Assembly (NCBI GenBank): GCA_035504415.1
Contig: DATJRY010000005.1
Coordinates: 62,001 to 126,000 of the forward strand
Origin: Candidatus Sulfotelmatobacter sp.
GTDB taxonomy: Bacteria; Vulcanimicrobiota; Vulcanimicrobiia; Vulcanimicrobiales; Vulcanimicrobiaceae
DNA: 64,000 nucleotides
Direction: 5' to 3'
Under the pieces are notes generated by a model, which worked only from the letters and a program-made list of their open reading frames with translations, did no database searches and was not told the origin of the DNA. Made by a program: the position numbers and the translations under genes. Of the stretch, positions 1 through 64,000 are shown one piece after another (the stretch's first letter is position 1; every line of letters begins with the position of its first letter).

Positions 1-750
1 CCTTCCGTCGTCGACGCGCGCAGCGTCGCTCCCGCCGCCCCCGAACCGCCACCGACGCCCGAGCCCGTGCTGCCGCCGCCACCGCCCGAGCCCGTGCTGC
101 CGCCGTCCGCGGCCCTGCCGGTGCTCTACCGGCGCATCGACGGCGACGAGGTACGAGCGCTCGAGCGCGTCTACACGGGCGCGCTGCCGCACGGCCTGGC
201 TGCACTCGCGCTGCTTTCGTCGATCGCCGCTGCCGACGGCGCGGTCGGCGAAGCGCTGGGCCTGAGCACCTTCGCGCGCAGCGTCTCCGCCGCGCTGCCG
301 CGCGCGCTGGTCGCCGCGCGGATGGGCCGCCCGACGCCGCCGGTGGTGACCGAGGAGGCTCTGGCGGTGCTCCGTCCCGCCGGCGCCCCGCCGCTCACGC
401 CGTCACCGGCCCCGGAATCCCTCGGCCCGCACCTCGTGGTCGCGCTCGACGCGCATGGCCTCGAGGGACTGCGCGGCGTGCTCGGGCGGCAGTTGGCGGA
501 CCCGTTTCTGCGTGGCGTCCAGGTGCTCTTGGCGGTCGCGCCACGCCGCATCGACGGCGTCGGCGCGCCGACGGTGCGCTTCGAGGACGCCGTGGCGGCC
601 TTTCGGGTCGCGGCCGGAGGCTGGCTGATGCGGGTGACGGTGCGGCGAACCGTCGACCGGCGCTTCGATCCGCTGACAGCCGACGATGCGGGCCTACACG
701 CCGCCGGCCGCAGCGTCGTCGAAGCGCTGCGCGAGGTCATCCCGACATGA
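1..750 (+). CDS. Unrecognised protein, 5' end outside window
   Basis: The reading frame is open from base 1, so the gene begins upstream; the first in-window start is at 67 but is unlikely to be the real one. The visible N-terminal part is a Pro-rich linker in which the 24-bp unit encoding PEPVLPPP is repeated in tandem (about 58-105). About 200 residues of Ala/Leu/Val/Arg-rich, probably globular sequence follow. I recognise no domain. The gene ends in an ATGA overlap with the glycosyltransferase at 747, so the two are probably co-transcribed and may work together. Codon use is GC-rich like the neighbours. Confidence 0.6.
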   Translation, partial: PSVVDARSVAPAAPEPPPTPEPVLPPPPPEPVLPPSAALPVLYRRIDGDEVRALERVYTGALPHGLAALALLSSIAAADGAVGEALGLSTFARSVSAALPRALVAARMGRPTPPVVTEEALAVLRPAGAPPLTPSPAPESLGPHLVVALDAHGLEGLRGVLGRQLADPFLRGVQVLLAVAPRRIDGVGAPTVRFEDAVAAFRVAAGGWLMRVTVRRTVDRRFDPLTADDAGLHAAGRSVVEALREVIPT

Positions 751-1517
751 AGCTCCTCATCGGCATCCCGACCGGCGGTCAGCCGACACAGCCGTTCCTC
801 GACGCGGTCCCGCACCTCGCGTTGCCGCCGGGCGCGCTTGCGGACCGGCTCATCTGGAGCGGCAACTCCGTCGCCGTGCAGCGCGAGATGATCGCGCGCC
901 ACGCAGTCGCAAGCGGCGCCGACATCCTGCTCATGATCGACGATGACGTCGTGCCGCCTCCGGACGCGCTCATCGCCCTCGTGCGCGCGCTCGAGAACGA
1001 TGCGCGCGCGGCGGTCGCGGGCGCGCTCTACTACAGCCGCGACGGCGCCCGGCCGATGGCTGTCGCGCGCTGGAGCTCGACCGACACGACCGAGGGCGCG
1101 ATTCCCGCCTTTCGCAACGGTGAAGTGACCGACGTCGACGGCGTCGGTTTCGGCTGCGTCGCGCTGCGGGTCTCGGCGCTGCGAGCGTTCTCGACGCCGT
1201 ACTTCGCGGCGCACGTCTTCGTCAACGAGGCGACGCGCTCGGTCCGGCAGGCCGACGAGGACTACCTGTACTGCGAGCGCGTGCGCACCGCCGGGTGGCG
1301 GGTTCTGCTGCACGCCGGCGTCCGCGCCGGTCATTACGACCGTGCCACGAACCGGCTCTCCCCCGAGCGCTGGGAGGACGACGTCCAGACCGACCGCTTG
1401 CGCATGATCGTCCGCGACGCGGACGGGCGAACGCGCATGATTCCGTACGACGCGGCGCACCCGCGCGCGGACGAGCGCCAGGAACCGTTCCCGCTGACGC
1501 TGCTGTTCGGCGCCTAG
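747..1517 (+). CDS. Family 2-like glycosyltransferase
   Basis: A 256-residue GT-A type protein. It starts MKLLIGIPTGG and has the metal/nucleotide-sugar signature MIDDDVVPPPDAL near residues 69-81. A later ADEDYLYCERVRTAGW segment resembles the acceptor-side acidic motif of GT2 enzymes. No membrane segment or signal peptide is visible, so it is probably cytosolic. It overlaps the upstream unknown gene by 4 bp. Its stop TAG shares the palindromic CTAG at 1514-1517 with the stop of the convergent flagellar chaperone gene. Lying beside the flagellar cap and chaperone genes, it may glycosylate flagellin, but the donor and acceptor cannot be read from sequence. Confidence 0.75.
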   Translation: MKLLIGIPTGGQPTQPFLDAVPHLALPPGALADRLIWSGNSVAVQREMIARHAVASGADILLMIDDDVVPPPDALIALVRALENDARAAVAGALYYSRDGARPMAVARWSSTDTTEGAIPAFRNGEVTDVDGVGFGCVALRVSALRAFSTPYFAAHVFVNEATRSVRQADEDYLYCERVRTAGWRVLLHAGVRAGHYDRATNRLSPERWEDDVQTDRLRMIVRDADGRTRMIPYDAAHPRADERQEPFPLTLLFGA

Positions 1518-1894
1518 TAGGTGCTGTTGACGACGTGCGCGGTCGGGGGACGTTTGCCCACCGCGCGCGAGAGCCGGCGCATCTTCCCGATCGACTGCAG
1601 ACGCTCGGCCAGGTTGTCGCGATACGCCTGCAGCCGCCGCAGCTGGTCCTCGCGATAGGCGTACACGCCGCGCAGCCGCTGCGCGACTTTGGCGTCGGCG
1701 GCGGGCGCGACGTCGGGCACCGCGGCGAACAACGCGGCCAGTTCGTCCGTCAGCCGCCGCTGCGTGCCGAACGCCTTACGCACGTCCGGCCAACGCCGCT
1801 CGACCAGCGCCGCCTCGGCTTCGAGGCAGGCACGCTCGAGGGCGATGATCGTGCGAACGGCGATCGCGTGCGGAGTCTCAGCCGACGAGGGCAT
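1514..1894 (-). CDS. FliT-like flagellar chaperone
   Basis: A 126-residue, mostly helical protein rich in Ala, Arg and Glu. I chose the ATG at 1894 because the sequence upstream of it in this frame is low-complexity read-through of fliS; this start overlaps the fliS 3' end by 17 bp, which implies translational coupling. Size, helicity and position directly after fliS match the FliT/FlgN class of export chaperones, which hold the cap protein FliD and other late substrates until secretion. Sequence similarity alone is weak, so the call rests largely on context. Confidence 0.6.
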   Translation of the reverse strand: MPSSAETPHAIAVRTIIALERACLEAEAALVERRWPDVRKAFGTQRRLTDELAALFAAVPDVAPAADAKVAQRLRGVYAYREDQLRRLQAYRDNLAERLQSIGKMRRLSRAVGKRPPTAHVVNSTY

Positions 1895-2303
1895 CGAGCT
1901 GCGGCGCGGTGGCGGCCTCGGTGCGATACCGCTTGACCGCTTCGGACCAGGTCTCGCGCAGTTCGGTGACCATCGGCAGCAGCTCGCGCACCCGCTGCGG
2001 ATCGCCGTGCATGTTGGCGGCGACCAGCTGGTGGTGCCAGAACTCGTAGAGCCGGAACAGGTTGCGCGGCAGATCCCCACCGACCTCGAACCGCAGCGAA
2101 CCCATCAGGAGCGCGCACGCGCGCTGCGCCTTGCGCAGCAGGCGATGGCGCGCTTCGATGTCGCGTGGGCTCGTCTCCATCACGTCGATGGCCTGCCGTG
2201 CGAAGAGCAGCAGCGCATCGTAGATCTTCACGATCAGCTCTTCGGGGCTGGCCGAGTTGATCGACGCTTCGAGATAACGCAGGTTGGGGTTCGCGATCGG
2301 CAT
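1878..2303 (-). CDS. fliS: Flagellin export chaperone FliS
   Basis: A 141-residue helical protein with the FliS hallmarks: an N-terminal ANPNLRYLEASINSASPEEL segment and then IVKIYDALLLFARQAID, the helix that forms part of the flagellin-binding surface. FliS binds the disordered C-terminus of flagellin in the cytoplasm and stops premature polymerisation. It lies 12 bp downstream of fliD and overlaps the following fliT-like gene. The order flaG-fliD-fliS-fliT is the usual late flagellar arrangement and probably one transcript from the sigma-28-type promoter at 4760-4787. Confidence 0.93.
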   Translation of the reverse strand: MPIANPNLRYLEASINSASPEELIVKIYDALLLFARQAIDVMETSPRDIEARHRLLRKAQRACALLMGSLRFEVGGDLPRNLFRLYEFWHHQLVAANMHGDPQRVRELLPMVTELRETWSEAVKRYRTEAATAPQLDALVG

Positions 2304-2315
2304 GGTTGGTATCCG

Positions 2316-4394
2316 CTAACTGCTGGTGCTGAAGAGGTCACCGAGCGAGGACTGCATCTCTTGCAGCTGCGCGATCTGGACTTCGCTGTCGGTGAACTGC
2401 GCCCGCAGGATGTTCGCCTGCATGTTGGCTTGATTGGTCACCGACGAGATCGTCTGCTGCAACGACTGAATCTGATCCTGACCTTCGGTTTCGATCGTCT
2501 GGAACAGCGACTGCGGCGGCGCGGTTCCGACCACCGAGTTGGCGAGCTGCGTCGGCAGCCCGGTCACCGTCGCCAGGTAGGTCCCGACCGAGTTGAGCAG
2601 GCCGCCGCTGCTCGTGAAGATCGACGCGACGGCGCTCGGATCGTCTTGCAGCGCGGATTGCAGCGCCGTTACGTCGAGCGGCTCTAATTTTCCGTCGGTA
2701 CCGGCGTAGGTCTGCGAACCGACTTGATTGGCGTCCGACGTGTTGGTCGCCGTCGTGTCGGTTGAGGAGGAGTCGGAATCCGACGCGCCGTTGGAGGCGG
2801 TGCCAACCGTGAACGAGCTGTCGAGCTGCAAGCCGATAGCCGAGAGCGAGTTGTACTTGCTGCTGCCGGTTTGAAACAGCCCCGTCACCATGTTGACGAG
2901 CTGCTGCTTGAGCCCCTCGACGTCGATGTTGTTGAACAAGATGCCGCCGGAGGTCAATTGCACGCCCTCCTGCGAGCCGGTCGCGCTATCGCTTTGCGAC
3001 CCGATGACGGGGGCGGCGGTCGCGGTGTTGATCTCGCCGATCACCGCGTTGTAGCTCTTCACGAACGCGTTGAGCGCGGTCTGCAGCGCGCTGCTGCTCT
3101 CGGCGACGTCGACCGTTACCGGGGCGATGCCCGTCGCGCCGCCGATGGCTTCCTCCAGCGTCAGCGAGACGCCCGGCACGACGTTGTTCACGGCATTCGT
3201 ATTCGAGTAGACCGTTTGGCTTTGGCCCGAGGCGTCGGTGTACGTGATCGCGGCGTCTTGGCCGATCGTTTGGTCGGCGCCGGCGTAGAGCTGACCCGGT
3301 GTCTGGTAGTTGGCGAGCAGTCCGACTGCCTGCAAGAAGTTCGAGGTGTCGCCGGCCGAGCCCAGTTCGATGCTCTGCGGTCCGTCGTTCTTCGACGTCA
3401 GCACCAGCTGCGAGGTGGTCTGATCGTAGGTCGCGACGACGCCCGCAGACGATTGATTGATCGCGTCGATGATGTCCGCGAGGTTGTTGCCCGACGCGTC
3501 GACTTTGAAGTTGACGCCGTTGATCGAGAACGAGCCGCTCGTGACCGCCGTCGCCAAGCCCGCGTTCTGACCGGTGTCGAAGGTCGCGCCCTCGTTGAGT
3601 CCACCGAGCGGACCCGAGCTGGTGATCGAATACGTGCCGGCGTTGTCCTGTTCTTGCGCGGTGTCGAGCTTGAGCATCGCGAGCGCGTTGCCGGTATCGT
3701 TGGCCGAGCCGACGCTGATCGGAGAGCTCGACGAGAGGCTGAACGTCTGAGTCGCCGCGTCGAAGTTCACCGTCACGCCGACGCCTGCGTTCGTCAGCGC
3801 GCTTTGCAGCTGCGAGGTGAAATCGGCCATCGTGATCGAGCTGGGATCGTACGTGAATGCGACCCCGTCGACGGTGATCTGCGCTTGGTTGCCGTTGCTC
3901 CCGCTCGTCCCGGCCTCGGGCGAAATCGCCAAACCCGCCTGATCGAGCGGCGAGGTCGTGCTGATCGTGCCGGCGGCCTGCGTCGAGCTGGCGATCTGCG
4001 TCGCGGTCGCGAGCGTCGCGGCGGTGATCGTGTACGCGCCCGGCGTCGCCGTCTCTCCCGAGATCGACGAGACGCCGACCGCCGAGGTGTTGCTCGAGCT
4101 CGGCGCGGTGGCGTTGAACAAATCGGGATTGCTGAGCGCCTGGAAGCTGTCTTGGAATTCCGTGACCAAGTTCTGGATCTTGATCAGCTCGGTCTGCTGT
4201 TCGTTGAGCTTGGTGATCGCGGTCTGATCGGGCTTCTCTTGCTCCAGCGTGAGGTTGACGTACTTGTCGATGATCGCGTTGTAGTTGATGCCCGACGCGA
4301 TGCCCGGGAACGAGACGGGCGGGACGTTGGTCCCGTAGACGGTCGAGTCGGCGCTGCTCGAGCTCGACGTGCCGGTCGAAGAGACTCCACTCAT
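2316..4394 (-). CDS. fliD: Flagellar filament cap protein FliD (HAP2)
   Basis: A 692-residue protein without a cleavable signal, as expected for a flagellar type III substrate. After a Ser-rich start, FPGIASGINYNAIIDKYVNL (about residues 28-47) is the conserved FliD_N segment. Two FliD-type repeats with ITVDGVAFTYD and FSINGVNFKVD follow in the middle. The C-terminal 100 residues are a Gln-rich coiled coil (QSLQQTISSVTNQANMQANI) that packs against the filament. It is longer than enterobacterial FliD (about 470), mostly through a Ser/Thr/Asp-rich insertion near residues 530-560. It follows flaG with 1 bp between stop and start and belongs to the flaG-fliD-fliS operon. Confidence 0.93.
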   Translation of the reverse strand: MSGVSSTGTSSSSSADSTVYGTNVPPVSFPGIASGINYNAIIDKYVNLTLEQEKPDQTAITKLNEQQTELIKIQNLVTEFQDSFQALSNPDLFNATAPSSSNTSAVGVSSISGETATPGAYTITAATLATATQIASSTQAAGTISTTSPLDQAGLAISPEAGTSGSNGNQAQITVDGVAFTYDPSSITMADFTSQLQSALTNAGVGVTVNFDAATQTFSLSSSSPISVGSANDTGNALAMLKLDTAQEQDNAGTYSITSSGPLGGLNEGATFDTGQNAGLATAVTSGSFSINGVNFKVDASGNNLADIIDAINQSSAGVVATYDQTTSQLVLTSKNDGPQSIELGSAGDTSNFLQAVGLLANYQTPGQLYAGADQTIGQDAAITYTDASGQSQTVYSNTNAVNNVVPGVSLTLEEAIGGATGIAPVTVDVAESSSALQTALNAFVKSYNAVIGEINTATAAPVIGSQSDSATGSQEGVQLTSGGILFNNIDVEGLKQQLVNMVTGLFQTGSSKYNSLSAIGLQLDSSFTVGTASNGASDSDSSSTDTTATNTSDANQVGSQTYAGTDGKLEPLDVTALQSALQDDPSAVASIFTSSGGLLNSVGTYLATVTGLPTQLANSVVGTAPPQSLFQTIETEGQDQIQSLQQTISSVTNQANMQANILRAQFTDSEVQIAQLQEMQSSLGDLFSTSS

Positions 4395-4395
4395 G

Positions 4396-4734
4396 CTAGG
4401 CGCTGTGATCCAGAACGGCGCCGGCCAGTTTGTTGAAGAACTGAGCGATCAGCACCATCGACTCGGGCGGGAACTGCGTGATCACCTGTCCGGTCTGCGC
4501 GTTGGTGAAAACCGTGACGATCTCGTTGGGATCGTGCACGACCCGAAACTGCACGGAGACCTGCGAACCGTTGCCGACCAGCTGGGAGAGCGCGCTGTGC
4601 AGCGTCTCGTCCTGGGGCGCGTCGACAACGGGCGTGCCGCCCTGCGGGCCGGGGTCGGCCGGCTGCGCCAACTCGCTGGGCGGCGCCGGGGCCGCGGCGG
4701 CCGTCGCCGCAGCGTCGACTGAGAGAACGTCCAT
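4396..4734 (-). CDS. flaG: FlaG family flagellar protein
   Basis: A 112-residue protein: an Ala/Pro-rich disordered N-terminus (about 40 residues), then the FlaG core with VQFRVVHDPNEIVTVFTNAQ and VITQFPPESMVLIAQFF. In this family the last helix carries the conserved FPP-E pattern. FlaG influences filament length in several bacteria. The ATG at 4734 is preceded by GGAGG at 4752-4748, a rather long 13-bp gap. It is the first gene of the late operon with fliD, fliS and the fliT-like gene, and a sigma-28-type promoter ends about 25 bp upstream. Confidence 0.88.
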   Translation of the reverse strand: MDVLSVDAAATAAAAPAPPSELAQPADPGPQGGTPVVDAPQDETLHSALSQLVGNGSQVSVQFRVVHDPNEIVTVFTNAQTGQVITQFPPESMVLIAQFFNKLAGAVLDHSA

Positions 4735-4759
4735 GTTCGTGCAGAATCCTCCACTTGCG

Positions 4760-4787
4760 ATATCGGTCGGCCAGGCCGCCCGATTTA
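4760..4787 (-). promoter_or_regulatory. Sigma-28 (FliA)-type promoter of flaG-fliD-fliS
   Basis: Minus-strand TAAATCGG (4787-4780), a 12-bp spacer, then ACCGATAT (4767-4760), close to the FliA consensus TAAAGTTT...GCCGATAA. The TAA of the -35 element is also the stop codon of the upstream glycosyltransferase-like gene. A start site about 7 bases below the -10 would fall near the flaG Shine-Dalgarno, giving a very short leader. The spacing is identical in three other promoters in this locus. Confidence 0.7.
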
Positions 4788-6722
4788 GGTGACCCCGGCG
4801 GCGGCTTCGGCGTAACCGCGAACGATGCCCCGGATGACCATCGCCGGCATCAAGGCCCCGGTCGCTTCCGCCGGAGGCACCGGCGGGAAGCGCCGCCCTT
4901 CGTCCCAGGCCTCCCCGAGGGCACGGGTGAGCGCGCCCAAGTCGCCGGGGTCGAACCGTTGGGGGACGATGCCGGGGATCGCGAACGAGCGCCGCTCCGC
5001 AACGGCCAGACGGGCTCCGGCGAGCACCGCCGCGGCCAGGCGCGCTGACCCCTCGCCCAGCCACGCCGCGTCGACGACGACCGCGGCGGCCATGCGCAAC
5101 CCGGCGGCCTGGGCAGCCGAGGGCTCGGGCAACACGATCAGGTCGCGGCCGCCGAACTCGCGCACCCGTTCGAGATAGCTGGCATCGAGCACCGGTCCCG
5201 CCAGGACCAACGGGATGCCCGCCGCGGCGGCGCTGCGGGCAACCAGAAGCTGGTTGGCAGCCGGAGCGATCGGGGCGTGGACGAATGCGAACGGATCGGG
5301 ACCGACCAGCTGCCCCACCGCGGCCGGTTCGTGGATCGCGACCAGCGGCGGAACCACGGCGAGCGTGGTGCGGCGGCCGCTCCGGCGCAACACGCGCTGC
5401 GCTTCCTCGTCGGAGGCGACGAAGACGATGGCGGCGTCGCGCAGCGCGGCCGCGCTCTCCTCGAGCTCGGCCTGCGGCGGCGCGTAGGGGGCGTCGGCCG
5501 TCGCCTCGCCGACGCTGACCGCGCGGCGCGCGAGCATGGCGAGGTACCGCTCGACCGACGCCTCGTCGGCGCCGTATTCGAAGCACAAGCGCGCGACCGT
5601 GGCACCCCACCACAATCCCGCCGCCGCATCTTCTTCGTACGCGTGGATCGCGCTGGGGATGCGCGCCCGGCGGGCGGCGTCGACGATGCCGCGGACGCGC
5701 CGGCCGTCGCGAACGCCGATGATGTGGACGAGGTCGGCGCCGGCGACCTCGTCCGGATGCACGCCGTACGCGACCTCGAAACCTTCGGCCGTCAGTCCGG
5801 CGGCCAGCGCCGCCGCCTCGTCGGTATCGGCTCCGGGTTCGTTCGCCGCGTCACTGCGCCCGAGCACGATCACGATGCGCCCGGCCGAGCCGCCCTGGAC
5901 CCCGCCGGTAGGCGGGAGCGGGGCCCGCCGTTGCGGCTCGGCGACGCGCTCGACCACGAACGAGCGGCGCGGCGGTCCTTCGGCCGCGTCGTAGGCGAAG
6001 CCCACGTCGACCGGCAGCGGATCGACCACCCCGACGGCGCCGGGCCCCGCGGCATCCAGCCGCAAGACGGTCTCCGCCGAGCTCGGCGCGGCGAGACCGT
6101 CGCCCAGCACCACGACCGTCGCCGCCGACGAGGACGGCGGCTCGCCGTACCATGCCATGGCAGCCGCATCGCGGCTCCCCGGCGCGACGCCGACCGTGCC
6201 GAGATCTCGCAGCACCATCCAACCGCCGACCGCGTCGGGCGCGTCGAGCAGGACCTCGCGACCGCGCACGTACCGCCGCGCCCAATGATACGGGGCCAAC
6301 CGTACGAGCGCGTCGCGCAGCGGGGCGGCGCCGAACGCACCGATGGCCCGCGCCGCCTCGAAGCGAGGCGCAGCCGCGAAGGCGACGACGTGCTCGCCGA
6401 ACAGCATCCCGGAACGCATCAGGGCGTCGAGGTGCGGCAAGATCCGTTCGGCCAGCGCGGTCGCGAAGCCGTCGCCGCCACGGAATCCGGCCGGGAACAA
6501 CAGGGGGTCGCGCTCGCGCTCGACGATCAGTTTCGGTTCGACGAAGACGCCGGGGACGACGGTGTCGCCGTGCTCGCCGGCAAGATAGAAGTCGAGCAGC
6601 AGCGCGTTGTGCCGTTGGCGCACGACCGGCTCGATGCGGACCGCGGCGAGCCGTTGCGGATCGTCGACGGGCGTGCCCGTGCTCCAGGGCGCGATGACGT
6701 CGAAGACGCGATGGGTTCTCAT
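4785..6722 (-). CDS. Large glycosyltransferase-like protein (GT4-like C-terminal half)
   Basis: A 645-residue protein starting MRTHRVFDVIAPWS. The first 270 residues are not recognised. From about residue 285 (RIVIVLGRSDAANEPG) the sequence follows the rhythm of a GT-B enzyme: a DLVHIIGVRDGRR segment, then VVPPLVAIHEPAAVG, then GIPLVLAGPVLDASYLERV and DLIVLPEPSAAQAAGL, as in the UDP-sugar-binding half of GT4 family members. The catalytic EX7E motif is not obvious, so activity is uncertain. The ATG overlaps the preceding gene's TGA as ATGA. With its two upstream neighbours it forms a block between flagellin and flaG, which suggests a role in flagellin glycosylation. Confidence 0.65.
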   Translation of the reverse strand: MRTHRVFDVIAPWSTGTPVDDPQRLAAVRIEPVVRQRHNALLLDFYLAGEHGDTVVPGVFVEPKLIVERERDPLLFPAGFRGGDGFATALAERILPHLDALMRSGMLFGEHVVAFAAAPRFEAARAIGAFGAAPLRDALVRLAPYHWARRYVRGREVLLDAPDAVGGWMVLRDLGTVGVAPGSRDAAAMAWYGEPPSSSAATVVVLGDGLAAPSSAETVLRLDAAGPGAVGVVDPLPVDVGFAYDAAEGPPRRSFVVERVAEPQRRAPLPPTGGVQGGSAGRIVIVLGRSDAANEPGADTDEAAALAAGLTAEGFEVAYGVHPDEVAGADLVHIIGVRDGRRVRGIVDAARRARIPSAIHAYEEDAAAGLWWGATVARLCFEYGADEASVERYLAMLARRAVSVGEATADAPYAPPQAELEESAAALRDAAIVFVASDEEAQRVLRRSGRRTTLAVVPPLVAIHEPAAVGQLVGPDPFAFVHAPIAPAANQLLVARSAAAAGIPLVLAGPVLDASYLERVREFGGRDLIVLPEPSAAQAAGLRMAAAVVVDAAWLGEGSARLAAAVLAGARLAVAERRSFAIPGIVPQRFDPGDLGALTRALGEAWDEGRRFPPVPPAEATGALMPAMVIRGIVRGYAEAAAGVT

Positions 6723-8983
6723 CGGGCCGCGCGCACCACGTCGTCCAGCGCCTTCGCCGCGCGGACCTCGGCTCCGGCGAAGGCCGCGCGTTCGTGCCCG
6801 GCCGCGACGATCAGACGCTCGTCGGGCGCCACCGCGGCGCGCCAGGCCGCCAAATCGCCGACCCGCTCGACGCGAACCGAAAGCGCCAGCGCCAGCGACT
6901 TGCCGCCGGCGACCAGGAGCGCCCGGACACGTGCCGCGACCACGGCCGTCGGGATCCCGCCCTCGAGCAGCAGGTCGAGCCGCACGGGGTCACTGGCGTC
7001 GAACGTGCCGGCCATCTCGGCGACGAACGCGAGCGCTCGCTCGAGCTCGGCGTCGTCGGCGACCGCGAGCACGATTGCGACCCGCGCCGGTGTCGCGACA
7101 ACGGCCGGGACGACGAACGGCACGCGCGTGGCCGGATCGAAACCGCGCGCGCGCGCGCCGGCCCGGTCGGGGACCGCCACCAGCGGCTGCACGAGATCGG
7201 CCGCCGCGGCGGGATTGTGCGAAACGCCCGGATCGAAACGGTGGACCAACGTGTCGTCGCAACGCACGACGGTATACCCGGCGGCGCGCAGGCGCGTGAC
7301 GAGATCCGCGATACCGCGCCGCGTCGGTCCGAGCGCCGGATCGATGCCGCCGACCGCGTCGAGCGCTTCGCGCGCGATCAGGATCGCGGGAGTCGCCGAC
7401 AGCTCGATCGGGGTGCAGTCTCGCGCGTGGTCGCGCGCCCGGCGTTCCGCGACGTGCTGCAGCTCGTTCAGGTTTCCGTAGCTGACCTCTTTGACGCCCT
7501 CGCCGCTCAGGAGCGAAGCGGTCTGCGGCACCGAGGGTACCGCGGCACCGAGCGCCGGGACACGCGCAAACGCCGCGCGGAGGCGATCGAGCGTGTCGGC
7601 GGGGATCAACACGTCGTCGCTCAACAGGAAGGTCAGCTCGGGCCCCGCGCCCAGCGCGCGGTTCGCGGCGCCGACGAGCAACGGGTCGACCTCGTCCAAC
7701 TCGATCGACGCGATCGCGTTGGCGCCGAGGATCCTGCGCGCGGTCTCGTTGCCGGCGGCGCACACCGCGACCAGCTCGTCGCCGGTGCGCGTCGCCGCCA
7801 GGGCGGCGTCGAGCGTCGTCCGCAGGACGTCGGGCGAGGACGACGCCAGGAAGACGCACCGCACGTGCTTGGTTCCGGCACCTGCCCGCGGACCCGCGGC
7901 ACGGCCCGGCGCGCGCACCGCCCTGCCCGCTGCTTCGACGCCGGCGAACAGGGCGTGCAACGACGCGGCGAGCGGACCGTCGCCGGGCTGCACGTGTTGC
8001 GGAAAGCGACCGGCCGCGAGCAGGACGCAGTTCCCTTCGAGCGCCGCGACGCTCGGCGCGACCGCCGCGACGTAGGTGGCGTCTTCGAGCCGCTCGACCA
8101 GGAGCGCGAGGGCGTCGGCATCCGGCAATGCGGCCGACGCGGCGATCAGCACGTTACGCTCGCCGCGCACGCCGAGCTCACGGCGCAACGCCGCCACCGG
8201 CTCGTCGACGGCGCTCGCCGCGACGACCGCCGGCAACGCGCTTGCGCGACGAGCGGCGTCGCGTGCGTCGGGGCCGTGGACCAAGACCGTCAGCGGCGGC
8301 ATCGGCATGCGCACGCGTCGTCGCAGGCCGCCTTCGAAGCGCGTCTCGCGCTCGATCGTGCGCCGCCGAACGGCGAGCGGCAAGCGCGAGCCGCCCACGA
8401 GGGCGGGATGGGCCTCGCTCACCGCGCGCAGCGCCGAGCGGCGCCCGCGATCGTCGGCGCTCTCGGTCGGGATCGCCCAGGCGAACGACGGCAAACAGGA
8501 CACCTCGAGCCCGCGTTCGCGCGCGCGCGCCGCGACTTCGACGAGCGCCGCCACCGCATCGAACGGCAACGGCTCGAGCAGCAGCGAACGCTCGGCGAAG
8601 AACGCACCGGGCGCCGGCACGTCGATCGGACCGCGCAGCTGCGCCTCGATGCCGCCCTCACCGTGCCCGATGCGGATCGGCCACAGCTCGAAGGGCAGCG
8701 CACCGGCTTCCGACGGCCCGAGCATCCAGCCGTAGTGGCGCCAACTCTCCGAGTACGCCGCGCCTCCCAGCACGGCCGGACCGGCATCGAGCGCGGCGCG
8801 CACGCCGCCGAAGGCTCCCCCCAACGGCGCGGCACCGGGCAATACCACGAGCAGGTACGGATCGTTCGCCGCACGCGCCGCGAGCGCGAGAGCATCCGGA
8901 TCGGCGACGGTCACGACCGCCGACGCCCGCGCGCGGGCCTCACGCAGATCGCTGCTCGGCGCCGCCAGGATCGTGAAGTGCAC
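6719..8983 (-). CDS. Multi-domain family 2 glycosyltransferase-like protein
   Basis: A 754-residue protein from the GTG at 8983, eight bases after the upstream gene's stop; translation further upstream in this frame is shadow sequence. It looks like a string of Rossmann-like units. The third (from about residue 388, VRCVFLASSSPDVLRTTLDA) is the clearest GT2 domain, with LTFLLSDDVLIPADTLDRL as its acidic signature and ARDCTPIELSATPAILIARE plus AVGGIDPALGPTRRGIADL further on. The first two units (THFTILAAP-like start, and MPPLTVLVHGPDARDAAR) and the last (PARVAIVLAVADDAELERA) lack clear DXD motifs and may be degenerate. Its place beside flagellin suggests glycan assembly on the filament; the acceptor is unknown. 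Confidence 0.65.
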   Translation of the reverse strand: MHFTILAAPSSDLREARARASAVVTVADPDALALAARAANDPYLLVVLPGAAPLGGAFGGVRAALDAGPAVLGGAAYSESWRHYGWMLGPSEAGALPFELWPIRIGHGEGGIEAQLRGPIDVPAPGAFFAERSLLLEPLPFDAVAALVEVAARARERGLEVSCLPSFAWAIPTESADDRGRRSALRAVSEAHPALVGGSRLPLAVRRRTIERETRFEGGLRRRVRMPMPPLTVLVHGPDARDAARRASALPAVVAASAVDEPVAALRRELGVRGERNVLIAASAALPDADALALLVERLEDATYVAAVAPSVAALEGNCVLLAAGRFPQHVQPGDGPLAASLHALFAGVEAAGRAVRAPGRAAGPRAGAGTKHVRCVFLASSSPDVLRTTLDAALAATRTGDELVAVCAAGNETARRILGANAIASIELDEVDPLLVGAANRALGAGPELTFLLSDDVLIPADTLDRLRAAFARVPALGAAVPSVPQTASLLSGEGVKEVSYGNLNELQHVAERRARDHARDCTPIELSATPAILIAREALDAVGGIDPALGPTRRGIADLVTRLRAAGYTVVRCDDTLVHRFDPGVSHNPAAAADLVQPLVAVPDRAGARARGFDPATRVPFVVPAVVATPARVAIVLAVADDAELERALAFVAEMAGTFDASDPVRLDLLLEGGIPTAVVAARVRALLVAGGKSLALALSVRVERVGDLAAWRAAVAPDERLIVAAGHERAAFAGAEVRAAKALDDVVRAAR

Positions 8984-8990
8984 GGAGGAC

Positions 8991-10967
8991 TTAGTCGAGC
9001 GCGAGCGCCGCGATCCCCTGCGCGTCGGCGACGCGGCCGGCCGCCAAGAGGTCGGTGGCCAATCCGACGGCCGTCGTCTTGAGCGTGGAAGCGTCCGCCA
9101 GCGGCAGCGCGCGCATGCGGCGCACGGTCGCGACCGCGGCGTCCAGATCGTTCGAGCGGCGTTCGATCTCGGCGCGCAACGCCAAGGCCGCGCCGGCGTG
9201 GCCGTCGGCATCCGGCACGTGTGCGAGGTGCGCGAGGGCGTCGGCATCGCGGTGCAGCCGTGCTGCCGCCAGCGCCGCGTTGAAACGCAGCACCGGGTCG
9301 AGCGGGGCGAAGGTCAGCGCGTCTTCGGCGACCGCGAGCGCGTCCTGGGGCCGCTTCTCCTCGAGCAGCCGATGCGAGCGGCGCGCGAAATCGCCGACCA
9401 TCACCAGCGGCGCGTCCAACTCCTCGGCTCGCAGGCGCGCGCGCCGCTCCTGATCGCCCCGCCGCAGGCACAGCTCGTCGATCAGTCCGAGAATACGGCC
9501 GTCGCCCGGCGCGAGCGCCAGCGCGCGCTCCGCGTAGGGCAGCGGGTCCCCCAACGCCTCATCGCGCAGCACCTTGGCCGCCGAGAGCAGGAGCGTCGCG
9601 CGCGCCCGAGCGCCGACGATGTCGCTGCGCCGGTCGATCATCTCGAACGCCTCGTCGAAACGCCGGCGCCGAATGAGGAAGTTCGCGTAGTTGACGAAGC
9701 CGGTGCTGCCGTCGATCTGTGCGCCTTCGCGGAACAGCCGCTCCGCGTCGTAGACGCGGCCGACGCTTTCGTAGGCGTGCGCCGTCGTACTGCGCAGCAG
9801 CGGCGAATCCGGCTTGGACGCGAACGCGCGCTCGTACCATGGAAGCGCTTCTTCCCAGTTGTCTTCCTTGACGTAGGTCGACGCGATGTTCAAGCTCGCT
9901 TTCCAGCTCGCGATCTCGTCGTCGACCATGAAATACGCGCGCGCACCGGCCCCCAAGTGCATCGAGCGGCGATACGATTCGCGTGCCTCCTCGTAGCGCT
10001 TGCCCAGTGCGAGCAGATATCCACGTGTGAAGAGCAGGTTCGGATGATTGGGCGAGCCGGCCAGCCCGCGGTCGAGCAGCTCGATCCCGCGATCGATCTC
10101 GCCGCGCCCTTCGGCGTACGCCGTCGCGAGCATGACGTACGCGGTCCAGATGAAGCCGCGCACGGTCGTCTCCATCGCGAAGACCTTTTCGAGCGCCTCG
10201 ATCCCGACGCCGATGTCGCCGGCGACGACGGCGTTGACGCCGAAATTGTACCAGGAGAAAGCGTCGTCGCCGTTCTCGCGGATCGCGCGCTCGAGCAGCG
10301 GCTTGTTGCGTAGGCCTTTCTCGCGCGAACCCAAGATCTCTTTGGTATAACCCTTGTGGAGAACGCGCACCGTGCTGACGATCCCGGGCAGGTGATCGGC
10401 GCCGTGCAGGACGACGTTCTCGTGGATGACGCCGTGATAGCGAATGCGCGGGGTGGTCGGAAAGATGCGCGGCAGGATGTGCGACATCGTCGATCCCGCG
10501 CCGGTCTCGTCGTCGACGAGGTTCTCGATCTTCAGGTAGACGGCGGTGTAGTCGGCCGGCGTCTCGCGCAGCGCGCGCAGCGTCGCCAGCGAGTCGGGCG
10601 TGATCTCTTCGTCGGCGTCGAGCACCAGCGTCCAGCGCCGAGTCGCCATCTCGAGCGCCTGGTTGCGAGCCCAAGCGAAGTCGTTGCGCCACTCACGGAA
10701 GATCACGTTCGCGCCGAACTCGCGCGCGATCTCGACGGTACGGTCCGTCGAGCCCGTATCAACGACGTTGAGCTCGTCGACGACGTCGCGGACGCTCGCC
10801 AGGCACTCGGCGAGGAAGCGCTCCTCGTTCTTGACGATCATACACAGGCTGATGCCGACCGGCAGCTGCTCGCGCTCGGGCGGCGGGACCGGCAGGTTGA
10901 GCAGCAGCCCCGTGTGGTTGCGGGCGAACGTGCTCTCCCGGTACTCGTCGACGATCGCTAGCGGCAT
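8991..10967 (-). CDS. GT2 glycosyltransferase with TPR tail, putative flagellin glycosyltransferase
   Basis: A 658-residue protein. The N-terminal GT2 domain has GISLCMIVKNEERFLAECLA (about residues 38-57), VVDTGSTDRTVEIAREFGA, and the DXD-type motif LVLDADEEITPDSL (about 114-127). This is the SunS-like GT2 subgroup. From about residue 230 to the end the protein is tandem TPR-like helical repeats (for example ALPWYERAFASKPDSPLLRS and ALAVAEDALTFAPLDPVLRF), which commonly bind a protein acceptor. It is the first gene after flagellin, separated by a terminator. The layout fits a protein O- or S-glycosyltransferase acting on flagellin, but the acceptor is inferred from location only. Confidence 0.78.
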   Translation of the reverse strand: MPLAIVDEYRESTFARNHTGLLLNLPVPPPEREQLPVGISLCMIVKNEERFLAECLASVRDVVDELNVVDTGSTDRTVEIAREFGANVIFREWRNDFAWARNQALEMATRRWTLVLDADEEITPDSLATLRALRETPADYTAVYLKIENLVDDETGAGSTMSHILPRIFPTTPRIRYHGVIHENVVLHGADHLPGIVSTVRVLHKGYTKEILGSREKGLRNKPLLERAIRENGDDAFSWYNFGVNAVVAGDIGVGIEALEKVFAMETTVRGFIWTAYVMLATAYAEGRGEIDRGIELLDRGLAGSPNHPNLLFTRGYLLALGKRYEEARESYRRSMHLGAGARAYFMVDDEIASWKASLNIASTYVKEDNWEEALPWYERAFASKPDSPLLRSTTAHAYESVGRVYDAERLFREGAQIDGSTGFVNYANFLIRRRRFDEAFEMIDRRSDIVGARARATLLLSAAKVLRDEALGDPLPYAERALALAPGDGRILGLIDELCLRRGDQERRARLRAEELDAPLVMVGDFARRSHRLLEEKRPQDALAVAEDALTFAPLDPVLRFNAALAAARLHRDADALAHLAHVPDADGHAGAALALRAEIERRSNDLDAAVATVRRMRALPLADASTLKTTAVGLATDLLAAGRVADAQGIAALALD

Positions 10968-11001
10968 CGCATCACCATCTCCCTGGGTATCGGCGCGACC
11001 G

Positions 11002-11037
11002 CAAAAAAAGAAGAGAGCCCGCCGGAGCGGGCTCTCT
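11002..11037 (-). terminator. Rho-independent terminator of the flagellin gene
   Basis: An 11-bp perfect stem (11012-11022 with 11027-11037, core GAGAGCCCGC) closes on a 4-base loop CGGA. On the minus strand it is followed by a run of seven T (positions 11009-11003). It lies 25 bp below the flagellin stop codon and separates the highly expressed filament gene from the glycosyltransferase genes. Confidence 0.9.
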
Positions 11038-11062
11038 CTGGTTGGTGCGAGGGCTATTCCGC

Positions 11063-12295
11063 TTAGCGGAAGAGCGCCAGGACCGACTGGGCGTTGCTGT
11101 TCGACTGCGCCAGGACCGAGGTACCGACCTGGACCAGGATCTGGTCGCGGGTGTACTCGGTGGTCGCGCTGCCGATGTTGAGGTCGCGGATGTTCGACTC
11201 GGAGGCCTGCAGGTTGGTGGCCGCCGTGTTGTCGTTGTCCTGGTCCTCTTGGAGGCGGACGATGACCGCGCCGAGCTGCGAGCGCTGGCTGAGCAGCGTC
11301 TGCAGGGCGTTGTCGATCTGGCCGATCGCGTCCTCAGAGGCGAACGAACCGTAGTTCGTGTTGCCGATGAGGTTGATGTTCGCGATGCGCAGCGAGTTCG
11401 TCGAGGTGCTCACGAGCCCGATCTGGATCGTGTCGCCTTCCTCGGCGCCCGACTGGAAGTTGAACGCCGGCGCGTTCGGGTTCGAGTTGGCCGAGACGTA
11501 CTGGCTGACCTTGATGTACGAGGTCACGCCGACGTCGAGCGTACCAGCCTGGCCGAAGGTCACGGTGACGCCGTCGACCGAGATCGCGGCGACCGTGCCG
11601 GCCGCCGGGACGGTCAGCGTCGTGACGACGTGGCCGGCCTGCGCCGCGCTCGAGAAGAACGAGACGACGAGGCCCTGCTGGTCCGAGTTGAGCTGCGCGA
11701 CCTGAACTTCGATCGAACCGTCGACGATCGTGGTGCTGGTGCCGGACAGGGTGACCGATCCGACCAGCGTCTGCGTCTCGCCGTTCGCGCCCGGGGTCGC
11801 CAGGTCCGAGTTGGCCGTGATCGTCGCAAACGCGTCGACCTGCTGCTGGAAGCCGGCGTGCGAGCCGTCCAGCAGGTTCTGACCGTTGTAGCTCGTGTCC
11901 TGAGAGATGCGGTTGACTTCGAGGAGCAGCTGCTGCACCTCGGCCTGCAGGTTCGCACGATCGTCGGTCGAGGTCAGGTCGGACGACCCTTCGACGGCCA
12001 GCGTGCGGATGCGCTGCAGGATGTCGGTCGTGGTTCCGAGCGCGCCGTCGGCGATTTGCGCCGCGTTGGTCGCGTCCTGGACGTTCTGCGCGCCCTGGTC
12101 GAAGCCGTTGACCTGCGACTGCAGGGACTCGGCGATCGCCAGACCGGACGGATCGTCAGCGGCCGAGTTGATGCGGAGACCGCTGGAGAGACGCTGGACC
12201 GTCGTGGACAGGTCGGCTTGCGTCTTGTTGAGGTTCAGGCTCGCTTCGTTGGCCAACAGGTTGTTGGCGATTGAGAGCCCGCCGATGCCAGGCAT
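11063..12295 (-). CDS. fliC: Flagellin
   Basis: A 410-residue filament subunit. The N-terminal D0/D1 helices include SIANNLLANEASLNLNKTQ and SSGLRINSAADDPSG (about residues 38-52), followed by NVQDATNAAQIADGAL. The C-terminal D1/D0 part ends NIRDLNIGSATTEYTRDQIL ... SVLALFR. The middle (about 165-320) is a Thr/Ser/Val-rich variable domain, a plausible target for the neighbouring glycosyltransferases. No signal peptide is present, as expected for flagellar export. A strong Shine-Dalgarno GGAGG sits 6 bp before ATG inside a CsrA consensus, and a sigma-28-type promoter lies about 75 bp upstream. It is the only flagellin in the window. Confidence 0.97.
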   Translation of the reverse strand: MPGIGGLSIANNLLANEASLNLNKTQADLSTTVQRLSSGLRINSAADDPSGLAIAESLQSQVNGFDQGAQNVQDATNAAQIADGALGTTTDILQRIRTLAVEGSSDLTSTDDRANLQAEVQQLLLEVNRISQDTSYNGQNLLDGSHAGFQQQVDAFATITANSDLATPGANGETQTLVGSVTLSGTSTTIVDGSIEVQVAQLNSDQQGLVVSFFSSAAQAGHVVTTLTVPAAGTVAAISVDGVTVTFGQAGTLDVGVTSYIKVSQYVSANSNPNAPAFNFQSGAEEGDTIQIGLVSTSTNSLRIANINLIGNTNYGSFASEDAIGQIDNALQTLLSQRSQLGAVIVRLQEDQDNDNTAATNLQASESNIRDLNIGSATTEYTRDQILVQVGTSVLAQSNSNAQSVLALFR

Positions 12296-12301
12296 GTAGT
12301 T

Positions 12302-12309
12302 CCTCCATG
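12302..12309 (-). promoter_or_regulatory. CsrA binding site over the flagellin Shine-Dalgarno
   Basis: The minus-strand sequence CATGGAGG (12309-12302) matches the CsrA core CANGGANG exactly, and its GGAGG is the ribosome binding site of flagellin. Just upstream in the leader are a perfect 12-bp palindrome, TCACACGTGTGA (12318-12329), and a small hairpin GGAAG-4-CTTCC (12331-12344), which could present or compete with the site. The genes for CsrA and its antagonist FliW are immediately upstream, matching the known FliW-CsrA-flagellin feedback loop. Confidence 0.7.
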
Positions 12310-12371
12310 AATTACGTTCACACGTGTGATGGAAGGGGGCTTCCTACCCCACTCCCGCTATACGTACTTGG

Positions 12372-12399
12372 TGATCGTCAAATTAGGGTCTGGACTTTA
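12372..12399 (-). promoter_or_regulatory. Sigma-28 (FliA)-type promoter of flagellin
   Basis: Minus-strand TAAAGTCC (12399-12392), a 12-bp spacer and GACGATCA (12379-12372). The -35 lies inside the last codons of csrA. Transcription would begin near 12365, giving a leader of about 70 bases that contains the palindrome, hairpin and CsrA site. Confidence 0.75.
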
Positions 12400-12664
12400 G
12401 GTTCTTCACGTTTTTGGGGCCGGCGGCCTGCGCCCCCTTCCCCAGGTCGGCGATACGGGCCCGCTCGGCGGGCTTCGCCGGCTCTCCAGCAGCCGCTCGG
12501 TTGGTCCGTTGGATCTCGTCGTAGACCTCGGAACGGTGGACCGGGATCGAGCGCGGGGCTTCGATCCCCAGCTTGACGGTGTCCCGGTCGACGGAGACGA
12601 CCACGATCCGGACGTCGTCCCCGATCATGATCGCTTGGTTGAGTTTACGACTGAGAACCAGCAA
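12383..12664 (-). CDS. csrA: Carbon storage regulator CsrA
   Basis: A 93-residue RNA-binding translational repressor. The first 55 residues are canonical: MLVLSRKLNQAIMIGDDVRI, then VKLGIEAPRSIPVHRSEVYD, including the beta-1 and beta-5 strands (L4 and the R44-equivalent region) that contact GGA motifs. The last 35 residues form a basic/Ala-rich extension absent from the 61-residue E. coli protein; its function is unknown. CsrA dimers block flagellin translation until FliW captures them. The gene lies between fliW and the flagellin gene, and the flagellin promoter overlaps its 3' end. Confidence 0.95.
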   Translation of the reverse strand: MLVLSRKLNQAIMIGDDVRIVVVSVDRDTVKLGIEAPRSIPVHRSEVYDEIQRTNRAAAGEPAKPAERARIADLGKGAQAAGPKNVKNLKSRP

Positions 12665-12715
12665 CGTCCGGCGCCCTCCGTGGCGGAGAAAGTTGCGCGG
12701 TTCCCGGTCGGGCGG

Positions 12716-13237
12716 TCAGGCTCCCGCCGTAGCCGTCGTCGACGCCTGAGCGGGCGCCGGCGCCTTGCGCGGAACCGGAGTCCGCACCGAGTATCCGCTC
12801 CCCTCCAGCGTCACTTGACGGCCGGTCCGAGTGCGCAAGTTCACGATGACGGGAGCCAGCAGGTTCATCGTCATGTCGGACGCGTTCGGACCGACGATCA
12901 CGATGCCGAGGAAGACGAATTCCTCGGGCCGTTTGAGGTCGAGGGAGCTCACCGCGTATTCCGGCAGCTTCACCTGGTAGTCCGGAAACATGTGGAACGG
13001 GTTGCAGGTCGGGAGAGCGACCGAGGGGTCGTCCAGGCTCTGCAGCCAGATGAAGTGTTCTTGCTCTTCGAGGTGCAGGGCCAGGAAGCGCCGGAGGTGG
13101 CCGAAGCCCGGGAGGCCCCAAGGGAACGTCAGGACCTCGTCCTCGCGGAAGGTGCACGACCCAAAGCGCGGCAGCTCCATGGTCGTCGTCTCGATCTGCG
13201 TGGTATCCACCATCGTCTCCGTCATGTTTTCGCTCAC
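12716..13237 (-). CDS. fliW: Flagellar assembly factor FliW
   Basis: A 173-residue protein with the FliW core: FGSCTFREDEVLTFPWGLPG (about residues 26-45), GFGHLRRFLALHLEEQEHF, and FVFLGIVIVGPNASDMTMNL. FliW binds both flagellin and CsrA; when flagellin is exported, free FliW sequesters CsrA allosterically. The last 20 residues are a Pro/Ala/Thr-rich tail beyond the usual family end. The ATG at 13237 overlaps the flgL stop by 4 bp, so flgL, fliW and csrA are probably one transcript. Confidence 0.93.
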   Translation of the reverse strand: MSENMTETMVDTTQIETTTMELPRFGSCTFREDEVLTFPWGLPGFGHLRRFLALHLEEQEHFIWLQSLDDPSVALPTCNPFHMFPDYQVKLPEYAVSSLDLKRPEEFVFLGIVIVGPNASDMTMNLLAPVIVNLRTRTGRQVTLEGSGYSVRTPVPRKAPAPAQASTTATAGA

Positions 13238-14541
13238 TGCAGGTAGTTGAAGAGCGTTTGTTGTTCGAGCCGCGTCGTCGTCGAGTAGGCGGCCTCGAGG
13301 GCGGTCTGCGTCTGGGTGAACGCCGTGGTCGTCGAGGCGACGTTGGTGTCCTCGATGCTCGACTCTACGTTCGTGTTATCGGTCACGTTGCTCTGAAGTT
13401 GACTCGCCAGCGAGGTGAGCGTCTGCAAGTTCGCGCCCACTTGCGCGCGCGCCGTCAGCACGACGTTCAAGGTATTGCTGATGTCGCCGAGCTGGGTCGA
13501 GATCGGCTGGATCGTATCGCCTTGACCCGCCAGTCCGAGCGCCTCGACCAGATTGCCGCCGTTCGGGGCGTCTTGGACGGTGAACGCGCTGCTGCTGCTC
13601 AGCGTGATCTTCTGCGTCTTCGCATCGTATTGCGCGGTCACGCCGCCGTCGGCGGCGGCAGCGTTGTTGATTTGCGCGACGACCGACGTTCCCGCCGGCG
13701 GCGGCACGCCGTCGTCGATCGGGGCGTTCGCCGCAATCGGGATGCTCGTGCCGTTGATCTCGATCGTGAAACCACCGCCGCCCGCCACGGGCGCGGTTGC
13801 GAAGCTCGAAGCCTGGCTGAGCGTCGTCGGCGCGGGCGCGCCGCCCGTCTGCGGCCCATAGACGACTTGACCCTCGGCGTTCATCGCCTCTTCGCTGGTG
13901 TCGGTGTACTGCGGGTTCTCGACCTGATTGCGCAGGTTGATCAGCGTCTGGAAGACGTCCGGCGAACCGTCCGCGGAGTTGTAGTTGAACGCCTGCTGGA
14001 ACGTCGTCGAGAGCGTGATCACCTGACCGTTGAACAGGATCTGGCCCGAGGATTGCTCGTTCCCCGAGAACGTCACCGACGTCGGCGGATCGCCGACGGC
14101 CTGCACCGGCGGCAGCGTGCTGGCTGCGGTGCCGCTGAAGATGTACTGGCCCGAGTACTGGCTGTTCCCGTACGCGATCGCCTGCGAGATCAGGTTGTTG
14201 ACCTGCGAGACGATCCCCGAGCGGTCGGTACTGGTGAGGCCCGAGTTCGCGGCTTCGACCGCCAGCGAGTTGGCGCTCTGCAAGATCGAGGTCAGCCCGT
14301 TGAGGACGCTGTCCGTCTGCGTGAGCTGGTTGGACGCCGCGCTGGCGTTGGTCGACTCGGTCGTCTGCGTCGTGATCGTCTGGTGCAGCTCCAGATCTTC
14401 GCCGATCTGCAGCGGATCGTCGCTGGGCTCGTTGAGCGAGATCCCGCTCGAGAGCTCGCCGCCGAGCTGCGCGTACTGCGCGGCCTGGTTGTCGATCGCG
14501 GCGGTCTGCTGGGCGTAGATGGTCGAGGTGGCGATGCGCAT
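13234..14541 (-). CDS. flgL: Hook-filament junction protein FlgL (HAP3)
   Basis: A 435-residue flagellin-like protein. The N-terminus MRIATSTIYAQQTAAIDNQA, with ELSSGISLNEPSDDPLQIGE at about residues 29-48, is the FlgL form of the flagellin D0/D1 region. The C-terminus (TTAFTQTQTALEAAYSTTTRL ... LFNYLQ) is the matching helix pair. A larger middle domain (about 200-330) makes it longer than E. coli FlgL (317). It joins the hook to the filament together with FlgK. It follows flgK after 4 bp and overlaps fliW. Confidence 0.92.
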   Translation of the reverse strand: MRIATSTIYAQQTAAIDNQAAQYAQLGGELSSGISLNEPSDDPLQIGEDLELHQTITTQTTESTNASAASNQLTQTDSVLNGLTSILQSANSLAVEAANSGLTSTDRSGIVSQVNNLISQAIAYGNSQYSGQYIFSGTAASTLPPVQAVGDPPTSVTFSGNEQSSGQILFNGQVITLSTTFQQAFNYNSADGSPDVFQTLINLRNQVENPQYTDTSEEAMNAEGQVVYGPQTGGAPAPTTLSQASSFATAPVAGGGGFTIEINGTSIPIAANAPIDDGVPPPAGTSVVAQINNAAAADGGVTAQYDAKTQKITLSSSSAFTVQDAPNGGNLVEALGLAGQGDTIQPISTQLGDISNTLNVVLTARAQVGANLQTLTSLASQLQSNVTDNTNVESSIEDTNVASTTTAFTQTQTALEAAYSTTTRLEQQTLFNYLQ

Positions 14542-14545
14542 GCGG

Positions 14546-16720
14546 CTATCCTGTCGACGACGAGACCATGCCGAGCGCAGTCTGCAAGAGCGTCTCGAGA
14601 ACGCTCATCGTCTTCGCGGCAGCCTCGTAGGCGTTTTGGTACTGGAGCAGGTTCTGGGTCTCTTCGTCGACGTTGATCCCGTCGACCGACTGGCGCTGTG
14701 CGTTGATGCTCGTCGCCAGGTTCGTCTGGGTGGTGGTTCCGGTGGTGGCAGTCGCGGTGTCGTTGCCGAGCTGGGTGACGAGCACGCCGTAGTACGCGCT
14801 GAGCGTCTGCGAGGGCGTGCTGGAGATCGAGTAGCCGTTACCGTGGGCGCCCGTCGCCACGAAGCTGATCGCTCCGGTGCTCGGATCGACGCCGGTGACC
14901 TGGACGGTCTCGGACGCCGCGACCGTCGGCGGCGCGCCGATCGCCGCGCCGCCGCTGATGGTGAGCAGCTGGCCGACCTGGACGTTCGCGAACTCGCCCG
15001 GCGTCGAGGGCAGGACGGTGACCGAACCGGCGGCCGTGATCGGCGACGTCGACTGCGCTTGGAGCGGCGGAATCCCGACCGGCGTCGAGAGCATGGTGAT
15101 CATCGCGTTCGTCCCGGCGCTGTCGGCCGAGCCCAGCGCGTTGCCGGCACCCTGGGTGACGCCGCTGATCGCGCTCGCGCCCACGATCTGCAGGATCGAG
15201 TTGGTCGGTGTTCCGGCCGACCCGGCCTGCGGACCGTTCGAGTCGGTGATCGTGAAGGTCGGCGAGGTCGCGGCCCCGTTGGCGGCCTGTTGGGCCAGCA
15301 GCGACTGCCCTTCGTTGGTGGGGTCGCGCGCGAAGACGATGCTCTGGTTGGTGCTGTCCCACGAAGCCGTCACGCCGAGCTGCGCCGCGTTGAAGCTGGT
15401 GATGAAGCCGTTGATCGTCGACGAGTTCCCGGTCGCGCCGATGTCGTAGTCGAAGGTCTGGTTGACGCCGTCGACGGTGACGGTCAACTGCCCGGCGGTC
15501 GTGGGTGGCGCGCCGACCGCGCCGCCCGTGTACTCGAGCGTGGTGTTGCCAAGGATCGCCGAGGCCGTGTCGATGCTCTGGTTGGCGGCGTTGGCCGAGA
15601 CGACCTCGCTGCCGGCGTCGGTCGAGGCCAGCGCGGTGGTGACCTGCGAGCCGGCGGTGAGACCGACGCTGATGTTCGAGGCCGTGATCGCCTCGCCGGC
15701 GGCGGCCGGCACGAAGAACGCCTGCCCGGGCGTGCCGGTGGTGTCGTACGAGGCCTCGCTCACGCTGTTGACCGTGTTCGCCAGCGCCGAGGCGAAGTTG
15801 TTGAGCTGCGTCGCGTACGAGCTCAGGTTGTCGTTGTAGACGTCGACGTACGCGCCGAGCTGCCCGCTCCCGACCGCGACCGGCGTGGGGTCGGCCGGGT
15901 CCGGATCGCTCTCCATCCCGATCACCATCTGCGGCTCGCCGTTCGAGCCGGTCGCGACGACCGGCGCGGCCAGATGGTAGACGTTGGTGTCGCTCACCAC
16001 GGCGATTCCGCCGATCGTCACCAAGGTCGAGCCGTTGGCCTGCACCGAGGTCGACGTCGCCACGTACTGCGAGAGCTGGTCGATGTCGTTGTCGCGTTCG
16101 TCCTCGAACGTGTTGGCGTTGGCGCCCACGGCGCTGGCCGCGCGGATCTGCCCGTTGAGCGAGGCGATCTGGTCGAGCAGGCCGTTGACGGTCTGGACCG
16201 TCGTGGTCGCCTGCTGCAAGACCGACGACTGCGCGCTCGAGACCGCGGTGCCGACGTCGTTGAGCTTCGAGGTCAGCGCCTGGGCCGAGGTCAGCACGGC
16301 GGTTTGGTCGGAGGCCGTGGTCGGGCTCGCCGCCAGCGTCGAGAGCGCGGTCTGGAAGTTCGCGTAGGCCGTGTTGATGCCGCTACTCGGCTCGCCGAAC
16401 GAAGACTGCACCGAGGTCAGCACCTGCTGCTCGATGGTGTAGTAGTTCTGCGAGGACGACGCCCCGCGGAAGAGCGAGTCGTACGAGTTCTGGTGGATCC
16501 GCGTGATCGAGTTGACCACCACGCCGTCGCCGGTCATGCCCGGCGCCGAATACGACGGAGCGCCCGGATTCGAGACGATCGGCGATTGCTGGGTGATGTT
16601 CGCGACCTGCCGCGAGGCACCGGTCGTGTCCTCGTTCGCGATGTTGTCGGACGTGACGTTCTCGGCGACCTGGAACGCGTTGAGCGCGCTCCCGGTAACG
16701 TTCAGTGCAAAGAAACTCAT
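14546..16720 (-). CDS. flgK: Hook-filament junction protein FlgK (HAP1)
   Basis: A 724-residue protein starting MSFFALNVTGSALNAFQVAE. I chose the ATG at 16720, since this is the conserved FlgK N-terminus and an in-frame start 33 bp upstream adds only low-complexity residues; GAGG/AGGAG lies just before it. The rod/hook motif DNIANEDTTGASRQVANI is at about 28-45. The C-terminus (SINAQRQSVDGINVDEETQN and LLQYQNAYEAAAKTMSVLET) is diagnostic. The middle region is enlarged relative to E. coli (547 residues). FlgK assembles first on the hook tip. It is encoded between the chaperone flgN and flgL. Confidence 0.94.
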   Translation of the reverse strand: MSFFALNVTGSALNAFQVAENVTSDNIANEDTTGASRQVANITQQSPIVSNPGAPSYSAPGMTGDGVVVNSITRIHQNSYDSLFRGASSSQNYYTIEQQVLTSVQSSFGEPSSGINTAYANFQTALSTLAASPTTASDQTAVLTSAQALTSKLNDVGTAVSSAQSSVLQQATTTVQTVNGLLDQIASLNGQIRAASAVGANANTFEDERDNDIDQLSQYVATSTSVQANGSTLVTIGGIAVVSDTNVYHLAAPVVATGSNGEPQMVIGMESDPDPADPTPVAVGSGQLGAYVDVYNDNLSSYATQLNNFASALANTVNSVSEASYDTTGTPGQAFFVPAAAGEAITASNISVGLTAGSQVTTALASTDAGSEVVSANAANQSIDTASAILGNTTLEYTGGAVGAPPTTAGQLTVTVDGVNQTFDYDIGATGNSSTINGFITSFNAAQLGVTASWDSTNQSIVFARDPTNEGQSLLAQQAANGAATSPTFTITDSNGPQAGSAGTPTNSILQIVGASAISGVTQGAGNALGSADSAGTNAMITMLSTPVGIPPLQAQSTSPITAAGSVTVLPSTPGEFANVQVGQLLTISGGAAIGAPPTVAASETVQVTGVDPSTGAISFVATGAHGNGYSISSTPSQTLSAYYGVLVTQLGNDTATATTGTTTQTNLATSINAQRQSVDGINVDEETQNLLQYQNAYEAAAKTMSVLETLLQTALGMVSSSTG

Positions 16721-16799
16721 GCGGCCTCGCGCTCCTGCGGAGCCCGAGCCCACCTCGGCTTCGCCTCGTCAATCGAGATGCGGATCGGTAGTGAACGAA

Positions 16800-17276
16800 T
16801 CATGCGCGGCGGCTCACGAGGACGCTCCCGGTGGGTGGGGGGATGATTCCGCGGCGCCGGTAGGTGCCGGTCTGCTCGGTCGAGGCCCGTTGCAGGACCT
16901 GAACCGTGCGCGCGAGCCGGTCCATCCCGGCGAGGATCAACGCTTTGTTGTTCTGCACCGTCAGACGCAGCGCGATGCCGCGCGTCGAGAGCGCGTAGAC
17001 GGTCGCGTAGAGCTTGCGGCGCAGCGCGGGCGGCGCATATGCGCACACCTGGCGCAGGTTGAGCTGCCCGAAGCCGCGGCGCTGCATCGCGATGCGCTGC
17101 GCGTAGGCCATGCCGTGCAGGACGCGCTTGGACTCCAGTTGCCGCTCGGCACTGACGATGCGGGCCGGCACGTTCGCCACCAGCGCTTCGGTCAGCGTGA
17201 GCGCCGCGTCGCCCAGCTCGCCCAGGAGCCGGTTCTCCTCGAAGATCAGCTCCGAGAAGCGTTGCCACTGGCTCAT
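16800..17276 (-). CDS. flgN: FlgN-like export chaperone
   Basis: A 158-residue helical protein starting MSQWQRFSELIFEENRLLGE, the typical FlgN opening in which a long helix with a hydrophobic/acidic pattern binds FlgK/FlgL. The C-terminal 40 residues carry the usual ending (LARTVQVLQRASTEQTGTY, then a Pro/Arg-rich tail), resembling the GYNGQ..-type C-terminus that precedes flgK in many bacteria. It sits between flgM and flgK, its standard position. Confidence 0.8.
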   Translation of the reverse strand: MSQWQRFSELIFEENRLLGELGDAALTLTEALVANVPARIVSAERQLESKRVLHGMAYAQRIAMQRRGFGQLNLRQVCAYAPPALRRKLYATVYALSTRGIALRLTVQNNKALILAGMDRLARTVQVLQRASTEQTGTYRRRGIIPPPTGSVLVSRRA

Positions 17277-17352
17277 GCTCGCCCCCCGTCGCGGTCGAAG
17301 GGCGGACGGCAGCGCGGCGAGGACCGCGACGGCTGCGCCGAAGGCGAAGCCT

Positions 17353-17652
17353 CTAGCCGGCCGCGGCCGCCGCCGCCTCGACGATGAGACGTCCTAACAA
17401 TTTGTCGACGATCTCCTCGGCCGGGACGTAATACTTCCCCTCGGCGATGCGCCGCTGCAGATCGCTCACCAGCTCCGGCCGGTAGAACGGCTCCATCGTG
17501 GCGGCAAAGAACGATGCGGCCAGGGATTGCGCGGCTTCCGAACGCTCGAACGAGTCGGCCGTATCGAAGGCTACCGTCGCGACGGTGTTCTTCCGTTTCA
17601 CCGCCCGATAGGCGGTCAGCGCGGAGCGGATCTCCGCCCGACTGATGATCAT
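17353..17652 (-). CDS. flgM: Anti-sigma-28 factor FlgM
   Basis: A 99-residue protein. The C-terminal half has the sigma-28-binding signature: LVSDLQRRIAEGKYYVPAEE at residues 61-80, then IVDKLLGRLI, matching the FlgM pattern V..IK..I..G.Y.VD...IA.KLL. The N-terminal 50 residues are basic and probably disordered, as needed for secretion through the hook. The ATG at 17652 has GAGG 11 bp upstream. It has its own sigma-28-type promoter, giving the usual negative feedback on late genes, and is followed by flgN, flgK and flgL. Confidence 0.85.
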   Translation of the reverse strand: MIISRAEIRSALTAYRAVKRKNTVATVAFDTADSFERSEAAQSLAASFFAATMEPFYRPELVSDLQRRIAEGKYYVPAEEIVDKLLGRLIVEAAAAAAG

Positions 17653-17696
17653 GGATCGATACGCCTCGCTTCGCTCGCGCTTCCTTGCTATAGGCC

Positions 17697-17724
17697 GTAT
17701 CGTCGGCTGGTGAGCCGGACTTTA
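17697..17724 (-). promoter_or_regulatory. Sigma-28 (FliA)-type promoter of flgM-flgN-flgK-flgL
   Basis: Minus-strand TAAAGTCC (17724-17717), 12-bp spacer, GACGATAC (17704-17697). It lies in the 96-bp gap between flgJ and flgM; transcription would start about 38 bases before the flgM ATG. The -35 octamer is identical to that of flagellin. Confidence 0.75.
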
Positions 17725-17748
17725 GGGCGAGCGCGAGCCAATCGGCGT

Positions 17749-18105
17749 TCACGGGTTCTCCTCCTGCACCGGAGCCTTGGCTTCGGTGCTGGAGTTGGCG
17801 AGGACGCTGCTGCGCAGCTGCTGCTCGAGCACCTTGGCGATGCCGAGCGACCCCGTCTTGGCCAGCTCGTCGGAGCGCTGCTGGTCGAGCATCTCCGTCC
17901 ACGTTTGTTCGGCAGCGGACGTTTTGCCGGTCAGTGAGACCTCAGGCGCCGTTTTCCGCATCTCGGTGAAGAGCATGTTGACGAACAGCGACTCCATCTG
18001 CTGCGCGACCTTGTGCAGCTTCTGGAGCGCCTGCTGCTGCTGCGCCGTGAGCGGCGCCTGGGCGGCGAGGCTCTGGGCGGAGGGCGGCAGCTTCTCGAGC
18101 GACAT
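17749..18105 (-). CDS. flgJ: Rod-binding protein FlgJ (rod-cap domain only)
   Basis: A 118-residue protein equal to the N-terminal domain of FlgJ: KLHKVAQQMESLFVNMLFTE at about residues 29-48, then MRKTAPEVSL and WTEMLDQQRSDELAKTGSLG. This part caps the growing rod. The C-terminal peptidoglycan hydrolase domain of enterobacterial FlgJ is absent, so another enzyme must open the wall, as in many single-domain FlgJ lineages. The start overlaps the flgI stop by one base. Confidence 0.88.
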   Translation of the reverse strand: MSLEKLPPSAQSLAAQAPLTAQQQQALQKLHKVAQQMESLFVNMLFTEMRKTAPEVSLTGKTSAAEQTWTEMLDQQRSDELAKTGSLGIAKVLEQQLRSSVLANSSTEAKAPVQEENP

Positions 18106-19244
18106 CAGATGATCTCCACGTCGGCCTGCAGCGAGCCGGCGTCGCGCAGCGCCTGCACGATCGAGATGAGGTCGCGCGGTGAGACGCCGATCGTGTTGAG
18201 CGCCCGCACGACTTGCATCAGCGTCGGGGCGCCCGAGACGTAGATCAGCTTCCTGGTCCCGGTCTGGCTGGCGGTGACGGTCGTGTTCGTCTGCACCGGC
18301 GGCTGGGTGCGCGAGAACGGCGCGGCCGGCACGACGGTGTTGTTCGTCGCGATCGTGATCGAGAGGTTGCCGTGCGCGATCGCGCAGGGCGCCAGCGTGA
18401 CGTCGCCGCCCATCACCACGGTGCCGGTACGCTCGTTGACGACGACCTTGGCCAGCTCGTCGGCGTCCAGCGGCAGCTCGCCGGCCTGGGCCAGGAAGTC
18501 CACGTCGTCGCCGGCATAGCGCGCAGGCAAGTTGACGCGGATCGTCTCGGCGTCGTTGGCGTGCGCGGTGCCCGGCCCGAACTTGGTGTTGAGGATCTGG
18601 GCGACGCGCGCCGCGGTCAAGTAGTCCGGCGTCGTGAGCACGTACGAGAAGCCGGACTGGTCCTGCTGAATGTTGGTGATCATGTCGCGCGCGATCACGG
18701 CGCCCTGCGGGATGCGCCCGGCCGTGACGTGGTTCTGCAGGATGCTGTTGGGGCCGCCGGCGCCGGTCGCCGAGGCGTAGAAACCGCCGACCGAGAGCGG
18801 GCCCTGGGCGGTCGCGTAGACCAGGTTGTTGGCCGCCTTGAGCTCGGTCAGCACGAGGGTGCCGCCCTGCAAGCTGGTGGCGTCGCCGAGCGTCGAGACG
18901 GTGACGTCGACGTTGTCGCCCGAGTGCGCGAACGGCGGCAGGTTGGCGGTGACGATGACCGCCGCGACGTCGCGCGTGCGCACGTTCTGCGAGCTGGTCG
19001 AGAGCCCGAAGGCCTGCAAGATGTTCTGAATCGTCTGCGAGGTGAAGACGACCGACGTCGAGTCACCGGTCTGGTTGAGGCCGGTCACGATCCCGTAGCC
19101 GACCAATTGGTTCGTGGTCACGCCCTGCACGCGCGCCACGTCCTTGAGCAGCACGCGCTGCGCCGACGCGTGCAGCGGCAGCGCGCTCAGCGTGAGCAGC
19201 AGGGCCAGGGCGGCGGTCAGCGTCTTCTTCATCTTCATCATCAT
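18105..19244 (-). CDS. flgI: Flagellar P-ring protein FlgI
   Basis: A 379-residue periplasmic protein with a cleavable signal peptide (TLTAALALLLTLSALPLHASA, about residues 8-28). The mature start RVLLKDVARVQGVTTNQLVG is the FlgI signature. Later conserved parts are GIVTGLNQTGDSTSVVFTSQ, the DNVDVTVSTLGDATSLQGGT block and, near the end, NTIGVSPRDLISIVQALRDA. It forms the ring around the rod in peptidoglycan, which shows that the cell has an outer membrane with its L-ring partner FlgH encoded next door. The gap to flgH is 6 bp. Confidence 0.97.
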   Translation of the reverse strand: MMMKMKKTLTAALALLLTLSALPLHASAQRVLLKDVARVQGVTTNQLVGYGIVTGLNQTGDSTSVVFTSQTIQNILQAFGLSTSSQNVRTRDVAAVIVTANLPPFAHSGDNVDVTVSTLGDATSLQGGTLVLTELKAANNLVYATAQGPLSVGGFYASATGAGGPNSILQNHVTAGRIPQGAVIARDMITNIQQDQSGFSYVLTTPDYLTAARVAQILNTKFGPGTAHANDAETIRVNLPARYAGDDVDFLAQAGELPLDADELAKVVVNERTGTVVMGGDVTLAPCAIAHGNLSITIATNNTVVPAAPFSRTQPPVQTNTTVTASQTGTRKLIYVSGAPTLMQVVRALNTIGVSPRDLISIVQALRDAGSLQADVEII

Positions 19245-19250
19245 CTTGCG

Positions 19251-19856
19251 TCAGAACAGGAAGTTGACGATCTTTTGCAAGATCCCCTGAGTCTTCTTGT
19301 CGGCGTCGCCCTTGAACTCGGCCTGGACGTTCGCGACGTTGCTCGAGGCGATCGTATCGGTGTTGTCGATGTCTTGCGGGCGGATGACGCCGGTGATGTG
19401 CAGCACTTGCTTCTGGCCGTTGATCAGCAGGTTCTGATCGCCGGCGATCTTCAGCGCTCCCGACGGTAGCACGTCGGTGACTTGCGCCTCCATCGTGCTG
19501 GTGAAGGTGCTCGAGCCGACCTGCGCGCGCGCTTCGGACGACTGCCGCGTCGCGCCCAAGCCGATCCCGTCCTTGAGCAGGAAGATGTTGGCCAAGCCCT
19601 GGCCCGGCGTCGCGCTGAGCGAGTAGCTGTTGTTGACGCTCTGCTGCATCGACTGCGAGTTCGCTTGCGAGAAGTTGAACACGACCGTCACCAGGTCGCC
19701 GACTTGCCCGGCACGGAAGTCCGGCCCCAGGCGCAGCGGGTGCCCCGGGCCGACCGGCGGCGGTGCGGCCTGATACAGCGTGTCGGCGAACGCCGGCGCG
19801 CCGAGCGCGGCGAAGGCCAACACGGCGAGCGTAACGCGAGAGAGGGCGCGATGCAT
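19251..19856 (-). CDS. flgH: Flagellar L-ring protein FlgH without lipobox
   Basis: A 201-residue protein. Core FlgH motifs are RAGQVGDLVTVVFNFSQANS (about residues 48-67), MEAQVTDVLPSGALKIAGDQ and LLINGQKQVLHITGVIRPQD. FlgH forms the outer-membrane bushing of the rod. A signal peptide is visible (VTLAVLAFAALGAPAFA), but the mature region has no Cys after it and no lipobox, unlike the lipoprotein FlgH of enterobacteria. The start ATG at 19856 was chosen because it places the signal peptide at the N-terminus and follows flgA by 2 bp. Confidence 0.93.
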   Translation of the reverse strand: MHRALSRVTLAVLAFAALGAPAFADTLYQAAPPPVGPGHPLRLGPDFRAGQVGDLVTVVFNFSQANSQSMQQSVNNSYSLSATPGQGLANIFLLKDGIGLGATRQSSEARAQVGSSTFTSTMEAQVTDVLPSGALKIAGDQNLLINGQKQVLHITGVIRPQDIDNTDTIASSNVANVQAEFKGDADKKTQGILQKIVNFLF

Positions 19857-19858
19857 GG

Positions 19859-20599
19859 CTATTCGCCTCCTGGGAGCGTGAGCTCGACGCGATTGGGGCC
19901 GGTCACGATGCCGGCGACCGCGCGTTGCGTCTGCGGGTTCACCACCGTGACCGTGTCGCCGATCGCGCCGCCGGTGCGGGCGATGACGTCGGCCATCAGC
20001 GAGACGGGGCCGTCGTGGATGACCAGGATCGCCGCCTGACCGGGCCGCACGAGCGTCTGCGGCGAGGTCTCCTCGACGTACAGCGGCAGCCCTTTGGAGA
20101 GGGCCAAGTTCATGCGGCGGCCCAGCAGCGCGTCGCGCTCGACCGCGGGCCGGCCGCTGGCCGGCACGCGCGCCAGCACGACGTCGTCCGGGCCGAGCAC
20201 GGTGCCCGGCGTCAGATCGTGCGCCGCGACGGCGGTCTCGACGTAGGTCACGACGTGGTACCCGACCACGACGGTCCGGACCACCGCGCCGTCGACCACG
20301 ATCGCGACCGGCACGCCGACGTAGGTCGGGTTGACGTACGGCGATCCGCCCGGCTCGATCGTGACCGCGCCGCTGGGCACGCGCTGGTCGGCGATCTGGA
20401 AGGCCGGGTTCAACGAGCGCTCGGGGCCGTCGCTCAAGCCGTGCGCGATGCGATCGGCGAGCGAGGCGATGCGGGCGCCGGCGACGATCTGCGTCGTCGC
20501 CGTGACCGTCACCGACGCGCGCACGCCCGCCGCCGGCACGCAAAGCGCGGCGGCGAGGGCGAGGGCGGCGGCAAGGGCGCGAGCCCGCGGAGCGATCAT
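19859..20599 (-). CDS. flgA: Flagellar basal-body P-ring formation protein FlgA
   Basis: A 246-residue periplasmic chaperone with a signal peptide (residues about 8-28, ALAAALALAAALCVPAAGVR). The C-terminal SAF-type region has AAHDLTPGTVLGPDDVVLAR, LGRRMNLALSKGLPLYVEET and LVRPGQAAILVIHDGPVSL, all typical of FlgA. It helps FlgI assemble into the P ring. The start overlaps the flgG stop by one base, and flgH follows after 2 bp. Confidence 0.93.
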   Translation of the reverse strand: MIAPRARALAAALALAAALCVPAAGVRASVTVTATTQIVAGARIASLADRIAHGLSDGPERSLNPAFQIADQRVPSGAVTIEPGGSPYVNPTYVGVPVAIVVDGAVVRTVVVGYHVVTYVETAVAAHDLTPGTVLGPDDVVLARVPASGRPAVERDALLGRRMNLALSKGLPLYVEETSPQTLVRPGQAAILVIHDGPVSLMADVIARTGGAIGDTVTVVNPQTQRAVAGIVTGPNRVELTLPGGE

Positions 20600-21387
20600 C
20601 AGGACGTCTTCATCTGGACCGCGGTCTGCAGCATCGAGTCCGCCGTCGTGACCGACTTGGAGTTCGCTTCGTACGCGCGCTGCGCGGTGATCAGGTTGAC
20701 CATCTCGGTGACCACCGAGACGTTGCTCTGCTCGAGGTAGCCGCCCTGAAGGGTGCCGGCGCCGTTGAGACCCGGCTGCGAGATCGTCGGCGCGCCCGAG
20801 GCGCCGGTCTGCAGGTACAGGTTCTGGCCCTGCGGCGCGAGGCCGGCCGGGTTGATGAAGCGCACCAGCTGGATCTGGCCGAGCGTCTGCGGGAGCTGCT
20901 GACCGGGAACCTGCGCGGTCACGGTGCCGTCCGAACCGACCTGCACCTGCGTCGCCGTCGCCGGGATGGTGATCTGCGGGTTGAGGAAATAGCCGTCGGC
21001 GGTGGTGATCTGACCGTTCGAGTCGACCTTGAACGAGCCGTCGCGCGTGTACGCCGTCGTCCCGTCGGGGAGCGTGACCTGGAAGAACCCGTTCCCCTCG
21101 ATCGCGATGTCGAGCGGATTGTCGGTCTCTTGCAGCGTCCCTTGCTGGAACATCTTCTCCGACGAACCGACCTTCACGCCCAGACCGACGTCTTGGCCGA
21201 CCGGCACGATCGACGGGCCGACCGGCGTCCCCGGCGCGCGCAAGTTCTGATAGATCAGATCTTGGAACTTGGCCAGGTTCGCCTGGAAGCCCGTCGTGTT
21301 GACGTTGGCGATGTTGTTGGAGATCGTGTCGACGTTGTACTGCTGGGCCATCATGCCCGTGGCGGCCGTCGAGAGCGCTCGCATCAT
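20599..21387 (-). CDS. flgG: Distal rod protein FlgG
   Basis: A 262-residue protein, the normal FlgG length. Conserved parts are MRALSTAATGMMAQQYNVDT (residues 2-21), then ISNNIANVNTTGFQANLAKF (the rod motif), GNGFFQVTLPDGTTAYTRDG, and the C-terminal LEQSNVSVVTEMVNLITAQR-AYEANSKS block. FlgG forms the distal rod, which the P and L rings surround. It lies 18 bp below flgF and overlaps flgA by one base. Confidence 0.97.
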   Translation of the reverse strand: MMRALSTAATGMMAQQYNVDTISNNIANVNTTGFQANLAKFQDLIYQNLRAPGTPVGPSIVPVGQDVGLGVKVGSSEKMFQQGTLQETDNPLDIAIEGNGFFQVTLPDGTTAYTRDGSFKVDSNGQITTADGYFLNPQITIPATATQVQVGSDGTVTAQVPGQQLPQTLGQIQLVRFINPAGLAPQGQNLYLQTGASGAPTISQPGLNGAGTLQGGYLEQSNVSVVTEMVNLITAQRAYEANSKSVTTADSMLQTAVQMKTS

Positions 21388-21405
21388 GATCGGGTTGCTC
21401 CTACA

Positions 21406-22233
21406 CTACGTCGGGGTGCTGCGGCCGATCGACTGGATCGCCTGGCCGGTGGTGGTGTCCTGCGCTTGGATCATCTGGATGTTCATGTCGAACCAGCGCT
21501 CGTTGCTGATGAGCCCGACCATCGAGCTCACCACGTTGGCGTTGCTGGTCTCGACCGAGCCCTGCAGCGCCGTGGTGCGTGTCGCCGCGGCGGGCTGCGC
21601 GTTGCCGGTGTCGATGAAGCGCGAGTCGCCCTGCGGGCGCAGCGCGTTCGTGTTCGCGAACTCGACCAGCTGCAGCTGGCCGACGACCTGCGGCGTGTTG
21701 TCCTGGCCGGTGCCCTGCTGCGTCACCGTGACGGTGCCGTCGCGCGCGATCCCGACCTTGCCGGTGTCGGGCAGTTGGATCGCCGCCCCGTTGGCGCCCA
21801 GCACGCGGTCGCCGTTGCTCGCGACCAGATACCCGTTGGCGTCGCGCTGGAAGCTGCCGTCGCGCGTGTATGCACGCGTCCCGTCCCCGGCCTGCGTGGC
21901 GAAGAAGCCCGGACCCGAGAGCGCGACGTCGAGATCGTTGCCGGTCGCGGAGATCGAGCCTTGCTGGAAGTCGGAGGGCGTGTCGTAGATCTCCGAGCCG
22001 CTGCCGAGCGTGCCGATGGGCACCATCACCGGCACCCCGTCGAGGCGCGCGCCGGGCGAGCGACCGGGATCGGTCTGGATGCGGTACAGCTCGGTCTGAG
22101 GCTGCGCTTGCACTTGCAACAGCTTTTGCTTGAAGCCGGCCGTGTTCGCGTTCGCGAGGTTGTTCGCGATCGTGTCCACCGCCGATTGCGCGACGAGCGC
22201 CCCGGACGTCGCCGTGTACATGCCACGGACCAA
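21406..22233 (-). CDS. flgF: Proximal rod protein FlgF
   Basis: A 275-residue rod protein. I chose the TTG at 22233 because it gives MVRGMYTATSGALVAQSAVD, the family N-terminus; an ATG at 22221 would remove four conserved residues. GGAGG lies 10 bp upstream of TTG. The rod motif ANNLANANTAGFKQKL, the central GPGFFATQAGDGTRAYTRDG and the C-terminal SNANVVSSMVGLISNERWFD are all present. It is the first gene of the flgFGAHIJ rod/ring operon, with a sigma-28-type promoter about 130 bp upstream. Confidence 0.93.
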   Translation of the reverse strand: MVRGMYTATSGALVAQSAVDTIANNLANANTAGFKQKLLQVQAQPQTELYRIQTDPGRSPGARLDGVPVMVPIGTLGSGSEIYDTPSDFQQGSISATGNDLDVALSGPGFFATQAGDGTRAYTRDGSFQRDANGYLVASNGDRVLGANGAAIQLPDTGKVGIARDGTVTVTQQGTGQDNTPQVVGQLQLVEFANTNALRPQGDSRFIDTGNAQPAAATRTTALQGSVETSNANVVSSMVGLISNERWFDMNIQMIQAQDTTTGQAIQSIGRSTPT

Positions 22234-22262
22234 AGTAAAGAACCCTCCGCACGGGAACCCGT

Positions 22263-22278
22263 CTCCGGAGTACCGGAG
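22263..22278 (-). other. Stem-loop in the flgF leader
   Basis: A perfect inverted repeat CTCCGG-4-CCGGAG lies in the roughly 120-base leader between the predicted flgF transcription start and its TTG codon. No poly-T follows, so it is not a terminator; it may stabilise the mRNA or regulate translation. Nothing else is recognised in this leader. Confidence 0.45.
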
Positions 22279-22360
22279 GCGGGGAACTGCAGATCCGTCA
22301 GTCGGTCGGGATCTGCTGCGGCCTCGACCGTGCGAGGGTCGTCCGGCCGCTTCCCACGGG

Positions 22361-22388
22361 TGATCGGCTTCCCGACGCCCCGACTTTA
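22361..22388 (-). promoter_or_regulatory. Sigma-28 (FliA)-type promoter of the flgF rod/ring operon
   Basis: Minus-strand TAAAGTCG (22388-22381), 12-bp spacer, GCCGATCA (22368-22361), the -10 with the best match to consensus of the four. The TAA of the -35 is the stop codon of the upstream protein kinase gene. Sigma-28 control of rod/ring genes is unusual, since these are normally middle genes. Confidence 0.7.
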
Positions 22389-23375
22389 GTGTCCCCGCGG
22401 GTTGGGGTCGACGTCTCCGGGCGGCAGGAGCGAGCGATTGGGCATCGGGACGGCCGGCGCGGGCCCCGCGGCGGTGCCCAGCGCGGCGCCCGCGCCGGCC
22501 ACGACGATGGCCGCGGGCGGCCCGCCGGCCTCGCCGCCGGTGCGCTGGAGCCGCAGCCGGGCCGCGATGTCCCCCAGCTGCTCGGCGACCTCGACGGCGC
22601 TCTGCGGACGCGCCTCGGGAGCGCGCGCCAAGAGTACCTGCACCAAGCCGGCCAGCTCGAGGTCGACCTCGGGCGCGCGGACCGGCAGCGCCGGCGGGTC
22701 CTCGTCGAAACGCCGCAGGGCCACCGCGAGCGCGCCGCCGCCCTCGAAGGGGGGCGCCCCGGCCAACGCGTGATAGAGCAGGCCGCCGAGCGCGTAGAGA
22801 TCGACCAGCGGGCTCACCTCGCCCGAGCGCGCCTGCTCGGGCGCGACGTAGGCGGCGCTGCCGATCAGCGCCCCGGGCGCCGTCAGCCGCGCCTCGGCCG
22901 CATCGCCCGCCCAGGCCAAGCCGAAGTCCGTCAGGTGCGCCGAGCCCTGCGCGTCGATCAGCACGTTGGCCGGCTTGACGTCGCGGTGGACGATCCCCAG
23001 CGCGTGGGCCGCCGCCAGCGCCCGCGCCAGCTGCACGCCGACCAGCGCCGCCTCCTCGGAGGAGAGCACGCGTTCGGCAAGGATCGCCGAGAGCGGCCGT
23101 CCCTCGACGTAGTCCATGACGATGTACGGCCGGCCGTCCGCGTGCAGCCCGACGTCGTGGACCGCGACGACGTTGGGGTGGACGACCCGCGCCTCGGTCA
23201 GCGCCTCGCGGCGAAACCGCTCGTGGAGCACGCCGCCCTCGTCGCGCCCGCGGTGCAGCAGCTTGATCGCGACGGCGCGCTCGAGGACCGAGTCCCAGGC
23301 GACGAATACCGTCGCCATGCCGCCGTGCCCGGCGACATGGTCGAGCCGGTACCGCCCGCCAAGCAACTCCTCCAT
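22386..23375 (-). CDS. Soluble Ser/Thr protein kinase (PknB-like)
   Basis: A 329-residue protein with a complete Hanks-type kinase domain: Gly-rich loop GHGGMATV (residues 16-23), catalytic Lys in VAIKLL (K38), catalytic loop HRDVKPANVL (130-139), DFG (150-152) and APEQARSGEVSP for the activation/P+1 region. The last 60 residues are Gly/Ala/Pro-rich, and no real transmembrane helix or extracellular sensor (PASTA and so on) is visible, so it is probably cytosolic. It lies inside the flagellar locus between fliE (34 bp upstream) and the flgF promoter, on the same strand, which suggests coupling of motility to phosphorylation. The substrate is unknown. Confidence 0.9.
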   Translation of the reverse strand: MEELLGGRYRLDHVAGHGGMATVFVAWDSVLERAVAIKLLHRGRDEGGVLHERFRREALTEARVVHPNVVAVHDVGLHADGRPYIVMDYVEGRPLSAILAERVLSSEEAALVGVQLARALAAAHALGIVHRDVKPANVLIDAQGSAHLTDFGLAWAGDAAEARLTAPGALIGSAAYVAPEQARSGEVSPLVDLYALGGLLYHALAGAPPFEGGGALAVALRRFDEDPPALPVRAPEVDLELAGLVQVLLARAPEARPQSAVEVAEQLGDIAARLRLQRTGGEAGGPPAAIVVAGAGAALGTAAGPAPAVPMPNRSLLPPGDVDPNPRGH

Positions 23376-23409
23376 TGCGCCCGGTGTACCCGTTCCGAGC
23401 GCGGGGGGA

Positions 23410-23766
23410 TCAAACTTGCATTTGCGAGATCGTGTTGTAGGCCGTGATCAGCTTCGAGCGGACGGAGAGCAGGTAGTTGGCGGCGAGGTTCGCCTCCTCG
23501 ACCTTGCTGACGACCCCCTGGAGGTCGTTGGTCTTGCCGGTCGCGAGGTCGCGGGAGGCCGCATCGGACGTGTTGAGCTTGTCGTTGACGTCCGAGATCA
23601 TCTTGCTCAGCGTGTCCTTGAACGACGCGCCGTCGCTGCTGCCGGTCGCGGCCGGGCCGCCCGGGATCGCGCTGACGTTCGGCGTCTCGTCGACCTTCGA
23701 CGTCGTGCCCATGTCGGGGGCGAAGGTCCCCGGGATCACCTTGGAGATCGCGCTCGCGTAGTCCAT
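23410..23766 (-). CDS. fliE: Flagellar hook-basal body protein FliE
   Basis: A 118-residue protein. The C-terminal 75 residues carry the FliE pattern: GASFKDTLSKMISDVNDKLN, then LQGVVSKVEEANLAANYLLS and VRSKLITAYNTISQMQV, the family ending. The N-terminus is more variable. FliE joins the MS ring to the proximal rod. It follows flgC with a one-base overlap, giving the conserved flgB-flgC-fliE order. Confidence 0.94.
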   Translation of the reverse strand: MDYASAISKVIPGTFAPDMGTTSKVDETPNVSAIPGGPAATGSSDGASFKDTLSKMISDVNDKLNTSDAASRDLATGKTNDLQGVVSKVEEANLAANYLLSVRSKLITAYNTISQMQV

Positions 23767-24263
23767 CAGGATTTCAACAGTCCCAGCGTGGCGTTGCCTT
23801 GCGTGCGCGCTTCTTGAATCGCGGTGACGTTCGCCTCGTACGCGCGCGAAGCGGCCATCATGTCGACCATCTCCTTGACCACCTCGACGTTCGGGTAGTG
23901 CACGTACCCTTGGCCGTCGGCGTCGGGATTGCCGGGATCGTAGACCAGCCGGTCGGGCGACTGGTCCGGAACGATCTGCGTGACCTCGACGCCGGCCTGC
24001 GCGCTCGAGGAATCGTCGCTCATCACCGAGTCCGGCGTGCCCATCGCGCCGAAGCTGCTGAAGCCGTCGCTGCTGGTCATCGCGTTGTCGCGCGACGTCG
24101 ACTCGGGCTTCTGCGCGAACACGACCAGTTGCCGCTTGAACGCGCCGCCCTCGGGCGTGCGGGTCGTGTTGGCGTTCGCGATGTTGTTCGCGATAGTGTC
24201 CATCGCGAGCCGCTCGGCGGACAGCGCGCTGGCGCTGACCTCGATCGAGTCGTACATTCCCAC
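23766..24263 (-). CDS. flgC: Proximal rod protein FlgC
   Basis: A 165-residue protein with the FlgC N-terminus (SIEVSASALSAERLAMDTIA and NNIANANTTRTPEGGAFKRQ, residues about 6-45) and the C-terminal VHYPNVEVVKEMVDMMAASR-AYEANVTAIQ block. It is slightly longer than E. coli FlgC (134) through a Ser/Asp-rich insertion near residues 55-80. It forms part of the proximal rod with FlgB. The gap to flgB is 1 bp. Confidence 0.96.
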   Translation of the reverse strand: MGMYDSIEVSASALSAERLAMDTIANNIANANTTRTPEGGAFKRQLVVFAQKPESTSRDNAMTSSDGFSSFGAMGTPDSVMSDDSSSAQAGVEVTQIVPDQSPDRLVYDPGNPDADGQGYVHYPNVEVVKEMVDMMAASRAYEANVTAIQEARTQGNATLGLLKS

Positions 24264-24264
24264 G

Positions 24265-24714
24265 CTAGGCCTGTTCCTCGATGGCTTGACGAACGCGCGT
24301 GTACTGCACTTGCAGCAGCTGGCTGATCGTCTGCTGATAGGACGAGTTGAGCGAGAGCTTCGCCATCTCCTGATCGATGTCGACGTTCGAGCCGTCGACC
24401 CGCATCTGCGTCGAGTGGTCGACGGTCGTGGTGATCTGGAACGGCTGCGGGTCTTGCGAGGGGCCCGTCGAGATCATCTGCGGGTCGGTCGTGACCAGCT
24501 GCAGCTCGTCGGGATCCGCGTCGTCGCCCGGCTCCATCGCCGCCAGCGCCTCTTTGAACGAGACGTCGGAGCGCTGGAAGTTCGGCGTGTTGACGTTCGC
24601 GATGTTGTTCGCGATGACGGTATGCGTCTGGCCTGCCCCGCGCACTGCGTCTTTGAGCATGTCGACGGTCGGGCTGAAAGAGATGCTGTCGCCCATCACC
24701 TTGACCTTCGGCAC
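24265..24714 (-). CDS. flgB: Proximal rod protein FlgB
   Basis: A 149-residue protein. HTVIANNIANVNTPNFQRSD (about residues 33-52) is the rod motif, and VDIDQEMAKLSLNSSYQQTI with LLQVQYTRVRQAI is the FlgB C-terminus. I chose GTG at 24714, which has GGGAGG 6-7 bp upstream; ATG at 24696 is an alternative with a weaker site. It is the first gene of the locus. I could not assign a convincing promoter in the 83 bp before it. Confidence 0.95.
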   Translation of the reverse strand: MPKVKVMGDSISFSPTVDMLKDAVRGAGQTHTVIANNIANVNTPNFQRSDVSFKEALAAMEPGDDADPDELQLVTTDPQMISTGPSQDPQPFQITTTVDHSTQMRVDGSNVDIDQEMAKLSLNSSYQQTISQLLQVQYTRVRQAIEEQA

Positions 24715-24797
24715 ACTGTCCCTCCCACCTTAGTGGCTTCTGCCTGCGGGCCGAAGCCGTCGCGGTCCTCGCTGCGCTGCGGTCCGCCCGCGCGGGG

Positions 24798-25427
24798 TCA
24801 CAAGCGGGAGAGCGGGCGGATTCTCGGGGCGAGGGCGTAGTTGAGCTGCAGCAAGTAGATGAAGGTGATGCTCCAGGCCGTGCCCGGCACGCACAGGGCG
24901 GCGCCGACCGCGTAGAGCGCTTGGGCCAGCACGATCCGCCGACGAACGGCCTGGCGGACGCTCGGCTCGACCTCGTCTTTGACCAAACCGGCATGTTCGG
25001 TGTAGGTCCAGGCGGCCAGCAGCACCAGGCCGAGCAGCAAGATGACCAGCCAGTAGGTAATCAAGGCCGTGCGGTAGCCGATGAACGTCCCCAGCAGCGC
25101 GGTCGAGAACGGGACCGCGGTCACCGCCAGCAAGAACGCGAGGTGGATCCAGGTCAGGCGCTGGTCGGTCCGCTCGAGCAGGTTGAGCTGCGCTTGCTGG
25201 CCGACCCAGAAGATCCCCAAGGTCAAGAAGCTCAGCACCACGGTGACGGCACGCGGACCCAGCGCGGCCAACGCGCCCAACAGGTCGCCCTCGCTGTGGA
25301 CGTGCTCGACGGGCGGAACGCGCAGGTCGAGCACCAGCAGCGTCATGGCGAAGGCGAACACGCCGTCGCTGAGCGCGGCGAGACGGTCGACGTTCTTGCC
25401 GGCGACGCGAAGGTACTCGGCCCCCAT
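24798..25427 (-). CDS. TMEM175-type (DUF1211) membrane channel
   Basis: A 209-residue integral membrane protein with about five to six hydrophobic helices. RLAALSDGVFAFAMTLLVLDL (residues 15-35) includes the family signature in which a Phe/Ala-Ser-Asp turn begins helix 1. The segment FWVGQQAQLNLLERTDQRLTW is also typical. Bacterial TMEM175 proteins form potassium-permeable channels. The ATG overlaps the stop of the ABC exporter gene, so the two are co-transcribed. It lies downstream of, and on the same strand as, that exporter, and is not related to the flagellar genes that follow. Confidence 0.85.
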   Translation of the reverse strand: MGAEYLRVAGKNVDRLAALSDGVFAFAMTLLVLDLRVPPVEHVHSEGDLLGALAALGPRAVTVVLSFLTLGIFWVGQQAQLNLLERTDQRLTWIHLAFLLAVTAVPFSTALLGTFIGYRTALITYWLVILLLGLVLLAAWTYTEHAGLVKDEVEPSVRQAVRRRIVLAQALYAVGAALCVPGTAWSITFIYLLQLNYALAPRIRPLSRL

Positions 25428-27154
25428 CAGCGCCCGAACTGCGCCGCGTGCAGGGTCGCGTAGCGGCCGCCGGCCGCCAGCAGGCTCTCGTGCGTCCCGG
25501 TCTCGGAGACGCGCCCGTCTTCGATGTACAGGATCTTGGTCGCGCGCCGGATCGTCGAGAGGCGGTGGGCGATGATCAGCGTCGTGCGGCCCGGCAAGAT
25601 CCGGTCCAGGGCCTGTTCGATCAGTGCCTCGGAGTGCGAGTCCAGCGCGCTGGTCGCCTCGTCGAGGATCAGGATGCGGGGGTCGCGCAGGATCGCGCGC
25701 GCGATCGCGATGCGTTGGCGCTGGCCGCCCGAGAGACGGATGCCCCGCTCGCCGACGACGGTCGCGTAGCCGTCGGAGAGCCGCTGCACGAACTCGTCGG
25801 CATTGGCCTCTCGGGCCGCCGCCAGCACTTCGTCGTCGCGCGCGTCGAGCCGTCCGTAGCGGATGTTGTCGGCGATCGTCCCGTTGAAGAGCTGCGTCTC
25901 CTGCGGCACGATCGCGATCGCGCCGCGCAGGTCGGCCAGCCGCAGCCGCGCCGTGTCGATCCCGTCGAGCGTGATCCGGCCGCGCTGCGGTTCGTAGAAG
26001 CGCGGCACGAGGTTGACGATCGTGCTCTTGCCGGCGCCCGACGGGCCGACCAGCGCGACCACTTCGCCGCGCAGCATCTCGGCCGAGAAGTCGTGCAGCA
26101 CCCAGCGATCCTCGTCGTACGCGAAACCCACTCGCTCGAAGCGCACGTCGCCGCGCACGGCGGGCAGCGCGATCGCGTCGGGCGGATCGGCGTGTTCGGT
26201 CGGCATGTCGAGGATCTCGAACACGCGCCCCGCACCGACGAACGCGCGCGCGAAGTCGGCGAAGAAGATCGAGAAGCGGTTCATCGGGTTGATGAGCAAG
26301 CTCATCGCCGTCCAGAACTCGAACGCTTGTGAGGGAGTGAGCCGGCCGATCGTCACCTCGCGCGCGGTCAACGCGATGATGGCGCACAGGGCCAGCATGA
26401 TGATCAGCGCCAGCACCGGGGCCTGCGTCTGGTTGAACTGCGTGACCTTCATGTAGGCGCCGAAGTAGCGCTCGTTGGCGTCGCTGAAGCGCTTGCGCTC
26501 GAAGTCCTCGCGGCCGAACGCCTTGACGACGCGCTCGTTGGCCAGCACCTCGATCAGGGTGCTGGAGAGGTCGGCTACCCGTTCTTGCGAGCGCCGCGTC
26601 CCAGCCACGATCAGCGCGTTGAAGCGGCCGACGACCCACGCGATGATCGGCGCGATGATGAACAGCAGCACCGAGAGGAACCAGTCGAGGTCGATCATGT
26701 AGATCAACGAGGCGACGAAGGTCACCGCCGTGGTGATGAACTGCGGCAGCGAGATCGAGATCGCGTCGATCAGCAACGTCAGATCGGACGCCAACCGCGC
26801 CTGCAGCTCGCCCGGGCGCCAGCGGTCGAAGTCGCGCAGCGGCATGCGGGTGATGCGCTCGAACATCCGGGCCCGGAAGTTCGCGACCATCCGCTGACCG
26901 CTGTAAGCCGTCAGGTACGCCTGCCCGTACGAGGCGGCGTTCCCGATGACTTGCGAGACCACGATCAGCGCGATGACCCACCCGACCACGTTCCAGTGCG
27001 GGGTCGGGATCAGGATGTCGCTGCGCAGATAGCCGGCGACCTTGGCGAGCGTGAGCGGCGCGACGCCGGCGACGATCCCCAGGAACGTGCCGACGGCCAG
27101 CCGCCCATAAAACGGCCGCGCCTCGCGGAGCAAGCGCCGAAGGGTCGGGTTCAC
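25427..27154 (-). CDS. ABC exporter, fused membrane and ATPase domains
   Basis: A 575-residue half-transporter of the MsbA/LmrA type. The first 310 residues contain about six transmembrane helices. The ATPase domain has Walker A GPSGAGKST (about residue 370), a Q-loop IVPQETQLF, signature LSGGQRQRIAIAR (about 473), Walker B ILILDEATSALDS and the H-loop IIAHRLST. It should function as a homodimer exporting lipid or drug. The start is GTG at 27154. It is divergent from the zinc-finger membrane protein, with about 70 bp between the starts. The substrate is unknown. Confidence 0.9.
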   Translation of the reverse strand: MNPTLRRLLREARPFYGRLAVGTFLGIVAGVAPLTLAKVAGYLRSDILIPTPHWNVVGWVIALIVVSQVIGNAASYGQAYLTAYSGQRMVANFRARMFERITRMPLRDFDRWRPGELQARLASDLTLLIDAISISLPQFITTAVTFVASLIYMIDLDWFLSVLLFIIAPIIAWVVGRFNALIVAGTRRSQERVADLSSTLIEVLANERVVKAFGREDFERKRFSDANERYFGAYMKVTQFNQTQAPVLALIIMLALCAIIALTAREVTIGRLTPSQAFEFWTAMSLLINPMNRFSIFFADFARAFVGAGRVFEILDMPTEHADPPDAIALPAVRGDVRFERVGFAYDEDRWVLHDFSAEMLRGEVVALVGPSGAGKSTIVNLVPRFYEPQRGRITLDGIDTARLRLADLRGAIAIVPQETQLFNGTIADNIRYGRLDARDDEVLAAAREANADEFVQRLSDGYATVVGERGIRLSGGQRQRIAIARAILRDPRILILDEATSALDSHSEALIEQALDRILPGRTTLIIAHRLSTIRRATKILYIEDGRVSETGTHESLLAAGGRYATLHAAQFGR

Positions 27155-27226
27155 CGCGAAACCTTCGCCGCCGACCGCCGGTACCTTCGACGCGAGTTCA
27201 CCGCCAACGAGGTGGCCATCTCAACC

Positions 27227-27829
27227 GTGGATTGTTTCTTCCATCACGCCGTCCCGTCGGTCGCCCAATGCACGGGCTGCCGCAAACCCATCTGCGCGAC
27301 TTGCCGCGATGCGCAAGGTCAATGCCCCAGCTGCGTGCTGGCGGCCAAGATCGACGCGGCCCGCCGGCCGACCATGATCAACGGCGGGGTCGGGCCGTCG
27401 CAGGGTGCCTGGCAAGCGGGCCAGGACCAGCCGGGCTGGGGCGCTCCGCCGCCGCAGCCGCCCCCGCCGCGCGTCTCGCCGGCGACCGCCGTCGCGACGG
27501 TCCGCCCGGAGACGCGCGCCTTCGTCGCGCTCAGCTACCCGTTCTGGCCGCTGGCGCTCCTGGCGCTGCTCGACGCCCGCGGCTCGCGCTTCGTGCGCCG
27601 TCAGGCCTGGCAAGCGCTGGGGTTCAACTTCGGGGGCTACGGCCTGGCCGCGTTCCTGACCGCGGTCTCGTCGCTGCCGATCATCGGCTGGAGCGCGTGG
27701 CCGCTGCTGCCGTTCATCGTCCCGGTGATGGTCGTGGCCAGCGTCGTCTACGCCTTCCGGGTCTGGCAAGGCGACGACGTCAGCGTCCCGATCGTCAGCG
27801 AGTGGGTCGACTCCCGCCTCCCGGCCTAG
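27227..27829 (+). CDS. Membrane protein with N-terminal B-box-like zinc finger
   Basis: About 200 residues from GTG at 27227 (GTG at 27212 is an in-frame alternative). The N-terminus has DCFFHHAVPSVAQCTGCRKP then ICATCRDAQGQCPSC, a C-HH-C-C-C-C-C-C arrangement like the bacterial B-box zinc finger that often precedes membrane domains. A Pro/Gln-rich linker follows (about residues 60-95), and then two or three hydrophobic helices (YPFWPLALLALL, FGGYGLAAFLTAVSSL, WPLLPFIVPVMVVASVVYAF) resembling the DUF4870 fold. It ends directly against the convergent aminopeptidase gene. Function unknown. Confidence 0.75.
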   Translation: MDCFFHHAVPSVAQCTGCRKPICATCRDAQGQCPSCVLAAKIDAARRPTMINGGVGPSQGAWQAGQDQPGWGAPPPQPPPPRVSPATAVATVRPETRAFVALSYPFWPLALLALLDARGSRFVRRQAWQALGFNFGGYGLAAFLTAVSSLPIIGWSAWPLLPFIVPVMVVASVVYAFRVWQGDDVSVPIVSEWVDSRLPA

Positions 27830-29245
27830 TCACGCGCGCACGCCGCGCGCCGTCGCGATCCAGGCTTCGACCTCGTCGACGGTGCGCGGAATCGCCGCCG
27901 AGAGCACCTCGTAGCCGGTCTCGGTGACGACGACGTCGTCCTCGATGCGCACGCCGATCCCGCGGTAGCGTGCCGGCACCGTCAGATCGTCGAGCTGGAA
28001 GTACAAACCCGGCTCGACGGTCAGCACCATTCCGGGCTCGAGCTTGCCGAACCGATACGTCTCGGCGCGCGCCTGCGCGCAGTCGTGGACGTCGAGCCCG
28101 AGCATGTGGCTCACGCCGTGCAGCGTGTAGCGCTTGTAGAACTGGTTCTCGTCGCGCAACGCTTCTTCCGCCGAGGCCAGGATGCCCAGCCGTTCGAGCC
28201 CGTGCGCCAGCACCTGCATCGCCGCGCGATTGGGCTCGAGGAAGTCGTTGCCGGGGACGCAGGCCGCGAAGCCCGCGTTCTGCGCTTCGAGCACCAGCTC
28301 GTAGATCGTCCGCTGCTCGGGCGAGAAGCGCCCGTCGATCGGCACGGTGCGGGTGATGTCGGCGGTGTAGAGCGTGTCGGCTTCGACGCCGGCGTCGAGC
28401 AGCAGCAGCTCACCGCTGCCGATGGTGCGGTCGTTGCGCGTCCAGTGCAGCGTGCAGGCGTTGGGGCCGCTGGCCGCGATCGTGCCGTAGCCGACGTCGT
28501 TGCCGTCGACCCGCGCGCGCAGGCCGAACACGCCTTCGACGACCCGTTCGGTGGTGGCCGTCGGCAGCGCGCGCACGACGTCGTCGAAGCCGCGCTGCGT
28601 CGCGGCGATCGCGCGCCGCAGCTGCTCGAGCTCGAAGGCGTCCTTGCGCAGCCGCATCTCCGAGAGGTGCGTCGCCAACTGCGCGTCGCGTTCGTCCTGC
28701 GCGGGGATCTGCGCGTCGAGCGCGGGATCGACGCCGCGCAGCACCCGGTGCGCGCCGGCGCGCGCCTGCGCGAGCGCGGCCTCCAGCTCGGCCAGCGGCT
28801 TGGTGGCGATGCCGAAGCGCTGCGCGGTCTGTACGAGCCCCAACCGCGGCCCGACCCACAGCTCGCCCTTGAAGCGGTCGGTGAAGAACGTCGCGTCGGT
28901 CTTGCCCGGATTCGGCTCGCAGTACAGCGTGGCCGCACCGTCGGGCCCGATCACCAGCACGTTGTCGGGCTCGACGTTGCCGCTGAGATAGTAGAACTCG
29001 GTGCCCGGCCGGAAGCGGTAGTGGGTGTCGTTGGCGCGGACTTTTTCGTGGCCGGTCGGCACGATCAGCGTCTCGTTCGCGAACGCGGCCGCCAGCGCGG
29101 CACGCCGTGCCGCGAACCGTTCCTGGCCGTCGACCGGCGAGGCGGGCGTCGCGGGCGGCGTCGCCCAGCCGGTGGTCATGAAGCTGACCAGGTTCTCCGG
29201 GGTGGTGGTGTCGTGGCTGGCACGCGCGGCGGGCTGATCGCTCAT
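27830..29245 (-). CDS. pepP: Xaa-Pro aminopeptidase (aminopeptidase P, M24B)
   Basis: A 471-residue enzyme that removes N-terminal residues preceding proline. The N-terminal creatinase-like domain includes FRPGTEFYYLSGNVEPDNVL. The pita-bread catalytic domain has the metal ligands: LLLLDAGVEADTLYTADITR (two Asp), HGVSHMLGLDVHD (His), MVLTVEPGLYF (Glu) and GIGVRIEDDVVVT (Glu). No signal peptide is seen, so it is cytosolic. It stands alone on the minus strand, with its stop against the convergent zinc-finger gene. Confidence 0.95.
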   Translation of the reverse strand: MSDQPAARASHDTTTPENLVSFMTTGWATPPATPASPVDGQERFAARRAALAAAFANETLIVPTGHEKVRANDTHYRFRPGTEFYYLSGNVEPDNVLVIGPDGAATLYCEPNPGKTDATFFTDRFKGELWVGPRLGLVQTAQRFGIATKPLAELEAALAQARAGAHRVLRGVDPALDAQIPAQDERDAQLATHLSEMRLRKDAFELEQLRRAIAATQRGFDDVVRALPTATTERVVEGVFGLRARVDGNDVGYGTIAASGPNACTLHWTRNDRTIGSGELLLLDAGVEADTLYTADITRTVPIDGRFSPEQRTIYELVLEAQNAGFAACVPGNDFLEPNRAAMQVLAHGLERLGILASAEEALRDENQFYKRYTLHGVSHMLGLDVHDCAQARAETYRFGKLEPGMVLTVEPGLYFQLDDLTVPARYRGIGVRIEDDVVVTETGYEVLSAAIPRTVDEVEAWIATARGVRA

Positions 29246-29591
29246 CGTATGTCACCTTCGGCGGCTCCCGGACGCGTCCCGGTCGCGCCGCCGCTTGACA
29301 CGATAGACGAAGGAAGCAATCATTGGAGCAGATCGCAGCGCGACGAAAGGGTGGTGTCGGATGCCGCCGGTCTGCATCGTGCAAAAACGCTGGCTGTTGC
29401 CGGACACGTGCGTTCCGGTCGGACCCGGGTGTCCGAAGGGGAGCGTCTGCACCCCGACCGCTTGGCGGCCGTACATGATCTTCTGGAAGCAGGCGGCCGC
29501 CTGTGCTTGCATCGTGCCGGCGCCGCCCGCGCCGCCGCGGGGCGACGACATCGCTCCGGTGACGCCCGAGTCGCGCACCGACCACTGAGCG
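29246..29591. other. Intergenic stretch with two overlapping candidate small reading frames
   Basis: No gene can be assigned with confidence in these 346 bases. Two frames are open: plus 29361-29588 (75 aa, eight Cys and many Pro, start MPPVCIVQKRW) and minus about 29252-29552 (about 100 aa, start MSSPRGGAGG, containing FCTMQTGGIRHHPF). Both use the same bases as third codon positions, so GC bias does not decide between them. The minus frame would sit between photolyase and pepP on their strand; the plus frame is preceded by AGGGTGG at a plausible distance. Neither resembles a family I know. Confidence 0.3.
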
Positions 29592-31037
29592 TTAGGCCGG
29601 CGTGCGGACCTCGCGCGCGTAGCGGGCCAAGAACGCGCGCGCCGCTTCTTCATGGTCCAGGACGGGCGCGGGATAACCGCGCTCGCCGAACAGCGGCAAC
29701 GTCAGCTGCCGCTCGTAACCGGCCAGCAGCGGGTCGAGGATGACCACGTCGGGCGCGCCGGCGAGCTCGGGGATCCAGCGTCGCACGTAGGCCCCGGTCG
29801 GGTCGAACCGGCGCTGCTGCTTGAGCGGGTTGTAGATGCGCGGGTAGGCCGCCAGGTCCGCCCCGACCGCCGCCACCCACTGCCAATTGCCGGTCGCCAG
29901 CGCCGGGTCGTCCTCGATCAGGTAGTGGTCCCACTCGTCGCGGCCGACGCGCCAGTCGACTCCCAAGTCGAAGCACAGGAACGAAGCCGCGATCGCTCGC
30001 AGCCGCGGATGCATCCAGCCCGTCGCGCGCAGCTCGCGCACGCCCGCGTCGATCAGCGGAAAGCCGGTCCGCCCGCTGCGCCAGGCGTCCAGGTGCGCGT
30101 GCGAGCGCGCGAACGCGAAGGCGCGCATCTTCGGCTGCAACGGCTCTTCGGCCAACGACTCGTGGTACCACGCCAGTTGCAGAAAGAAGTCGCGTTGCGC
30201 CAGCGCGCGCAGGAAGAGCTTGAGCGAAGCGCGCTCCTCGGCCAACAGGAACGGATCGGCGGCGCGCTCGCAGGTGGCGCGCACCACCGTCCGCCCGGCG
30301 ATCGTCCCGAAGCTCAGCTCGGCCGCCAGATGCGAGGTCTCGCCGGCCGCGGGCACGTTCCGCGCCACCCCGTAGTGCAGCACCGGCCCGGCCAGGAAGG
30401 CGGTGAGCTTCCCCAGCGCCGCCGCCTCGCCGACCGGCTCGGAGAGCCGGGCGCCGGCACCGAACTCCTCGGGGACCGGGAGCGGCTCGCTGGCGATCTC
30501 GGTGGCCGCGAAGGTCGCGCTGCCGGCGTCGGGCGGCGGGAGCAGCGTCCGCCAGCGCGCGTGATAGGGGACGAAGGCGCGATAGCCCTCACCGCGCTGC
30601 GTGCTGAGCAGCTCGTCTTCGGGCGGGATCGCCGGTGCGTCGTGCACGGGGACGGTGCGCAGCCCGGCCTCCTCGAGCACCGACTGGATGTCGCGGTCCA
30701 GCCGGACGGTCTTGGGGTCGTAGCCGCAGCTCCAGCCGACCGCGCCCGCCCCGACCGCGCGCGCCAGCGCGCGCAGCGCCGGTCCGGGCGCCCCGCGCCG
30801 CACGATCAGCCGGCTGCCGCGCTCGCGCAGACCGCGGTCGAGCGCCGCGACGGCGGCGCAGTAGTACGCCGCCCGGCGCGGGGAGCGACGCAGCCGCGCG
30901 GCGGCGACCGGATCGATCACGTGCACCGGCACGACCTCGCCGTGGCGCGCGACGGCGGCCAAGCCGGCGTGATCGCCGAGCCGGAGGTCCCGTGTGAATG
31001 CGAACACCGCCCGGGCCACGTCCCCCGCGCGGTTCAC
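29592..31037 (-). CDS. phr: Deoxyribodipyrimidine photolyase
   Basis: A 481-residue DNA repair flavoprotein that splits pyrimidine dimers in light. The N-terminal alpha/beta antenna domain starts AVFAFTRDLRLGDHAGLAAV. The FAD domain contains the family block with SGRTGFPLIDAGVRELRATG, WMHPRLRAIAASFLCFDLGV, DWRVGRDEWDHYLIEDDPAL, NWQWVAAVGAD and YPRIYNPLKQQRRFDPTGAY. The length is standard for class I CPD photolyase. It lies upstream of, and co-directional with, pepP, and below the cytochrome c gene with a 60-bp gap. Confidence 0.94.
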   Translation of the reverse strand: MNRAGDVARAVFAFTRDLRLGDHAGLAAVARHGEVVPVHVIDPVAAARLRRSPRRAAYYCAAVAALDRGLRERGSRLIVRRGAPGPALRALARAVGAGAVGWSCGYDPKTVRLDRDIQSVLEEAGLRTVPVHDAPAIPPEDELLSTQRGEGYRAFVPYHARWRTLLPPPDAGSATFAATEIASEPLPVPEEFGAGARLSEPVGEAAALGKLTAFLAGPVLHYGVARNVPAAGETSHLAAELSFGTIAGRTVVRATCERAADPFLLAEERASLKLFLRALAQRDFFLQLAWYHESLAEEPLQPKMRAFAFARSHAHLDAWRSGRTGFPLIDAGVRELRATGWMHPRLRAIAASFLCFDLGVDWRVGRDEWDHYLIEDDPALATGNWQWVAAVGADLAAYPRIYNPLKQQRRFDPTGAYVRRWIPELAGAPDVVILDPLLAGYERQLTLPLFGERGYPAPVLDHEEAARAFLARYAREVRTPA

Positions 31038-31097
31038 GACGCTCGTCCGGTGTCCCTCGCAACCGACCCGGCTCGGTCCGGCGGCGCGGGCGTCACG

Positions 31098-31487
31098 TTA
31101 CAGGCTCTGGACGTAGGCGGCGACGTCGGCGACGTCTTTGTCGTTCAGCGGCGACGGCCACAACTTGGGCATCGGCGGTTGCGGGTTGTGAATCCAGGCG
31201 ACGGTCTGATCGAAATCTTTCCGGCTCTTCTCGTTGGTCAGCGACGGGCCGATGCCGCCCTCACGCCCGGTTGCGCCGTGGCAGGACGCGCAGTTCGCGC
31301 TGAAGATCGTCTTGCCGCGCGAGACGTCGCCGAGCGGCGCGGCGCTGGCGGCGACGCTCGTCGCGACCACGAGCGGCGAGCCGGTGGCGGCCGCCTGCGA
31401 GGACTGAGCGCCGTTCTTGGAGCAACCCGCGGCGAGCACGATGACGACGGCTCCTCCCGCCAGGAGCGCGAAAGGTTTGAAGGGCAT
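31098..31487 (-). CDS. Lipoprotein cytochrome c
   Basis: A 129-residue protein. The N-terminus ALLAGGAVVIVLAAGC has a lipobox with Cys22, so it is anchored in a membrane on the outer face. After a Ser/Ala-rich linker come the haem c site CASCH (residues 66-70) in FSANCASCHGATGREGGIGP and a Met-containing PQPPMPKLWP that provides the second haem ligand, ending with NDKDVADVAAYVQSL. This is a class I mono-haem cytochrome that carries electrons. ATG at 31487 was chosen because it puts the signal at the N-terminus. It is divergent from the acetyltransferase at 31584. Confidence 0.9.
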   Translation of the reverse strand: MPFKPFALLAGGAVVIVLAAGCSKNGAQSSQAAATGSPLVVATSVAASAAPLGDVSRGKTIFSANCASCHGATGREGGIGPSLTNEKSRKDFDQTVAWIHNPQPPMPKLWPSPLNDKDVADVAAYVQSL

Positions 31488-31583
31488 GTGGCTCTTTTCC
31501 CGGGCTGTGGTCTCATCCCCACTCGCGCGCGGGCCGATACCAAACGACGGGAGATCGAGCCTGATGCTACGTAATCGGGGCCT

Positions 31584-32072
31584 GTGAGTCGGGTCTTCAT
31601 CCGCTACGCTTTGGCACGCGACGCCGAACGGCTGGTCAGCGACGGCGTCGTGGGCGGGAACACGACGTCGGGCGAACCGTGGGTCGCGCGCATCCAGAAG
31701 TGGCTCGGCGAACAACAAGCCGGACGCCGCCTGATTCTCGTTGCGGAAGACGCGTCGGGTCTGCTCGGCACCGTGCAGTTGGTCTTCAGCTTCCCGAAAG
31801 GCTACGCCGATCCCGAAGCGGCCAACGGCAACGACGTCGCGATGGTCGAGGCGCTGCGCACGCGCTCCGACGCTCCGCACGGCGTCGCGACGCAGCTGAT
31901 CACCGACGTCCAGAGCATCGCTCGCAAGCGAAACGTCCGGACGCTGACGTTTCTCATCCAGCTCGGCGACAACCGCGGTATCGCGCAGGCGAAATCCTGG
32001 GGCTTCGAAGAGTTCCGCATCATGCCCGAGCAGGGCCGCATGCTCGCATTTTTTCGCAAGTCTATCGAATAG
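31584..32072 (+). CDS. GNAT family N-acetyltransferase
   Basis: A 162-residue protein starting with GTG (MSRVFIRYALARDAERLVSD). The acetyl-CoA region is AMVEALRTRSDAPHGVATQL (about residues 91-110), where the A-x-G-type loop is weakly conserved, followed by RTLTFLIQLGDNRGIAQAKS-WGFEEF, the usual GNAT beta5/alpha4 ending in a WGF motif. The acceptor substrate cannot be told. The gene stands alone, divergent from cytochrome c, and is followed by a repeat-rich intergenic stretch. Confidence 0.82.
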   Translation: MSRVFIRYALARDAERLVSDGVVGGNTTSGEPWVARIQKWLGEQQAGRRLILVAEDASGLLGTVQLVFSFPKGYADPEAANGNDVAMVEALRTRSDAPHGVATQLITDVQSIARKRNVRTLTFLIQLGDNRGIAQAKSWGFEEFRIMPEQGRMLAFFRKSIE

Positions 32073-32076
32073 CTGG

Positions 32077-32108
32077 TTTAACGGCGCTCCGCTTTAACGG
32101 CGCTCCGC
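32077..32108. repeat. 16-bp tandem duplication at the start of a GC-rich repeat
   Basis: TTTAACGGCGCTCCGC occurs twice in direct tandem (32077-32092 and 32093-32108), immediately after the acetyltransferase stop codon. The second unit continues into the longer GC-rich repeat described next, so this looks like a slippage duplication of the repeat's end. Confidence 0.8.
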
Positions 32109-32166
32109 CCCGGGCTGCGCGCCCCCCACCGCGTTGCGGCGGGCCCCCCGGACGCGACCTCGCAAC
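32098..32166. repeat. Dispersed GC-rich intergenic repeat, copy 1 (REP-like)
   Basis: About 70 bp beginning CGGCGCTCCGCCCCGGGCTG and ending CTCGCAAC, with an internal inverted repeat (CCGC-GTT-GCGG within GC-rich arms). It is closely similar to copy 2 at 33248-33313; the two flank moaA. The rest of the gap up to 32228 holds nothing I recognise. Confidence 0.75.
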
Positions 32167-32228
32167 GACCCGACGGACCGGGCGCGATCGTCCTGCGCTC
32201 GGTCTGCCAACGTGCCGCTGCTCCCCTG

Positions 32229-33248
32229 CTAGCCGCCTATTTCGCTGAAGGCTCGCATTTGCGAGGCGATTTCGCCGAGGGCGAGGTGATGGCGTTCGGG
32301 TTTGACGTGCATCGAGGCGCGCAAGAGACGCTCGATCTCGGCTTGACCGCCACCGGCGCGCAGCGGGGTGCGCAAGTCGATGAGGTGATCGCCGAACAGG
32401 CACAGCTTGAGCTTGCCGTCGGCCGACAAGCGCACGCGGTTGCAGGTCTCGCAGTAGTCGTGCGCGAGCGGTGAGATGACCCCGACCGTTCCGGGTGCGC
32501 CGTCGTACGCGAACGTGCGCGCTGGACCGTTGCCGTGCGGGTTGGGCACCGGTCGAATCTCGCCCAGCGCGCGCAGGCGCGTGAGCACCTCGTCCGACGA
32601 CACCCACGCGTCGCGCTGTAGTCCGACGTTCTCGGCGACCGGCATCACCTCGATGAAGCGCACGTGCACCGCGCGCTCGCGCGTCAGCGCGGCGAACGCC
32701 TCCAGCTCGTCGTCGTTCTGCCCGCGCATGACCACGCAGTTCAGCTTTACCGGGCCCAGGCCGTGCGCCAGCGCGGCGTCGATGCCGGCCAGCACGCGCT
32801 CGAGGCCGAGTCGGCGCGCGATCGCGAAGAAGCGGTCCTCGCGCAACGTGTCGAGCGAGACGTTGACGCGCCGCAGACCGGCCGCGCGCAGCGCGGGTGC
32901 CTGGTCCGCCAGCAGCAAACCGTTGGTCGAGAGCGCGATGTCGTCGATCCCCGGGATGGCGGCGATGCGCGCGACGAGCTTGTGCAGCTCGCGGCGGATC
33001 AGCGGCTCGCCGCCGGTCAGGCGGATGCTGCGCACGCCGACGTGCGCGGCCGCCCGTACGATCTCCTCGATCTCCTCGTAGGAGAGCACGTCCGGTTTGG
33101 CGATCCACGGCAGCCCCGCCTCGGGCATGCAATAGACGCAGCGCAGATTGCACCGATCCGTCACCGACACGCGCAAATACGTGATCGGCCGCCGAAAGGC
33201 GTCGACCAAAGGCTCGGCGATGGTCTCGATGAGGTCAACTAGTTGCAC
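32229..33248 (-). CDS. moaA: GTP 3',8-cyclase MoaA
   Basis: A 339-residue radical SAM enzyme for the first step of molybdopterin synthesis (GTP to cyclic pyranopterin precursor with MoaC). The N-terminal cluster motif CNLRCVYC gives Cys33, Cys37 and Cys40; LTGGEPL follows as the SAM-binding element. The C-terminal second cluster is in HDYCETCNRVRLSADGKLKL-C. The protein ends GEIASQMRAFSEIGG, with the essential GG tail. The start is GTG at 33248, right at the edge of repeat copy 2. moeB, moaE and moaD lie 3-7 kb away on the same strand. Confidence 0.96.
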   Translation of the reverse strand: MQLVDLIETIAEPLVDAFRRPITYLRVSVTDRCNLRCVYCMPEAGLPWIAKPDVLSYEEIEEIVRAAAHVGVRSIRLTGGEPLIRRELHKLVARIAAIPGIDDIALSTNGLLLADQAPALRAAGLRRVNVSLDTLREDRFFAIARRLGLERVLAGIDAALAHGLGPVKLNCVVMRGQNDDELEAFAALTRERAVHVRFIEVMPVAENVGLQRDAWVSSDEVLTRLRALGEIRPVPNPHGNGPARTFAYDGAPGTVGVISPLAHDYCETCNRVRLSADGKLKLCLFGDHLIDLRTPLRAGGGQAEIERLLRASMHVKPERHHLALGEIASQMRAFSEIGG

Positions 33249-33313
33249 GGCGCTCCGCCCCAGGCTCCGCGCCCCCCAGGCTGCGCCTGGGGCCCCCGGT
33301 CCGAGCTCGCAAC
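33248..33313. repeat. Dispersed GC-rich intergenic repeat, copy 2 (REP-like)
   Basis: Begins CGGCGCTCCGCCCCAGGCTC and ends CTCGCAAC, matching copy 1 with a different central hairpin: CCCCAGGC-TGC-GCCTGGGG. It occupies the moaA upstream region and overlaps its first base. A further partial copy (CGGCGCTCGCTCC) is at about 33341. The remaining gap to 33366 shows nothing else. Confidence 0.75.
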
Positions 33314-33366
33314 AAACATGTCACTAGCGCCACCATACCACGGCGCTCGCTCCATCACCCTTAACT

Positions 33367-34008
33367 TCAGTCCTTAAATACGGCGTCGGGGACGTCGACG
33401 TTGACCTTGTAGTTGGTGAACCTCGAGGTGACGTCGGCGTTGTAGTGCGGGATGTCGACCTTGCCGGTCTGCTGCGCGATGACGTAGTTGCCGTCGATGT
33501 CGTCGTAGGACTGGCGGAAGGCGATCGTCCCGCCGTCGTCCTTGTAGTAGTAGGTCATCGCCGAGACGGTGGCGGTCTTGTCGTCGACCTGGACGTCGAC
33601 GTGGTCGATGCGGCCGTTCTTCTTGCGCACCAGGCGGAAGCTCGCGGTCGCGCCGTCGTCGCCGGTCGGCGTGACGACGTAGAGACTGGGCCACTCGTCG
33701 GGCGGCTCGATCTGGCCCACGACCTTCTTCAGCTGCCCGGCGAGTGCCGGTACGGACTGGAAGTCGACCGCCGTCTTGTCGGGCCGCTTGTAGTACGCGG
33801 TGCCGGCCAGCGTCGGACTGATGAACGGGAAACTGTGCAGCTGAATCGCGACCGTGACGTCCGCCCGGTACGAGCGAAGGCCGGCGTTGACTTGCTGCAT
33901 GCGCGCGTAGAGATCGTCGGACGCGGCGGACGCGCGTTGGCCGCTGCCGACCGGAAGACCGATCAGCAGGGCGAGGGTGAGGACGGCGAGCGAACGGCGG
34001 TTGCGCAT
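33367..34008 (-). CDS. LolA-like outer-membrane lipoprotein-sorting family protein
   Basis: A 213-residue secreted protein. The signal peptide is LAVLTLALLIGLPVGSGQRASA (residues about 7-28). The mature part, ARMQQVNAGLRSYRADVTVA, starts like LolA/LolB-fold proteins that bind lipids or lipoprotein acyl chains. PFISPTLAGTAYYKRPDKTA, RIDHVDVQVDDKTATVSAMT and YYYKDDGGTIAFRQSYDDID follow the family's half-barrel strands. ATG at 34008 was chosen for the signal peptide; it lies inside the 3' end of queG (46-bp overlap). It may work in outer-membrane maintenance, but specific LolA function is unproven. Confidence 0.78.
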   Translation of the reverse strand: MRNRRSLAVLTLALLIGLPVGSGQRASAASDDLYARMQQVNAGLRSYRADVTVAIQLHSFPFISPTLAGTAYYKRPDKTAVDFQSVPALAGQLKKVVGQIEPPDEWPSLYVVTPTGDDGATASFRLVRKKNGRIDHVDVQVDDKTATVSAMTYYYKDDGGTIAFRQSYDDIDGNYVIAQQTGKVDIPHYNADVTSRFTNYKVNVDVPDAVFKD

Positions 34009-35174
34009 GGTGTCTCGGTCTGGAACGCCCGCAGCGACGCGGACGGTTCCAGGGCCGCGATCACTTCCTCGCGCACGCCCGGATCGGCCTCCGCCGCCAG
34101 GGCCGCGCGCAAGGTGGCGCGCGCTCGCGGCGAGCCGATCCGCCCCAGCGCCCAGGCGGCATGCCCGCGCACCAGTGGGCTGGGATCCGCGTCCAGCGCC
34201 TCGGCCAGCGCCGGCACGTCGGCCCGGTCGAGCTCGTTCCCGAGCGCGACCGCCGCGTTGCGCCGCAGCACGACCGGCCCCCGCCAGCCCATCCCGCTGC
34301 GCCGGACCTGACGGGCGGCGCCGCCTTTGAGCCGCAGCAACGCCTGCAAGCCCGGCGCCGCCAGCTCCGCGCTGCGCGGCCGGAAGCGCGCGTCGCCGCC
34401 GGGGCCCGCCAGGCGCGTCGGCGGGCAGGCGTCGTTGCACAGATCGCAGCCCCACACCCAGTTGCCCAGCAGCGGCCGCAGCGCGCGTGGGATCGGGTCG
34501 CGCCGCTGGGTGAGATCGCTGATGCAGCGCGTCGCGTCGATCGTGTGGTCGCCGCGCAGCGCGCGGGTCGGACAGACCTCCAGGCAGATCGCGCAGCTGC
34601 CGCACGACGTGCGCAGCGGCGCGTCGGGGCGCAGCGGAAGCGTGGTCACGATCTCGCCCAAGAACACCGTCGAACCGAGTCCTTTGACGATCAGCGAGGT
34701 GTGCTTGCCGATCCACCCCAGCCCCGCCCGTTCGGCGAATGCGCGCTCCGCCAGCGGCGCGGTGTCGCACGCGACTTTGGTGACGCGCGCGCCGGCCAAC
34801 GCGTCGATGCGCGCCGCGATCGCATCGAGCGTCGCGCGCATCGTCTTGTGGTAGTCGTTCGACCACGCGTACGCCGAAACGCGGCCGTGTCCGCGGCGCG
34901 GCGGCGGTGCCGGCGTCGCGTAGGGCACCGCGACGCAGACGATCGCGCGCGCGCCCGGCAACACCGTCGCCGGGTCGCTGGCCGCGGCCGCGTAGCCGGC
35001 GTCGTACGACCACGTCGCGTGATCGCCGCGCCCGAAGGCCACCCGCATCCGCGCGGCGGTCGCCGCGTCGGGCTCGGCCGAGGCGATCCGCACCGCCGCG
35101 GCGCCGCACTCGCGCGCCGCGGCTTTCACCGCGGCGGCGAGGTCAGAGGGTGGGGATGCCTCCACGCCGCGCAC
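33963..35174 (-). CDS. queG: Epoxyqueuosine reductase QueG
   Basis: A 403-residue enzyme for the last step of queuosine tRNA modification. It contains the cobalamin-binding N-terminal domain (RVSAYAWSNDYHKTMRATLD, GLGWIGKHTSLIVKGLGSTV) and two 4Fe-4S motifs, CGSCAICLEVCP and CDLCNDACPPTRL. The C-terminal 100 residues form HEAT-like repeats (VVLRRNAAVALGNEL, VRGHAAWALGRIGSPRAR), as in the long QueG form. It overlaps both neighbours: the aldo/keto reductase stop by about 30 bp upstream and the LolA-like gene downstream. I see no other queuosine gene in the window. Confidence 0.93.
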   Translation of the reverse strand: MRGVEASPPSDLAAAVKAAARECGAAAVRIASAEPDAATAARMRVAFGRGDHATWSYDAGYAAAASDPATVLPGARAIVCVAVPYATPAPPPRRGHGRVSAYAWSNDYHKTMRATLDAIAARIDALAGARVTKVACDTAPLAERAFAERAGLGWIGKHTSLIVKGLGSTVFLGEIVTTLPLRPDAPLRTSCGSCAICLEVCPTRALRGDHTIDATRCISDLTQRRDPIPRALRPLLGNWVWGCDLCNDACPPTRLAGPGGDARFRPRSAELAAPGLQALLRLKGGAARQVRRSGMGWRGPVVLRRNAAVALGNELDRADVPALAEALDADPSPLVRGHAAWALGRIGSPRARATLRAALAAEADPGVREEVIAALEPSASLRAFQTETPCATAVRSPSSPSPC

Positions 35175-35991
35175 GCACGGGGAAGGCGCGTTCGATCGCG
35201 ATGATGTCGTCGCCGTCGAGCTCGAGCTCGCCGGCCGCCGCGTTCTCCTCGACGTGCGGGATCGTCGACGCCTTGGGGACGGCGAACACGATCGGGTCGC
35301 GGGTCAGGAACGCCAAGATCACCGCCCGCGGCGAGGTGTGGTGCTTGCGCGCGATCGTGTCGAGCGTGTGCACGCCCGGCGCGTCGGTCCAATCGCCTCG
35401 GCCGAAGGGCGTGTAGGCAACGATCGCGACGTTGTGCGCGCGGCACCACGGCAACTCGTGCGCTTCGATCGTGCGCTCGCCCAAGTGGTAGAGCACCTGG
35501 TTGCAGGCGATCCGCTCGCGCGTGAGCGCGGCCTGCGCCTCCTCGAGGTCGTCGACGTCGAAGTTGCTCACCCCCAGCGAGAGGATCTTGCCGTCGGCGA
35601 CGAGCTGCTCGAACGCACCCAAGGTCTCGGCCAGCGGGACCGAGCCGCGCCAGTGCAAGAGGTAGCAGTCCAGGTAGTCGGTGCCCAGCCGTTGCAGCGA
35701 CTGCTCGCAATGCTGAATGGCCGTGCTGAAGCGCGCGTGCGTCGGCAGCAGCTTGGAGACCAGGAACAGCTGGTCGCGCGGGACGCCGCGGATCGCCTCG
35801 CCGATCAGCCGCTCGGACGCCCCGTCGCCGTACATCTCGGCGGTGTCGATGTGGACCATCCCCAGCTCGATGCCGCGCCGGAGCGCGCGCTTCGCTTCCT
35901 CGGCGCCGGCGCCGCGGGTGGGCACGTTCCACGTCCCTTGGCCGATGACGGGGACCTCGCGTTCGAGAAAGCCGAAGCGGCGCTCGATCAT
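35143..35991 (-). CDS. Aldo/keto reductase
   Basis: A 282-residue NAD(P)H-dependent oxidoreductase. Catalytic tetrad elements are HIDTAEMYGDGASERLIGEA (Asp and Tyr, about residues 47-66), LVSKLLPTHARFS (Lys) and YLLHWRG (His). SLGVSNFDVDDLEEAQAAL and AVPKASTIPHVEENAAAGEL give the TIM-barrel cofactor site. ATG at 35991 was chosen because it yields MIERRFGFLEREVPVIGQGT, a normal AKR start, and overlaps the rfbC stop by 4 bp. The substrate is not predictable. Confidence 0.92.
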   Translation of the reverse strand: MIERRFGFLEREVPVIGQGTWNVPTRGAGAEEAKRALRRGIELGMVHIDTAEMYGDGASERLIGEAIRGVPRDQLFLVSKLLPTHARFSTAIQHCEQSLQRLGTDYLDCYLLHWRGSVPLAETLGAFEQLVADGKILSLGVSNFDVDDLEEAQAALTRERIACNQVLYHLGERTIEAHELPWCRAHNVAIVAYTPFGRGDWTDAPGVHTLDTIARKHHTSPRAVILAFLTRDPIVFAVPKASTIPHVEENAAAGELELDGDDIIAIERAFPVRARRGGIPTL

Positions 35992-36515
35992 GGTAGTGCG
36001 TCCTCGGGAACGGCGGCGTCTTTGAGCGACAGGCGCGGTTCGCCGGTCAATGGCCAGCGTACCCCGATGCGCGGGTTGCGCCACGACACGGCGCCCTCGC
36101 GGGCCGGGTCGTAGGCCACGCTGTTCTTGTAGTAGACGACGACTTCGTCGTCCAGCGCGAGAAAGCCGTGCCCGAAGCCGGCCGGCACGTAGAGCTGGCG
36201 ATGGTTGGCGGCGGTGAGGACGAAGCCTTCCCACTGCAAGTACGTCGGCGAGTCGCGGCGCAGGTCGACGATCACGTCCCAGATTCGCCCGGCCAGGCAC
36301 TGCACGAACTTGGCCATCGCGAAGTCGTAGTGCAAGCCGCGAATGACGTTGCGGGTCGACCAGGAGCACGAGTCCTGCTCCCAGCGCAGGTCGAGGCCGA
36401 GCGCGGCGTACTTCGGGTCGGACCACGTCTCTTTGAAGAAGCCGCGGTCGTCCTCGAAGACGTCGGGGACGAACACCTTCGCCTCGGCGAAGCGGGTCGG
36501 CAGGACCTGGAGCAC
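35988..36515 (-). CDS. rfbC: dTDP-4-dehydrorhamnose 3,5-epimerase family
   Basis: A 175-residue cupin epimerase. Key residues of the family are visible: FFKETWSD, RGLHYDFAMAKFVQC (catalytic His62, Lys69), DVIVDLRRDSPTY (Asp84) and YVPAGFGHGFLALDD. It converts dTDP-4-keto-6-deoxyglucose to the L-lyxo form on the way to dTDP-rhamnose for surface polysaccharide. RfbA, RfbB and RfbD are not encoded here, so a related epimerase activity is possible. It starts directly after the moeB stop. Confidence 0.9.
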   Translation of the reverse strand: MLQVLPTRFAEAKVFVPDVFEDDRGFFKETWSDPKYAALGLDLRWEQDSCSWSTRNVIRGLHYDFAMAKFVQCLAGRIWDVIVDLRRDSPTYLQWEGFVLTAANHRQLYVPAGFGHGFLALDDEVVVYYKNSVAYDPAREGAVSWRNPRIGVRWPLTGEPRLSLKDAAVPEDALP

Positions 36516-37634
36516 TCAGAATACCTCGAACGATGCGTCGCGAGCAGCCAGGGCCAACAGGCCCTCGCGCAGATGATAGACGCGACCGAACCCGGCTTCC
36601 TTGAGGCGGGCGGCGGCCCAGCGCGATTTCGAGCCGACGCGGCACGCCACCACGTAGGTGCGCGCCGTGTCGAGCTCGTGCAGCCGCGCCTCGAGCTGGC
36701 TGGCCGGGATGGCGAGCGCGCCGGGGATCTCGCCCAGCGCGCGCTCGTGGGGCTCGCGCACGTCGAGCAAGATCGTGCCGCCGTCGCGCGCGTCGGCGAG
36801 CGCGTCGAGCTCGAGCTCGGGGACCCCGGCGGGCAGCGCGGTGGACGCGAACGACGCGCCGACCTCGCGGATCGTCGGCCGCTCGCCGCACAGCGGACAC
36901 GCCGGGTCGCGCCCGACGCGGATCTCGCGCACCCGCGCGTCGAGCGCGTCGATCAACAACAGCCGGCCGATCAGCGGGGTGCCGATCCCGAGCAGCAGCT
37001 TGAGGGCCTCGGTGGCCTGGAACGAGCCGACGATGCCGGCCAACACGCCGAGCACGCCGCCCTCCGCGCACGTCGGTACCAGGTGCTCCGGCGGCGGCTC
37101 GGGATACAGGCAGCGATAGCACGGGCCGCCCGCCGCGCCGAACACCGAGACCTGTCCGTCGAATCGGAAGATCGCGCCGTGCACGTCGGGCTTGCCCTCG
37201 AGCACGCACGCGTCGTTGACCAGATAGCGCGTGCCGAACGTATCGCTGCCGTCGACGACGACGTCGACCAGCCGCACCAGCTCGCGCGCGTTGCCGGCGT
37301 CGAAGCGCGCTTCGAGCGGATCGATCGCGATCTGCGGGTTGAGCGCGCGCAGCCGCTCGGCCGCGCGCCGCGCCTTCGACGCGCCGACGTCGGCGGTGTC
37401 GTAGAGGATCTGCCGCTGCAGGTTGGTCACGTCGACCGCGTCGTCGTCGATGACCAGGATGCGACCGACTCCGGCCGCCGCCAAGTACGCCAGCACCGGC
37501 GAGCCCAGACCGCCCGCGCCGATCACCAGCACGCGCGAGGCCGCCAGCTTCTCCTGGCCCGCCAAGCCGACTTCGGGGATCAGCAGGTGGCGGCTGTAAC
37601 GGCGCAGCTCGCCGCGCCCGGCCATCGTGCTCAT
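36516..37634 (-). CDS. moeB: MoeB/ThiF-type adenylyltransferase fused to rhodanese
   Basis: A 372-residue E1-like enzyme that adenylates the C-terminal Gly of MoaD (or a ThiS-like protein). Nucleotide site GAGGLGSPVLAY (residues 39-50), DDDAVDVTNLQRQILY (64-79) and Zn-binding pairs CYRC and CPLC are present, along with VPTCAEGGVLGVLAGIVGSF. The last 100 residues form a rhodanese domain, TILLDVREPHERALGEIPGA, with the catalytic Cys in VVACRVGSKSRWAA. The fusion lets one protein adenylate and deliver sulfur, like the human MOCS3 layout. moaD and moaE lie about 1 kb upstream. Confidence 0.92.
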   Translation of the reverse strand: MSTMAGRGELRRYSRHLLIPEVGLAGQEKLAASRVLVIGAGGLGSPVLAYLAAAGVGRILVIDDDAVDVTNLQRQILYDTADVGASKARRAAERLRALNPQIAIDPLEARFDAGNARELVRLVDVVVDGSDTFGTRYLVNDACVLEGKPDVHGAIFRFDGQVSVFGAAGGPCYRCLYPEPPPEHLVPTCAEGGVLGVLAGIVGSFQATEALKLLLGIGTPLIGRLLLIDALDARVREIRVGRDPACPLCGERPTIREVGASFASTALPAGVPELELDALADARDGGTILLDVREPHERALGEIPGALAIPASQLEARLHELDTARTYVVACRVGSKSRWAAARLKEAGFGRVYHLREGLLALAARDASFEVF

Positions 37635-37641
37635 GCCGCCG

Positions 37642-38403
37642 TTAGAGCGGGGCGTCGACGAGCGGGGTTTCGCCGCCGGCGGCGCGCGCTCGCGGATGGA
37701 GGACGTTCAGCCACTGCAGGACGGCCGTGCGGCTGTTGTCGCCGGCGAAGGTGTGATCGCTGGCGATCTCGACCAGCGTCTTGGGCTCGTAGGCGTGCTT
37801 GGCCAGCTCGGCGACCGAGGCCCGCGAGACCATCGCGTCGCGGTCGGCGGCCACGAACAGCACCGGCCGCCCGGCCAGTTGCAGCAAGGCGTCTCCGAGG
37901 TATGGCTGCCACTGCTGCGCGATCTCGGGCAGCGCGAGCCCGTCGACGTACGAGGAGCGCAAGTCGACCACGCCGCGCGCCGCCAACGCGTCGAGCGCCG
38001 TCGGCCGGCCGTAGCCGGTCGCGATCGAGATCGCGCCGCTGACCGTCGGCTCGCGCCCGGCGACGCACAGCGCCGCCGCGGCGCCCATGCTGTGGCCCAG
38101 CGTGTAGACCGTGTGGTGACCGTGCGCGTGCGCGAAGCGGACGACGCTCTCCATCGCATCGAACAGATCGTCGGCCGAGCGCAACGTTCCCCCGCTCGCG
38201 CCCAGCTTGTGCCCGGGAAAATCGAGCGAGTACACCGCGAAGCCGTGACTGGCCAGGAACGCGCACAAACCGTCGAGGTTCTGCTTCGAGCTCGAGTACC
38301 CGTGGCCGGCGACGATCGCGACCTCGCGCGCCCGCCGCGCCTCGTACTCGAGCACCGCAACGGAGTTGAACCCCGCATCCACACGATGCAGAAAGACGTT
38401 CAC
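37642..38403 (-). CDS. Alpha/beta hydrolase
   Basis: A 253-residue serine hydrolase. VAIVAGHGYSSSKQNLDGLC (oxyanion loop), FAVYSLDFPGHKLGASG, the nucleophile elbow TLGHSMGAAA (GHSMG), the acid in VLFVAADRDAMVSRASVAEL and the base in VEIASDHTFAGDN together form a full catalytic set. No signal peptide is clear. It lies between moaE (4-bp overlap) and moeB (8 bp), so it is carried in a molybdopterin gene group, though there is no known role for such a hydrolase there. The substrate is unknown. Confidence 0.9.
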   Translation of the reverse strand: MNVFLHRVDAGFNSVAVLEYEARRAREVAIVAGHGYSSSKQNLDGLCAFLASHGFAVYSLDFPGHKLGASGGTLRSADDLFDAMESVVRFAHAHGHHTVYTLGHSMGAAAALCVAGREPTVSGAISIATGYGRPTALDALAARGVVDLRSSYVDGLALPEIAQQWQPYLGDALLQLAGRPVLFVAADRDAMVSRASVAELAKHAYEPKTLVEIASDHTFAGDNSRTAVLQWLNVLHPRARAAGGETPLVDAPL

Positions 38404-38849
38404 GAGCCGGTGTTCGGCACCCAGGCGCCGCCGCCGTCGGCGTAGAGCTCTTTTTTCCAGATGGCGGCGCGTGCTTTGAGCGCGTCGATCGCGAAACGGC
38501 AGGCGTCGAAGGCATGGGCGCGGTGCGGCGAGGCGACCACGACCACCACCGAGGGTTCACCGAGCGCGACGACGCCGGTACGGTGCACCATCGCGATCCC
38601 GAGCGGACCGTACGTCGCTTCCGCTTCGCGTGCGATCGCCTCCATCTCCGCGATCGCGGCCAACGGGTAGGCTTCGTACTCGAGCGCGGCGACTGGCCGC
38701 GGATCGTCGGGCGACGTCTCGCGGGTGACCCCGAGAAAGGTGACGACGGCGCCGTGCGCGTCGGTGCGCACCGCCTGCACCAGCGCGTCGACGTCGAGCG
38801 GCTCGGCGCTCAGGCCGATCTGCCGTTCGCCTTCGGCTCGGGTCGCCAT
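38400..38849 (-). CDS. moaE: Molybdopterin synthase catalytic subunit MoaE
   Basis: A 149-residue subunit that adds two sulfurs to precursor Z with thiocarboxylated MoaD. HGAVVTFLGVTRETSPDDPR (about residues 32-51), VAALEYEAYPLAAIAEMEAI, IAMVHRTGVVALGEPSVVVV and HRAHAFDACRFAIDALKARA-AIWKKE, with the catalytic Lys in KKE, are all characteristic. It overlaps moaD by one base and the hydrolase by four. Confidence 0.95.
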   Translation of the reverse strand: MATRAEGERQIGLSAEPLDVDALVQAVRTDAHGAVVTFLGVTRETSPDDPRPVAALEYEAYPLAAIAEMEAIAREAEATYGPLGIAMVHRTGVVALGEPSVVVVVASPHRAHAFDACRFAIDALKARAAIWKKELYADGGGAWVPNTGS

Positions 38850-39094
38850 CAGCCGCCACCGACCGGCGGCATCAGTGCGACCTCGTCACCGTCGTGCAAG
38901 CGCGCCGCGCCGTCGACCAGCGCACCGTTGCGCGCGAAGCGCGTCGACGCGCGGTGCGCGCGCAGCTCGGGTGCCTGGCCGGCCAGGTGCGCCCACAGCG
39001 TCTCGAGCGTCGCGCCGTCGGTCAGCTCCAGCTCGCGCGAGCCGCCGCCGAGCAGCTCGCGCAGGCGCGCGAACGCCAGCACGCGCACGCGCAC
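38849..39094 (-). CDS. moaD: Molybdopterin synthase sulfur carrier MoaD
   Basis: An 81-residue ubiquitin-fold protein starting at GTG 39094 (MRVRVLAFARLRELLGGGSR). It ends DGDEVALMPPVGGG; the terminal Gly-Gly is the site of adenylation and thiocarboxylation. The start lies 2 bp below the upstream gene's stop. moaE follows directly. Confidence 0.93.
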   Translation of the reverse strand: MRVRVLAFARLRELLGGGSRELELTDGATLETLWAHLAGQAPELRAHRASTRFARNGALVDGAARLHDGDEVALMPPVGGG

Positions 39095-39096
39095 GG

Positions 39097-39354
39097 TCAG
39101 AACCCGCCCAGGCCGGTCGAGTAGTCGCGCTCGCGCAGCCACGCGCGCGACTCGTCGTGCAGGCCGAGCAGGTCGAGGCGATTGCAGGTCAGCTTGTGCA
39201 GCAGCACTTCCCAGAAGTGCTGCCCCTGCGCGTAGACGTCGTCGGGGATCTCGTTCTGCTCGCGGGTGAAGTCGCGCAGCGCTTCCCAATCGCGCTGCGC
39301 GAGGATCGTCCGGAGCCGAGCTTCGTACTCCGGACTCGGGGCGGCCGGTTGCAT
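39097..39354 (-). CDS. Small hypothetical protein
   Basis: 85 residues, mostly helical and acidic/Trp-rich: LAQRDWEALRDFTREQNEIP, VYAQGQHFWEVLLHKLTCNR and LDESRAWLRERDYSTG. ATG at 39354 overlaps the Cof phosphatase stop by one base, and moaD starts just after its stop, so it is part of the operon. No family recognised; tight spacing and GC-rich codon use support that it is real. Confidence 0.7.
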   Translation of the reverse strand: MQPAAPSPEYEARLRTILAQRDWEALRDFTREQNEIPDDVYAQGQHFWEVLLHKLTCNRLDLLGLHDESRAWLRERDYSTGLGGF

Positions 39355-40166
39355 CAGGCCGATTTCTTCTTCGCGGGCAGGCAAAAACGCTCGATCGCCA
39401 AGGCGACGCCGTCCTCGGCGTTGCTGGTCGTCACGTAGCGGACCGACTGGCGCACCTCGGGCAGGGCGTTCGCCATGGCCACGCCGATCTTCGCCCAGCG
39501 CAGCATCGGCACGTCGTTGCGCGAGTCGCCGACGGCCATGACGCGGTCGGGCGAGACCTGGAAGTCGGCGCACAGCTTGGCCAGCGCATTGCGCTTGCTG
39601 GCTTCGCGGCTGAGCACCGCGCACTCGACCAGCTCGCCCCAGGTCTCGTAGCGGAAGCTCAGCGGCAGATCCCCGAAGCTCGCTTCCATCCGCCGGACCG
39701 ACTCGGTGCCCAGGAAACGGATGAAGGTCGGCGCTTCGGTCATCACCGCGACCAGCGAGGGGACCTCGTGCCAGCCGGCGCCGCGCATGTCGTCCATGAC
39801 GATCGGCGTCCCGGCGAGCCGGTAGAACGCCTCGTCGATGTAGGCGGCGACGGCCAGCCCTTCGCGGTCGGCCAGCTCGAGCATCGGCTTCGCGTGCACC
39901 AGCGGCACCGGGATGTGCACCAGTGTCCGGTTGGCGCCGAAGTCTTTGGTCAGCGCCCCGTGGCAGCAGATGACCGGCAGGTTCAGGCCGAGCTCGCGGG
40001 AGACGCGGATCGGCGTGTCGACGCCGCGTCCGGTCACCAGGACCACGCGAATGCCGGCGGCCAGCGCCTCGCCGATGGCGGCGCGGTTCCGCGGGCTGAT
40101 GGTCTCGTCGGGCGCCAGCAGCGTCCCGTCCAGATCGAGGGCGATGAGATCGATAGCGGTGGGCAT
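39354..40166 (-). CDS. Cof-type HAD phosphatase
   Basis: A 270-residue HAD-superfamily IIB hydrolase. Motif I is ALDLDGTLLAPDETISPRN (Asp11, Asp13), motif II VVLVTGRGV, motif III Lys in SREASKRNALAKL, and motif IV AVGDSRNDVPMLRWAKIGVA. A cap domain of about 100 residues (C2B type) lies between motifs II and III. These enzymes dephosphorylate sugar phosphates, nucleotides or cofactors such as flavins and PLP. ATG at 40166 chosen from the family start. First gene of the operon leading to moaD. Confidence 0.92.
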   Translation of the reverse strand: MPTAIDLIALDLDGTLLAPDETISPRNRAAIGEALAAGIRVVLVTGRGVDTPIRVSRELGLNLPVICCHGALTKDFGANRTLVHIPVPLVHAKPMLELADREGLAVAAYIDEAFYRLAGTPIVMDDMRGAGWHEVPSLVAVMTEAPTFIRFLGTESVRRMEASFGDLPLSFRYETWGELVECAVLSREASKRNALAKLCADFQVSPDRVMAVGDSRNDVPMLRWAKIGVAMANALPEVRQSVRYVTTSNAEDGVALAIERFCLPAKKKSA

Positions 40167-40274
40167 GTTTATGGGCTGTCTTCGGAACGGGACGGAACGG
40201 TGGTCGTCTCGGCGACGAGGGGGCTCCTCGCCCGCTTCCTGCAACGGCGGTCTCCTTCGATACGTTTCGCGAGC

Positions 40275-40646
40275 ATGCGGACCTTCGTCCTCACCCTCGG
40301 CGTGCTGGCCGCGGGCACGGCGCCGGCCGGCGCACAGCCGAGCCAGGGTTGTTCCCACGACACCTTCACCATCGGCGGGCAGCGGGTCGGCGTGAGCGTC
40401 TGCGCCCCGACGGCACCCGACGACGGGACGGTTCCGGTTGCCGAGACGGTCAGCGGGGCGACCTCGATCGCCCGGACGACGACGATCCAGGTCCTGGCCG
40501 GCGCGAAGGTCTCGCGCACCGTCGACGACGTCGCCCTCGGTCCGCTCGGACTCTCCTCAACCCTCCATCTCACGCTGGCGTATGCGGACGGCAAGGTGTG
40601 GGTCGAGCACGCGCTGCTGTTGCCCGGTGCGGTTCCGCTCAAGTAG
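40275..40646 (+). CDS. Secreted hypothetical protein
   Basis: 123 residues with a signal peptide (MRTFVLTLGVLAAGTAPAGA). The mature part is Thr/Val-rich and probably beta-structured, with two Cys (CSHDTFTIGGQRVGVSVCAP) that could form a disulfide. It is divergent from the Cof phosphatase gene. I do not recognise the family. Confidence 0.7.
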   Translation: MRTFVLTLGVLAAGTAPAGAQPSQGCSHDTFTIGGQRVGVSVCAPTAPDDGTVPVAETVSGATSIARTTTIQVLAGAKVSRTVDDVALGPLGLSSTLHLTLAYADGKVWVEHALLLPGAVPLK

Positions 40647-40691
40647 CTGAAACCAAGCGGCCGGGCTGCGGTTCTTGGGCACAGACATGCG

Positions 40692-42143
40692 GTGTCGAGC
40701 GATCTGATGTCCTGTACCAGCGTGGCGCCGGAGCTCGATGCGGCCGGACGCGCGCACTACGTCTCCGAGCACCTTCCCCGCGGGCTCTTCCGCCTGCCGG
40801 ATGACGTCACCGACGGCGTTGCGTGGCGGGTCAGTCCCGATCCCTTCCCGCTCGCACCGCACACGCTCAACGCGATCGAAACGCTCGGCAACGATCTGCT
40901 GGCGTTCTACAAGGCGCTCAACGCGCTCTACCTGCGCAGCGCGCGCGGGACCGCACCGGCCTTCATCGCCGAGGAGCTCGACCGCGGCAAGTCCGAGCAG
41001 ATCGTCAAGCTCGCGCGGCAGAACCGCTTCAAGCAAGACGTTCCGCGCGTCATCCGGCCCGATCTGATCCTCACCGACGACGGCTACATCGCCAGCGAGC
41101 TCGACAGCGTGCCGGGCGGGATGGGCTTCGTCGGCGCGATGGCGCGCACGTACTGCGAGCTGGGCGTCGAGAGCGTCGGCGGCGCCGACGGGATGCCGCA
41201 ACGCTTCGCGGCGATGGCCGCGGCGACGGCGGGCACCGCGCACCCGCGCATCGCGATCGTCGTCAGCGAAGAGTCCGGCGACTATCGCGGCGAGCTCGCC
41301 TGGCTGGCGGCGCGCGTCAACGCGCTCGACCTGGCCGACGTGGTCGTGTGCGCCCCGCAAGACATCGTCTTCACCGAAGAGGCGCTGTTCGTGCGCCGCG
41401 ACGACGGCCGCGAAGAGACGATCGACGTCCTCTACCGCAACTTCGAGCTGTTCGATCTGCTCAACGTTCCCAAGCAAGAGCTGATCCTGTACGCAGCCCG
41501 GCACAATCGCGTCAAGCTCACGCCGCCTCCCAAGGCCCCGCTCGAAGAGAAGGCCTCGTTCGCGCTCTTCCACCATCCGGCGCTGCGCGCGCTGTGGCGC
41601 GCCGAGCTCGGTGCCGCCATCGACGAACGGCTGCTGGGGATCTTCCCGCGTACCTGGATCGTCGATCCGCGCCCGCTGCCGCCGCAAGCGGCGATCGTCG
41701 ACCTGACCGCCGCCGGCGTGCCGGTCCGCGAATGGTCGCAGCTCGACGAGCTCGGCAAGAGCGAGCGCGACTACGTCCTCAAGCCGTCCGGCTTCAGCGA
41801 GCTGGCGTGGGGCTCGCGCGGCGTCAAGGTCGCCAACGATCTTACCAAAGAAGGCTGGCACGACGCGCTGCGCGAGGCGCTCGACTCGTTCGAGCACACG
41901 CCCTACGTGCTGCAGCGCTTCCACAAAGGCCGGCGCGTGCGCGTGCCGTACGTCGATCCCGCCACCGGCGCCGTGCGCGAGATGGACGGTCGCGTCCGGC
42001 TGTGCCCGTACTACTTCGTCGTCGGCGAAGGCACCGAGCTGGGCGGCATCCTCGCGACGGTCGCGCCCGCCGACAAGCGCGTCATCCACGGCATGAGCGA
42101 TGCCATCATGGCGCCGTGCCGGCTGGCCGAGGACGGGTTCTGA
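40692..42143 (+). CDS. ATP-grasp-like conserved protein
   Basis: A 483-residue protein (GTG at 40692; ATG at 40707 also possible). The C-terminal half carries ERDYVLKPSGFSELAWGSRG (about residues 357-376), a Lys-Pro-Ser/Gly pattern like the nucleotide-binding strand of ATP-grasp ligases, then TPYVLQRFHKGRRVRVPYVD and RVRLCPYYFVVGEGTELGGI, which resemble the circularly permuted/glutathionylspermidine-synthase type. The N-terminal half (IRPDLILTDDGYIASELDSV, PRIAIVVSEESGDYRGELAW) fits the pre-ATP-grasp domain. It is probably a carboxylate-amine ligase of unknown substrate. It overlaps or abuts the DUF1345 gene. Confidence 0.65.
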   Translation: MSSDLMSCTSVAPELDAAGRAHYVSEHLPRGLFRLPDDVTDGVAWRVSPDPFPLAPHTLNAIETLGNDLLAFYKALNALYLRSARGTAPAFIAEELDRGKSEQIVKLARQNRFKQDVPRVIRPDLILTDDGYIASELDSVPGGMGFVGAMARTYCELGVESVGGADGMPQRFAAMAAATAGTAHPRIAIVVSEESGDYRGELAWLAARVNALDLADVVVCAPQDIVFTEEALFVRRDDGREETIDVLYRNFELFDLLNVPKQELILYAARHNRVKLTPPPKAPLEEKASFALFHHPALRALWRAELGAAIDERLLGIFPRTWIVDPRPLPPQAAIVDLTAAGVPVREWSQLDELGKSERDYVLKPSGFSELAWGSRGVKVANDLTKEGWHDALREALDSFEHTPYVLQRFHKGRRVRVPYVDPATGAVREMDGRVRLCPYYFVVGEGTELGGILATVAPADKRVIHGMSDAIMAPCRLAEDGF

Positions 42144-42853
42144 GCACAGCTGCCGAGCAACGCGCGAAGACGTGGATCCTCGCGCGCCATCGGTTGTTCT
42201 CGATCGGAACGGGGGCGCTGGTCGCGCTGCTCGTCTACCTCGTCGGCGCGCACTGGCTGCACCACGCGACTCGCTTCGCGGCGGCCTACGACGCCGGCGT
42301 GGCGACGATCTTGTTCTTCCTCAAGCATAGCGGTCTGCACGCCGATCCACGCTTGACGCGCGCCCGCGCCGCGCTCGACGATCCCGGTCGCAACGGCGTG
42401 CTCACGCTGGTACTGATTGCCGTCATCGCCGGGCTGGTCGCGGCCGTGCTCGAGATCGGCCGCGGACCGCAGATCAAGGACGTCGTCGAGCGCTGGGAGG
42501 CGTACGCGTTCGGCGTCGGTGCGGTCGTGCTCGGCTGGCTGTGGGTGCACTTGGTGTACACCTTCCGGTACGCGCATCTGTACTATTACGACGACGACGG
42601 CGACGGCACGGCGTGCGGCGGGATCAAGTTCCCCGGCACCGACGAACCGTCGGACTGGGACTTCGCCTACTTCGCGTTCTGCATCGGCGCGTCGTTCGCC
42701 GTCTCCGACCCGCAGGTGACGGAGACGCGCGTGCGGCGCGAGATCCTGGCCCACTCGATCATCTCGTTCGCGTACAACTCGGTCATCATCGGGATGGTGA
42801 TCAACCTGTTCGCCGGCATCTTCGGCAGCTCGGGCGGGAGCGGCGGCTCTTAG
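42116..42853 (+). CDS. DUF1345 family membrane protein
   Basis: About 245 residues with four to five hydrophobic helices: RLFSIGTGALVALLVYLVGA, GVLTLVLIAVIAGLVAAVLE, YAFGVGAVVLGWLWVHLVYT, FAYFAFCIGASFAVSDPQVT, and the C-terminal NSVIIGMVINLFAGIFGS. The block with FRYAHLYYYDDDGDGTACGG and DWDFAYFAF is diagnostic of DUF1345. The start is uncertain: GTG at 42116 overlaps the upstream gene by 28 bp, while a CTG at 42140 has GAGGA well placed before it. Function unknown; its stop overlaps that of the convergent aminotransferase gene. Confidence 0.82.
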   Translation: MPAGRGRVLSTAAEQRAKTWILARHRLFSIGTGALVALLVYLVGAHWLHHATRFAAAYDAGVATILFFLKHSGLHADPRLTRARAALDDPGRNGVLTLVLIAVIAGLVAAVLEIGRGPQIKDVVERWEAYAFGVGAVVLGWLWVHLVYTFRYAHLYYYDDDGDGTACGGIKFPGTDEPSDWDFAYFAFCIGASFAVSDPQVTETRVRREILAHSIISFAYNSVIIGMVINLFAGIFGSSGGSGGS

Positions 42854-43989
42854 CGGTCGGCGGCCAGGGCCGCCAAGAACGCGTCGATCTGCGCGGCGGT
42901 GTTGTGGCCGTGCGGCGAGACGCGAATGCCGTTGGCGCGATAGGTGACGCAGAAGCCGAGCGCCCCCAGACGCCGGCCGAGCGCGATCGGATCGACGTTC
43001 TGCCGTCGGAACGTCACGATCCCCGACTTGACGTCCTCGCGCGAGCGGTCACCCAAGACCTGCCAGCCCTGCTGCAGCAAGCCGTCGACGAGCCGGTCGG
43101 TCAGCGCCAGCACGTGCGCGCCGATGCGCTCGACGCCGGCCTCGGTCAGCACGCCGATCGAGGCGGCCAGCGAGAGCGCGCCCAGGATGTTGACGGTCCC
43201 GCCCTCGTAGCGCGTCGCGCCGGGCGCCGGCGGCTGCGCGTAGTCCAAGAAGTTCCAGATGTCGGCGACGGAACGCCAGCCGGGCAGCCGCAGCGCGACG
43301 CGGTCGAGCAGCTCCGCGCGCAGCCACAAGAAGCCCACCCCCTGCAGCGCCATCAGCCACTTGGCGCCGCCGGCATAGACGGCGTCGACGCCGGCCGCGC
43401 TCACGTCGAGCGGAAACGCGCCCAGCCCCTGCATCACGTCGACGACGAACAGCGCGCCGGCGGCGTGCGCGACCTCGGCCAACGCGGCCAGATCGTGGCG
43501 GTAACCGTCGTCGAACGTCACCCACGAGACGCTCACGACGCGCGTGCGCGAGGAGATCGTGCGCCGCAGAACGTCGGGCGTCATCCGCTCGCGCGGCGCA
43601 TCGATCAGCGTGACCGCGACGCCGCGCTGCTGCAGCGCCATCCACGGATAGGCGTTGGCGCCGAACTCGTTGGCGCCGGTAATCACCTCGTCGCCGGGGC
43701 CCAGGTCCAGGCCTTGCGCCAGGATCGTCGCACCCTCCGAGGTGTTGCGCAGCAGCGCGACCTCGTCGCGCCGGCCGCCCACGAACTCGGCGATGGCCAG
43801 GCGATACGCCGGCAGCTCGAGCTCGCGCGGCGCGGTGCCGATCACGCCGTGGGCGGCATGATCTTCGATCATCGCCCGCAGCGCGTCGCGCGTCGCGACC
43901 GGCAGCACGCCGGCCGCCGCATGGTTGAAGTACGTGAGGCCCGAGTCCAGCGCGAAACTCGAGGCCGCCAGCGGCGCCTCGGCGTTCAA
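42850..43989 (-). CDS. Class V aminotransferase / cysteine desulfurase-like
   Basis: A 379-residue PLP enzyme. LTYFNHAAAGVLPVATRDAL is the N-terminal SufS-like start. PLP-binding elements include TSEGATILAQGLDLGPGDEV, VSWVTFDDGYRHDLAAL, LFVVDVMQGLGAFPLDVS (Asp) and YAGGAKWLMALQGVGFLWL (Schiff-base Lys). I see no conserved active-site Cys loop of cysteine desulfurases, so it may be an isopenicillin-N-epimerase-like or kynureninase-like member. It overlaps the secreted protein gene that precedes it in the reading direction downstream by 4 bp. Confidence 0.88.
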   Translation of the reverse strand: MNAEAPLAASSFALDSGLTYFNHAAAGVLPVATRDALRAMIEDHAAHGVIGTAPRELELPAYRLAIAEFVGGRRDEVALLRNTSEGATILAQGLDLGPGDEVITGANEFGANAYPWMALQQRGVAVTLIDAPRERMTPDVLRRTISSRTRVVSVSWVTFDDGYRHDLAALAEVAHAAGALFVVDVMQGLGAFPLDVSAAGVDAVYAGGAKWLMALQGVGFLWLRAELLDRVALRLPGWRSVADIWNFLDYAQPPAPGATRYEGGTVNILGALSLAASIGVLTEAGVERIGAHVLALTDRLVDGLLQQGWQVLGDRSREDVKSGIVTFRRQNVDPIALGRRLGALGFCVTYRANGIRVSPHGHNTAAQIDAFLAALAADR

Positions 43990-44414
43990 CTCAGCGGGTT
44001 CGCGTTGACTTGGATCAGCGCGCGTCGGTGGCGCGCGTCGAAGCGCAGGCGCGCGCCGGCGACCCGCTGCACGAACGCGCCGAGCGGCACGTAGAGGTCG
44101 CCGTTACGGCGGAACGGTACGCCGCGCAGCGCGAGCGGCGTGCGCTGCACGGTCGCCTGGCGGCTGCCCTCGGTGAACGTCGCGGTCGTCGACTTGACGG
44201 TGACGACGACCGATCGCCCGTGGACGGTCAGCAGCCCGTCGAAGGCTTTGGAGAGGTCGACCACGTCGGCGTAGATCACCCCGCCGCGGTTGACGGCGAT
44301 CCCACCGCCGCGGTCGACGGGCCGGCCGTCGAAGCTGAGGTGCACGATCGCGTCCGCCGCCGGCGCGGGTGCCGTCAGGCTCAGCGCCAGCGCGACGATC
44401 GCGGCTCGAATCAC
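43986..44414 (-). CDS. Secreted protein with copper-amine-oxidase N-terminal-like domain
   Basis: A 142-residue exported protein (signal peptide MIRAAIVALALSLTAPAPAA). The mature part consists of GIAVNRGGVIYADVVDLSKA, TVHGRSVVVTVKSTTATFTE and RNGDLYVPLGAFVQRVAGAR, the strand-helix pattern of the Cu_amine_oxidN1 stalk domain common in bacterial cell-surface proteins; no oxidase domain is present. It overlaps phoU and the aminotransferase gene by 4 bp each, so the three are co-transcribed. Confidence 0.75.
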   Translation of the reverse strand: MIRAAIVALALSLTAPAPAADAIVHLSFDGRPVDRGGGIAVNRGGVIYADVVDLSKAFDGLLTVHGRSVVVTVKSTTATFTEGSRQATVQRTPLALRGVPFRRNGDLYVPLGAFVQRVAGARLRFDARHRRALIQVNANPLS

Positions 44415-45040
44415 CCGTAGGCTTCCTTCGTATGCCAGGCGATGTTCTGCGCGCGGTCGCCGACGCGCTCGACGATCGAGACGACGAACAGCAGCAACGT
44501 GCCGGCCGGCACGGTGGCCGGATCCTGCTGCATCTCCTTCTGCAGCGAATCGATGCTCGAGCGATACAACGAGTCGACTTGATCGTCGCGCTCGATGACC
44601 GCGTCGGCCAGTGCGCTGTCGCCCTCGCGATAGGCGCGCATCACGTCGACCAGCATCTCGTACGCCAGCGCGGCGATGCGGCCGACCTCGATCGACGCCG
44701 GCCGCACGGCCACGTCGGAGAGCTTGATCGCGTTCTTGGCGATATCGACGGCATAGTCGCCGATCCGCTCGAGGTCGGTCACGATCTGCAGCATACCCGC
44801 GATCTGCCGCAGCTCACCGGCGACGGGCTGTTGCTTCCAGATCAGCTCGATGCACGCCGCTTCGACCCGGCGGCGCGTCTCGTCGATCTCGTCGTCGCCG
44901 GCGACGACGCGCCCCGCGAGCACGACGTCGCGTCGTTCGAGCGCTTGCGTCGCCGCCCGAATGGCGTCGCAGACAAGGGCTCCGAGCCGGACGACGTCGA
45001 GGCGCGTATTCTCCAGCGCCTGATGATAGGCCGTACGCAT
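44411..45040 (-). CDS. phoU: Phosphate signalling protein PhoU
   Basis: A 209-residue protein of two PhoU helical repeats. The first is RLGALVCDAIRAATQALERR with DDEIDETRRRVEAACIELIW; the second is RIAALAYEMLVDVMRAYREG with ERDDQVDSLYRSSIDSLQKE. LQIVTDLERIGDYAVDIAKN and SIVERVGDRAQNIAWHTKEA are the metal-binding E-R-x-x-D motifs. ATG at 45040 was chosen over an upstream ATG because MRTAYHQALE fits the family start. PhoU restrains phosphate uptake through PstB/PhoR; no pst or pho genes are in the window. Confidence 0.93.
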   Translation of the reverse strand: MRTAYHQALENTRLDVVRLGALVCDAIRAATQALERRDVVLAGRVVAGDDEIDETRRRVEAACIELIWKQQPVAGELRQIAGMLQIVTDLERIGDYAVDIAKNAIKLSDVAVRPASIEVGRIAALAYEMLVDVMRAYREGDSALADAVIERDDQVDSLYRSSIDSLQKEMQQDPATVPAGTLLLFVVSIVERVGDRAQNIAWHTKEAYG

Positions 45041-45099
45041 GACCGTTCCACCATAGCAGGGGAAGGGCACGAACGGAACCCCGTGGTAGCGCCGCGCCC

Positions 45100-45879
45100 A
45101 TGCAAACGATCGAGCTGACCCGCGACGGGGCCGTCGCGACGGTGACGCTGAACCGGCCGCAGGTTCTTAATGCTCTTAACCTTCAGCTGCTCGGTGAGCT
45201 CACCGAGGTGCTCGACGAGCTCGCGAACGACGTCACCGTGCGCGCGGTGATCCTGACCGGCGCGGGGCCGAAGGCGTTCGCGGCCGGCGCCGACATCGGC
45301 GAGCTCAACGCGCTCGCCGACGCGCGAGCCGGCGAGGCGCAAGCGCGCCGCGGCCAAGCGCTGACCCGCGCGTTCGAGCGCATGCGTCCGCCCGTCATCG
45401 CGGCCGTCAACGGCTTCGCGCTGGGCGGCGGGTGCGAGCTGGCGATGGCGTGCGACATGCGCATCGCGAGCGAGAACGCGAAGTTCGGTCAGCCCGAGGT
45501 CAACCTCGGCATCCTGCCCGGCTACGGCGGGACGCAGCGCCTCACGCGCCTGGTCGGCGAGGGGATGGCGATGTACATGTGCCTGTCCGCCGAGATGATC
45601 GACGCGGCGACGGCGCTGCGGGTGGGCCTGGTCCACAAGGTCGTCGCGCCGGACGAGCTGCTGCCCGAAGCGACCCGCCTGGCCACGGTCATCGCCGGCA
45701 AGGCCCCGTTGGCCGTCGCCGCCGCCAAGCGAGCGATCGTCGAAGGCGCCGACCTGGGACTCGACGCCGCGCTCGCGCTCGAAGCCTTCCTGTTCGGCCA
45801 GACCGTCGCGACGCAGGACTTCCGGGAAGGCTCGCGCGCCTTCCTCGACAAGCGCCCCGCCACGTTCACCGGGAACTAG
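45100..45879 (+). CDS. Enoyl-CoA hydratase/isomerase
   Basis: A 259-residue crotonase. AAGADIGELNAL (first oxyanion-hole and CoA region), VIAAVNGFALGGGCELAMAC (second oxyanion Gly and catalytic Glu), FGQPEVNLGILPGYGGTQRL (second Glu) and ALRVGLVHKVVAPDELLPEA are all conserved. It hydrates 2-enoyl-CoA in fatty acid or amino acid breakdown. It stands alone, divergent from phoU with about 60 bp between. Confidence 0.94.
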   Translation: MQTIELTRDGAVATVTLNRPQVLNALNLQLLGELTEVLDELANDVTVRAVILTGAGPKAFAAGADIGELNALADARAGEAQARRGQALTRAFERMRPPVIAAVNGFALGGGCELAMACDMRIASENAKFGQPEVNLGILPGYGGTQRLTRLVGEGMAMYMCLSAEMIDAATALRVGLVHKVVAPDELLPEATRLATVIAGKAPLAVAAAKRAIVEGADLGLDAALALEAFLFGQTVATQDFREGSRAFLDKRPATFTGN

Positions 45880-45893
45880 CTCCCGGGCCGGGG

Positions 45894-46163
45894 ATGATGA
45901 GCGGGCCGCCGAAATCCGGCTCCATGTCGGCGCGCGCGTATCGCGTGATCTTGGAGCCGGACGGAGACACGCTCCGCTGCATCATCCCGGCCTTCCCGGG
46001 CATCTTCACCTTCGGTACCGATCGTGAGGATGCGTTGCGCATGGCCGCCGACGCCATCGCCCTCGAAATCGAGCACGCGACCGAGTGTGGCCTCCCCGTC
46101 CCGGAACCCGACGCGGACACGCCGATGCTCATCGAACGCGTCGCCGTCGAACCCGCCGCCTAA
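45894..46163 (+). CDS. HicB-like antitoxin
   Basis: Up to 89 residues (ATG at 45894 or 45897; ATG at 45924 gives MSARAYRVILEP). The core YRVILEPDGDTLRCIIPAFP-GIFTFGTDREDALRMAADAI matches the partial RNase-H fold of HicB antitoxins, with the typical CGLPVPEPD ending. No DNA-binding helix-turn-helix follows, so it is the short form. It comes before a HicA-like gene (5-bp gap), the reverse of the more common hicA-hicB order. Confidence 0.78.
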   Translation: MMSGPPKSGSMSARAYRVILEPDGDTLRCIIPAFPGIFTFGTDREDALRMAADAIALEIEHATECGLPVPEPDADTPMLIERVAVEPAA

Positions 46164-46168
46164 GCGAA

Positions 46169-46330
46169 ATGGCAGAGAAACTCCCGGTCGTCACAGGCGG
46201 CCAGCTTCGTCGCGCACTCCGCCGTGCCGGCTGGACCGAGGTACGCCAGCGCGGGTCCCACGTGCGCCTCGAAAAGGGTGCGTCAGCCTCACCGTACCCG
46301 AAGCTGGGACGGCTGCTGTTCAAGGCTTAG
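46169..46330 (+). CDS. HicA-like mRNA interferase, possibly truncated
   Basis: 53 residues. TGGQLRRALRRAGWTEVRQR-GSHVRLEKG is the N-terminal HicA half, including the catalytic His in GSH. The expected second half (V-P-H..., then a helix ending in ...AGL) is missing: the frame continues SASPYPKLGRLLFKA and stops. After the KG codons the +1 frame reads VSLTVPEAG, closer to the family pattern, so a frameshift is possible. Intact HicA is usually 60-80 residues. It sits at the edge of the low-GC island. Confidence 0.6.
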   Translation: MAEKLPVVTGGQLRRALRRAGWTEVRQRGSHVRLEKGASASPYPKLGRLLFKA

Positions 46331-46533
46331 CGCTACTCGGACGGTTGGCGCCTAAGCGATGACGGAAGCACGCTACGTCAGCGAAGGCGACCGAGTTTTG
46401 CTCAAGGCCCGGTCTGTGGGACCGACTATCCAGAACTATCGGAGGGCATTCCCCGGCCTAGAATTGGAGGCAGAGCAAACGCGGCAAGAGAACCAACCGC
46501 TTTGTTTGCTGCCCCGGGGGCTTGGCGTGATCG
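46331..46533. other. Transition into low-GC island, no assured gene
   Basis: A 74-residue frame (46359-46583, MTEARYVSEGDRVLLKARSV...) is open, but it overlaps the YEATS gene, has no recognisable domain and has poor codon bias. GC content falls along this stretch. No direct repeats or integrase remnants are visible. Confidence 0.35.
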
Positions 46534-47229
46534 ATGACCCCTGTTGCGAGTCCAGTTCCACAGGTTCTAGCGCCTGCCTATAATCCGACGCATGACCTCT
46601 TAGCGTTGGTGCCCGCCTTGATCTGGCCACTGGCGCTCTTGATCCTAGTATTAGCTTTCCGCGAGACCATAGCCCAGTTGACGCAGCTTATCATGAACCG
46701 CGTGCGGGATGGCGGCGCCGTGAAGCTTTGGCAGTTTGAACTAGGACAGACGTACGTCTCAAGTGGAGGTGTCACACAAAACGCAAACGCGATACATGAG
46801 CGTGATGACGTCGACCGTAGCAGACGTCATGAGCGAGCTGAGCTTGCAATGGCAAGTCGCCGTGTCTATATTGTGCACCGCCTTCAGACATCGCGCGACC
46901 CAACGCAACTTTACGACATTGTGCTGTACGCGATTCCGGCGAAGGAAGGCACCCTCGCGTCCGTGCGCCATATAGAATATTTCTTCGGACGGTCATGGGG
47001 GCACCGCATCTTCACGTCCGATGACCGAGCTAAAGGGTTTCCGGTAACTTTGTCTGCCTGGGGTCCATTCTTATGCACGGCCAAGATAGTTTTTACGGAC
47101 GACGAATCCTACACTATGTATCGCTTTATTGACTTTGAAATGGGACCCGTAGGGGCGGCGAGTGGCGAGCGAAACGCGAGCCCAACTGAGAGGCCTGTCC
47201 CTGGAGTACCTCCGCCACGAAGCCAATAA
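46534..47229 (+). CDS. Membrane-anchored prokaryotic YEATS-like (pYEATS) protein
   Basis: 231 residues. A single transmembrane helix, ALIWPLALLILVLAFRETIA (about residues 28-47), is followed by a basic juxtamembrane helix and KLWQFELGQTYV. The C-terminal domain (about 107-205) has RRVYIVHRLQTSRDPTQLYD-IVLYAIPAKEG, HIEYFFGRSWGHRIFTSDDR, FPVTLSAWGPFLCTAKIVF and SYTMYRFIDFEMG, matching the bacterial YEATS-like pattern of LYDV-LY, YFG-WG and RYIDFE. In comparative work such domains are tied to conflict systems, as I recall; the ligand is unknown. Base composition is about 50-58% GC in two lines counted here (30/60, 35/60), far below the neighbours, indicating transfer. Confidence 0.75.
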   Translation: MTPVASPVPQVLAPAYNPTHDLLALVPALIWPLALLILVLAFRETIAQLTQLIMNRVRDGGAVKLWQFELGQTYVSSGGVTQNANAIHERDDVDRSRRHERAELAMASRRVYIVHRLQTSRDPTQLYDIVLYAIPAKEGTLASVRHIEYFFGRSWGHRIFTSDDRAKGFPVTLSAWGPFLCTAKIVFTDDESYTMYRFIDFEMGPVGAASGERNASPTERPVPGVPPPRSQ

Positions 47230-47288
47230 CTCAAAGGCTCATCGGCTTGGATCGACCCATCTGAGGGCACGCCAATCTGTGATGCCGG

Positions 47289-47828
47289 TCAGCGGCTGGC
47301 GGTGGTGCGGACGGGGGTCAGGCGGGCGGTGACGGTCGCCATGGCCCGCTCGATGTCGGGGTCGTAGCCGATCCAGCGGGCACGGATGCGGCCGCTCGGG
47401 TCGATCGCGACCAGCGTCGGGTAGCCTTCGACGCCGAAGGCGTGGGCGACGGTCTGATCGGGGTCCAGGGCAACCGCCGCCATCGCAAAACGGTGCGCGA
47501 ACGGGCGGACCACGCCGTTCGGCTCGCCGACGTCGACCGAGACGACCCGCACGCCCGGGTGCGTGCGCCGGAAGTGCTGCACGAGCGGAATCGAGGCGCG
47601 GCACGGGTCGCACCAGGTCGCCCAGAAGTCGAGGAACACGACCTGGCCGCGCGCGTGGGTGAGGTCGAAGCGGCCGCCGTCGAGCGTCGCCAGCGAGACC
47701 GGCGGTGCCTGCGTCGGCGCGGGATGCAGGCGGGGGAGGACGACGAAGCGCAGGGCGGCCGCGAGGACGATCAACGCAGCCAGGACGTCGAGCCCGCGCG
47801 CCAGCCACCGGCGCGGCGGCTGCGGCAC
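47289..47828 (-). CDS. TlpA-type thioredoxin-like protein
   Basis: A 179-residue membrane-anchored thiol protein. An N-terminal helix (GLDVLAALIVLAAALRFVVL, residues 12-31) anchors it, and the thioredoxin domain has the active site FWATWCDPCRAS (Cys73, Cys76) and the cis-Pro in VEGYPTLVAID. The start is GTG at 47828. Such proteins reduce periplasmic disulfides, often for cytochrome c maturation, which fits the cytochrome c encoded elsewhere. It is divergent from a DUF2249-Crp regulator, with 54 bp between the start codons. Confidence 0.9.
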   Translation of the reverse strand: MPQPPRRWLARGLDVLAALIVLAAALRFVVLPRLHPAPTQAPPVSLATLDGGRFDLTHARGQVVFLDFWATWCDPCRASIPLVQHFRRTHPGVRVVSVDVGEPNGVVRPFAHRFAMAAVALDPDQTVAHAFGVEGYPTLVAIDPSGRIRARWIGYDPDIERAMATVTARLTPVRTTASR

Positions 47829-47882
47829 GGCTACCCGCTTCCGCGCAGGGGAAATGCCCCCTGCGACGCATCCAACCACCCG

Positions 47883-48830
47883 ATGCCAACGACCCGCGCG
47901 CCGGCGGTTACGATCGATGCCCGCACGCTGCCCGCCCAGAACCGCAGTGCCCGGATCTTCGACGCCTTCGACAAGCTCGCGCTGGGCGGCGTCCTCGAGC
48001 TGCACGAGGAGAGCGACCCGCGGGCGCTGCGCAACGAGTTCCAGCAGCAGCGCCCCGGCCGCTTCTCGTGGGATGCCCGCAATCTGGGCAGCGGGCGCTG
48101 GACGATTCGGGTCGAGCGGATCGACGAGCGCGCCGACGCCGCGACCTTCCTCTCGCACACGCCGCCGTTCGCGAACGCGAAGCAGTCGACGATCGCCGAG
48201 CTGGCCGCCGTCGCGACCGAGCGCCAATACCGCACCGGCGAAACGATCTTCGACGAGGGCGAGCTGTGGCCGTACCTCGGGTTCGTGCGCAGCGGCAAGG
48301 TCGTCTACACGCTGCTCTCGCCCGACGGCAAGACGCACTCGCTCGGTGAGCGGCTGACGCACGACCCGATCAACGAGTCGGGGACGTTCGACGGCGGCGG
48401 CGCGACGACGCGCGCCGAGGCACTGACGGACTGCACGCTGGTGCTGGTGCCCTCCGAGGCCGTGCTGCACGCCGTACGCAACGACAGCGAGCTCGCACTG
48501 GGCTTCCTCGCCGCCGCCTCGCAGGCGCGCCGCCGCTCGATCGACACGATCGCCGACCTGGCGTTCGCGCACGTGCTGCAGCGGGTCGCGAAGTTCTTGA
48601 TGTCCTACGCGCCGGCGACGGTCGGGATGGCGTCCGGTCTGCCGGGCGTCGAAAACCTCTCGCAGGCGCAGATCGCGGCGGCCGCGGGCACCGTGCGCGA
48701 CATGGCTGCCCGCGCCCTCATCCGCCTGAAGAACGCCCACGCGGTGGAGCTCGATCGCGGCCGCGTCCGCGCCATCGATCGCGCGCGGCTCGAAGCCTTC
48801 GCCCACGGCGTGCAAGCGCCGCCCGTCTGA
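47883..48830 (+). CDS. DUF2249-Crp/Fnr fusion regulator
   Basis: 315 residues. The first 80 form a DUF2249 domain (TIDARTLPAQNRSARIFDAF, LALGGVLELHEESDPRALRN, GSGRWTIRVERI). Then comes a cyclic-nucleotide-binding fold (ATERQYRTGETIFDEGELWP, YLGFVRSGKVVYTLLSPDGK) and a C-terminal winged helix with LSQAQIAAAAGTVRDMAARA as recognition helix. No Cys cluster of the FNR type is visible. DUF2249 occurs near redox and nitric-oxide genes in other bacteria. It is divergent from the thioredoxin gene and may control it; the prolyl oligopeptidase gene follows 8 bp later. Confidence 0.85.
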   Translation: MPTTRAPAVTIDARTLPAQNRSARIFDAFDKLALGGVLELHEESDPRALRNEFQQQRPGRFSWDARNLGSGRWTIRVERIDERADAATFLSHTPPFANAKQSTIAELAAVATERQYRTGETIFDEGELWPYLGFVRSGKVVYTLLSPDGKTHSLGERLTHDPINESGTFDGGGATTRAEALTDCTLVLVPSEAVLHAVRNDSELALGFLAAASQARRRSIDTIADLAFAHVLQRVAKFLMSYAPATVGMASGLPGVENLSQAQIAAAAGTVRDMAARALIRLKNAHAVELDRGRVRAIDRARLEAFAHGVQAPPV

Positions 48831-48838
48831 CGAAAGTA

Positions 48839-50962
48839 GTGCCCGTGCGTCGTCTCGCCCTCGCGATCGCGGCCCTGATGGCCGCGACGCCGCTGCTTGC
48901 CGCCGGTGCGCGGCTGACCTATCCGCCCGCCCCGCGCGGCACCGTCACCGACACGTACTTCGGAACCGTCGTCGCCGACCCGTACCGCTGGCTCGAGGAC
49001 GTCGACTCGCCGCAGACGACGGCCTGGGTGCGGGCGGAAGGCGCGCTGACCCGTTCGTATCTCGATGCGATCCCGCAACGCGATGCGATCAAGGCGAAGT
49101 ACCGCACGCTGCTCGACTACGATCGGCTCTCGGCGCCGTTCCGCGAGGGCACGCACTGGTTCTACTTCCACAACAGCGGACTGCAGAACCAGGCCGTGCT
49201 CTACATCCGCGACAGCGAGGCCGGCCCGGCGCGCGTCTTCCTCGACCCCAACACGCTGGCCGCCGACGGCACCGTCGCGCTGGCCGGTCAAGAGTTCACC
49301 CGCGACGGCAAGTACATGGCCTACTCGACGCAGGCCTCGGGCTCCGACTGGCAGACCTGGCACGTGCGCGACGTCGCGACCGACCGCGACTTGCCCGACA
49401 CGATCCAGTGGAGCAAGTTCTCCGACGCGACCTGGGTCGGCGACGCGGGCTTCTACTACAGCGCGTACGACCCGCCGACCGCCGCCAACGCGACGCTCTC
49501 GGCGCTGGGCGTGCAAAAGGTCTTCTTCCACCGCTTGGGGACGCCGCAGTCGGCCGACGCGCTCGTCTACGCCTCGAGCGCGCATCCCGACGAGTTCGTC
49601 GGCGTCGGTTCGACCGAGGACGAACGCTACGTCTTCCTGCAGCGCTCGAAAGGCGACGGCACCTCGCTGCAGTGGAAGCGCGCGGGCGAGCCCGATACCG
49701 CCTTCAAGACCATCTTCGCGCTCGATCCGACCGTCTCGTACAACGTGATCGGCGACGACGGCAACCGAATCTACATTCAGACCAACGCCGGCGCGCCACG
49801 CTGGCGGCTGTGCTGGCTGGACGTCACCGATCCGGCGCACACGCTGCACGACATCGCCCCGCAGGCCGCCGACAAGCTCGAGAACGTCTCGCTGATCGGC
49901 AACCGCTTCTACCTCGAGTACCTGCACGACGCGCATTCCGCCGTGCGGATCGTCGGCCTGGACGGCAGCGATCTCGGCGCGATCGACCTGCCGGGGATCG
50001 GCAGCGGCGGCTTGCCGACCGGCAAGCGCGGCGATCGCATCGCCTACTACACCTTCACCTCGTTCACGTTCCCGACCACCGTCTACCGCTTCGACACCGC
50101 GACCGCGACCAGCACGGTCGCGGTGCAGCCCAAGATCGCCTTCGACAGCGCGCAGTACGTGACCGAGCAGATGTTCGCGACCTCGAAGGACGGCACGCGG
50201 GTGCCGGTCTTCGTCGTGCACCGCAAGGGGATGCCGCTCGACGGCACGACGCCGACGATCCTGTACGGCTACGGCGGCTTCGACATCTCGATCACGCCGT
50301 ATTTCGCCTCCAGCGTCGCCATGTGGCTGCAGATGGGCGGGGCATACGCGGTCGCGACGCTGCGTGGCGGCGGCGAGTACGGCGAGGACTGGCACCACGC
50401 CGGCTGGCGCGGCAACAAGCAGCACGTCTTCGACGACTTCATCGCCGCCGCGCAGATGCTGATCGACCGCAAGATCACCTCGACGCCGCGCCTGGCCATC
50501 AACGGCGGCTCGAACGGCGGTCTGCTGGTCGGGGCGTGCCTGACGCAGCGGCCGGACCTGTTCGGCGCGGCGATCCCCGAAGTCGGCGTGCTCGACATGC
50601 TGCGCTATCAGCGGTTCACCGTCGGCAAGGCGTGGATCCCCGAGTACGGCGACGCGACCGCGTCGGCCGACGCCTTCAAGTGGCTCTACGCGTACTCGCC
50701 CGATCACAACGTGCACGTCGGGACGCACTATCCGCCGACGCTGGTGATGACCTCGGATCACGACGACCGCGTCTATCCGGCGCACTCGTTCAAGTTCGCG
50801 GCCGCGCTGCAGTACGCGCAAGGCGGCGACGCGCCGATCTTGCTGCGCGTCGAGTCGAAAGCCGGCCACGGCGCCGGCCGCCCGACGGACAAGATCATCG
50901 ACGAACTCGCCGACCGCTACGCGTTCCTGGTCAAGAACCTGGCCTTCGTTCCGACCCTGTAG
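48839..50962 (+). CDS. Prolyl oligopeptidase (S9A)
   Basis: A 707-residue serine peptidase with a signal peptide (LALAIAALMAATPLLAAG, residues about 6-23), so it is probably periplasmic. The beta-propeller begins YFGTVVADPYRWLEDVDSPQ. The catalytic domain has the oxyanion GYGGFDISITP, nucleophile Ser558 in NGGSNGGLLVGAC, Asp in TSDHDDRVYP (about 640) and His677 in ESKAGHGAGRPT. It cleaves short peptides after proline. The GTG at 48839 lies 8 bp after the regulator's stop; GTG at 48845 is an alternative. Confidence 0.95.
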   Translation: MPVRRLALAIAALMAATPLLAAGARLTYPPAPRGTVTDTYFGTVVADPYRWLEDVDSPQTTAWVRAEGALTRSYLDAIPQRDAIKAKYRTLLDYDRLSAPFREGTHWFYFHNSGLQNQAVLYIRDSEAGPARVFLDPNTLAADGTVALAGQEFTRDGKYMAYSTQASGSDWQTWHVRDVATDRDLPDTIQWSKFSDATWVGDAGFYYSAYDPPTAANATLSALGVQKVFFHRLGTPQSADALVYASSAHPDEFVGVGSTEDERYVFLQRSKGDGTSLQWKRAGEPDTAFKTIFALDPTVSYNVIGDDGNRIYIQTNAGAPRWRLCWLDVTDPAHTLHDIAPQAADKLENVSLIGNRFYLEYLHDAHSAVRIVGLDGSDLGAIDLPGIGSGGLPTGKRGDRIAYYTFTSFTFPTTVYRFDTATATSTVAVQPKIAFDSAQYVTEQMFATSKDGTRVPVFVVHRKGMPLDGTTPTILYGYGGFDISITPYFASSVAMWLQMGGAYAVATLRGGGEYGEDWHHAGWRGNKQHVFDDFIAAAQMLIDRKITSTPRLAINGGSNGGLLVGACLTQRPDLFGAAIPEVGVLDMLRYQRFTVGKAWIPEYGDATASADAFKWLYAYSPDHNVHVGTHYPPTLVMTSDHDDRVYPAHSFKFAAALQYAQGGDAPILLRVESKAGHGAGRPTDKIIDELADRYAFLVKNLAFVPTL

Positions 50963-50970
50963 CGGGTTCG

Positions 50971-51507
50971 TCAGTTCGCGATCGCGAGGACCTGCGCGCC
51001 GGGCAGCTGCGCCAGCAGCGCGCCCGGCAACAGCAGTTTCGAGCGGCGCACGCCGCTGCCGATGACGACGTCGCCCGCGGCGGTCACGCGCTCGTCGATC
51101 AGCAGCGGCCAATCGGCGGAGAGCCCGAGCGGCGTGATGCCGCCGTACTCCATCCCGGTCGCTTCGACCGCGGCGTCCATCGCCGCGAACGAGAGCTTGC
51201 TCGCGCCGAGCGTCTTCTTCACCACCCCGTTGACGTCGGCGCGGGTGGTCGCCAGGATCACGCAGGCGGCAAACCACGCGCGGCCTTCGCGCCGCGCCGC
51301 CAGCACCACGCAGTTCGCCGACTGGTCCAGCCGCACGGCGTAACGCTCGCAGAACGCGGCCGTATCGGCCAGCGCGGGGTCGATCTCGGCAAGCGCGATC
51401 TGCGCGCGCTGCGCCGACGCGAGCCCGTCGAGCGCCGCGCGGACCGGTGCCGCGAGCAGCTCGGGCGCTTCGCTCGCCGGTCGGGCGTCCAGGGTGCCGA
51501 GCCGGAT
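50971..51507 (-). CDS. YbaK/EbsC-type aminoacyl-tRNA deacylase, non-canonical start
   Basis: About 178 residues. QSANCVVLAARREGRAWFAA, VKKTLGASKLSFAAMDAAVE, TGMEYGGITPLGLSADWPLL and VIGSGVRRSKLLLPG are characteristic of the editing-domain family that hydrolyses mischarged tRNA. The first in-frame GTG (51336) would remove the first 57 residues, yet the upstream sequence (IRLGTLDARPASEAPELLAA, EIDPALADTAAFCERY) clearly belongs to the protein. The frame there has no ATG, GTG or TTG; ATC at 51507, one base after the previous gene's TAG, fits the family N-terminus best, and CTG at 51492 is the other option. Confidence 0.8.
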   Translation of the reverse strand: MRLGTLDARPASEAPELLAAPVRAALDGLASAQRAQIALAEIDPALADTAAFCERYAVRLDQSANCVVLAARREGRAWFAACVILATTRADVNGVVKKTLGASKLSFAAMDAAVEATGMEYGGITPLGLSADWPLLIDERVTAAGDVVIGSGVRRSKLLLPGALLAQLPGAQVLAIAN

Positions 51508-51508
51508 G

Positions 51509-52060
51509 CTAGACGGTCTCGAGCTCGGCGGTGTCGTGCTGCGCGTCGAACGCGACGCGCTTCGATTGCGCGGCCGCGTCGGCCAGCGTCGGGACGCTCG
51601 CCGGCGCCACGCTGGCGGCCTTCGCGTTCACCAGCGCTTCGAGGCCCTTCTTCACCGAGCCCAGCGCGGTGGAGAGCCGCGCGTCGAGATCGGCCAGCAC
51701 CTGCGCCGCGTAGGCGTCCGCGCCGTCGCGCACGCGCGCGGCCTTCTGTTCCGCTTCGCGCAGGACCGTCTCGGCGGTGATTCGCGCACGCTTGGCGATC
51801 TCGTGATCGTCGACCAGCTGCGTCTGCGCGCTCGACGCCTCCTCGACGATCGCCTGCGCCTTCTCTTGCGCGTCGCGCACGAGCTTCTCGCCGCTGCGGG
51901 CGATCGTGCGCGCGCGCCCGACCTCTTCGGGCAGCGAGGCGCGCAGCTTCTCGATCAGCTCGAGCAGTTTCTCCTCGCTCACCACGCGGTAGCCCAGCGG
52001 CAGGATCTGGCCTTGTTTGATGGACGCTTCGAGCTTGTCGATGACGCGATAGACGGACAT
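51509..52060 (-). CDS. Coiled-coil protein of the coaD neighbourhood (DivIVA/ATPase-like)
   Basis: 183 residues. MSVYRVIDKLEASIKQGQIL and EEKLLELIEKLRASLPEEVG, then long helices RTIARSGEKLVRDAQEKAQA-IVEEAS, give a mostly coiled-coil protein with an Ala-rich tail. An orthologous family beginning with the same M-Y-x-V-I-D-x-LE opening occurs next to coaD and rsmD in many Firmicutes, often annotated only as ATPase or DivIVA-like; no nucleotide motif is seen here. It lies 83 bp below coaD. The role is unknown, perhaps division or envelope scaffolding. Confidence 0.78.
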   Translation of the reverse strand: MSVYRVIDKLEASIKQGQILPLGYRVVSEEKLLELIEKLRASLPEEVGRARTIARSGEKLVRDAQEKAQAIVEEASSAQTQLVDDHEIAKRARITAETVLREAEQKAARVRDGADAYAAQVLADLDARLSTALGSVKKGLEALVNAKAASVAPASVPTLADAAAQSKRVAFDAQHDTAELETV

Positions 52061-52142
52061 TGTTACGGGACCTCCTCGGAGCTTGCGACGAGGGCGGCTC
52101 GGGCGAAGCCCGAACGCGACGGGTTGCGCAACGCGTAACCCA

Positions 52143-52661
52143 CTAGCGGGCGGTCTGGCGTTTGGCTTGCATCAAGCGCAGAACGGAGGGCGGGACGAAC
52201 TCGGTGACGTCGCCGCCGAGGTTGTAGACCTCTTTGACGAGCGTCGAGCTGACGAACGACCAGCGCGGATCGCTGGGCAGGAAACAGGTGTCGACGCCGG
52301 ACAGCGAGCGGTTCATCAGCGCGGTCGACATCTCGCTCTCGAAATCCGAGACGACACGCAGCCCCTTGACGATGACGTTCGCGCCCAGCGAGCGGACGAA
52401 GTCGGCCAACAGGCCGCGAAAGTGGGCCACCTCGACGTTGGGGACGTGGGCGATCGCCTCGCGGATCATCTGCTCGCGCTCGTCGAGGGTGAACAGCGGC
52501 TCGCGCTTCTGCGGGTTGACGACCACCGCGACCAGCACGCGATCGAAGATCTGCGCCGCGCGCTCGATGACGTCGAGGTGCCCGACGGTCAGCGGGTCGA
52601 ACGAGCCCGGATACACCGCCGCATGGCCGTTAGCCGGAACGCCGGGGCTGCGTCCGTTCAC
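52143..52661 (-). CDS. coaD: Phosphopantetheine adenylyltransferase CoaD
   Basis: A 172-residue nucleotidyltransferase for the fourth step of coenzyme A synthesis. AVYPGSFDPLTVGHLDVIER (residues 15-34) contains the T/HxGH nucleotide motif (TVGH, 25-28). LGANVIVKGLRVVSDFESEM and the ISST-like SFVSSTLVKEVYNLGGD complete the site. It overlaps rsmD by 4 bp; rsmD-coaD is a widely conserved pair. Confidence 0.96.
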   Translation of the reverse strand: MNGRSPGVPANGHAAVYPGSFDPLTVGHLDVIERAAQIFDRVLVAVVVNPQKREPLFTLDEREQMIREAIAHVPNVEVAHFRGLLADFVRSLGANVIVKGLRVVSDFESEMSTALMNRSLSGVDTCFLPSDPRWSFVSSTLVKEVYNLGGDVTEFVPPSVLRLMQAKRQTAR

Positions 52662-53215
52662 GCCGCCACCTGCGGCCGCAAGAAGCTCAGGGCGACCTCA
52701 CCGTACCGTTCGCCGCGCTCGACGCGCATGGCCGGGTCGACCGGCGCGGCACCACGTGCCGTGTGCTCGTAGACGACCGTCGTGTCCGGATCGATCGCGC
52801 CGCGTCGCCGCAGCGTGGCGAAGACGGCGGCCGGATACGGCTGCGCATAGGGCGGGTCGGCGAACACGAGATCGAACCGTCCTTCCACGACCTGCGCGGC
52901 ACGTTCGGCCGGCACGGCGATCACCGCCACCTGCTCGGCGACGCCCAACCGCAGCGCGTTGGCGCGCAGCGCATCGGCGGTCGGACGGTGGCGCTCGACG
53001 AATGTGACGTGGCTCGCACCACGCGAGAGCGACTCGAACCCCAGCGCGCCGCTCCCGGCGAACAAATCCAAGACGCGTGCCCGTTCGACCCGGGTCGAGA
53101 GGATCGAGAACAGCGCTTCCTTGACGCGGGCGGGGGTTGGTCGGACCTCGCGGCCGGCCGGTGTGGTCACGCGGCGGCTGCGCAGGGTTCCCCCGGTAAT
53201 CGTGAGCGTCCCCAT
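52658..53215 (-). CDS. rsmD: 16S rRNA (guanine-966-N2)-methyltransferase RsmD
   Basis: 185 residues. ITGGTLRSRRVTTPAGREVR-PTPARVKEALFSIL is the RsmD N-terminus, DLFAGSGALGFESLSRGASH (50-69) the SAM-binding loop, and FADPPYAQPYP the DPPY catalytic motif for N2 methylation. ATG at 53215 chosen from the family start. Between it and the HAD gene are 5 bp. Confidence 0.95.
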   Translation of the reverse strand: MGTLTITGGTLRSRRVTTPAGREVRPTPARVKEALFSILSTRVERARVLDLFAGSGALGFESLSRGASHVTFVERHRPTADALRANALRLGVAEQVAVIAVPAERAAQVVEGRFDLVFADPPYAQPYPAAVFATLRRRGAIDPDTTVVYEHTARGAAPVDPAMRVERGERYGEVALSFLRPQVAA

Positions 53216-53220
53216 AGATT

Positions 53221-53934
53221 CTATGGGGCGAACGTGTTCTCGATCAGCGCCTGCAGCTCCCGCAACGTCGTAACCCGTACGGTCGGTCTGGGGACGTCCT
53301 GTGGATAACTCGCGCCGTGCTCGTCCAGCCAGATCGCACGCAGGCCGGCCGCCAGCGCGCCGCCGACGTCGGCCTGCGGGTTGTCGCCGACATACCAGCA
53401 GCGCTCGCGCTCCATCCCCAGCTCGTCGGTCAGCGCCGCGAAGGCGCCCGGCGCCGGCTTCGCGACGCCGAGCAGGTCGCTGACCAGCACGCTGGTGCCG
53501 ACGACGCTCTCGCCGAGCGCGCGGGCGATCTTCTTCTCTTGCAGCGGCGACCAGCCGTTGGTGAGAATCGCGTGCGGTACGCCGCGCGCGCGCAGCGCCG
53601 TCAACAGCTCGCGCGCGCCGGCCAGCGGCCGCACCAACTGGTCGACCAGCGCGAAACAGTGGGCCTGCCAACGTTCGGCGCGCAGCGGCAGCACGCCGAG
53701 CGCGGCCGAGAACCGCGCCAGCATCGCATCCAGCGTGATGCGCTCGCTGCGAAACAGCTCGAGCAGCTCGTCGAGCCGCGCTTGCCAGCCCGGATCGTCG
53801 GGATCGATCGGCACGCCCGCTTCAACCGCCAGCTCGTAGAAGGCCCGGCGCTCGAGACCCTGATCGCTGCCCAGCGTGTGATCGAAGTCGAAGCCCAGCG
53901 CGAAGGGCCGGGGCAAGAGTGCGTCGTCGCTCAC
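53221..53934 (-). CDS. HAD-superfamily hydrolase (subfamily IA)
   Basis: 237 residues from GTG 53934. Motif I ALGFDFDHTLGSD, motif II HAILTNGWSPLQEKKI, motif III Lys in LLGVAKPAPGAFAALTDELG and motif IV CWYVGDNPQADVGGALAAGL are all present, with a helical C1 cap between I and II. It is a phosphatase of unknown substrate. GTGA overlap with recG upstream. Confidence 0.88.
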   Translation of the reverse strand: MSDDALLPRPFALGFDFDHTLGSDQGLERRAFYELAVEAGVPIDPDDPGWQARLDELLELFRSERITLDAMLARFSAALGVLPLRAERWQAHCFALVDQLVRPLAGARELLTALRARGVPHAILTNGWSPLQEKKIARALGESVVGTSVLVSDLLGVAKPAPGAFAALTDELGMERERCWYVGDNPQADVGGALAAGLRAIWLDEHGASYPQDVPRPTVRVTTLRELQALIENTFAP

Positions 53935-55976
53935 GCCGTCACCAACACGGCGCGGGCCGAGGTGTTGGCGTCGACGAGGGCCAGCAAGCCCGCGTGGTCG
54001 GGATCCGCCAGCGCCGGATCGCGCGCCACGATCTCGTCGGCGGCGGCCTTGGCTTTCATGTAGAGCCCGAAGTCGTCGACGATGCTGCCGATCGTCCCCA
54101 TCTCGCCGGCCTGCGCGGTACCGGCCAGCTCCCCGGCGTTGCGCAGCCGCAGATCGGCCTCGGCGATCGCGAAACCGTCGTTCGTCTCTTCCAGCACGTG
54201 CAGCCGCTCGACCTCGAGCGCGTCGGTCGGCGCGATCAGCAGGCAGAACGACTCGGCGACGCCGCGGCCGACGCGGCCGCGCAGCTGGTGCAGCTGCGCG
54301 AGGCCGTAGCGCTGCGCGTCGAGCACGACCATCACCGAGGCGTTGGGAACGTCGACGCCGACCTCGACGACGGTGGTCGCCACCAGCACGTCCGACTCGT
54401 GGCGCTTGAAGCGGTCCATGACGGCGTCCTTCTCGCGCGGCGGCAGCTTGCCGTGCAGCACGTCGACCCGCAGGTCCGGAAAGACGCGCGTGCGCAGCGC
54501 TTCGGCCTCGGCCAGCGCGCTGGTCAACGCGCTCTCGGTCGCGTCGATGGCCGGCGCGACGACGTACGCCTGGCGGCCGAGCTCGACGTTCTTGCGCACG
54601 AACTCGTAGACCATCGTCTTGCGCGGCGCACCGATGACGAAGGTGCGCACCGGCGTGCGTCCCGGCGGCAGCTCGTCGATGATCGAGACGTCCATGTCGG
54701 CGAACTTCGTCTGCGCCAGCGTGCGCGGGATCGGCGTCGCCGTCATCGCCAGCGTGTGCGGCGCGCCGCTCTTGGCGCGCAGCGCGGCCCGCTGGCGCAC
54801 GCCGAAGCGGTGCTGCTCGTCGATCACCACCAGGCCGAGATCGGCGAAGCTCACGCTCTCGGTCAGCAGCGCGTGCGTGCCGACGGCCAAGCCCGCCGCG
54901 CCGGAAGCGATGCGCTCCTCGGCGCGCCGGCGCTCGCGCGCGCCCATCGAGCCGAACACCGCTTCGACCCCGATCCCGAACGGCAGCAGCATCGGTGCCA
55001 GCTTGGCGGCGTGCTGTGCGGCCAGGATCTCGGTCGGCGCCATCAGCGCCGACTGCGCGCCGCTGCGGTGCGCCAACACGATCGCGGCGGCGGCGACCAG
55101 CGTCTTGCCGCTGCCGACGTCGCCTTGCAAGAGCCGGTTCATCGGCGCGGTGCGGCCCATGTCGGTCCAAATGCGTTCGATGACGCGCGCCTGCGCGCCG
55201 GTCGGCGCGAACGGCAGCTGCGCGACGAACGCGTCCCAGAAGCCGTCGGGCATCTCGCAGACGCGCGCGCCGCCCTCGGCTTCACGGCGCGCGCGCTTGA
55301 GCGCGGCCGCCAGCGCGATGGCGAAGAACTCGTCGAACACGATGCGCTCACGCGCCGGTCCGAGCGCGTCGAGGTCGCGCGGCGCATGGACGGTGCGCCA
55401 CGCTTGCGCCAGCGGCGGGAATCCGAACTGCCGCACCAGCGCCGCCGGCAGCGCGTCGACGTGCTGCGCGATCAGCCGCTCGAGGTTCTTGCCGATCAGG
55501 GTGCGGATCTGACGGTCGGGCAGCTCCTTGGTCGCCGGATAGACGGGGACGATCTCGCCGACGTAGCGCTCGCCCTCGCGCAGCACGCGATGGCTGGTCA
55601 CGTTCAGCTCGGGCAGCAGCTTCGTGCGCGCGACGCGGCCCGCGACGAACAGCCGCTCGCCGACGGTGAACTTGCCGAACAGATGGCGGCGGCCGAACCA
55701 CTTCGCCTGCACGACCCCGGTCTCGTCGGCGAGGTCGACGGTGACGAGCGGGAAGCGTCCCTGGCGCTCCTTCACCCGCGCGGCGCGACCGACGACGATC
55801 GCCTCGCCTTCGGGCAGGTTCGCGATCGGTTGCGGCTCGCGCCAATCACGATAGGCGCGCGGGATGTAGGCCAGCAGGTCGTCGGGCGTGCGGACGCCGA
55901 CCTCGGCGAACTTCGCCGCGGTCTCCGGGCCGATCCCCGCCAGCCCTACGAGTCCGCCGGCCGGGCGCGTCGCGAT
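53931..55976 (-). CDS. recG: ATP-dependent DNA helicase RecG, non-canonical start
   Basis: About 681 residues, the normal RecG length, if started at ATC 55976. The wedge domain begins LAGIGPETAAKFAEVGVRTP. The helicase has Walker A LLQGDVGSGKTLVAAAAIVL, motif II VVIDEQHRFG, motif III AMTATPIPRTLAQT and motif VI QLRGRVGRGVAESFCLL. The protein remodels stalled forks and R-loops. No ATG, GTG or TTG exists in this frame near the N-terminus; ATC is preceded by GAGGTGGGGA about 8-11 bp upstream, inside the 3' end of hisIE. A CTG at LAGIGPE would be an alternative. Confidence 0.92.
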   Translation of the reverse strand: MATRPAGGLVGLAGIGPETAAKFAEVGVRTPDDLLAYIPRAYRDWREPQPIANLPEGEAIVVGRAARVKERQGRFPLVTVDLADETGVVQAKWFGRRHLFGKFTVGERLFVAGRVARTKLLPELNVTSHRVLREGERYVGEIVPVYPATKELPDRQIRTLIGKNLERLIAQHVDALPAALVRQFGFPPLAQAWRTVHAPRDLDALGPARERIVFDEFFAIALAAALKRARREAEGGARVCEMPDGFWDAFVAQLPFAPTGAQARVIERIWTDMGRTAPMNRLLQGDVGSGKTLVAAAAIVLAHRSGAQSALMAPTEILAAQHAAKLAPMLLPFGIGVEAVFGSMGARERRRAEERIASGAAGLAVGTHALLTESVSFADLGLVVIDEQHRFGVRQRAALRAKSGAPHTLAMTATPIPRTLAQTKFADMDVSIIDELPPGRTPVRTFVIGAPRKTMVYEFVRKNVELGRQAYVVAPAIDATESALTSALAEAEALRTRVFPDLRVDVLHGKLPPREKDAVMDRFKRHESDVLVATTVVEVGVDVPNASVMVVLDAQRYGLAQLHQLRGRVGRGVAESFCLLIAPTDALEVERLHVLEETNDGFAIAEADLRLRNAGELAGTAQAGEMGTIGSIVDDFGLYMKAKAAADEIVARDPALADPDHAGLLALVDANTSARAVLVTA

Positions 55977-56593
55977 AGTTCCGTCCCCACCTCGTCGAGC
56001 GCGACGCCGCGCTCGGCGAGCAGCACCAGCGTGTGATAGAGCAGGTCCGCCGTCTCCCACACGAGCTCGCCGCGATCGTCGTTCTTGGCGGCGATGACGA
56101 CCTCGGTCGCCTCTTCGCCGATCTTCTTGCCGATGCGGTCGACGCCGCCGGCGAACAGCTTGGCGGTGTACGAGCCGGGCGGGGGGTTCGCTTTGCGCGC
56201 CGCGATCGTGCGCGCCAGGTTGGCCAGCGCGCCGGCGAAGGCCGCGCCGTCCGGCGCGTCGCCGGCGCCGGGCAGCGGCACCGTCGTCGCGAAGCACGAG
56301 GGCGCGCCGGTGTGGCACGCCGGCCCGGCCGGCACGACGCGGTAGAGCAGCGCGTCGGCGTCGCAGTCGACCGAGATCGAGACGACGCGCTGCGTGTTGC
56401 CCGAGCTCTCTCCCTTGTTCCACAGCGCTCGGCGCGAGCGGCTCCACAGCCACGTCGAGCCGGTCGCGATCGTTCGTTCGAGCGCTTCGCGGTTGGCGTA
56501 CGCCAGCGTCAGCACCGCGCCCGTACTCGCGTCGGCGATCACGACCGGCACCAGACCGTCGGCGCCCCACGCGATCTCGGGCAGCGCGCTCAT
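55946..56593 (-). CDS. hisI: Bifunctional phosphoribosyl-AMP cyclohydrolase / phosphoribosyl-ATP pyrophosphatase HisIE
   Basis: 215 residues, steps 2 and 3 of histidine synthesis. The HisI half (1-110) has [48 protein letters not shown] and [10 protein letters not shown], with the zinc ligands Cys and His. The HisE half (about 125-215) has [31 protein letters not shown] and [20 protein letters not shown]. It overlaps hisF by 4 bp and contains the predicted recG start. Confidence 0.95.
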
Positions 56594-57372
56594 CGCACCC
56601 CGACCGGTTCGCGGCGCACGACGATCTCGGCGTCGGCCAACGCGTCCTTGAGCGTCGCGATCTCGAGCTCGGCATAGTGGAAGAGCGAGGCCGCCAGCGC
56701 GGCGTCGGCGTCGGCCTGGACGAAGACGTCGACGAAGTCGCGAGTCGCGCCGGCGCCGCCCGACGCGATGACGGGCAGATCGCAGGCGTCGCGGATCGCG
56801 CGCGTGAGCACCAGGTCGTAACCGTCGCGCGTCCCGTCGGCGTCGATCGAGGTCACCAGCAGCTCCCCCGCGCCCAGCCGCTCGCACTCGCGCGCCCACG
56901 CGACCGCGTCCAGACCGGTCGGCGTGCGGCCGCCGTCGACGACGACCTCGAAGCCCGACGGCACCCCCTCGCTGCGGCGCGCGTCGATCGCGACGACGAT
57001 GCACTGCGCGCCGAAACGCTCCGCGGCGGCGGTGACGAGGGCGGGATCGCGCACCGCGGCGGAGTTGATGCTGACCTTGTCGCAGCCGGCGCGCAGCAGC
57101 GCGTTGACGTCCGCCAGGGTGCGCACGCCGCCGCCGACCGCGAACGGGATGGTCAGCTCGTGCGCGACCGCGCGCACCACCGCCAGGGTCGCCTGCCGCC
57201 CTTCGACGGTCGCGGTGATGTCGAGGAAGACCAGCTCGTCGGCGCCTTCCTCTTCATAGCGGCGGGCCAAGGCGACCGGGTCGCCGGCGTCGCTGAGGTC
57301 GACGAACTTGACGCCCTTGACGACGCGGCCGTCCTTGATGTCCAGACAGGGGATGATGCGGCGGGCCAACAC
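56590..57372 (-). CDS. hisF: Imidazole glycerol phosphate synthase subunit HisF
   Basis: A 260-residue TIM barrel started at GTG 57372, because [20 protein letters not shown] is the family N-terminus. [60 protein letters not shown] and [20 protein letters not shown] with catalytic Asp are standard. It closes the imidazole ring using ammonia from HisH. Only hisF and hisIE of the pathway are here. Confidence 0.96.
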
Positions 57373-57388
57373 GACCTGCGCACCTTCG

Positions 57389-58768
57389 TCACTTCGGCGA
57401 AACGGCCCCACTCGGGAGCCCGATCGCGCTGAACGGCGTGGTCGCGTCCTCGTCGGCGGCGACGACCCGCAGCGCGGCGATCGCCAGATCGTCTTGGATC
57501 CCGCCGCTGAAGTCGTCGGCCGAGGCGACGAGCAGATCGCACAGCGCCTGCGGATCGGCCGGCCCGTCGCGCAGGATGGCGGCGATGCGCTCGTCGCCCA
57601 GCAACTCGCCGGCCGCGTCGCGCGCCTCGCTCAACCCGTCCGTCGCCAGCAGCACGACGTCGCCGATCTCCAGCCGCAAGGTGGCGGTGGTGAAGATCTC
57701 GTCGCGCCCCAAGCCGACGATCGGGCCGGTCGGCGCCAACGGCTCGACCGTGCTGCCCCGCCGCACGAAGGCCGTCCCGTGGCCGGCACTGGCGTAGCGC
57801 AGCGTCTGCGCGCGCGCGTCGAACGCGCCCAAGAACAGCACCACGAAGATGCCCGGGTCCTCGAACGTGTCGAGGAACAGCCGGTTGAAGCGGGTGACGA
57901 CGTCGGCCGGATCGTCGGCTTCGGCGGCGATCGCGCGCACGGCGTACTGCGCGAAGGCGGCCTGCCGCGCCGAGGTGATCCCCTTGCCGCTCACGTCGCC
58001 GATCAAGATCCAGCCCGCGTCGGGCCCGGCATGCCAGACGTCGAGCAGGTCGCCGCCGACCAGCGCCTCGCGCGTCGCGGAGGCGTAGGCGGCGCCCAGC
58101 TGCGTGCGCGGCAAGCGCCGCCCGGGAACGCGCAGCGTGCGCTGCAGCGCGTCGACCAGCGTGCGCTCGCGATCCAAGCGCTCCTGGACCGACGAGCGGG
58201 CCAGCGCGTACCAGAGCGCGACGATCGCGAACAGCGTGACGATGCCGTCGCTGATGGCGACGGTCGAGTTGATGCGATGCCGCATCGTCTGCTGGACGCC
58301 GGTGACGGCGGTCGCCAGCGCCTGCTCGACCGCGGCGACGTCCTCGACCAGCCGATCGGTGAGGACCTTGCCTTGCGCCTGACGCCGATACGCGTCCCCC
58401 GCGCCGGGATCGCGGGTCAGCGGGATCGCGACCTCGTTCTCCCACGTCTCGTGCGCGGCGCGCAGATCCTCGATCTTGGGGACCGCGACGGTGATGCCGT
58501 CGCGGGACAGGCGCTGCTCGAGGTCGACCGCTTGCCGGTCGAACTCGCCGCTGGGTTGCCCTTCGGCGGAGAGGAACTGCGGGTCGCGCGTCGCGACGTA
58601 GCCGCGCAGTCCCGTCTCCTCGCCGAGCTGCATCTGCACCAGGCCGTCGAGGTCGGTGCGCGCGTTGCTCAGCCGCGTCTGGGCGTTGGCGGCGGCGTCG
58701 AGCTGCCGGATGCCGATCAGCGGACCGGCGATCGTGGTCGCGACGAAGACCGCGATCAGCAGAACGAT
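57389..58768 (-). CDS. CHASE3-PP2C (SpoIIE/RsbU-type) phosphatase, start abuts tRNA-Cys
   Basis: About 459 residues if begun at the ATC at 58768. TM1 [20 protein letters not shown], then a CHASE3 sensor with [19 protein letters not shown]2 near residues 185-205 ([20 protein letters not shown]), then a PP2C/SpoIIE domain: [75 protein letters not shown] and a C-terminal [14 protein letters not shown]. Such proteins dephosphorylate anti-anti-sigma factors in stress signalling. The only canonical upstream start (GTG 58828) lies within tRNA-Cys; the first downstream ones delete TM1. The gap to hisF is 16 bp. Confidence 0.8.
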
Positions 58769-58842
58769 TGGAGGCGACGCCCAGAATCGAACTGGGGGTG
58801 GAGCTTTTGCAGAGCTCTGCCTTACCACTTGGCTACGTCGCC
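58769..58842 (-). tRNA. tRNA-Cys (GCA)
   Basis: On the minus strand: acceptor GGCGACG pairs CGTCGCC, D arm GCC...GGC, anticodon stem GAGCT/AGCTC with loop CTGCAAA (anticodon GCA), T arm CCCAG-TTCGATT-CTGGG, discriminator U and an encoded CCA (58771-58769). U73 is the identity base of tRNA-Cys. The CCA is immediately followed by the ATC codon of the phosphatase frame. It lies 9 bp below tRNA-Gly, probably in one transcript. Confidence 0.97.
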
Positions 58843-58851
58843 CGGAGCGTT

Positions 58852-58925
58852 TGGAGCGGGTGGCGGGAATCGAACCCGCGCGTCGACCTTGGGAAGGTCA
58901 CAGGCTACCATTACATCACACCCGC
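58852..58925 (-). tRNA. tRNA-Gly (CCC)
   Basis: Minus strand: acceptor GCGGGTG/CACCCGC, D arm with AATGGTA, anticodon stem TGACC/GGTCG with loop TTCCCAA (anticodon CCC), T arm GCGGG-TTCGATT-CCCGC, U73 and encoded CCA. All helices pair. Upstream to about 59065 I see no gene and no convincing -35/-10 pair for the tRNA operon. Confidence 0.96.
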
Positions 58926-59065
58926 GCCGGACGAATCGCGCCCATTCAGCACATCCCAAAGCGACACCTCGTCGCCTTCGGCGTGCTCGTCCGAAAGTCT
59001 GGTCAGGAGGCCGCCGCCGCGAGCGGCGTGAAACGGGGGCGGTCCTAGTTCCTACGGAGTTGTGC

Positions 59066-61117
59066 GTGCATCCAATTCGACTCGCCGTGCGCGGCCTGGG
59101 AGCCGTCGCGCTGGTCGCGCTCCTCGCGACGACCGTACCCTTGCACTCGGCCGGCGCGGCCGACGCTCCCGCTCTCGACCTGAGCAACCTCGACCGCACC
59201 TGTGCCCCGTGCGACGACTTCTACAAGTTCGCGACCGGCGGCTGGAGCGCGCGGACGACCATTCCGGCCGGACATCCGAGCTGGGGCGGCTTCGACGAGC
59301 TCGTGCAGCACAACCGTGAAGCGTTGCACGCGATCCTCGAGGACGACGCCAAGGACGTCGCGGCGGCGCCGGGCAGCGACGCCCAGAAGCTAGGGACGTT
59401 CTACCGCGCGTGCATGGACGAGGACGCGATCGAGAAGGCCGGCACGACGCCGATCGATCCGCTGCTGGCGGCGGTCGCCGCCGTGCACGACCAGACCGCG
59501 CTGGTCGCCGAGCTGGGCCGGCTGCAAGTCGTCGGCGTCGGCGACGGGCTGGACTTCGGCTCGGAGCCGGACACCAAGGACTCCTCGAAGACGATCGCGT
59601 CGATCGGCCTGGGCGGCTTGGGCATGCCCGACCGCGACTACTACGTCAAAGACGACGCCAACACGCTCAAGATCAAGGCCGCCTATCGCGACTACGTCGC
59701 GCAGCAGCTGCACAACCTGGGCGAGGACCAGGCCGCCGCGAACGCCGACGCCGACGCCATCCTGGCGCTCGAGACGGCGCTGGCCGTGGGCACGCCGACG
59801 CGCGCCGACCTGCGCGACCCGAAGGCCACCTATCATCCGATGCCGACCAGCGAGCTGGCCACCATCGGGCCGCACGTGCCCTGGCACGTCTTCTTCACCG
59901 CCATGGACGCGCCGGCGTTCACCTCGCTCGACGTCAACGTCCCCGGCTACGTCACCGCCTACGACGCGCAGCTCGCCAAGACGCCGCTCTCGACGTGGAA
60001 GGCGTACCTGCGCTTCCACGTCGCCGACGCCTTCGCCAACACGCTGCCCAAGCGCTTCGCCGACGCCGCCTTCGGATTCCACAGCACCGTGCTGTACGGC
60101 GTCAAAGAGCAGCTGCCGCGTTGGCAGCGCTGCACCCGCGCCGCCGACGCGTCGCTGGGCACGCCGCTGGGCAAGGCCTACGTCGCGCGCGACTTCCCGC
60201 CCGCCGCCAAGGCACGCGCGGTGCAGATGGTCGACAACCTGCAGGCGGTGCTGCGCGACGACATCAGCACGCTGGCCTGGATGAGCCCGCCGACGCGCAC
60301 GATCGCGATTCAGAAGCTCAACGCGTACACCAAGAAGATCGGCTATCCGGATCGCTGGGAAGACTATTCGACGCTGACGATCCCCGCCGGCACCGCGTAC
60401 GGCACGATCGTCGCCGACGTGCGCGCCTGGGACCACCAGCGCGACATGGCGCGCATCGACAAGCCGACGGAGCGCTGGGAGTGGGGGATGACCCCGCCGA
60501 CCGTCAACGCCTACTACGATCCCTCGAACAACGAGATCGTCTTCCCGGCCGGCATCCTGCAGCCGCCCTTCTTCAACGCGGATGCCGACGACGCGGTCAA
60601 CTACGGCGCGATCGGCGCCGTGATCGGCCACGAGATGACGCACGGCTTCGACGACCAAGGGCGGCAGTTCGACCTGCACGGGAACCTGGCCGACTGGTGG
60701 ACGCCGCAGGACGCCGCCGCGTTCGCCAAGCGCGCGCAGTGCATCGTCGACCAGTTCGACGCGCTCGAGCCGGTGCCGGGCGTGCACGAGAACGGCCGGC
60801 TCGTCCAGGGCGAAGCGATCGCGGATCTGGGCGGCACGACGATCGCCTTCCGCGCCTTCACCCACACGGCCGAGTACAAGGCCAACAAGCCGATCGACGG
60901 CTTCACGCCGGCGCAGCGCTTCTTCATCGCCTACGCGCAGGTGTGGCGCAGCATCCAGACCGAGCAGTACACCCGTCAGCTCGTGACCATCGACCCGCAC
61001 CCGTTCGACAAGCTGCGCGTGATCGCGACGCTCTCGAACATGCCGGAGTTCCAAGCGGCGTTCCATTGCGCGGCTACCGCGCCGATGGTGCGCAAGGACC
61101 GGTGCCAGATCTGGTGA
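59066..61117 (+). CDS. M13 family metallopeptidase (neprilysin-like)
   Basis: A 683-residue zinc endopeptidase starting GTG 59066 (GGAG six bases upstream). The signal peptide is LGAVALVALLATTVPLHSAGA (about residues 11-31), with the mature start CAPCDDFYKFATGGW typical of PepO-like M13. Catalytic parts: NAYYDPSNNEIVFPAGILQP, HEMTH in IGHEMTHGFDDQGRQFD (about 522-526) and the third zinc ligand in QGEAIADLGG. The substrate is periplasmic oligopeptides. Its GTGA overlap with the next gene implies co-translation with the cyclophilin. Confidence 0.95.
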   Translation: MHPIRLAVRGLGAVALVALLATTVPLHSAGAADAPALDLSNLDRTCAPCDDFYKFATGGWSARTTIPAGHPSWGGFDELVQHNREALHAILEDDAKDVAAAPGSDAQKLGTFYRACMDEDAIEKAGTTPIDPLLAAVAAVHDQTALVAELGRLQVVGVGDGLDFGSEPDTKDSSKTIASIGLGGLGMPDRDYYVKDDANTLKIKAAYRDYVAQQLHNLGEDQAAANADADAILALETALAVGTPTRADLRDPKATYHPMPTSELATIGPHVPWHVFFTAMDAPAFTSLDVNVPGYVTAYDAQLAKTPLSTWKAYLRFHVADAFANTLPKRFADAAFGFHSTVLYGVKEQLPRWQRCTRAADASLGTPLGKAYVARDFPPAAKARAVQMVDNLQAVLRDDISTLAWMSPPTRTIAIQKLNAYTKKIGYPDRWEDYSTLTIPAGTAYGTIVADVRAWDHQRDMARIDKPTERWEWGMTPPTVNAYYDPSNNEIVFPAGILQPPFFNADADDAVNYGAIGAVIGHEMTHGFDDQGRQFDLHGNLADWWTPQDAAAFAKRAQCIVDQFDALEPVPGVHENGRLVQGEAIADLGGTTIAFRAFTHTAEYKANKPIDGFTPAQRFFIAYAQVWRSIQTEQYTRQLVTIDPHPFDKLRVIATLSNMPEFQAAFHCAATAPMVRKDRCQIW

Positions 61118-61659
61118 TCCACGCAGTCTTGCTGGCGGCCGCGATGGCGGCCGTCAAGCCGGTCGACGTTGCGCTCGACACCAGCGACGGCACGATCGTC
61201 GTCCGGCTCGATCCCGCGCACGCCCCGCTGACCACGCAAAACTTCCTGCGCAACGCCGCGCGCGGGGCGTACGCGCACGGGAGCTTCTACCGGACGGTGA
61301 ACAAGCGGACGGAGCCCGCCGCCTTCGAGGTCATCCAAGGCGGCGCGGGCCCCACCGGGGACCCGGGCGCGGCGCCGATCGCGCTCGAGCCGACCAGCAA
61401 GACCGGGCTGCACAACGTCGACGGCGCGATCGCGATGGCGCGCACCGCAGATCCGAACTCGGCGACCACCGAGTTCTTCATCGACGTGGGCGACGCGCGC
61501 TATCTCGACGCCGGCGGACCGCTAGGCCCCGGCTACGCGGTGTTCGGTCACGTGATCCGCGGGATGGACGTCGTGCGCAAGATCCACGACGCCCCCGCCA
61601 GCGGCGAGCAGCTCACCCCGCCCGTCCGCATCCTGCGCATCCGCGTCCTCAAGACGTAG
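61114..61659 (+). CDS. Cyclophilin-type peptidyl-prolyl isomerase
   Basis: 181 residues from GTG 61114. A short hydrophobic N-terminus (AVLLAAAMAA) may be a signal peptide, which would make it periplasmic. VALDTSDGTIVVRLDPAHAP, TQNFLRNAARGAYAHGSFYR, FEVIQGGAGPTGDPG, GAIAMARTADPNSATTEFFI and FGHVIRGMDVVRKIHDAP follow the cyclophilin core, with the catalytic Arg in FYRTV and the Q-GG region. It ends 11 bp inside the convergent marR gene. Confidence 0.92.
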   Translation: MIHAVLLAAAMAAVKPVDVALDTSDGTIVVRLDPAHAPLTTQNFLRNAARGAYAHGSFYRTVNKRTEPAAFEVIQGGAGPTGDPGAAPIALEPTSKTGLHNVDGAIAMARTADPNSATTEFFIDVGDARYLDAGGPLGPGYAVFGHVIRGMDVVRKIHDAPASGEQLTPPVRILRIRVLKT

Positions 61660-62200
61660 CGGCGCGCCGCGAACGCGGCGCGGCATATTCCTCGCGCGCG
61701 CGGTCCGCGATCGGGCCGCGCTCCGCGAGCAGCCGCGTCGCGAGCGACTGCAGATCCTGTTTCTCCTGCTCGGAGAGCGGGCCGAACATCGTCGCCTCGG
61801 CGGCCGAGACACGGCCGATCGCGTTCAACGCCAGCCGCTTGCCCTTCGCGGTCAGGACGATGTCGTACGAGCGCCGGTCGTGCGGATCGCGCTCGCGCTT
61901 GACCGCGCCCGGCGCTTCGAGCTCGTCGACCAGCGCGACGACGGTCGTGCGATCGATCCCCAGCGCGGCGCCGATCGCGCTCTGGCGCTGGCGGCCGTCG
62001 ACCAGCAGCATCCGTAACAGACGGTAGGCCCGCACGCTCAGGCCGAGCGGCGAGATCGCTCGTTCGACCAGCTGGTTGACCGAGAGGGCAAGCGTGGAGA
62101 GGACGAAGTCCGGACAGGCGATCAGCGCTCCCGAGTACCCCTCGGCGATGCAGCTCTCGATGCTCTCCTCGTCTCTCGCCTCCGCGCGCCGTTGCGCCAT
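61649..62200 (-). CDS. MarR family transcriptional regulator
   Basis: 183 residues. Winged helix: AISPLGLSVRAYRLLRMLLV, DGRQRQSAIGAALGIDRTTVVALVDELE (recognition helix around IDRTTVV), and the wing VKRERDPHDRRSYDIVLTAK-GKRL, all typical MarR. ATG at 62200 is the first reasonable start. It is divergent from the ECF sigma factor and RND transporter genes, so it is the natural candidate for their repressor; the ligand is unknown. Confidence 0.9.
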   Translation of the reverse strand: MAQRRAEARDEESIESCIAEGYSGALIACPDFVLSTLALSVNQLVERAISPLGLSVRAYRLLRMLLVDGRQRQSAIGAALGIDRTTVVALVDELEAPGAVKRERDPHDRRSYDIVLTAKGKRLALNAIGRVSAAEATMFGPLSEQEKQDLQSLATRLLAERGPIADRAREEYAAPRSRRAATS

Positions 62201-62219
62201 CGTCAGGCCGTTCCCCGTC

Positions 62220-62281
62220 TGCAAGAAAATTCCCCAGTCGCTTGCAACCCACCCCTGACCATCAGAGTTTCTGACCGTCAG
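62220..62281. promoter_or_regulatory. Operator-like repeats between marR and the ECF/RND genes
   Basis: Within the 83-bp divergent gap are an inverted repeat TGCAAG-N15-CTTGCA (62220-62246) and two near-identical partly palindromic direct repeats, CTGACCATCAG (62255-62265) and CTGACCGTCAG (62271-62281), 16 bp apart. The second abuts the sigma factor's start codon. Such layouts are common for MarR operators, but binding is inferred. Confidence 0.5.
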
Positions 62282-62283
62282 GA

Positions 62284-62805
62284 ATGCTGACAATACGACG
62301 GACTGATGACGGCGCGCCCCCGGCGACGCTGGACTTTTTGACCGACCCCGGCCTGCGCGCGTCGGCGATGCGCCGTGCATTACGGGTGGTGCGCGTTCGC
62401 GCCGATGCGGAGGACGTCGTCCAAGAGGCGGCCGCGCGCGCGCTGCGCTTCCGCGGCCACCTGCGGCCGGGCGCGCCGGGCGAACCGTGGTTCTTGCAGA
62501 TCGTCTCGCGCCTCGCGCTCGACACGGTTTTGCGCCGGGCACGCTTTCCGTCGTTGCCGCCGCCGCTGCCCGCGGCCTCGGCCGTCGCCTCGGTCGTCGA
62601 TCGGGAGCGCACGCACGCCGTCCGCAACGCCATCGACGCGCTCCCGCCGTTCCAGCGCCGCGCCGTCGTCCTGCACGACGTCGACGGCTTGACGACCCGC
62701 GAGATCGCGGCGCTGGACGGCGTCCCGCACAGCACGGTCCGCACGCGCCTGCGGCGCGGCCGGCTCACTTTGCGCACCGCACTGGCCGACGAGGTCGCAC
62801 CGTGA
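62284..62805 (+). CDS. ECF-type RNA polymerase sigma factor
   Basis: 173 residues. Region 2 is LRASAMRRALRVVRVRADAE-DVVQEAAARALRFRG; region 4 is AIDALPPFQRRAVVLHDVDG-LTTREIAALDGVPHSTVRTR-LRRGRLTL with its helix-turn-helix. It is a short ECF factor; no anti-sigma gene follows. AGGA sits directly against the ATG, too close for a normal ribosome binding site, so initiation may be weak or leaderless. GTGA overlap with the RND gene couples their translation. Confidence 0.88.
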   Translation: MLTIRRTDDGAPPATLDFLTDPGLRASAMRRALRVVRVRADAEDVVQEAAARALRFRGHLRPGAPGEPWFLQIVSRLALDTVLRRARFPSLPPPLPAASAVASVVDRERTHAVRNAIDALPPFQRRAVVLHDVDGLTTREIAALDGVPHSTVRTRLRRGRLTLRTALADEVAP

Positions 62806-64000
62806 TTCGCTTCTTCCTCCACCGCCCGATCTTCGCGGCGGTCTGCTCGCTCGTCATCCTCACGGCCGGGGTCGTCGCGATCCCGACGCTGCCGATCTCC
62901 GAATACCCGAAGATCGCGCCGCCCGTCGTCACGGTCACCGCGCAAGACCTCGGTGCCGACGCCGAAGACGTCGAAGCCGCCGTCACGACGCCGCTCGAGG
63001 AAGCGATCAACGGCGTCCCGGGGCTGCGCTACATCTCCTCGTCCAGCAACTCCGACGGCTCGGTGACCATCACCGCGACCTTCGAGCTGGGCAAGAACCT
63101 CGACGTCGCGCAAGCCGACGTGCAGAACGCCGTCCTGGGCGCGAGCGGCGCGTTGCCGGCCGAGGTCCAGCGCACCGGCGTCATCGTCAAGAAGAGCAGC
63201 GCCGCGTACATCCTGGGGATCGGGATGGTCTCGGACAACCCGCAGTACGGCTACGCCTGGCTGAGCAACTTCACCGATGTCCACGTCGTCGACGCGATCA
63301 AGCGCGTGCAGGGTGTGGGCGACGTGCAGGTCTTCGGCGAGCGCACCTACGCGATGCGCCTATGGCTCGATCCGCGCAAGCTGGCGCAGAACGACTTGAC
63401 CGCGACCGACGTCGTCAACGCGCTGACGGACCAAAACGTGCAGGTCGACGCGGGCGCGATCGGCGCCGCGCCGAGTCGCCCCGATCAGCCCGATCAGATC
63501 GGCTTGAGCGCCAGTGGACGGCTGGCCGACCCGGCCGAGTTCGCCGCCATCGTGCTGCGCTCGAACCCCGACGGCGGCGCGGTCCGCGTGCGCGACGTCG
63601 GCCGGGTCGAGCTCGGGGCCGCCGACTACTCGTCGTCGACGCACTGGAGCGGCACCACGGCGATCGGGATGGGCGTCACCCAGCTCCCCGACGCGAACGC
63701 GCTCGAGACGGCCAAGGCCGTGCGCGCGCAGCTGGCCGAGCTCTCGAAGAGCTTCCCGCCGGGCGTGCACTACGTGATTCCGTTCGACCCGACCCTGTTC
63801 GTCAAGGAGTCGATCAGGGAGGTCACGCTGACGCTGTTCATCGCGATCCTGTTGGTCGTGCTCGTCATCTGGCTGTTCTTGCAGAACTGGCGGATGACGC
63901 TCATCCCGCTGGCGACGATCCCGATCTCGCTGATCGGCACCTTCGCGCTGATGAAGCTGCTCGGCTTTTCGATCAACACGCTCACGCTGTTCGGGCTGAC
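62802..64000 (+). CDS. RND efflux transporter (AcrB/HAE1 type), 3' end outside window
   Basis: The first 399 codons from GTG 62802. MIRFFLHRPIFAAVCSLVIL (TM1), then the porter-domain run ISEYPKIAPPVVTVTAQDLG-ADAEDVEAAVTTPLEEAINGV and ALPAEVQRTGVIVKKSSAA, characteristic of HAE1 drug pumps. The second hydrophobic block, VTLTLFIAILLVVLVIWLFL then QNWRMTLIPLATIPISLIGT, is TM2-TM3. It uses the proton gradient to export drugs from periplasm across the outer membrane with an adaptor and outer channel, not in view. Likely controlled by the divergent MarR and the co-transcribed ECF sigma factor. Confidence 0.94.
   Translation, partial: MIRFFLHRPIFAAVCSLVILTAGVVAIPTLPISEYPKIAPPVVTVTAQDLGADAEDVEAAVTTPLEEAINGVPGLRYISSSSNSDGSVTITATFELGKNLDVAQADVQNAVLGASGALPAEVQRTGVIVKKSSAAYILGIGMVSDNPQYGYAWLSNFTDVHVVDAIKRVQGVGDVQVFGERTYAMRLWLDPRKLAQNDLTATDVVNALTDQNVQVDAGAIGAAPSRPDQPDQIGLSASGRLADPAEFAAIVLRSNPDGGAVRVRDVGRVELGAADYSSSTHWSGTTAIGMGVTQLPDANALETAKAVRAQLAELSKSFPPGVHYVIPFDPTLFVKESIREVTLTLFIAILLVVLVIWLFLQNWRMTLIPLATIPISLIGTFALMKLLGFSINTLTLFGL

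Follow-up and report, generated by a model that had tools for sequence, protein, structure and literature searches.

To our knowledge, few systems are known in which non-catalytic relatives of glycosyltransferases give protein glycosylation its specificity. GtfA and GtfB are both GT-B proteins. Serine-rich-repeat adhesins receive O-GlcNAc from the GtfA/GtfB transferase, within which GtfA transfers the sugar while GtfB, as a chaperone, holds the acceptor (PMC6973325). For flagellin, the accessible sections of one report describe Listeria GmaR as both a GlcNAc transferase and an antirepressor (PMC9638930), and an excerpt of another presents the flagellin glycosylation islands of Enterobacteriaceae as variable and with signs of horizontal transfer (PMC4875605). 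The first cultured species of Eremiobacterota has no flagella (PMC9758169). No paper on flagellin modification in this phylum was found among the open-licence papers listed in literature searches, nor any relevant one on pseudo-glycosyltransferases or pseudoenzymes with flagellin, where matches were plant-related by title.

The DNA analysed here, called the window, is a stretch of 64,000 nucleotides from an uncultured bacterium, carrying an operon conserved in the candidate phylum Eremiobacterota: flagellin-[GT2-TPR, P754, P645]-flaG-fliD-fliS, with sugar-nucleotide genes adjoining. We read it, with a probability of about 0.55, as a filament-decorating set in which a GT2-TPR enzyme would act with retained non-catalytic partners, P645 and, here, P754. 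The P645 family lacks catalytic residues throughout, and in its neighbour P754 a switch from enzyme to pseudoenzyme can be placed on a tree. The locus thus gives a gene-level view of flagellin modification in Eremiobacterota.

Gene layout and distribution

The features of the locus are as follows; some gene calls come from a custom codon-score script.

747 to 1517, plus strand: second GT2 (256 aa), PF13641 6e-10, catalytic motifs intact, conserved neighbour
1878 to 2303, minus strand: FliS flagellin chaperone, PF02561
2316 to 4394, minus strand: FliD filament cap, PF07195 and PF02465
4396 to 4740, minus strand: FlaG, PF03646 1.6e-7
4785 to 6722, minus strand: P645 (645 aa), probable GT-B pseudo-glycosyltransferase with a separate N-terminal half (model pLDDT 81, pTM 0.84)
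4788 to 5891, minus strand: P645 residues ~278-645, predicted GT-B/GT4-derived half, with other residues in place of Arg, of Lys and at both EX7E positions
6057 to 6308, minus strand: P645 residues ~139-222, tentative weak likeness to one SAM-methyltransferase family, with a degenerate glycine motif
6719 to 8983, minus strand: P754 (754 aa, GTG start), eroded tandem-GT2 protein by alignment, motif table, tree and dN/dS
7133 to 7879, minus strand: P754 residues ~369-617, GT2 unit 2 with a predicted GT-A fold; it has lost VDNGS and EDDD and retains the DxD Asp (D457), D577 and H581
8444 to 8983, minus strand: P754 residues ~1-180, what is left of GT2 unit 1, the N-terminal half of the unit being missing; NNDT and YEDVDY lost
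8991 to 10967, minus strand: GT2-TPR (658 aa), in which TPRs follow an N-terminal GT-A glycosyltransferase; a likely O-glycosyltransferase of flagellin, PF00535 3.6e-24
11063 to 12295, minus strand: flagellin (410 aa), presumed acceptor, PF00669 2.2e-39 and PF00700

Open reading frames and Pfam matches agree with an earlier note on this DNA, which had placed the three genes in tight succession between flagellin and flaG at 4785-10967, described them as a GT2-TPR protein, a 754-aa and a 645-aa protein, and reported a further GT2 at 747. P645 and P754 overlap by 4 bases, and a 7-base gap separates GT2-TPR from the P754 start. A longer, 842-aa start for P754 was ruled out: the frame would then run 257 bases into GT2-TPR, and related proteins of the genus begin at the residue where the 754-aa form begins.

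The gene layout is conserved far beyond chance. A search for the trio beside flagellin elsewhere, proposed in the earlier note, found the same order in 31 genomes including the window; in 28 of these, flagellin precedes the trio within the sequence read. A P645 orthologue occurs in 43 of the 149 genomes of the phylum, and in 41 of these 43 there is a flagellin gene above the curated cut-off; in the remaining two carriers (G031, G035), the truncated contig with P645 also encodes FliD and either FliS or FlaG. The three shortest matches (G003, G004, G006) are contig-end fragments, counted as orthologues because flaG/fliD follow. Below orthologue level, matches covered the GT4 half only, except for the paralogous pairs of G001, G006 and G010. 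As to whether homologues lie mainly in polysaccharide clusters without flagella, the contrary was found: all 36 P645 neighbourhoods inspected are flagellar, and a polysaccharide-cluster origin is rejected. The other seven P645 genomes (G082, G100, G101, G103, G104, G109, G111) each encode flagellin at another place in the assembly, which in G101 lies on the P645 contig.

When genomes with flagellin above the curated cut-off are taken as flagellated (61 of 149, excluding seven weaker matches in genus g36), 41 of the 46 flagellated family members carry P645. G044, where P754 and P645 are both missing and flagellin-GT2TPR-flaG is retained, is the only clear absence among the other five. That the two are missing together favours our best explanation, whereas a flagellar locus doing without both counts against it. 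In G112 the contig ends within an intact tandem GT2 behind GT2-TPR, and therefore P645 may lie past the end; the G107 assembly is 61% complete; in the sequence read from G038 and G041, flagellin stands apart from any such operon. In the Enterobacteriaceae islands, too, glycosyltransferase and sugar genes are inserted beside the flagellin gene, some of the glycosyltransferases having methyltransferase domains, whereas the Eremiobacterota core, with members that lack catalytic motifs, is shared within a single family (PMC4875605, as far as the excerpt goes).

Since flagellin/FliD genes adjoin in every inspected neighbourhood and catalytic motifs have been lost, P754 and P645 could be flagellar assembly factors or flagellin chaperones that take no part in glycosylation. 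We regard this as improbable, given the clear glycosyltransferase descent of both proteins, the sugar genes adjoining the locus and the flagellar genes that G044 keeps without P754 and P645. Moreover, the motifs of the tandem GT2 are intact in 24 of the 35 genomes read, some of them covered only in part.

GT2-TPR and the sugar genes

The best PDB sequence matches of GT2-TPR are GmaR (22ao, 6.7e-29) and SunS (7msp, 2.5e-20). It keeps the motifs VDTGSTD, LDADEE and IHE, as do all 23 genomes in which they were read, and like GmaR it combines a GT2 domain with DxD, TPRs and a flagellar gene context. GmaR differs in having a MogR antirepressor domain as well, while the window operon has further glycosyltransferase-like genes (PMC9638930, accessible sections). 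Caulobacter FlmG is also a modular flagellin O-glycosyltransferase with its substrate-binding part apart from the catalytic part; however, its domain order is reversed, its donor is pseudaminic acid, and the portion of the report at hand describes no pseudo-glycosyltransferase partners (PMC7591256). The best reading is that GT2-TPR glycosylates flagellin.

Nucleotidyltransferase, dehydratase, epimerase and methyltransferase genes lie within about 20 kb in the window's own genome. Beside the operon of G008 there are a glucose-1-phosphate cytidylyltransferase and a CDP-glucose 4,6-dehydratase, both above NCBIfam cut-offs, and the same Pfam families occur in the window's genome. The GT2 at 747 has its DDD and EDYL motifs in 17/17 genomes where it was found. 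In many genomes, though not in all, it runs convergently to the flagellar operon. It was not found in G001, where the stretch read spans its usual place; this also counts against our best explanation.

Gene position, absence together with flagella, a GmaR/SunS-type GT2 and sugar-nucleotide neighbours make a flagellin glycosylation locus well supported, the glycan itself being predicted. The filament glycosylation pathway suggested earlier is therefore well founded in genomics as a locus, but of its three glycosyltransferase-like genes two are, by motif, probably non-catalytic in the window's genus.

P645, a GT-B protein without GT4 catalytic residues

P645 of the window gave no notable Pfam match and nothing above cut-off in PHROGs or NCBIfam. 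Its modelled C-terminal half aligns with 6kih (VIA Z 26.8, rmsd 3.2, 322 aligned), a GT-B fold of GT4 type, and its profile matches GT4 cousins with P 3.6e-86. By fold model and profile comparison, P645 is of GT4 descent with a GT-B fold, in line with the GT4-like C-terminal half proposed earlier. For the N-terminal half, then called unrecognised, the whole-model structure search, whose aligned part was 270-645, gave no fold (residues 1-277). Residues 139-222 weakly match one of six methyltransferase profiles (hhalign probability 42%, P 2.7e-4) with a degenerate glycine SAM motif; 17 other profiles, five methyltransferases among them, stayed at 1% or below.

We take an Arg/Lys pair to contact phosphate and E1 and E2 to form the EX7E motif. 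None of the four is kept in any of 32 P645 rows (one has Asp at E1) or in three paralogues. Among 12 GT4 cousins, hand-picked from the stronger GT4-half matches and including one with an in-frame stop, Arg is present in 12, Lys in 12, E1 in 10 (plus two Asp) and E2 in 9 (plus three Asn). Thus, P645 is probably not a working glycosyltransferase.

The best reading, by analogy, is that P645, and here P754 too, would work like streptococcal GtfB. P645 is a GT-B protein without the catalytic motif, as such a mode would require, and gene neighbourhood suggests that it may pair with an active glycosyltransferase. The acceptor is another one, GtfB pairs with GtfA whereas the partners of P645 would be GT2 proteins, and the N-terminal half of P645 is different (PMC6973325, available part). 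GtfB-type proteins have the add-on domain DUF1975; the general Pfam search of P645, in which DUF1975 was not queried by name, gave no significant family.

P754, an eroded tandem GT2

The 'one clear GT2 signature' attributed earlier to the 754-aa protein was not recovered. P754 of the window had no match in Pfam at E 0.01, whether PF00535 or another GT2 profile, nor in PHROGs or NCBIfam, and its two GT2 units become visible only through relatives and the model. PF00535 is matched at E 0.01 by 17 of 21 aligned family rows; with only 12 intact rows among the 21, five or more of the nine eroded ones must be included, a point against equating motif loss with inactivity. Unit 2 is predicted to have a GT-A fold (VIA Z 18.5, rmsd 3.0, 218 aligned to 8viw), in a model that is only fair (pLDDT 71, pTM 0.56) and whose input alignment abounds in intact GT2s.

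All 11 genomes of the window's clade have, in the parts covered, lost the canonical motifs for catalysis and nucleotide binding and kept the open frame and the metal-site Asp; the roles, namely catalytic acidic ED, nucleotide-binding Asp and metal-site Asp D457, are our presumption. A first motif table held 12 intact and 9 eroded genomes. The 14 added later (12 intact, 2 eroded) all match their clade, the state having been predicted beforehand from clade or genus, although not blindly, since 9/14 lie on contigs with loci already examined; all five new genomes (G082, G106, G111, G114, G115) came out as predicted. Coverage was limited to unit 2 in G113 and to unit 1 in G011, G082 and G111.

Might P754 and P645 instead be active glycosyltransferases with unusual catalytic residues, three enzymes building a trisaccharide or longer? 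The GT-A and GT-B folds and the retention of both genes under selection fit such a proposal, as do D457, D577 and H581, invariant in all 21 aligned rows, and a Glu-Asp pair displaced two positions from its canonical place in G028, G115 and G015. However, the lost P754 positions now hold differing small or hydrophobic residues with no single new conserved set, and EX7E and Arg/Lys are missing from every P645 row, which makes the proposal doubtful. P754 in the window's genus is probably non-catalytic, motif loss alone being no proof of inactivity.

In the P754 tree, eroded rows form one clade (SH-aLRT 99) and intact rows another (97), so that sister clades with both forms at the same gene position offer a natural comparison for the role of a silent subunit. 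Erosion is a single change among rows of known state in this tree, which was built by a quick method without G010 and has five rows of unassigned state; with these as a separate group, the count rises to 4 changes for the eroded state and 3 for the intact one. The outgroup carries a single, intact GT2, hence erosion is derived. The branch of G028 is long (1.19), and the tree does not settle the earliest split among the eroded rows.

The P754 motifs are lost, and P754 is less constrained than its neighbours: identity to the window copy is 51-55%, against 59-64% for P645 and GT2-TPR, and mean dN/dS is 0.41 against 0.34 and 0.35, respectively. This would suit a redundant tandem GT2 simply decaying towards loss. 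Nevertheless, within the genus P754 shows NG86 dN/dS of 0.31-0.56 (15 pairs), no stops and a length of 736-755 aa, and its mean lies below the 0.51 of FliD; these ratios cover the window's genus only and are rough because dS is high. The frame is open in all nine eroded genomes of the first motif table, from four genera (the G015 copy being shorter, 623 aa), and a single old loss was followed by long retention. Pseudogene decay is thus disfavoured and we hold it to be very unlikely.

Island tandem GT2s matching at E 1e-60 or better occur in 7/9 eroded genomes, the query's own among them, and in 3/10 intact ones (60 searched; Fisher p 0.07, uncorrected for kinship). Their orthology is unsure because identity outside the genus is only 31-36%. 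G001 and G010, eroded and without an island tandem GT2, have the paralogous pair, in which unit 2 is intact. Functional replacement of eroded P754 by the island tandem GT2 is suggestive only.

Proposed mechanism

In our main reading, that of an enzyme with retained non-catalytic partners, the locus would be that part of a flagellin glycosylation island which acts on the protein itself. GT2-TPR, its TPRs possibly holding flagellin, would put the first sugar on flagellin in the cytoplasm. The ancestral next gene, to judge from the intact motifs in the sister clade, would be a tandem GT2 extending the glycan, coupled to P645 as a GT-B partner that may hold acceptor or glycan and whose catalytic residues would be long lost. 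In the window's clade, as motif and tree show, the tandem GT2 has lost its canonical catalytic motifs once; it would have been kept as a second non-catalytic subunit. Elongation would then probably fall to other intact GT2s at the locus, namely the 747 gene and the island tandem GT2s, with sugars presumably supplied by the adjacent CDP-deoxyhexose gene island.

More tentatively, the whole complex may be built on pseudo-glycosyltransferases. P645, with an origin in GT4 separate from that of GtfB, would be an obligate holder of acceptor or glycan, and eroded P754 a second scaffold, elongation having passed to new tandem GT2s. Such a handover would fit the nine eroded genomes of the first motif table, all of which have either an island tandem GT2 relative or the paralogous pair whose unit 2 is intact.

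Results and Discussion

The trio and its association with flagella

The window (C5:62001-126000 of a 4.17 Mb genome) carries a flagellar operon that reads, on the minus strand, flgK, flgL, fliW, csrA, flagellin, GT2-TPR, P754, P645, flaG, fliD and fliS. The genes concerned are:

8991-10967 (-): GT2-TPR, 658 aa
6719-8983 (-): P754, 754 aa
4785-6722 (-): P645, 645 aa
747-1517 (+): second GT2, 256 aa, opposite in orientation to the flagellar operon
94-750 (+): AAA ATPase-type gene and successor
1514-1936 (-): small gene after fliS

Pfam gave a significant match for GT2-TPR and nothing significant for P754 or P645. In 31 genomes, the window counted, GT2-TPR is followed by P754, or the tandem GT2 related to it, and then by P645; flagellin precedes them in 28 of these within the stretch read. 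A profile search detected P645 orthologues in 43 of the 149 phylum genomes: 40 score at least 240 bits, and the other three are fragments at contig ends with flaG/fliD behind them. All 43 fall in the window's family, and flagellar genes surround P645 in each of the 36 neighbourhoods inspected from them. Flagellin_N exceeded its cut-off in 61/149 genomes; the family accounts for 46, and P645 is present in 41 of these 46. In the remaining two genomes with P645 (G031 and G035), the truncated contig that carries it also holds FliD together with FliS or FlaG. P645 was not found in five flagellated members (G038, G041, G044, G107 and G112). Of these, G044 alone clearly lacks the gene, and in G112 the contig stops within the tandem GT2. 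Among the matches listed, the 15 flagellated genomes of other families gave at most partial hits to the GT4 half. Flagellin, P754 and P645 are all absent from G005, of the window's genus. Vulcanimicrobium alpinus is described as having 3.50 Mbp and no flagella (PMC9758169).

That the locus serves flagellin glycosylation, as an earlier note had proposed from gene order, is well supported, and we put its probability at about 90%. Three active enzymes are a less supported reading, given the motif losses in P754 and P645.

Erosion of P754

The slot behind GT2-TPR differs among lineages. The sister family has a lone, intact 408-aa GT2 and no P645, and most genera read in the window's family have an intact tandem GT2 (~850-900 aa) followed by P645. 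G044 is missing both P754 and P645, and the clade of the window has an eroded tandem GT2.

In an alignment of 21 family proteins the motifs divide cleanly, 12 intact versus 9 eroded (six of the window's genus plus G028, G015 and G031). Intact proteins retain IPVFNK (or close), NNDT, GYEDVDYC, SWNA, VDNGS, NNDV, GNFEDDD and HHF, while eroded ones have lost the N-terminal half of the first GT2 unit and the canonical motifs. D457 (the DxD Asp of unit 2), D577 and H581 are unchanged in all 21, and a Glu-Asp pair is shifted by two positions in G028, G115 and G015. PF00535 matches 17/21, therefore at least five eroded proteins are still recognisable. Fourteen further genomes (12 intact, 2 eroded) agreed with the expectation for their clade or genus, nine of them being not blind and four covering just one unit. 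The AlphaFold model of P754 is fair (pLDDT 71, pTM 0.56); its unit 2 has a predicted GT-A fold (8viw, Z 18.5, rmsd 3.0, 218 aligned), which owes much to the intact relatives among the aligned sequences.

In a tree of five flagellar proteins, eroded rows form one clade (SH-aLRT 99) and intact rows another (97), with a single state change among rows of known state. Since the sister-family outgroup GT2 is intact in the matching unit, the motif loss is derived. A merely dying P754 is disfavoured by open frames throughout four genera and by NG86 dN/dS values of 0.31-0.56 (mean 0.41, 15 within-genus pairs). This mean lies above those of P645 (0.34) and GT2-TPR (0.35) and below that of FliD (0.51, three pairs).

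P645 as a probable pseudo-glycosyltransferase

The P645 model is good (pLDDT 81, pTM 0.84), and residues 278-645 adopt a GT-B, GT4-like fold (6kih, Z 26.8, rmsd 3.2, 322 aligned). Its profile matches a GT4 family of the same phylum (P 3.6e-86). Four positions, those marking GT4 catalysis, were compared with twelve chosen cousins, which have Arg (12), Lys (12), Glu at the first acid (10; Asp in 2) and Glu at the last (9; Asn in 3). All four residues are absent in 32/32 P645 rows (one has Asp at the first acid) and in 3/3 paralogues. Residues 139-222 show weak similarity to a single SAM-methyltransferase family (probability 42%, P 2.7e-4); the 17 other profiles compared, which include five of methyltransferases, scored at most 1% there. 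Thus, the N-terminal half may hold a degenerate methyltransferase-like domain.

GT2-TPR retains its motifs in 23/23 genomes read, and its nearest PDB entries by sequence are GmaR and SunS. GmaR attaches GlcNAc to flagellin and its TPRs are proposed to recognise flagellin (PMC9638930). We suggest that GT2-TPR would start the flagellin glycan and that the tandem GT2, where intact, would extend it. P645 would serve as a non-catalytic partner, joined in this role by P754 in the window's clade. The nearest working model for such a partner is the streptococcal adhesin-glycosylating pair GtfA/GtfB, in which GtfB acts as a chaperone that holds the acceptor (PMC6973325); we claim no common origin with GtfB. 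If borne out by binding or transfer assays, two pseudo-glycosyltransferases steering flagellin glycosylation would be of greater interest.

Sugar gene island and relatives

The second GT2 retains its motifs in 17/17 genomes in which the gene was located, and was not located within the stretch read in seven others. Beyond it, G008 encodes an AAA ATPase, a Pfam-less protein, glucose-1-phosphate cytidylyltransferase, CDP-glucose 4,6-dehydratase, an aminotransferase, methyltransferases and a tandem GT2. The stretch in the window's own genome holds a nucleotidyltransferase, a dehydratase, epimerases, methyltransferases, GT2s and GT4s; an aminotransferase was not found among the genes scanned. The island is followed by rpsB and tsf (assigned by eye) in G008, G002, G028, G015 and G016.

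An AAA ATPase, which we take to be ExeA-like, and then a ~430-570-aa protein are conserved next to the flagellar operon in both eroded and intact clades (L009:18472-19365 and 19362-20000; also L206, L207, L208, L209, L212 and L213). The latter has no Pfam family in the single copy scanned (L207). In the window's genus the second GT2 comes after these two genes. The small gene after fliS is conserved, both in sequence and in position, across many members of the family, with no Pfam family over cut-off.

Two more flagellin-like genes lie outside the operon in the window's genome, L193 (C6:114366) and L194 (C17:392956), with ~41% and ~37% identity to the main flagellin across the aligned region; the operon's neighbours were not found within 20 kb of either.

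Three genomes of the window's genus carry a paralogous pair, with the first GT2 unit eroded and the second intact, then a shorter P645-like protein likewise without GT4 catalytic residues:

L131:8284-11966
L094:1128-4753
L101:3-3502

In G001 this pair lies directly behind the AAA ATPase adjoining the flagellar operon. Giant Verrucomicrobia open frames (~2360 aa; L144:3434-10516 and L157:5593-12672) match the tandem GT2 and P645 profiles in one protein.

What the first reader, a model, noticed from the sequence alone, without database searches (positions are those of the whole stretch)
46340..47280. Low-GC island carrying a lone membrane-anchored YEATS-like protein
In a window of very high GC, about 900 bp drops to roughly half GC (30/60 and 35/60 in two lines counted). 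It carries one clear gene: one transmembrane helix plus a C-terminal domain with the LYDIVLY, EYFFG-WG and RFIDFE pattern of bacterial YEATS-like domains. In eukaryotes YEATS reads acylated lysine. Bacterial versions have been linked by comparative genomics to conflict systems, but to my knowledge ligand and effector are undefined. Here no effector gene is adjacent, so the protein may act alone at the membrane, or sense something for a partner elsewhere.
Basis: partly seen in the sequence, partly recalled or inferred. Interest (0 to 1): 0.65.

Follow-up and report, generated by a model that had tools for sequence, protein, structure and literature searches.

The report
Membrane-anchored bacterial YEATS island gene
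A recently acquired gene in a high-GC bacterium makes a membrane-anchored relative of the YEATS 'reader' domain that eukaryotes use to recognise acylated proteins; it sits beside a broken toxin-antitoxin pair, and its ligand and job are still unknown.

Summary
Window 46534-47229 (+) encodes a 231-aa protein with one N-terminal membrane helix and a C-terminal prokaryotic YEATS domain (Pfam PF20305, 54.7 bits, cut-off 26.9). A profile of eight relatives finds human GAS41 as its best solved structure, and the AlphaFold model matches GAS41. The gene lies in the lowest-GC 900-bp stretch of 223 kb of its contig.

Correction to 'lone': the gene is the distal part of a 1,409-bp insertion (45880-47288) between two convergent genes. 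The insertion also holds HicB and a broken HicA. In 9 of 10 congeners these two genes abut or overlap. The tenth carries a different toxin-antitoxin pair (RES/Xre) at the same junction.

Membrane-anchored relatives are rare and scattered (Sulfuritalea, Kordia, Chitinophaga and kin), always lower in GC than their surroundings, and mostly beside tRNA genes, integrases or toxin-like genes.

Best reading: horizontally moved conflict cargo encoding an inner-membrane, cytoplasm-facing YEATS sensor. Ligand and output are inferred. A tempting link to beta-oxidation neighbours (4 of 4 at first) failed on other loci (0 of 3).

The parts
45880..47288 (.). Whole insertion between the enoyl-CoA hydratase gene (45100-45879 +) and the TlpA/thioredoxin-like gene (stop at 47289, -)
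   Evidence: Spacing 1,409 bp here; 1 bp or overlap in 9 of 10 congeners; 1,425 bp of other cargo in the tenth
46361..47288 (.). Low-GC part of the insertion
   Evidence: GC 0.55-0.61 against 0.70; lowest 900-bp window of 223 kb
46534..47229 (+). TM-pYEATS gene, 231 aa, intact
   Evidence: Open frame; PF20305 E 9.6e-15; full-length relatives of 207-230 aa with the same layout
46585..46656 (+). Codes for membrane helix (residues 18-41), followed by a basic juxtamembrane segment (NRVRDGGAVKLWQFELG)
   Evidence: Model helix 18-41; hydropathy and positive C-flank; motif shared by relatives
46858..47145 (+). Codes for the YEATS beta-sandwich (residues 109-204)
   Evidence: Seven strands; ten-residue blocks of pLDDT 75-92; Foldseek hits to GAS41, YEATS2, AF9, ENL, Yaf9; GAS41 best by profile, E 6.8e-5
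46996..46998 (+). Trp155, aligned with AF9 Phe59 / GAS41 Tyr of LHESY in the acyl-lysine pocket
   Evidence: Alignment; Trp in 7 of 7 close members; pocket residues from PMC12362337
47059..47061 (+). Trp176, aligned with AF9 Tyr78 / GAS41 Trp of GWGEF
   Evidence: Aromatic in 8 of 8 members; Pfam block masking shows this block carries most of the score
45897..46163 (+). HicB-like antitoxin, host-like composition
   Evidence: PF15919 E 6.4e-7; GC 0.68, codon percentile 0.31; 73% identical DNA with its HicA partner in congener G008
46169..46330 (+). Remnant of HicA toxin gene, frame-disrupted
   Evidence: PF07927 matched only over positions 3-27 of 58; intact relative in L050

Best explanation
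The gene is horizontally acquired conflict-type cargo that landed, next to or together with a HicAB toxin-antitoxin module, in the junction of two convergent housekeeping genes. It encodes an inner-membrane protein with its N-terminus outside and its YEATS domain in the cytoplasm. The YEATS domain most likely binds a flat or acylated group, or a protein carrying one, between Trp155 and Trp176. Binding then changes the assembly of the membrane helix and the basic juxtamembrane segment, which either recruits a partner or disturbs the membrane itself. Shown: membrane segment, YEATS fold and homology, recent acquisition, shared insertion hotspot, rarity and island setting of relatives, pocket substitutions. 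Inferred: topology, ligand class, signalling or toxic output, role in phage or plasmid conflict.
For: PF20305 well above its cut-off. Profile and fold matches to eukaryotic YEATS. Absent from 59 relatives; congeners have the empty junction. A sister species carries RES/Xre at the same junction. Relatives sit beside tRNA-Lys plus tyrosine integrase plus PIN (Chitinophaga), tRNA-Pro (G1555), an integrase (G1090), HepT/MNT (Sulfuritalea) or NERD (Kordia). The gene is lower in GC than its locus in 8 of 8 pYEATS loci compared. Other pYEATS proteins on rhizobial plasmids are fused to SIR2 or FRG and neighbour caspase, CHAT, TIR or S8 genes. Positive charge lies on the C-terminal side of the helix in all six proteins that have one.
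Against: No effector is fused to it or conserved next to it across relatives. PADLOC has no model for it. It was not found in plasmid, phage or viral collections. The pocket histidine is replaced and the serine is not conserved, so acyl-lysine need not be the ligand. No integrase, tRNA or terminal repeat bounds this particular insertion. The model's global score is low (pTM 0.46) although the domain is well predicted.
Confidence: 0.5

Rival explanations
1. Self-contained membrane toxin or abortive-infection effector: ligand binding to the YEATS domain makes the helix and juxtamembrane segment oligomerise and depolarise the membrane, so that no partner is needed.
For: No conserved neighbour across seven loci; the conserved basic juxtamembrane segment follows the helix in six of seven proteins, with a hydrophobic moment of 0.48 in this one; TA-like setting.
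Against: Only one membrane helix; the juxtamembrane moment is low in some relatives (0.19-0.22); one Chitinophaga copy has decayed, as accessory genes of any kind do.
Confidence: 0.25
2. Orphan sensor for a partner encoded elsewhere, or a remnant of a larger lost system, here no longer functional as a defence.
For: Fused and neighbouring effectors are usual in plasmid pYEATS; HicA beside it is broken; one relative is a pseudogene.
Against: The reading frame is intact and the domain core is conserved at 36-38% full-length identity with intact relatives in other phyla, with identical layout as a single gene.
Confidence: 0.2
3. Metabolic acyl sensor tied to beta-oxidation: a crotonyl- or acyl-lysine reader placed beside the genes that make and use crotonyl-CoA.
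For: In the first four loci seen the nearest chromosomal gene was enoyl-CoA hydratase (window, Sulfuritalea), acyl-CoA dehydrogenase (Kordia) or thiolase (Chitinophaga).
Against: Prediction written down before reading new loci failed: G1555 and G1090 show none, and G948, read before the prediction, shows none (G1090 lies at a contig end). In Chitinophaga the thiolase merely flanks a tRNA-Lys with an integrase. In this genus the same junction took up RES/Xre.
Confidence: 0.04

Closest known systems
pYEATS, Pfam PF20305 (prokaryotic YEATS domain)
   Same: Domain passes the curated cut-off; strands and the A-[WYF]-G motif match
   Different: Most plasmid examples seen here are C-terminal to SIR2, FRG or large multidomain proteins and keep H-[PD]-[TS]-F; this one is anchored by a single helix, stands alone and has G-x-x-W
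Eukaryotic YEATS readers (GAS41/YEATS4, YEATS2, AF9, ENL, Yaf9)
   Same: Beta-sandwich; aromatic pair of the acyl-lysine cage and Phe81 position kept
   Different: Pocket His56 is Gly and Ser58 is variable in the subfamily; membrane helix; no chromatin; the single sequence gives no PF03366 match at E 1
HicAB and RES/Xre toxin-antitoxin modules at the same chromosomal junction
   Same: Same insertion site in two species of the genus
   Different: The YEATS gene is not a recognised toxin or antitoxin; its low GC differs from the host-like GC of HicB, so it probably arrived separately

Membership tests
pYEATS (PF20305) | Profile score above curated cut-off | tested here: met
   54.7 bits against 26.9
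pYEATS (PF20305) | YEATS beta-sandwich fold | tested here: met
   Model of the domain with ten-residue blocks at pLDDT 75-92; YEATS structures dominate PDB hits at E near 2e-4, TM-score about 0.5-0.56 on the target length; a polysaccharide-deacetylase beta domain ranks first by a small margin
Acyl-lysine reader YEATS | Aromatic sandwich (AF9 Phe59, Tyr78, Phe81 positions) | tested here: met
   Trp155, Trp176, Phe179; aromatic in 7 of 7 close members
Acyl-lysine reader YEATS | His56 and Ser58 positions of the pocket | tested here: not met
   Gly152 in 7 of 7 close members; position 154 is Ser here but Tyr, Phe or His in relatives
Acyl-lysine reader YEATS | Binding to acylated lysine | not testable with these tools
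   Needs a binding assay
Anti-phage or other conflict system | Accessory, mobile distribution and defence-type neighbours | tested here: met
Anti-phage or other conflict system | Protection or toxicity phenotype | not testable with these tools
   No experiment possible; no PADLOC model
HicAB toxin-antitoxin | Intact HicA and HicB pair | tested here: not met
   HicB present, HicA disrupted

The most novel reading that the evidence does not exclude
A single-gene bacterial membrane receptor that senses protein acylation or a similar planar modification through a re-modelled YEATS pocket (Gly for His, Trp for Phe) and itself triggers a membrane response during infection or stress, without any partner gene.
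Probability: 0.15. Interest if true: 0.8.

Novelty: new variant of a known kind. Interest (0 to 1): 0.42.

Why it matters
Ligand and action of bacterial YEATS domains appear undefined; I found no paper on them in the library searched. A compact, intact, single-gene version with a defined pocket signature and its own membrane anchor is about the simplest system in which to find both. If it reads an acyl mark, it would give a bacterial counterpart to a eukaryotic chromatin reader and a possible ancestor of its sensing role.

Tried and rejected
Close-relative scans with the single protein found nothing in genome and viral collections, and two DNA motif scans of viral contigs were empty. An alignment of divergent pYEATS was too variable to scan with. 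I therefore made a degenerate query (A4), whose second to fourth rows are artificial variants used only to widen the search motif. Its three hits are natural sequences confirmed against the real protein. A Neorhizobium plasmid match was chance. The beta-oxidation link was proposed on four loci and rejected on others. Terminal repeats or a tRNA at this insertion: none found. Rfam: nothing. Viral structure library: no match at E 0.001 or better, and the top hits are not YEATS proteins. One search (PF05014 in the own genome) did not bear on the question. The primary paper that I recall from memory as describing pYEATS (Burroughs and Aravind 2020) was not found in the library, so what it says about membrane-anchored forms could not be checked.

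Full report
OBSERVATION. The window lies in a 4.17-Mb, about 70% GC genome (G000, contig C5). Bases 46534-47229 (+) encode 231 aa. GC of 46361-47260 is 0.562; among 5,562 windows of 900 bp in 223 kb of the same contig the mean is 0.700, sd 0.030, and this stretch is the minimum. GC3 is 0.57 against about 0.90. Pfam gives pYEATS PF20305 at E 9.6e-15. Masking blocks of the domain shows that WGPFLC carries most of the score, then HIEYFF and GRSWGH. The genome has no second copy.

THE INSERTION. The DNA comparison with ten congeners shows homology up to the 3' end of the enoyl-CoA hydratase gene and again from the TlpA-like gene. Measured stop to stop, the junction is 1,409 bp here. It is 1 bp or an overlap in nine congeners and 1,425 bp in G006 (one computed overlap of 191 bp may be a tblastn end effect). 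G006 carries an antitoxin with sigma-70 region 4, Xre-like HTH and MbcA/ParS C-terminal domains, followed by a RES toxin. Here the insertion holds HicB (PF15919) and a disrupted HicA (PF07927 over 25 of 58 positions), then the YEATS gene. HicB has host-like composition and the YEATS part does not, so the two probably arrived in separate steps. An intact HicAB relative lies elsewhere in congener G008. No integrase, tRNA or terminal repeat was found at this site.

DISTRIBUTION. The protein is absent from 59 relatives. Among 149 genomes of the phylum three have PF20305: this one, G085 and G121. In G085 a 136-aa pYEATS is preceded by a 218-aa protein with two hydrophobic stretches and no Pfam match; in G121 a fragment lies by a phage-type integrase (integrase assigned from its sequence, not by a family search). 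A widened motif scan of the genome collection found three relatives at 47-54% identity over the domain: Kordia, Sulfuritalea and Chitinophaga niastensis. A profile of these (A6) found one in 369 genomes of the Sulfuritalea class, two in 79 Chitinophaga-genus genomes, two in 399 of the Kordia family, two in 399 of the Sulfuritalea family and three in 396 of the Chitinophaga family; these counts include the seed genomes and two weak or divergent hits (G948, G1604). The family is therefore rare and scattered over at least three phyla. It was not found in plasmids, phages or viral contigs at the sensitivity used.

ANATOMY OF THE FAMILY. Full-length members (207-231 aa) share a single helix, a juxtamembrane motif close to R-[LVI]-[KR]-x-G-x-x-x-[KR]-[ILV]-x-x-x-E-[LI], a variable linker and the YEATS domain with [LY]-Y-D-[ILF], A-[WYF]-G-x-F-L-C and R-[YF]-I-D-F-E-M-G. 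Basic residues follow the helix in every member that has one, which by the positive-inside rule puts the domain in the cytoplasm (inference). G1090 has a shorter protein without a clear helix.

FOLD AND POCKET. The model has a helix at 18-41 and seven strands at 111-199, with ten-residue blocks at pLDDT 75-92 there but overall pTM only 0.46. PDB fold hits are mainly GAS41, YEATS2, AF9, ENL and Yaf9 at E about 2e-4 to 1e-3, with a polysaccharide deacetylase just ahead at rank 1. By sequence profile the best 19 PDB hits are all YEATS (GAS41 E 6.8e-5). The AF9 pocket consists of F28, H56, S58, F59, Y78 and F81 (PMC12362337). On the profile alignment to GAS41, with AF9 numbering carried over by its LHESF and GYAGF segments (from my own knowledge of that sequence), these correspond, except F28, to G152, S154, W155, W176 and F179. 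In the seven close members position 152 is always Gly, 155 always Trp, 176 always aromatic and 179 always Phe, while 154 varies. The stacking pair is kept and the polar contacts are not. The ligand may therefore be a planar group other than, or bound differently from, acyl-lysine (inference).

CONTEXT OF RELATIVES. Chitinophaga: tRNA-Lys, tyrosine integrase, YEATS gene, PIN gene; in C. niastensis the YEATS gene is broken by a frameshift and a stop. G1555: about 290 bp from a tRNA-Pro. G1090: integrase within 2 kb. Sulfuritalea: HepT/MNT pair next door. Kordia: NERD gene nearby. G948: no such neighbour. The gene is lower in GC than its locus in all eight cases examined, G085 included. More distant pYEATS on rhizobial plasmids are fused to SIR2 or FRG, or neighbour caspase, CHAT, TIR or S8 genes. 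This is a conflict-type setting. G1604 encodes a zincin-type peptidase with two pYEATS stretches.

A LEAD THAT FAILED. The first four loci all adjoined beta-oxidation genes, which would fit a crotonyl reader. I wrote the prediction down before reading new loci. G1555, G1090 and the already read G948 do not fit (G1090 is at a contig end), and in Chitinophaga the tRNA explains the site. I treat it as coincidence unless a larger survey says otherwise.

VERDICT. A real, recently acquired, intact gene of a rare membrane-anchored subfamily of pYEATS with its own pocket signature, in a toxin-antitoxin insertion hotspot. Mechanism is inferred: a cytoplasmic YEATS sensor tied to the inner membrane, acting alone or through an unknown partner.

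Noticed in passing
L019:1638-3031 (G006): At the same chromosomal junction a sister species carries a RES toxin and a 302-aa antitoxin that combines sigma-70 region 4 with Xre-like HTH and MbcA/ParS C-terminal domains, an unusual fusion.
   Followed up: partly
L018:8369-9402 (G085): A 136-aa pYEATS gene overlaps the 3' end of a 218-aa gene with two hydrophobic stretches and no Pfam match: a possible sensor-effector pair.
   Followed up: partly
L049:5763-7193 (G1604): A metallopeptidase of zincin type carries two pYEATS stretches (PF20305 E 1.8e-27).
   Followed up: no
L030, L031, L043, window 45100-45879: In the first four loci the TM-pYEATS gene lies beside beta-oxidation genes; not repeated in three further loci.
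   Followed up: yes
window 46169-46330: HicA toxin gene is disrupted while HicB keeps an open frame; an intact pair exists elsewhere in congener G008 (L050).
   Followed up: yes
L041:1293-2511: The tyrosine integrase of the Chitinophaga tRNA-Lys island is split into two frames, so that island may be fixed.
   Followed up: no
window 46557-46584: A sigma-70-like promoter match (10 of 12) lies just inside the predicted start of the YEATS gene; relatives' lengths favour the upstream start.
   Followed up: no
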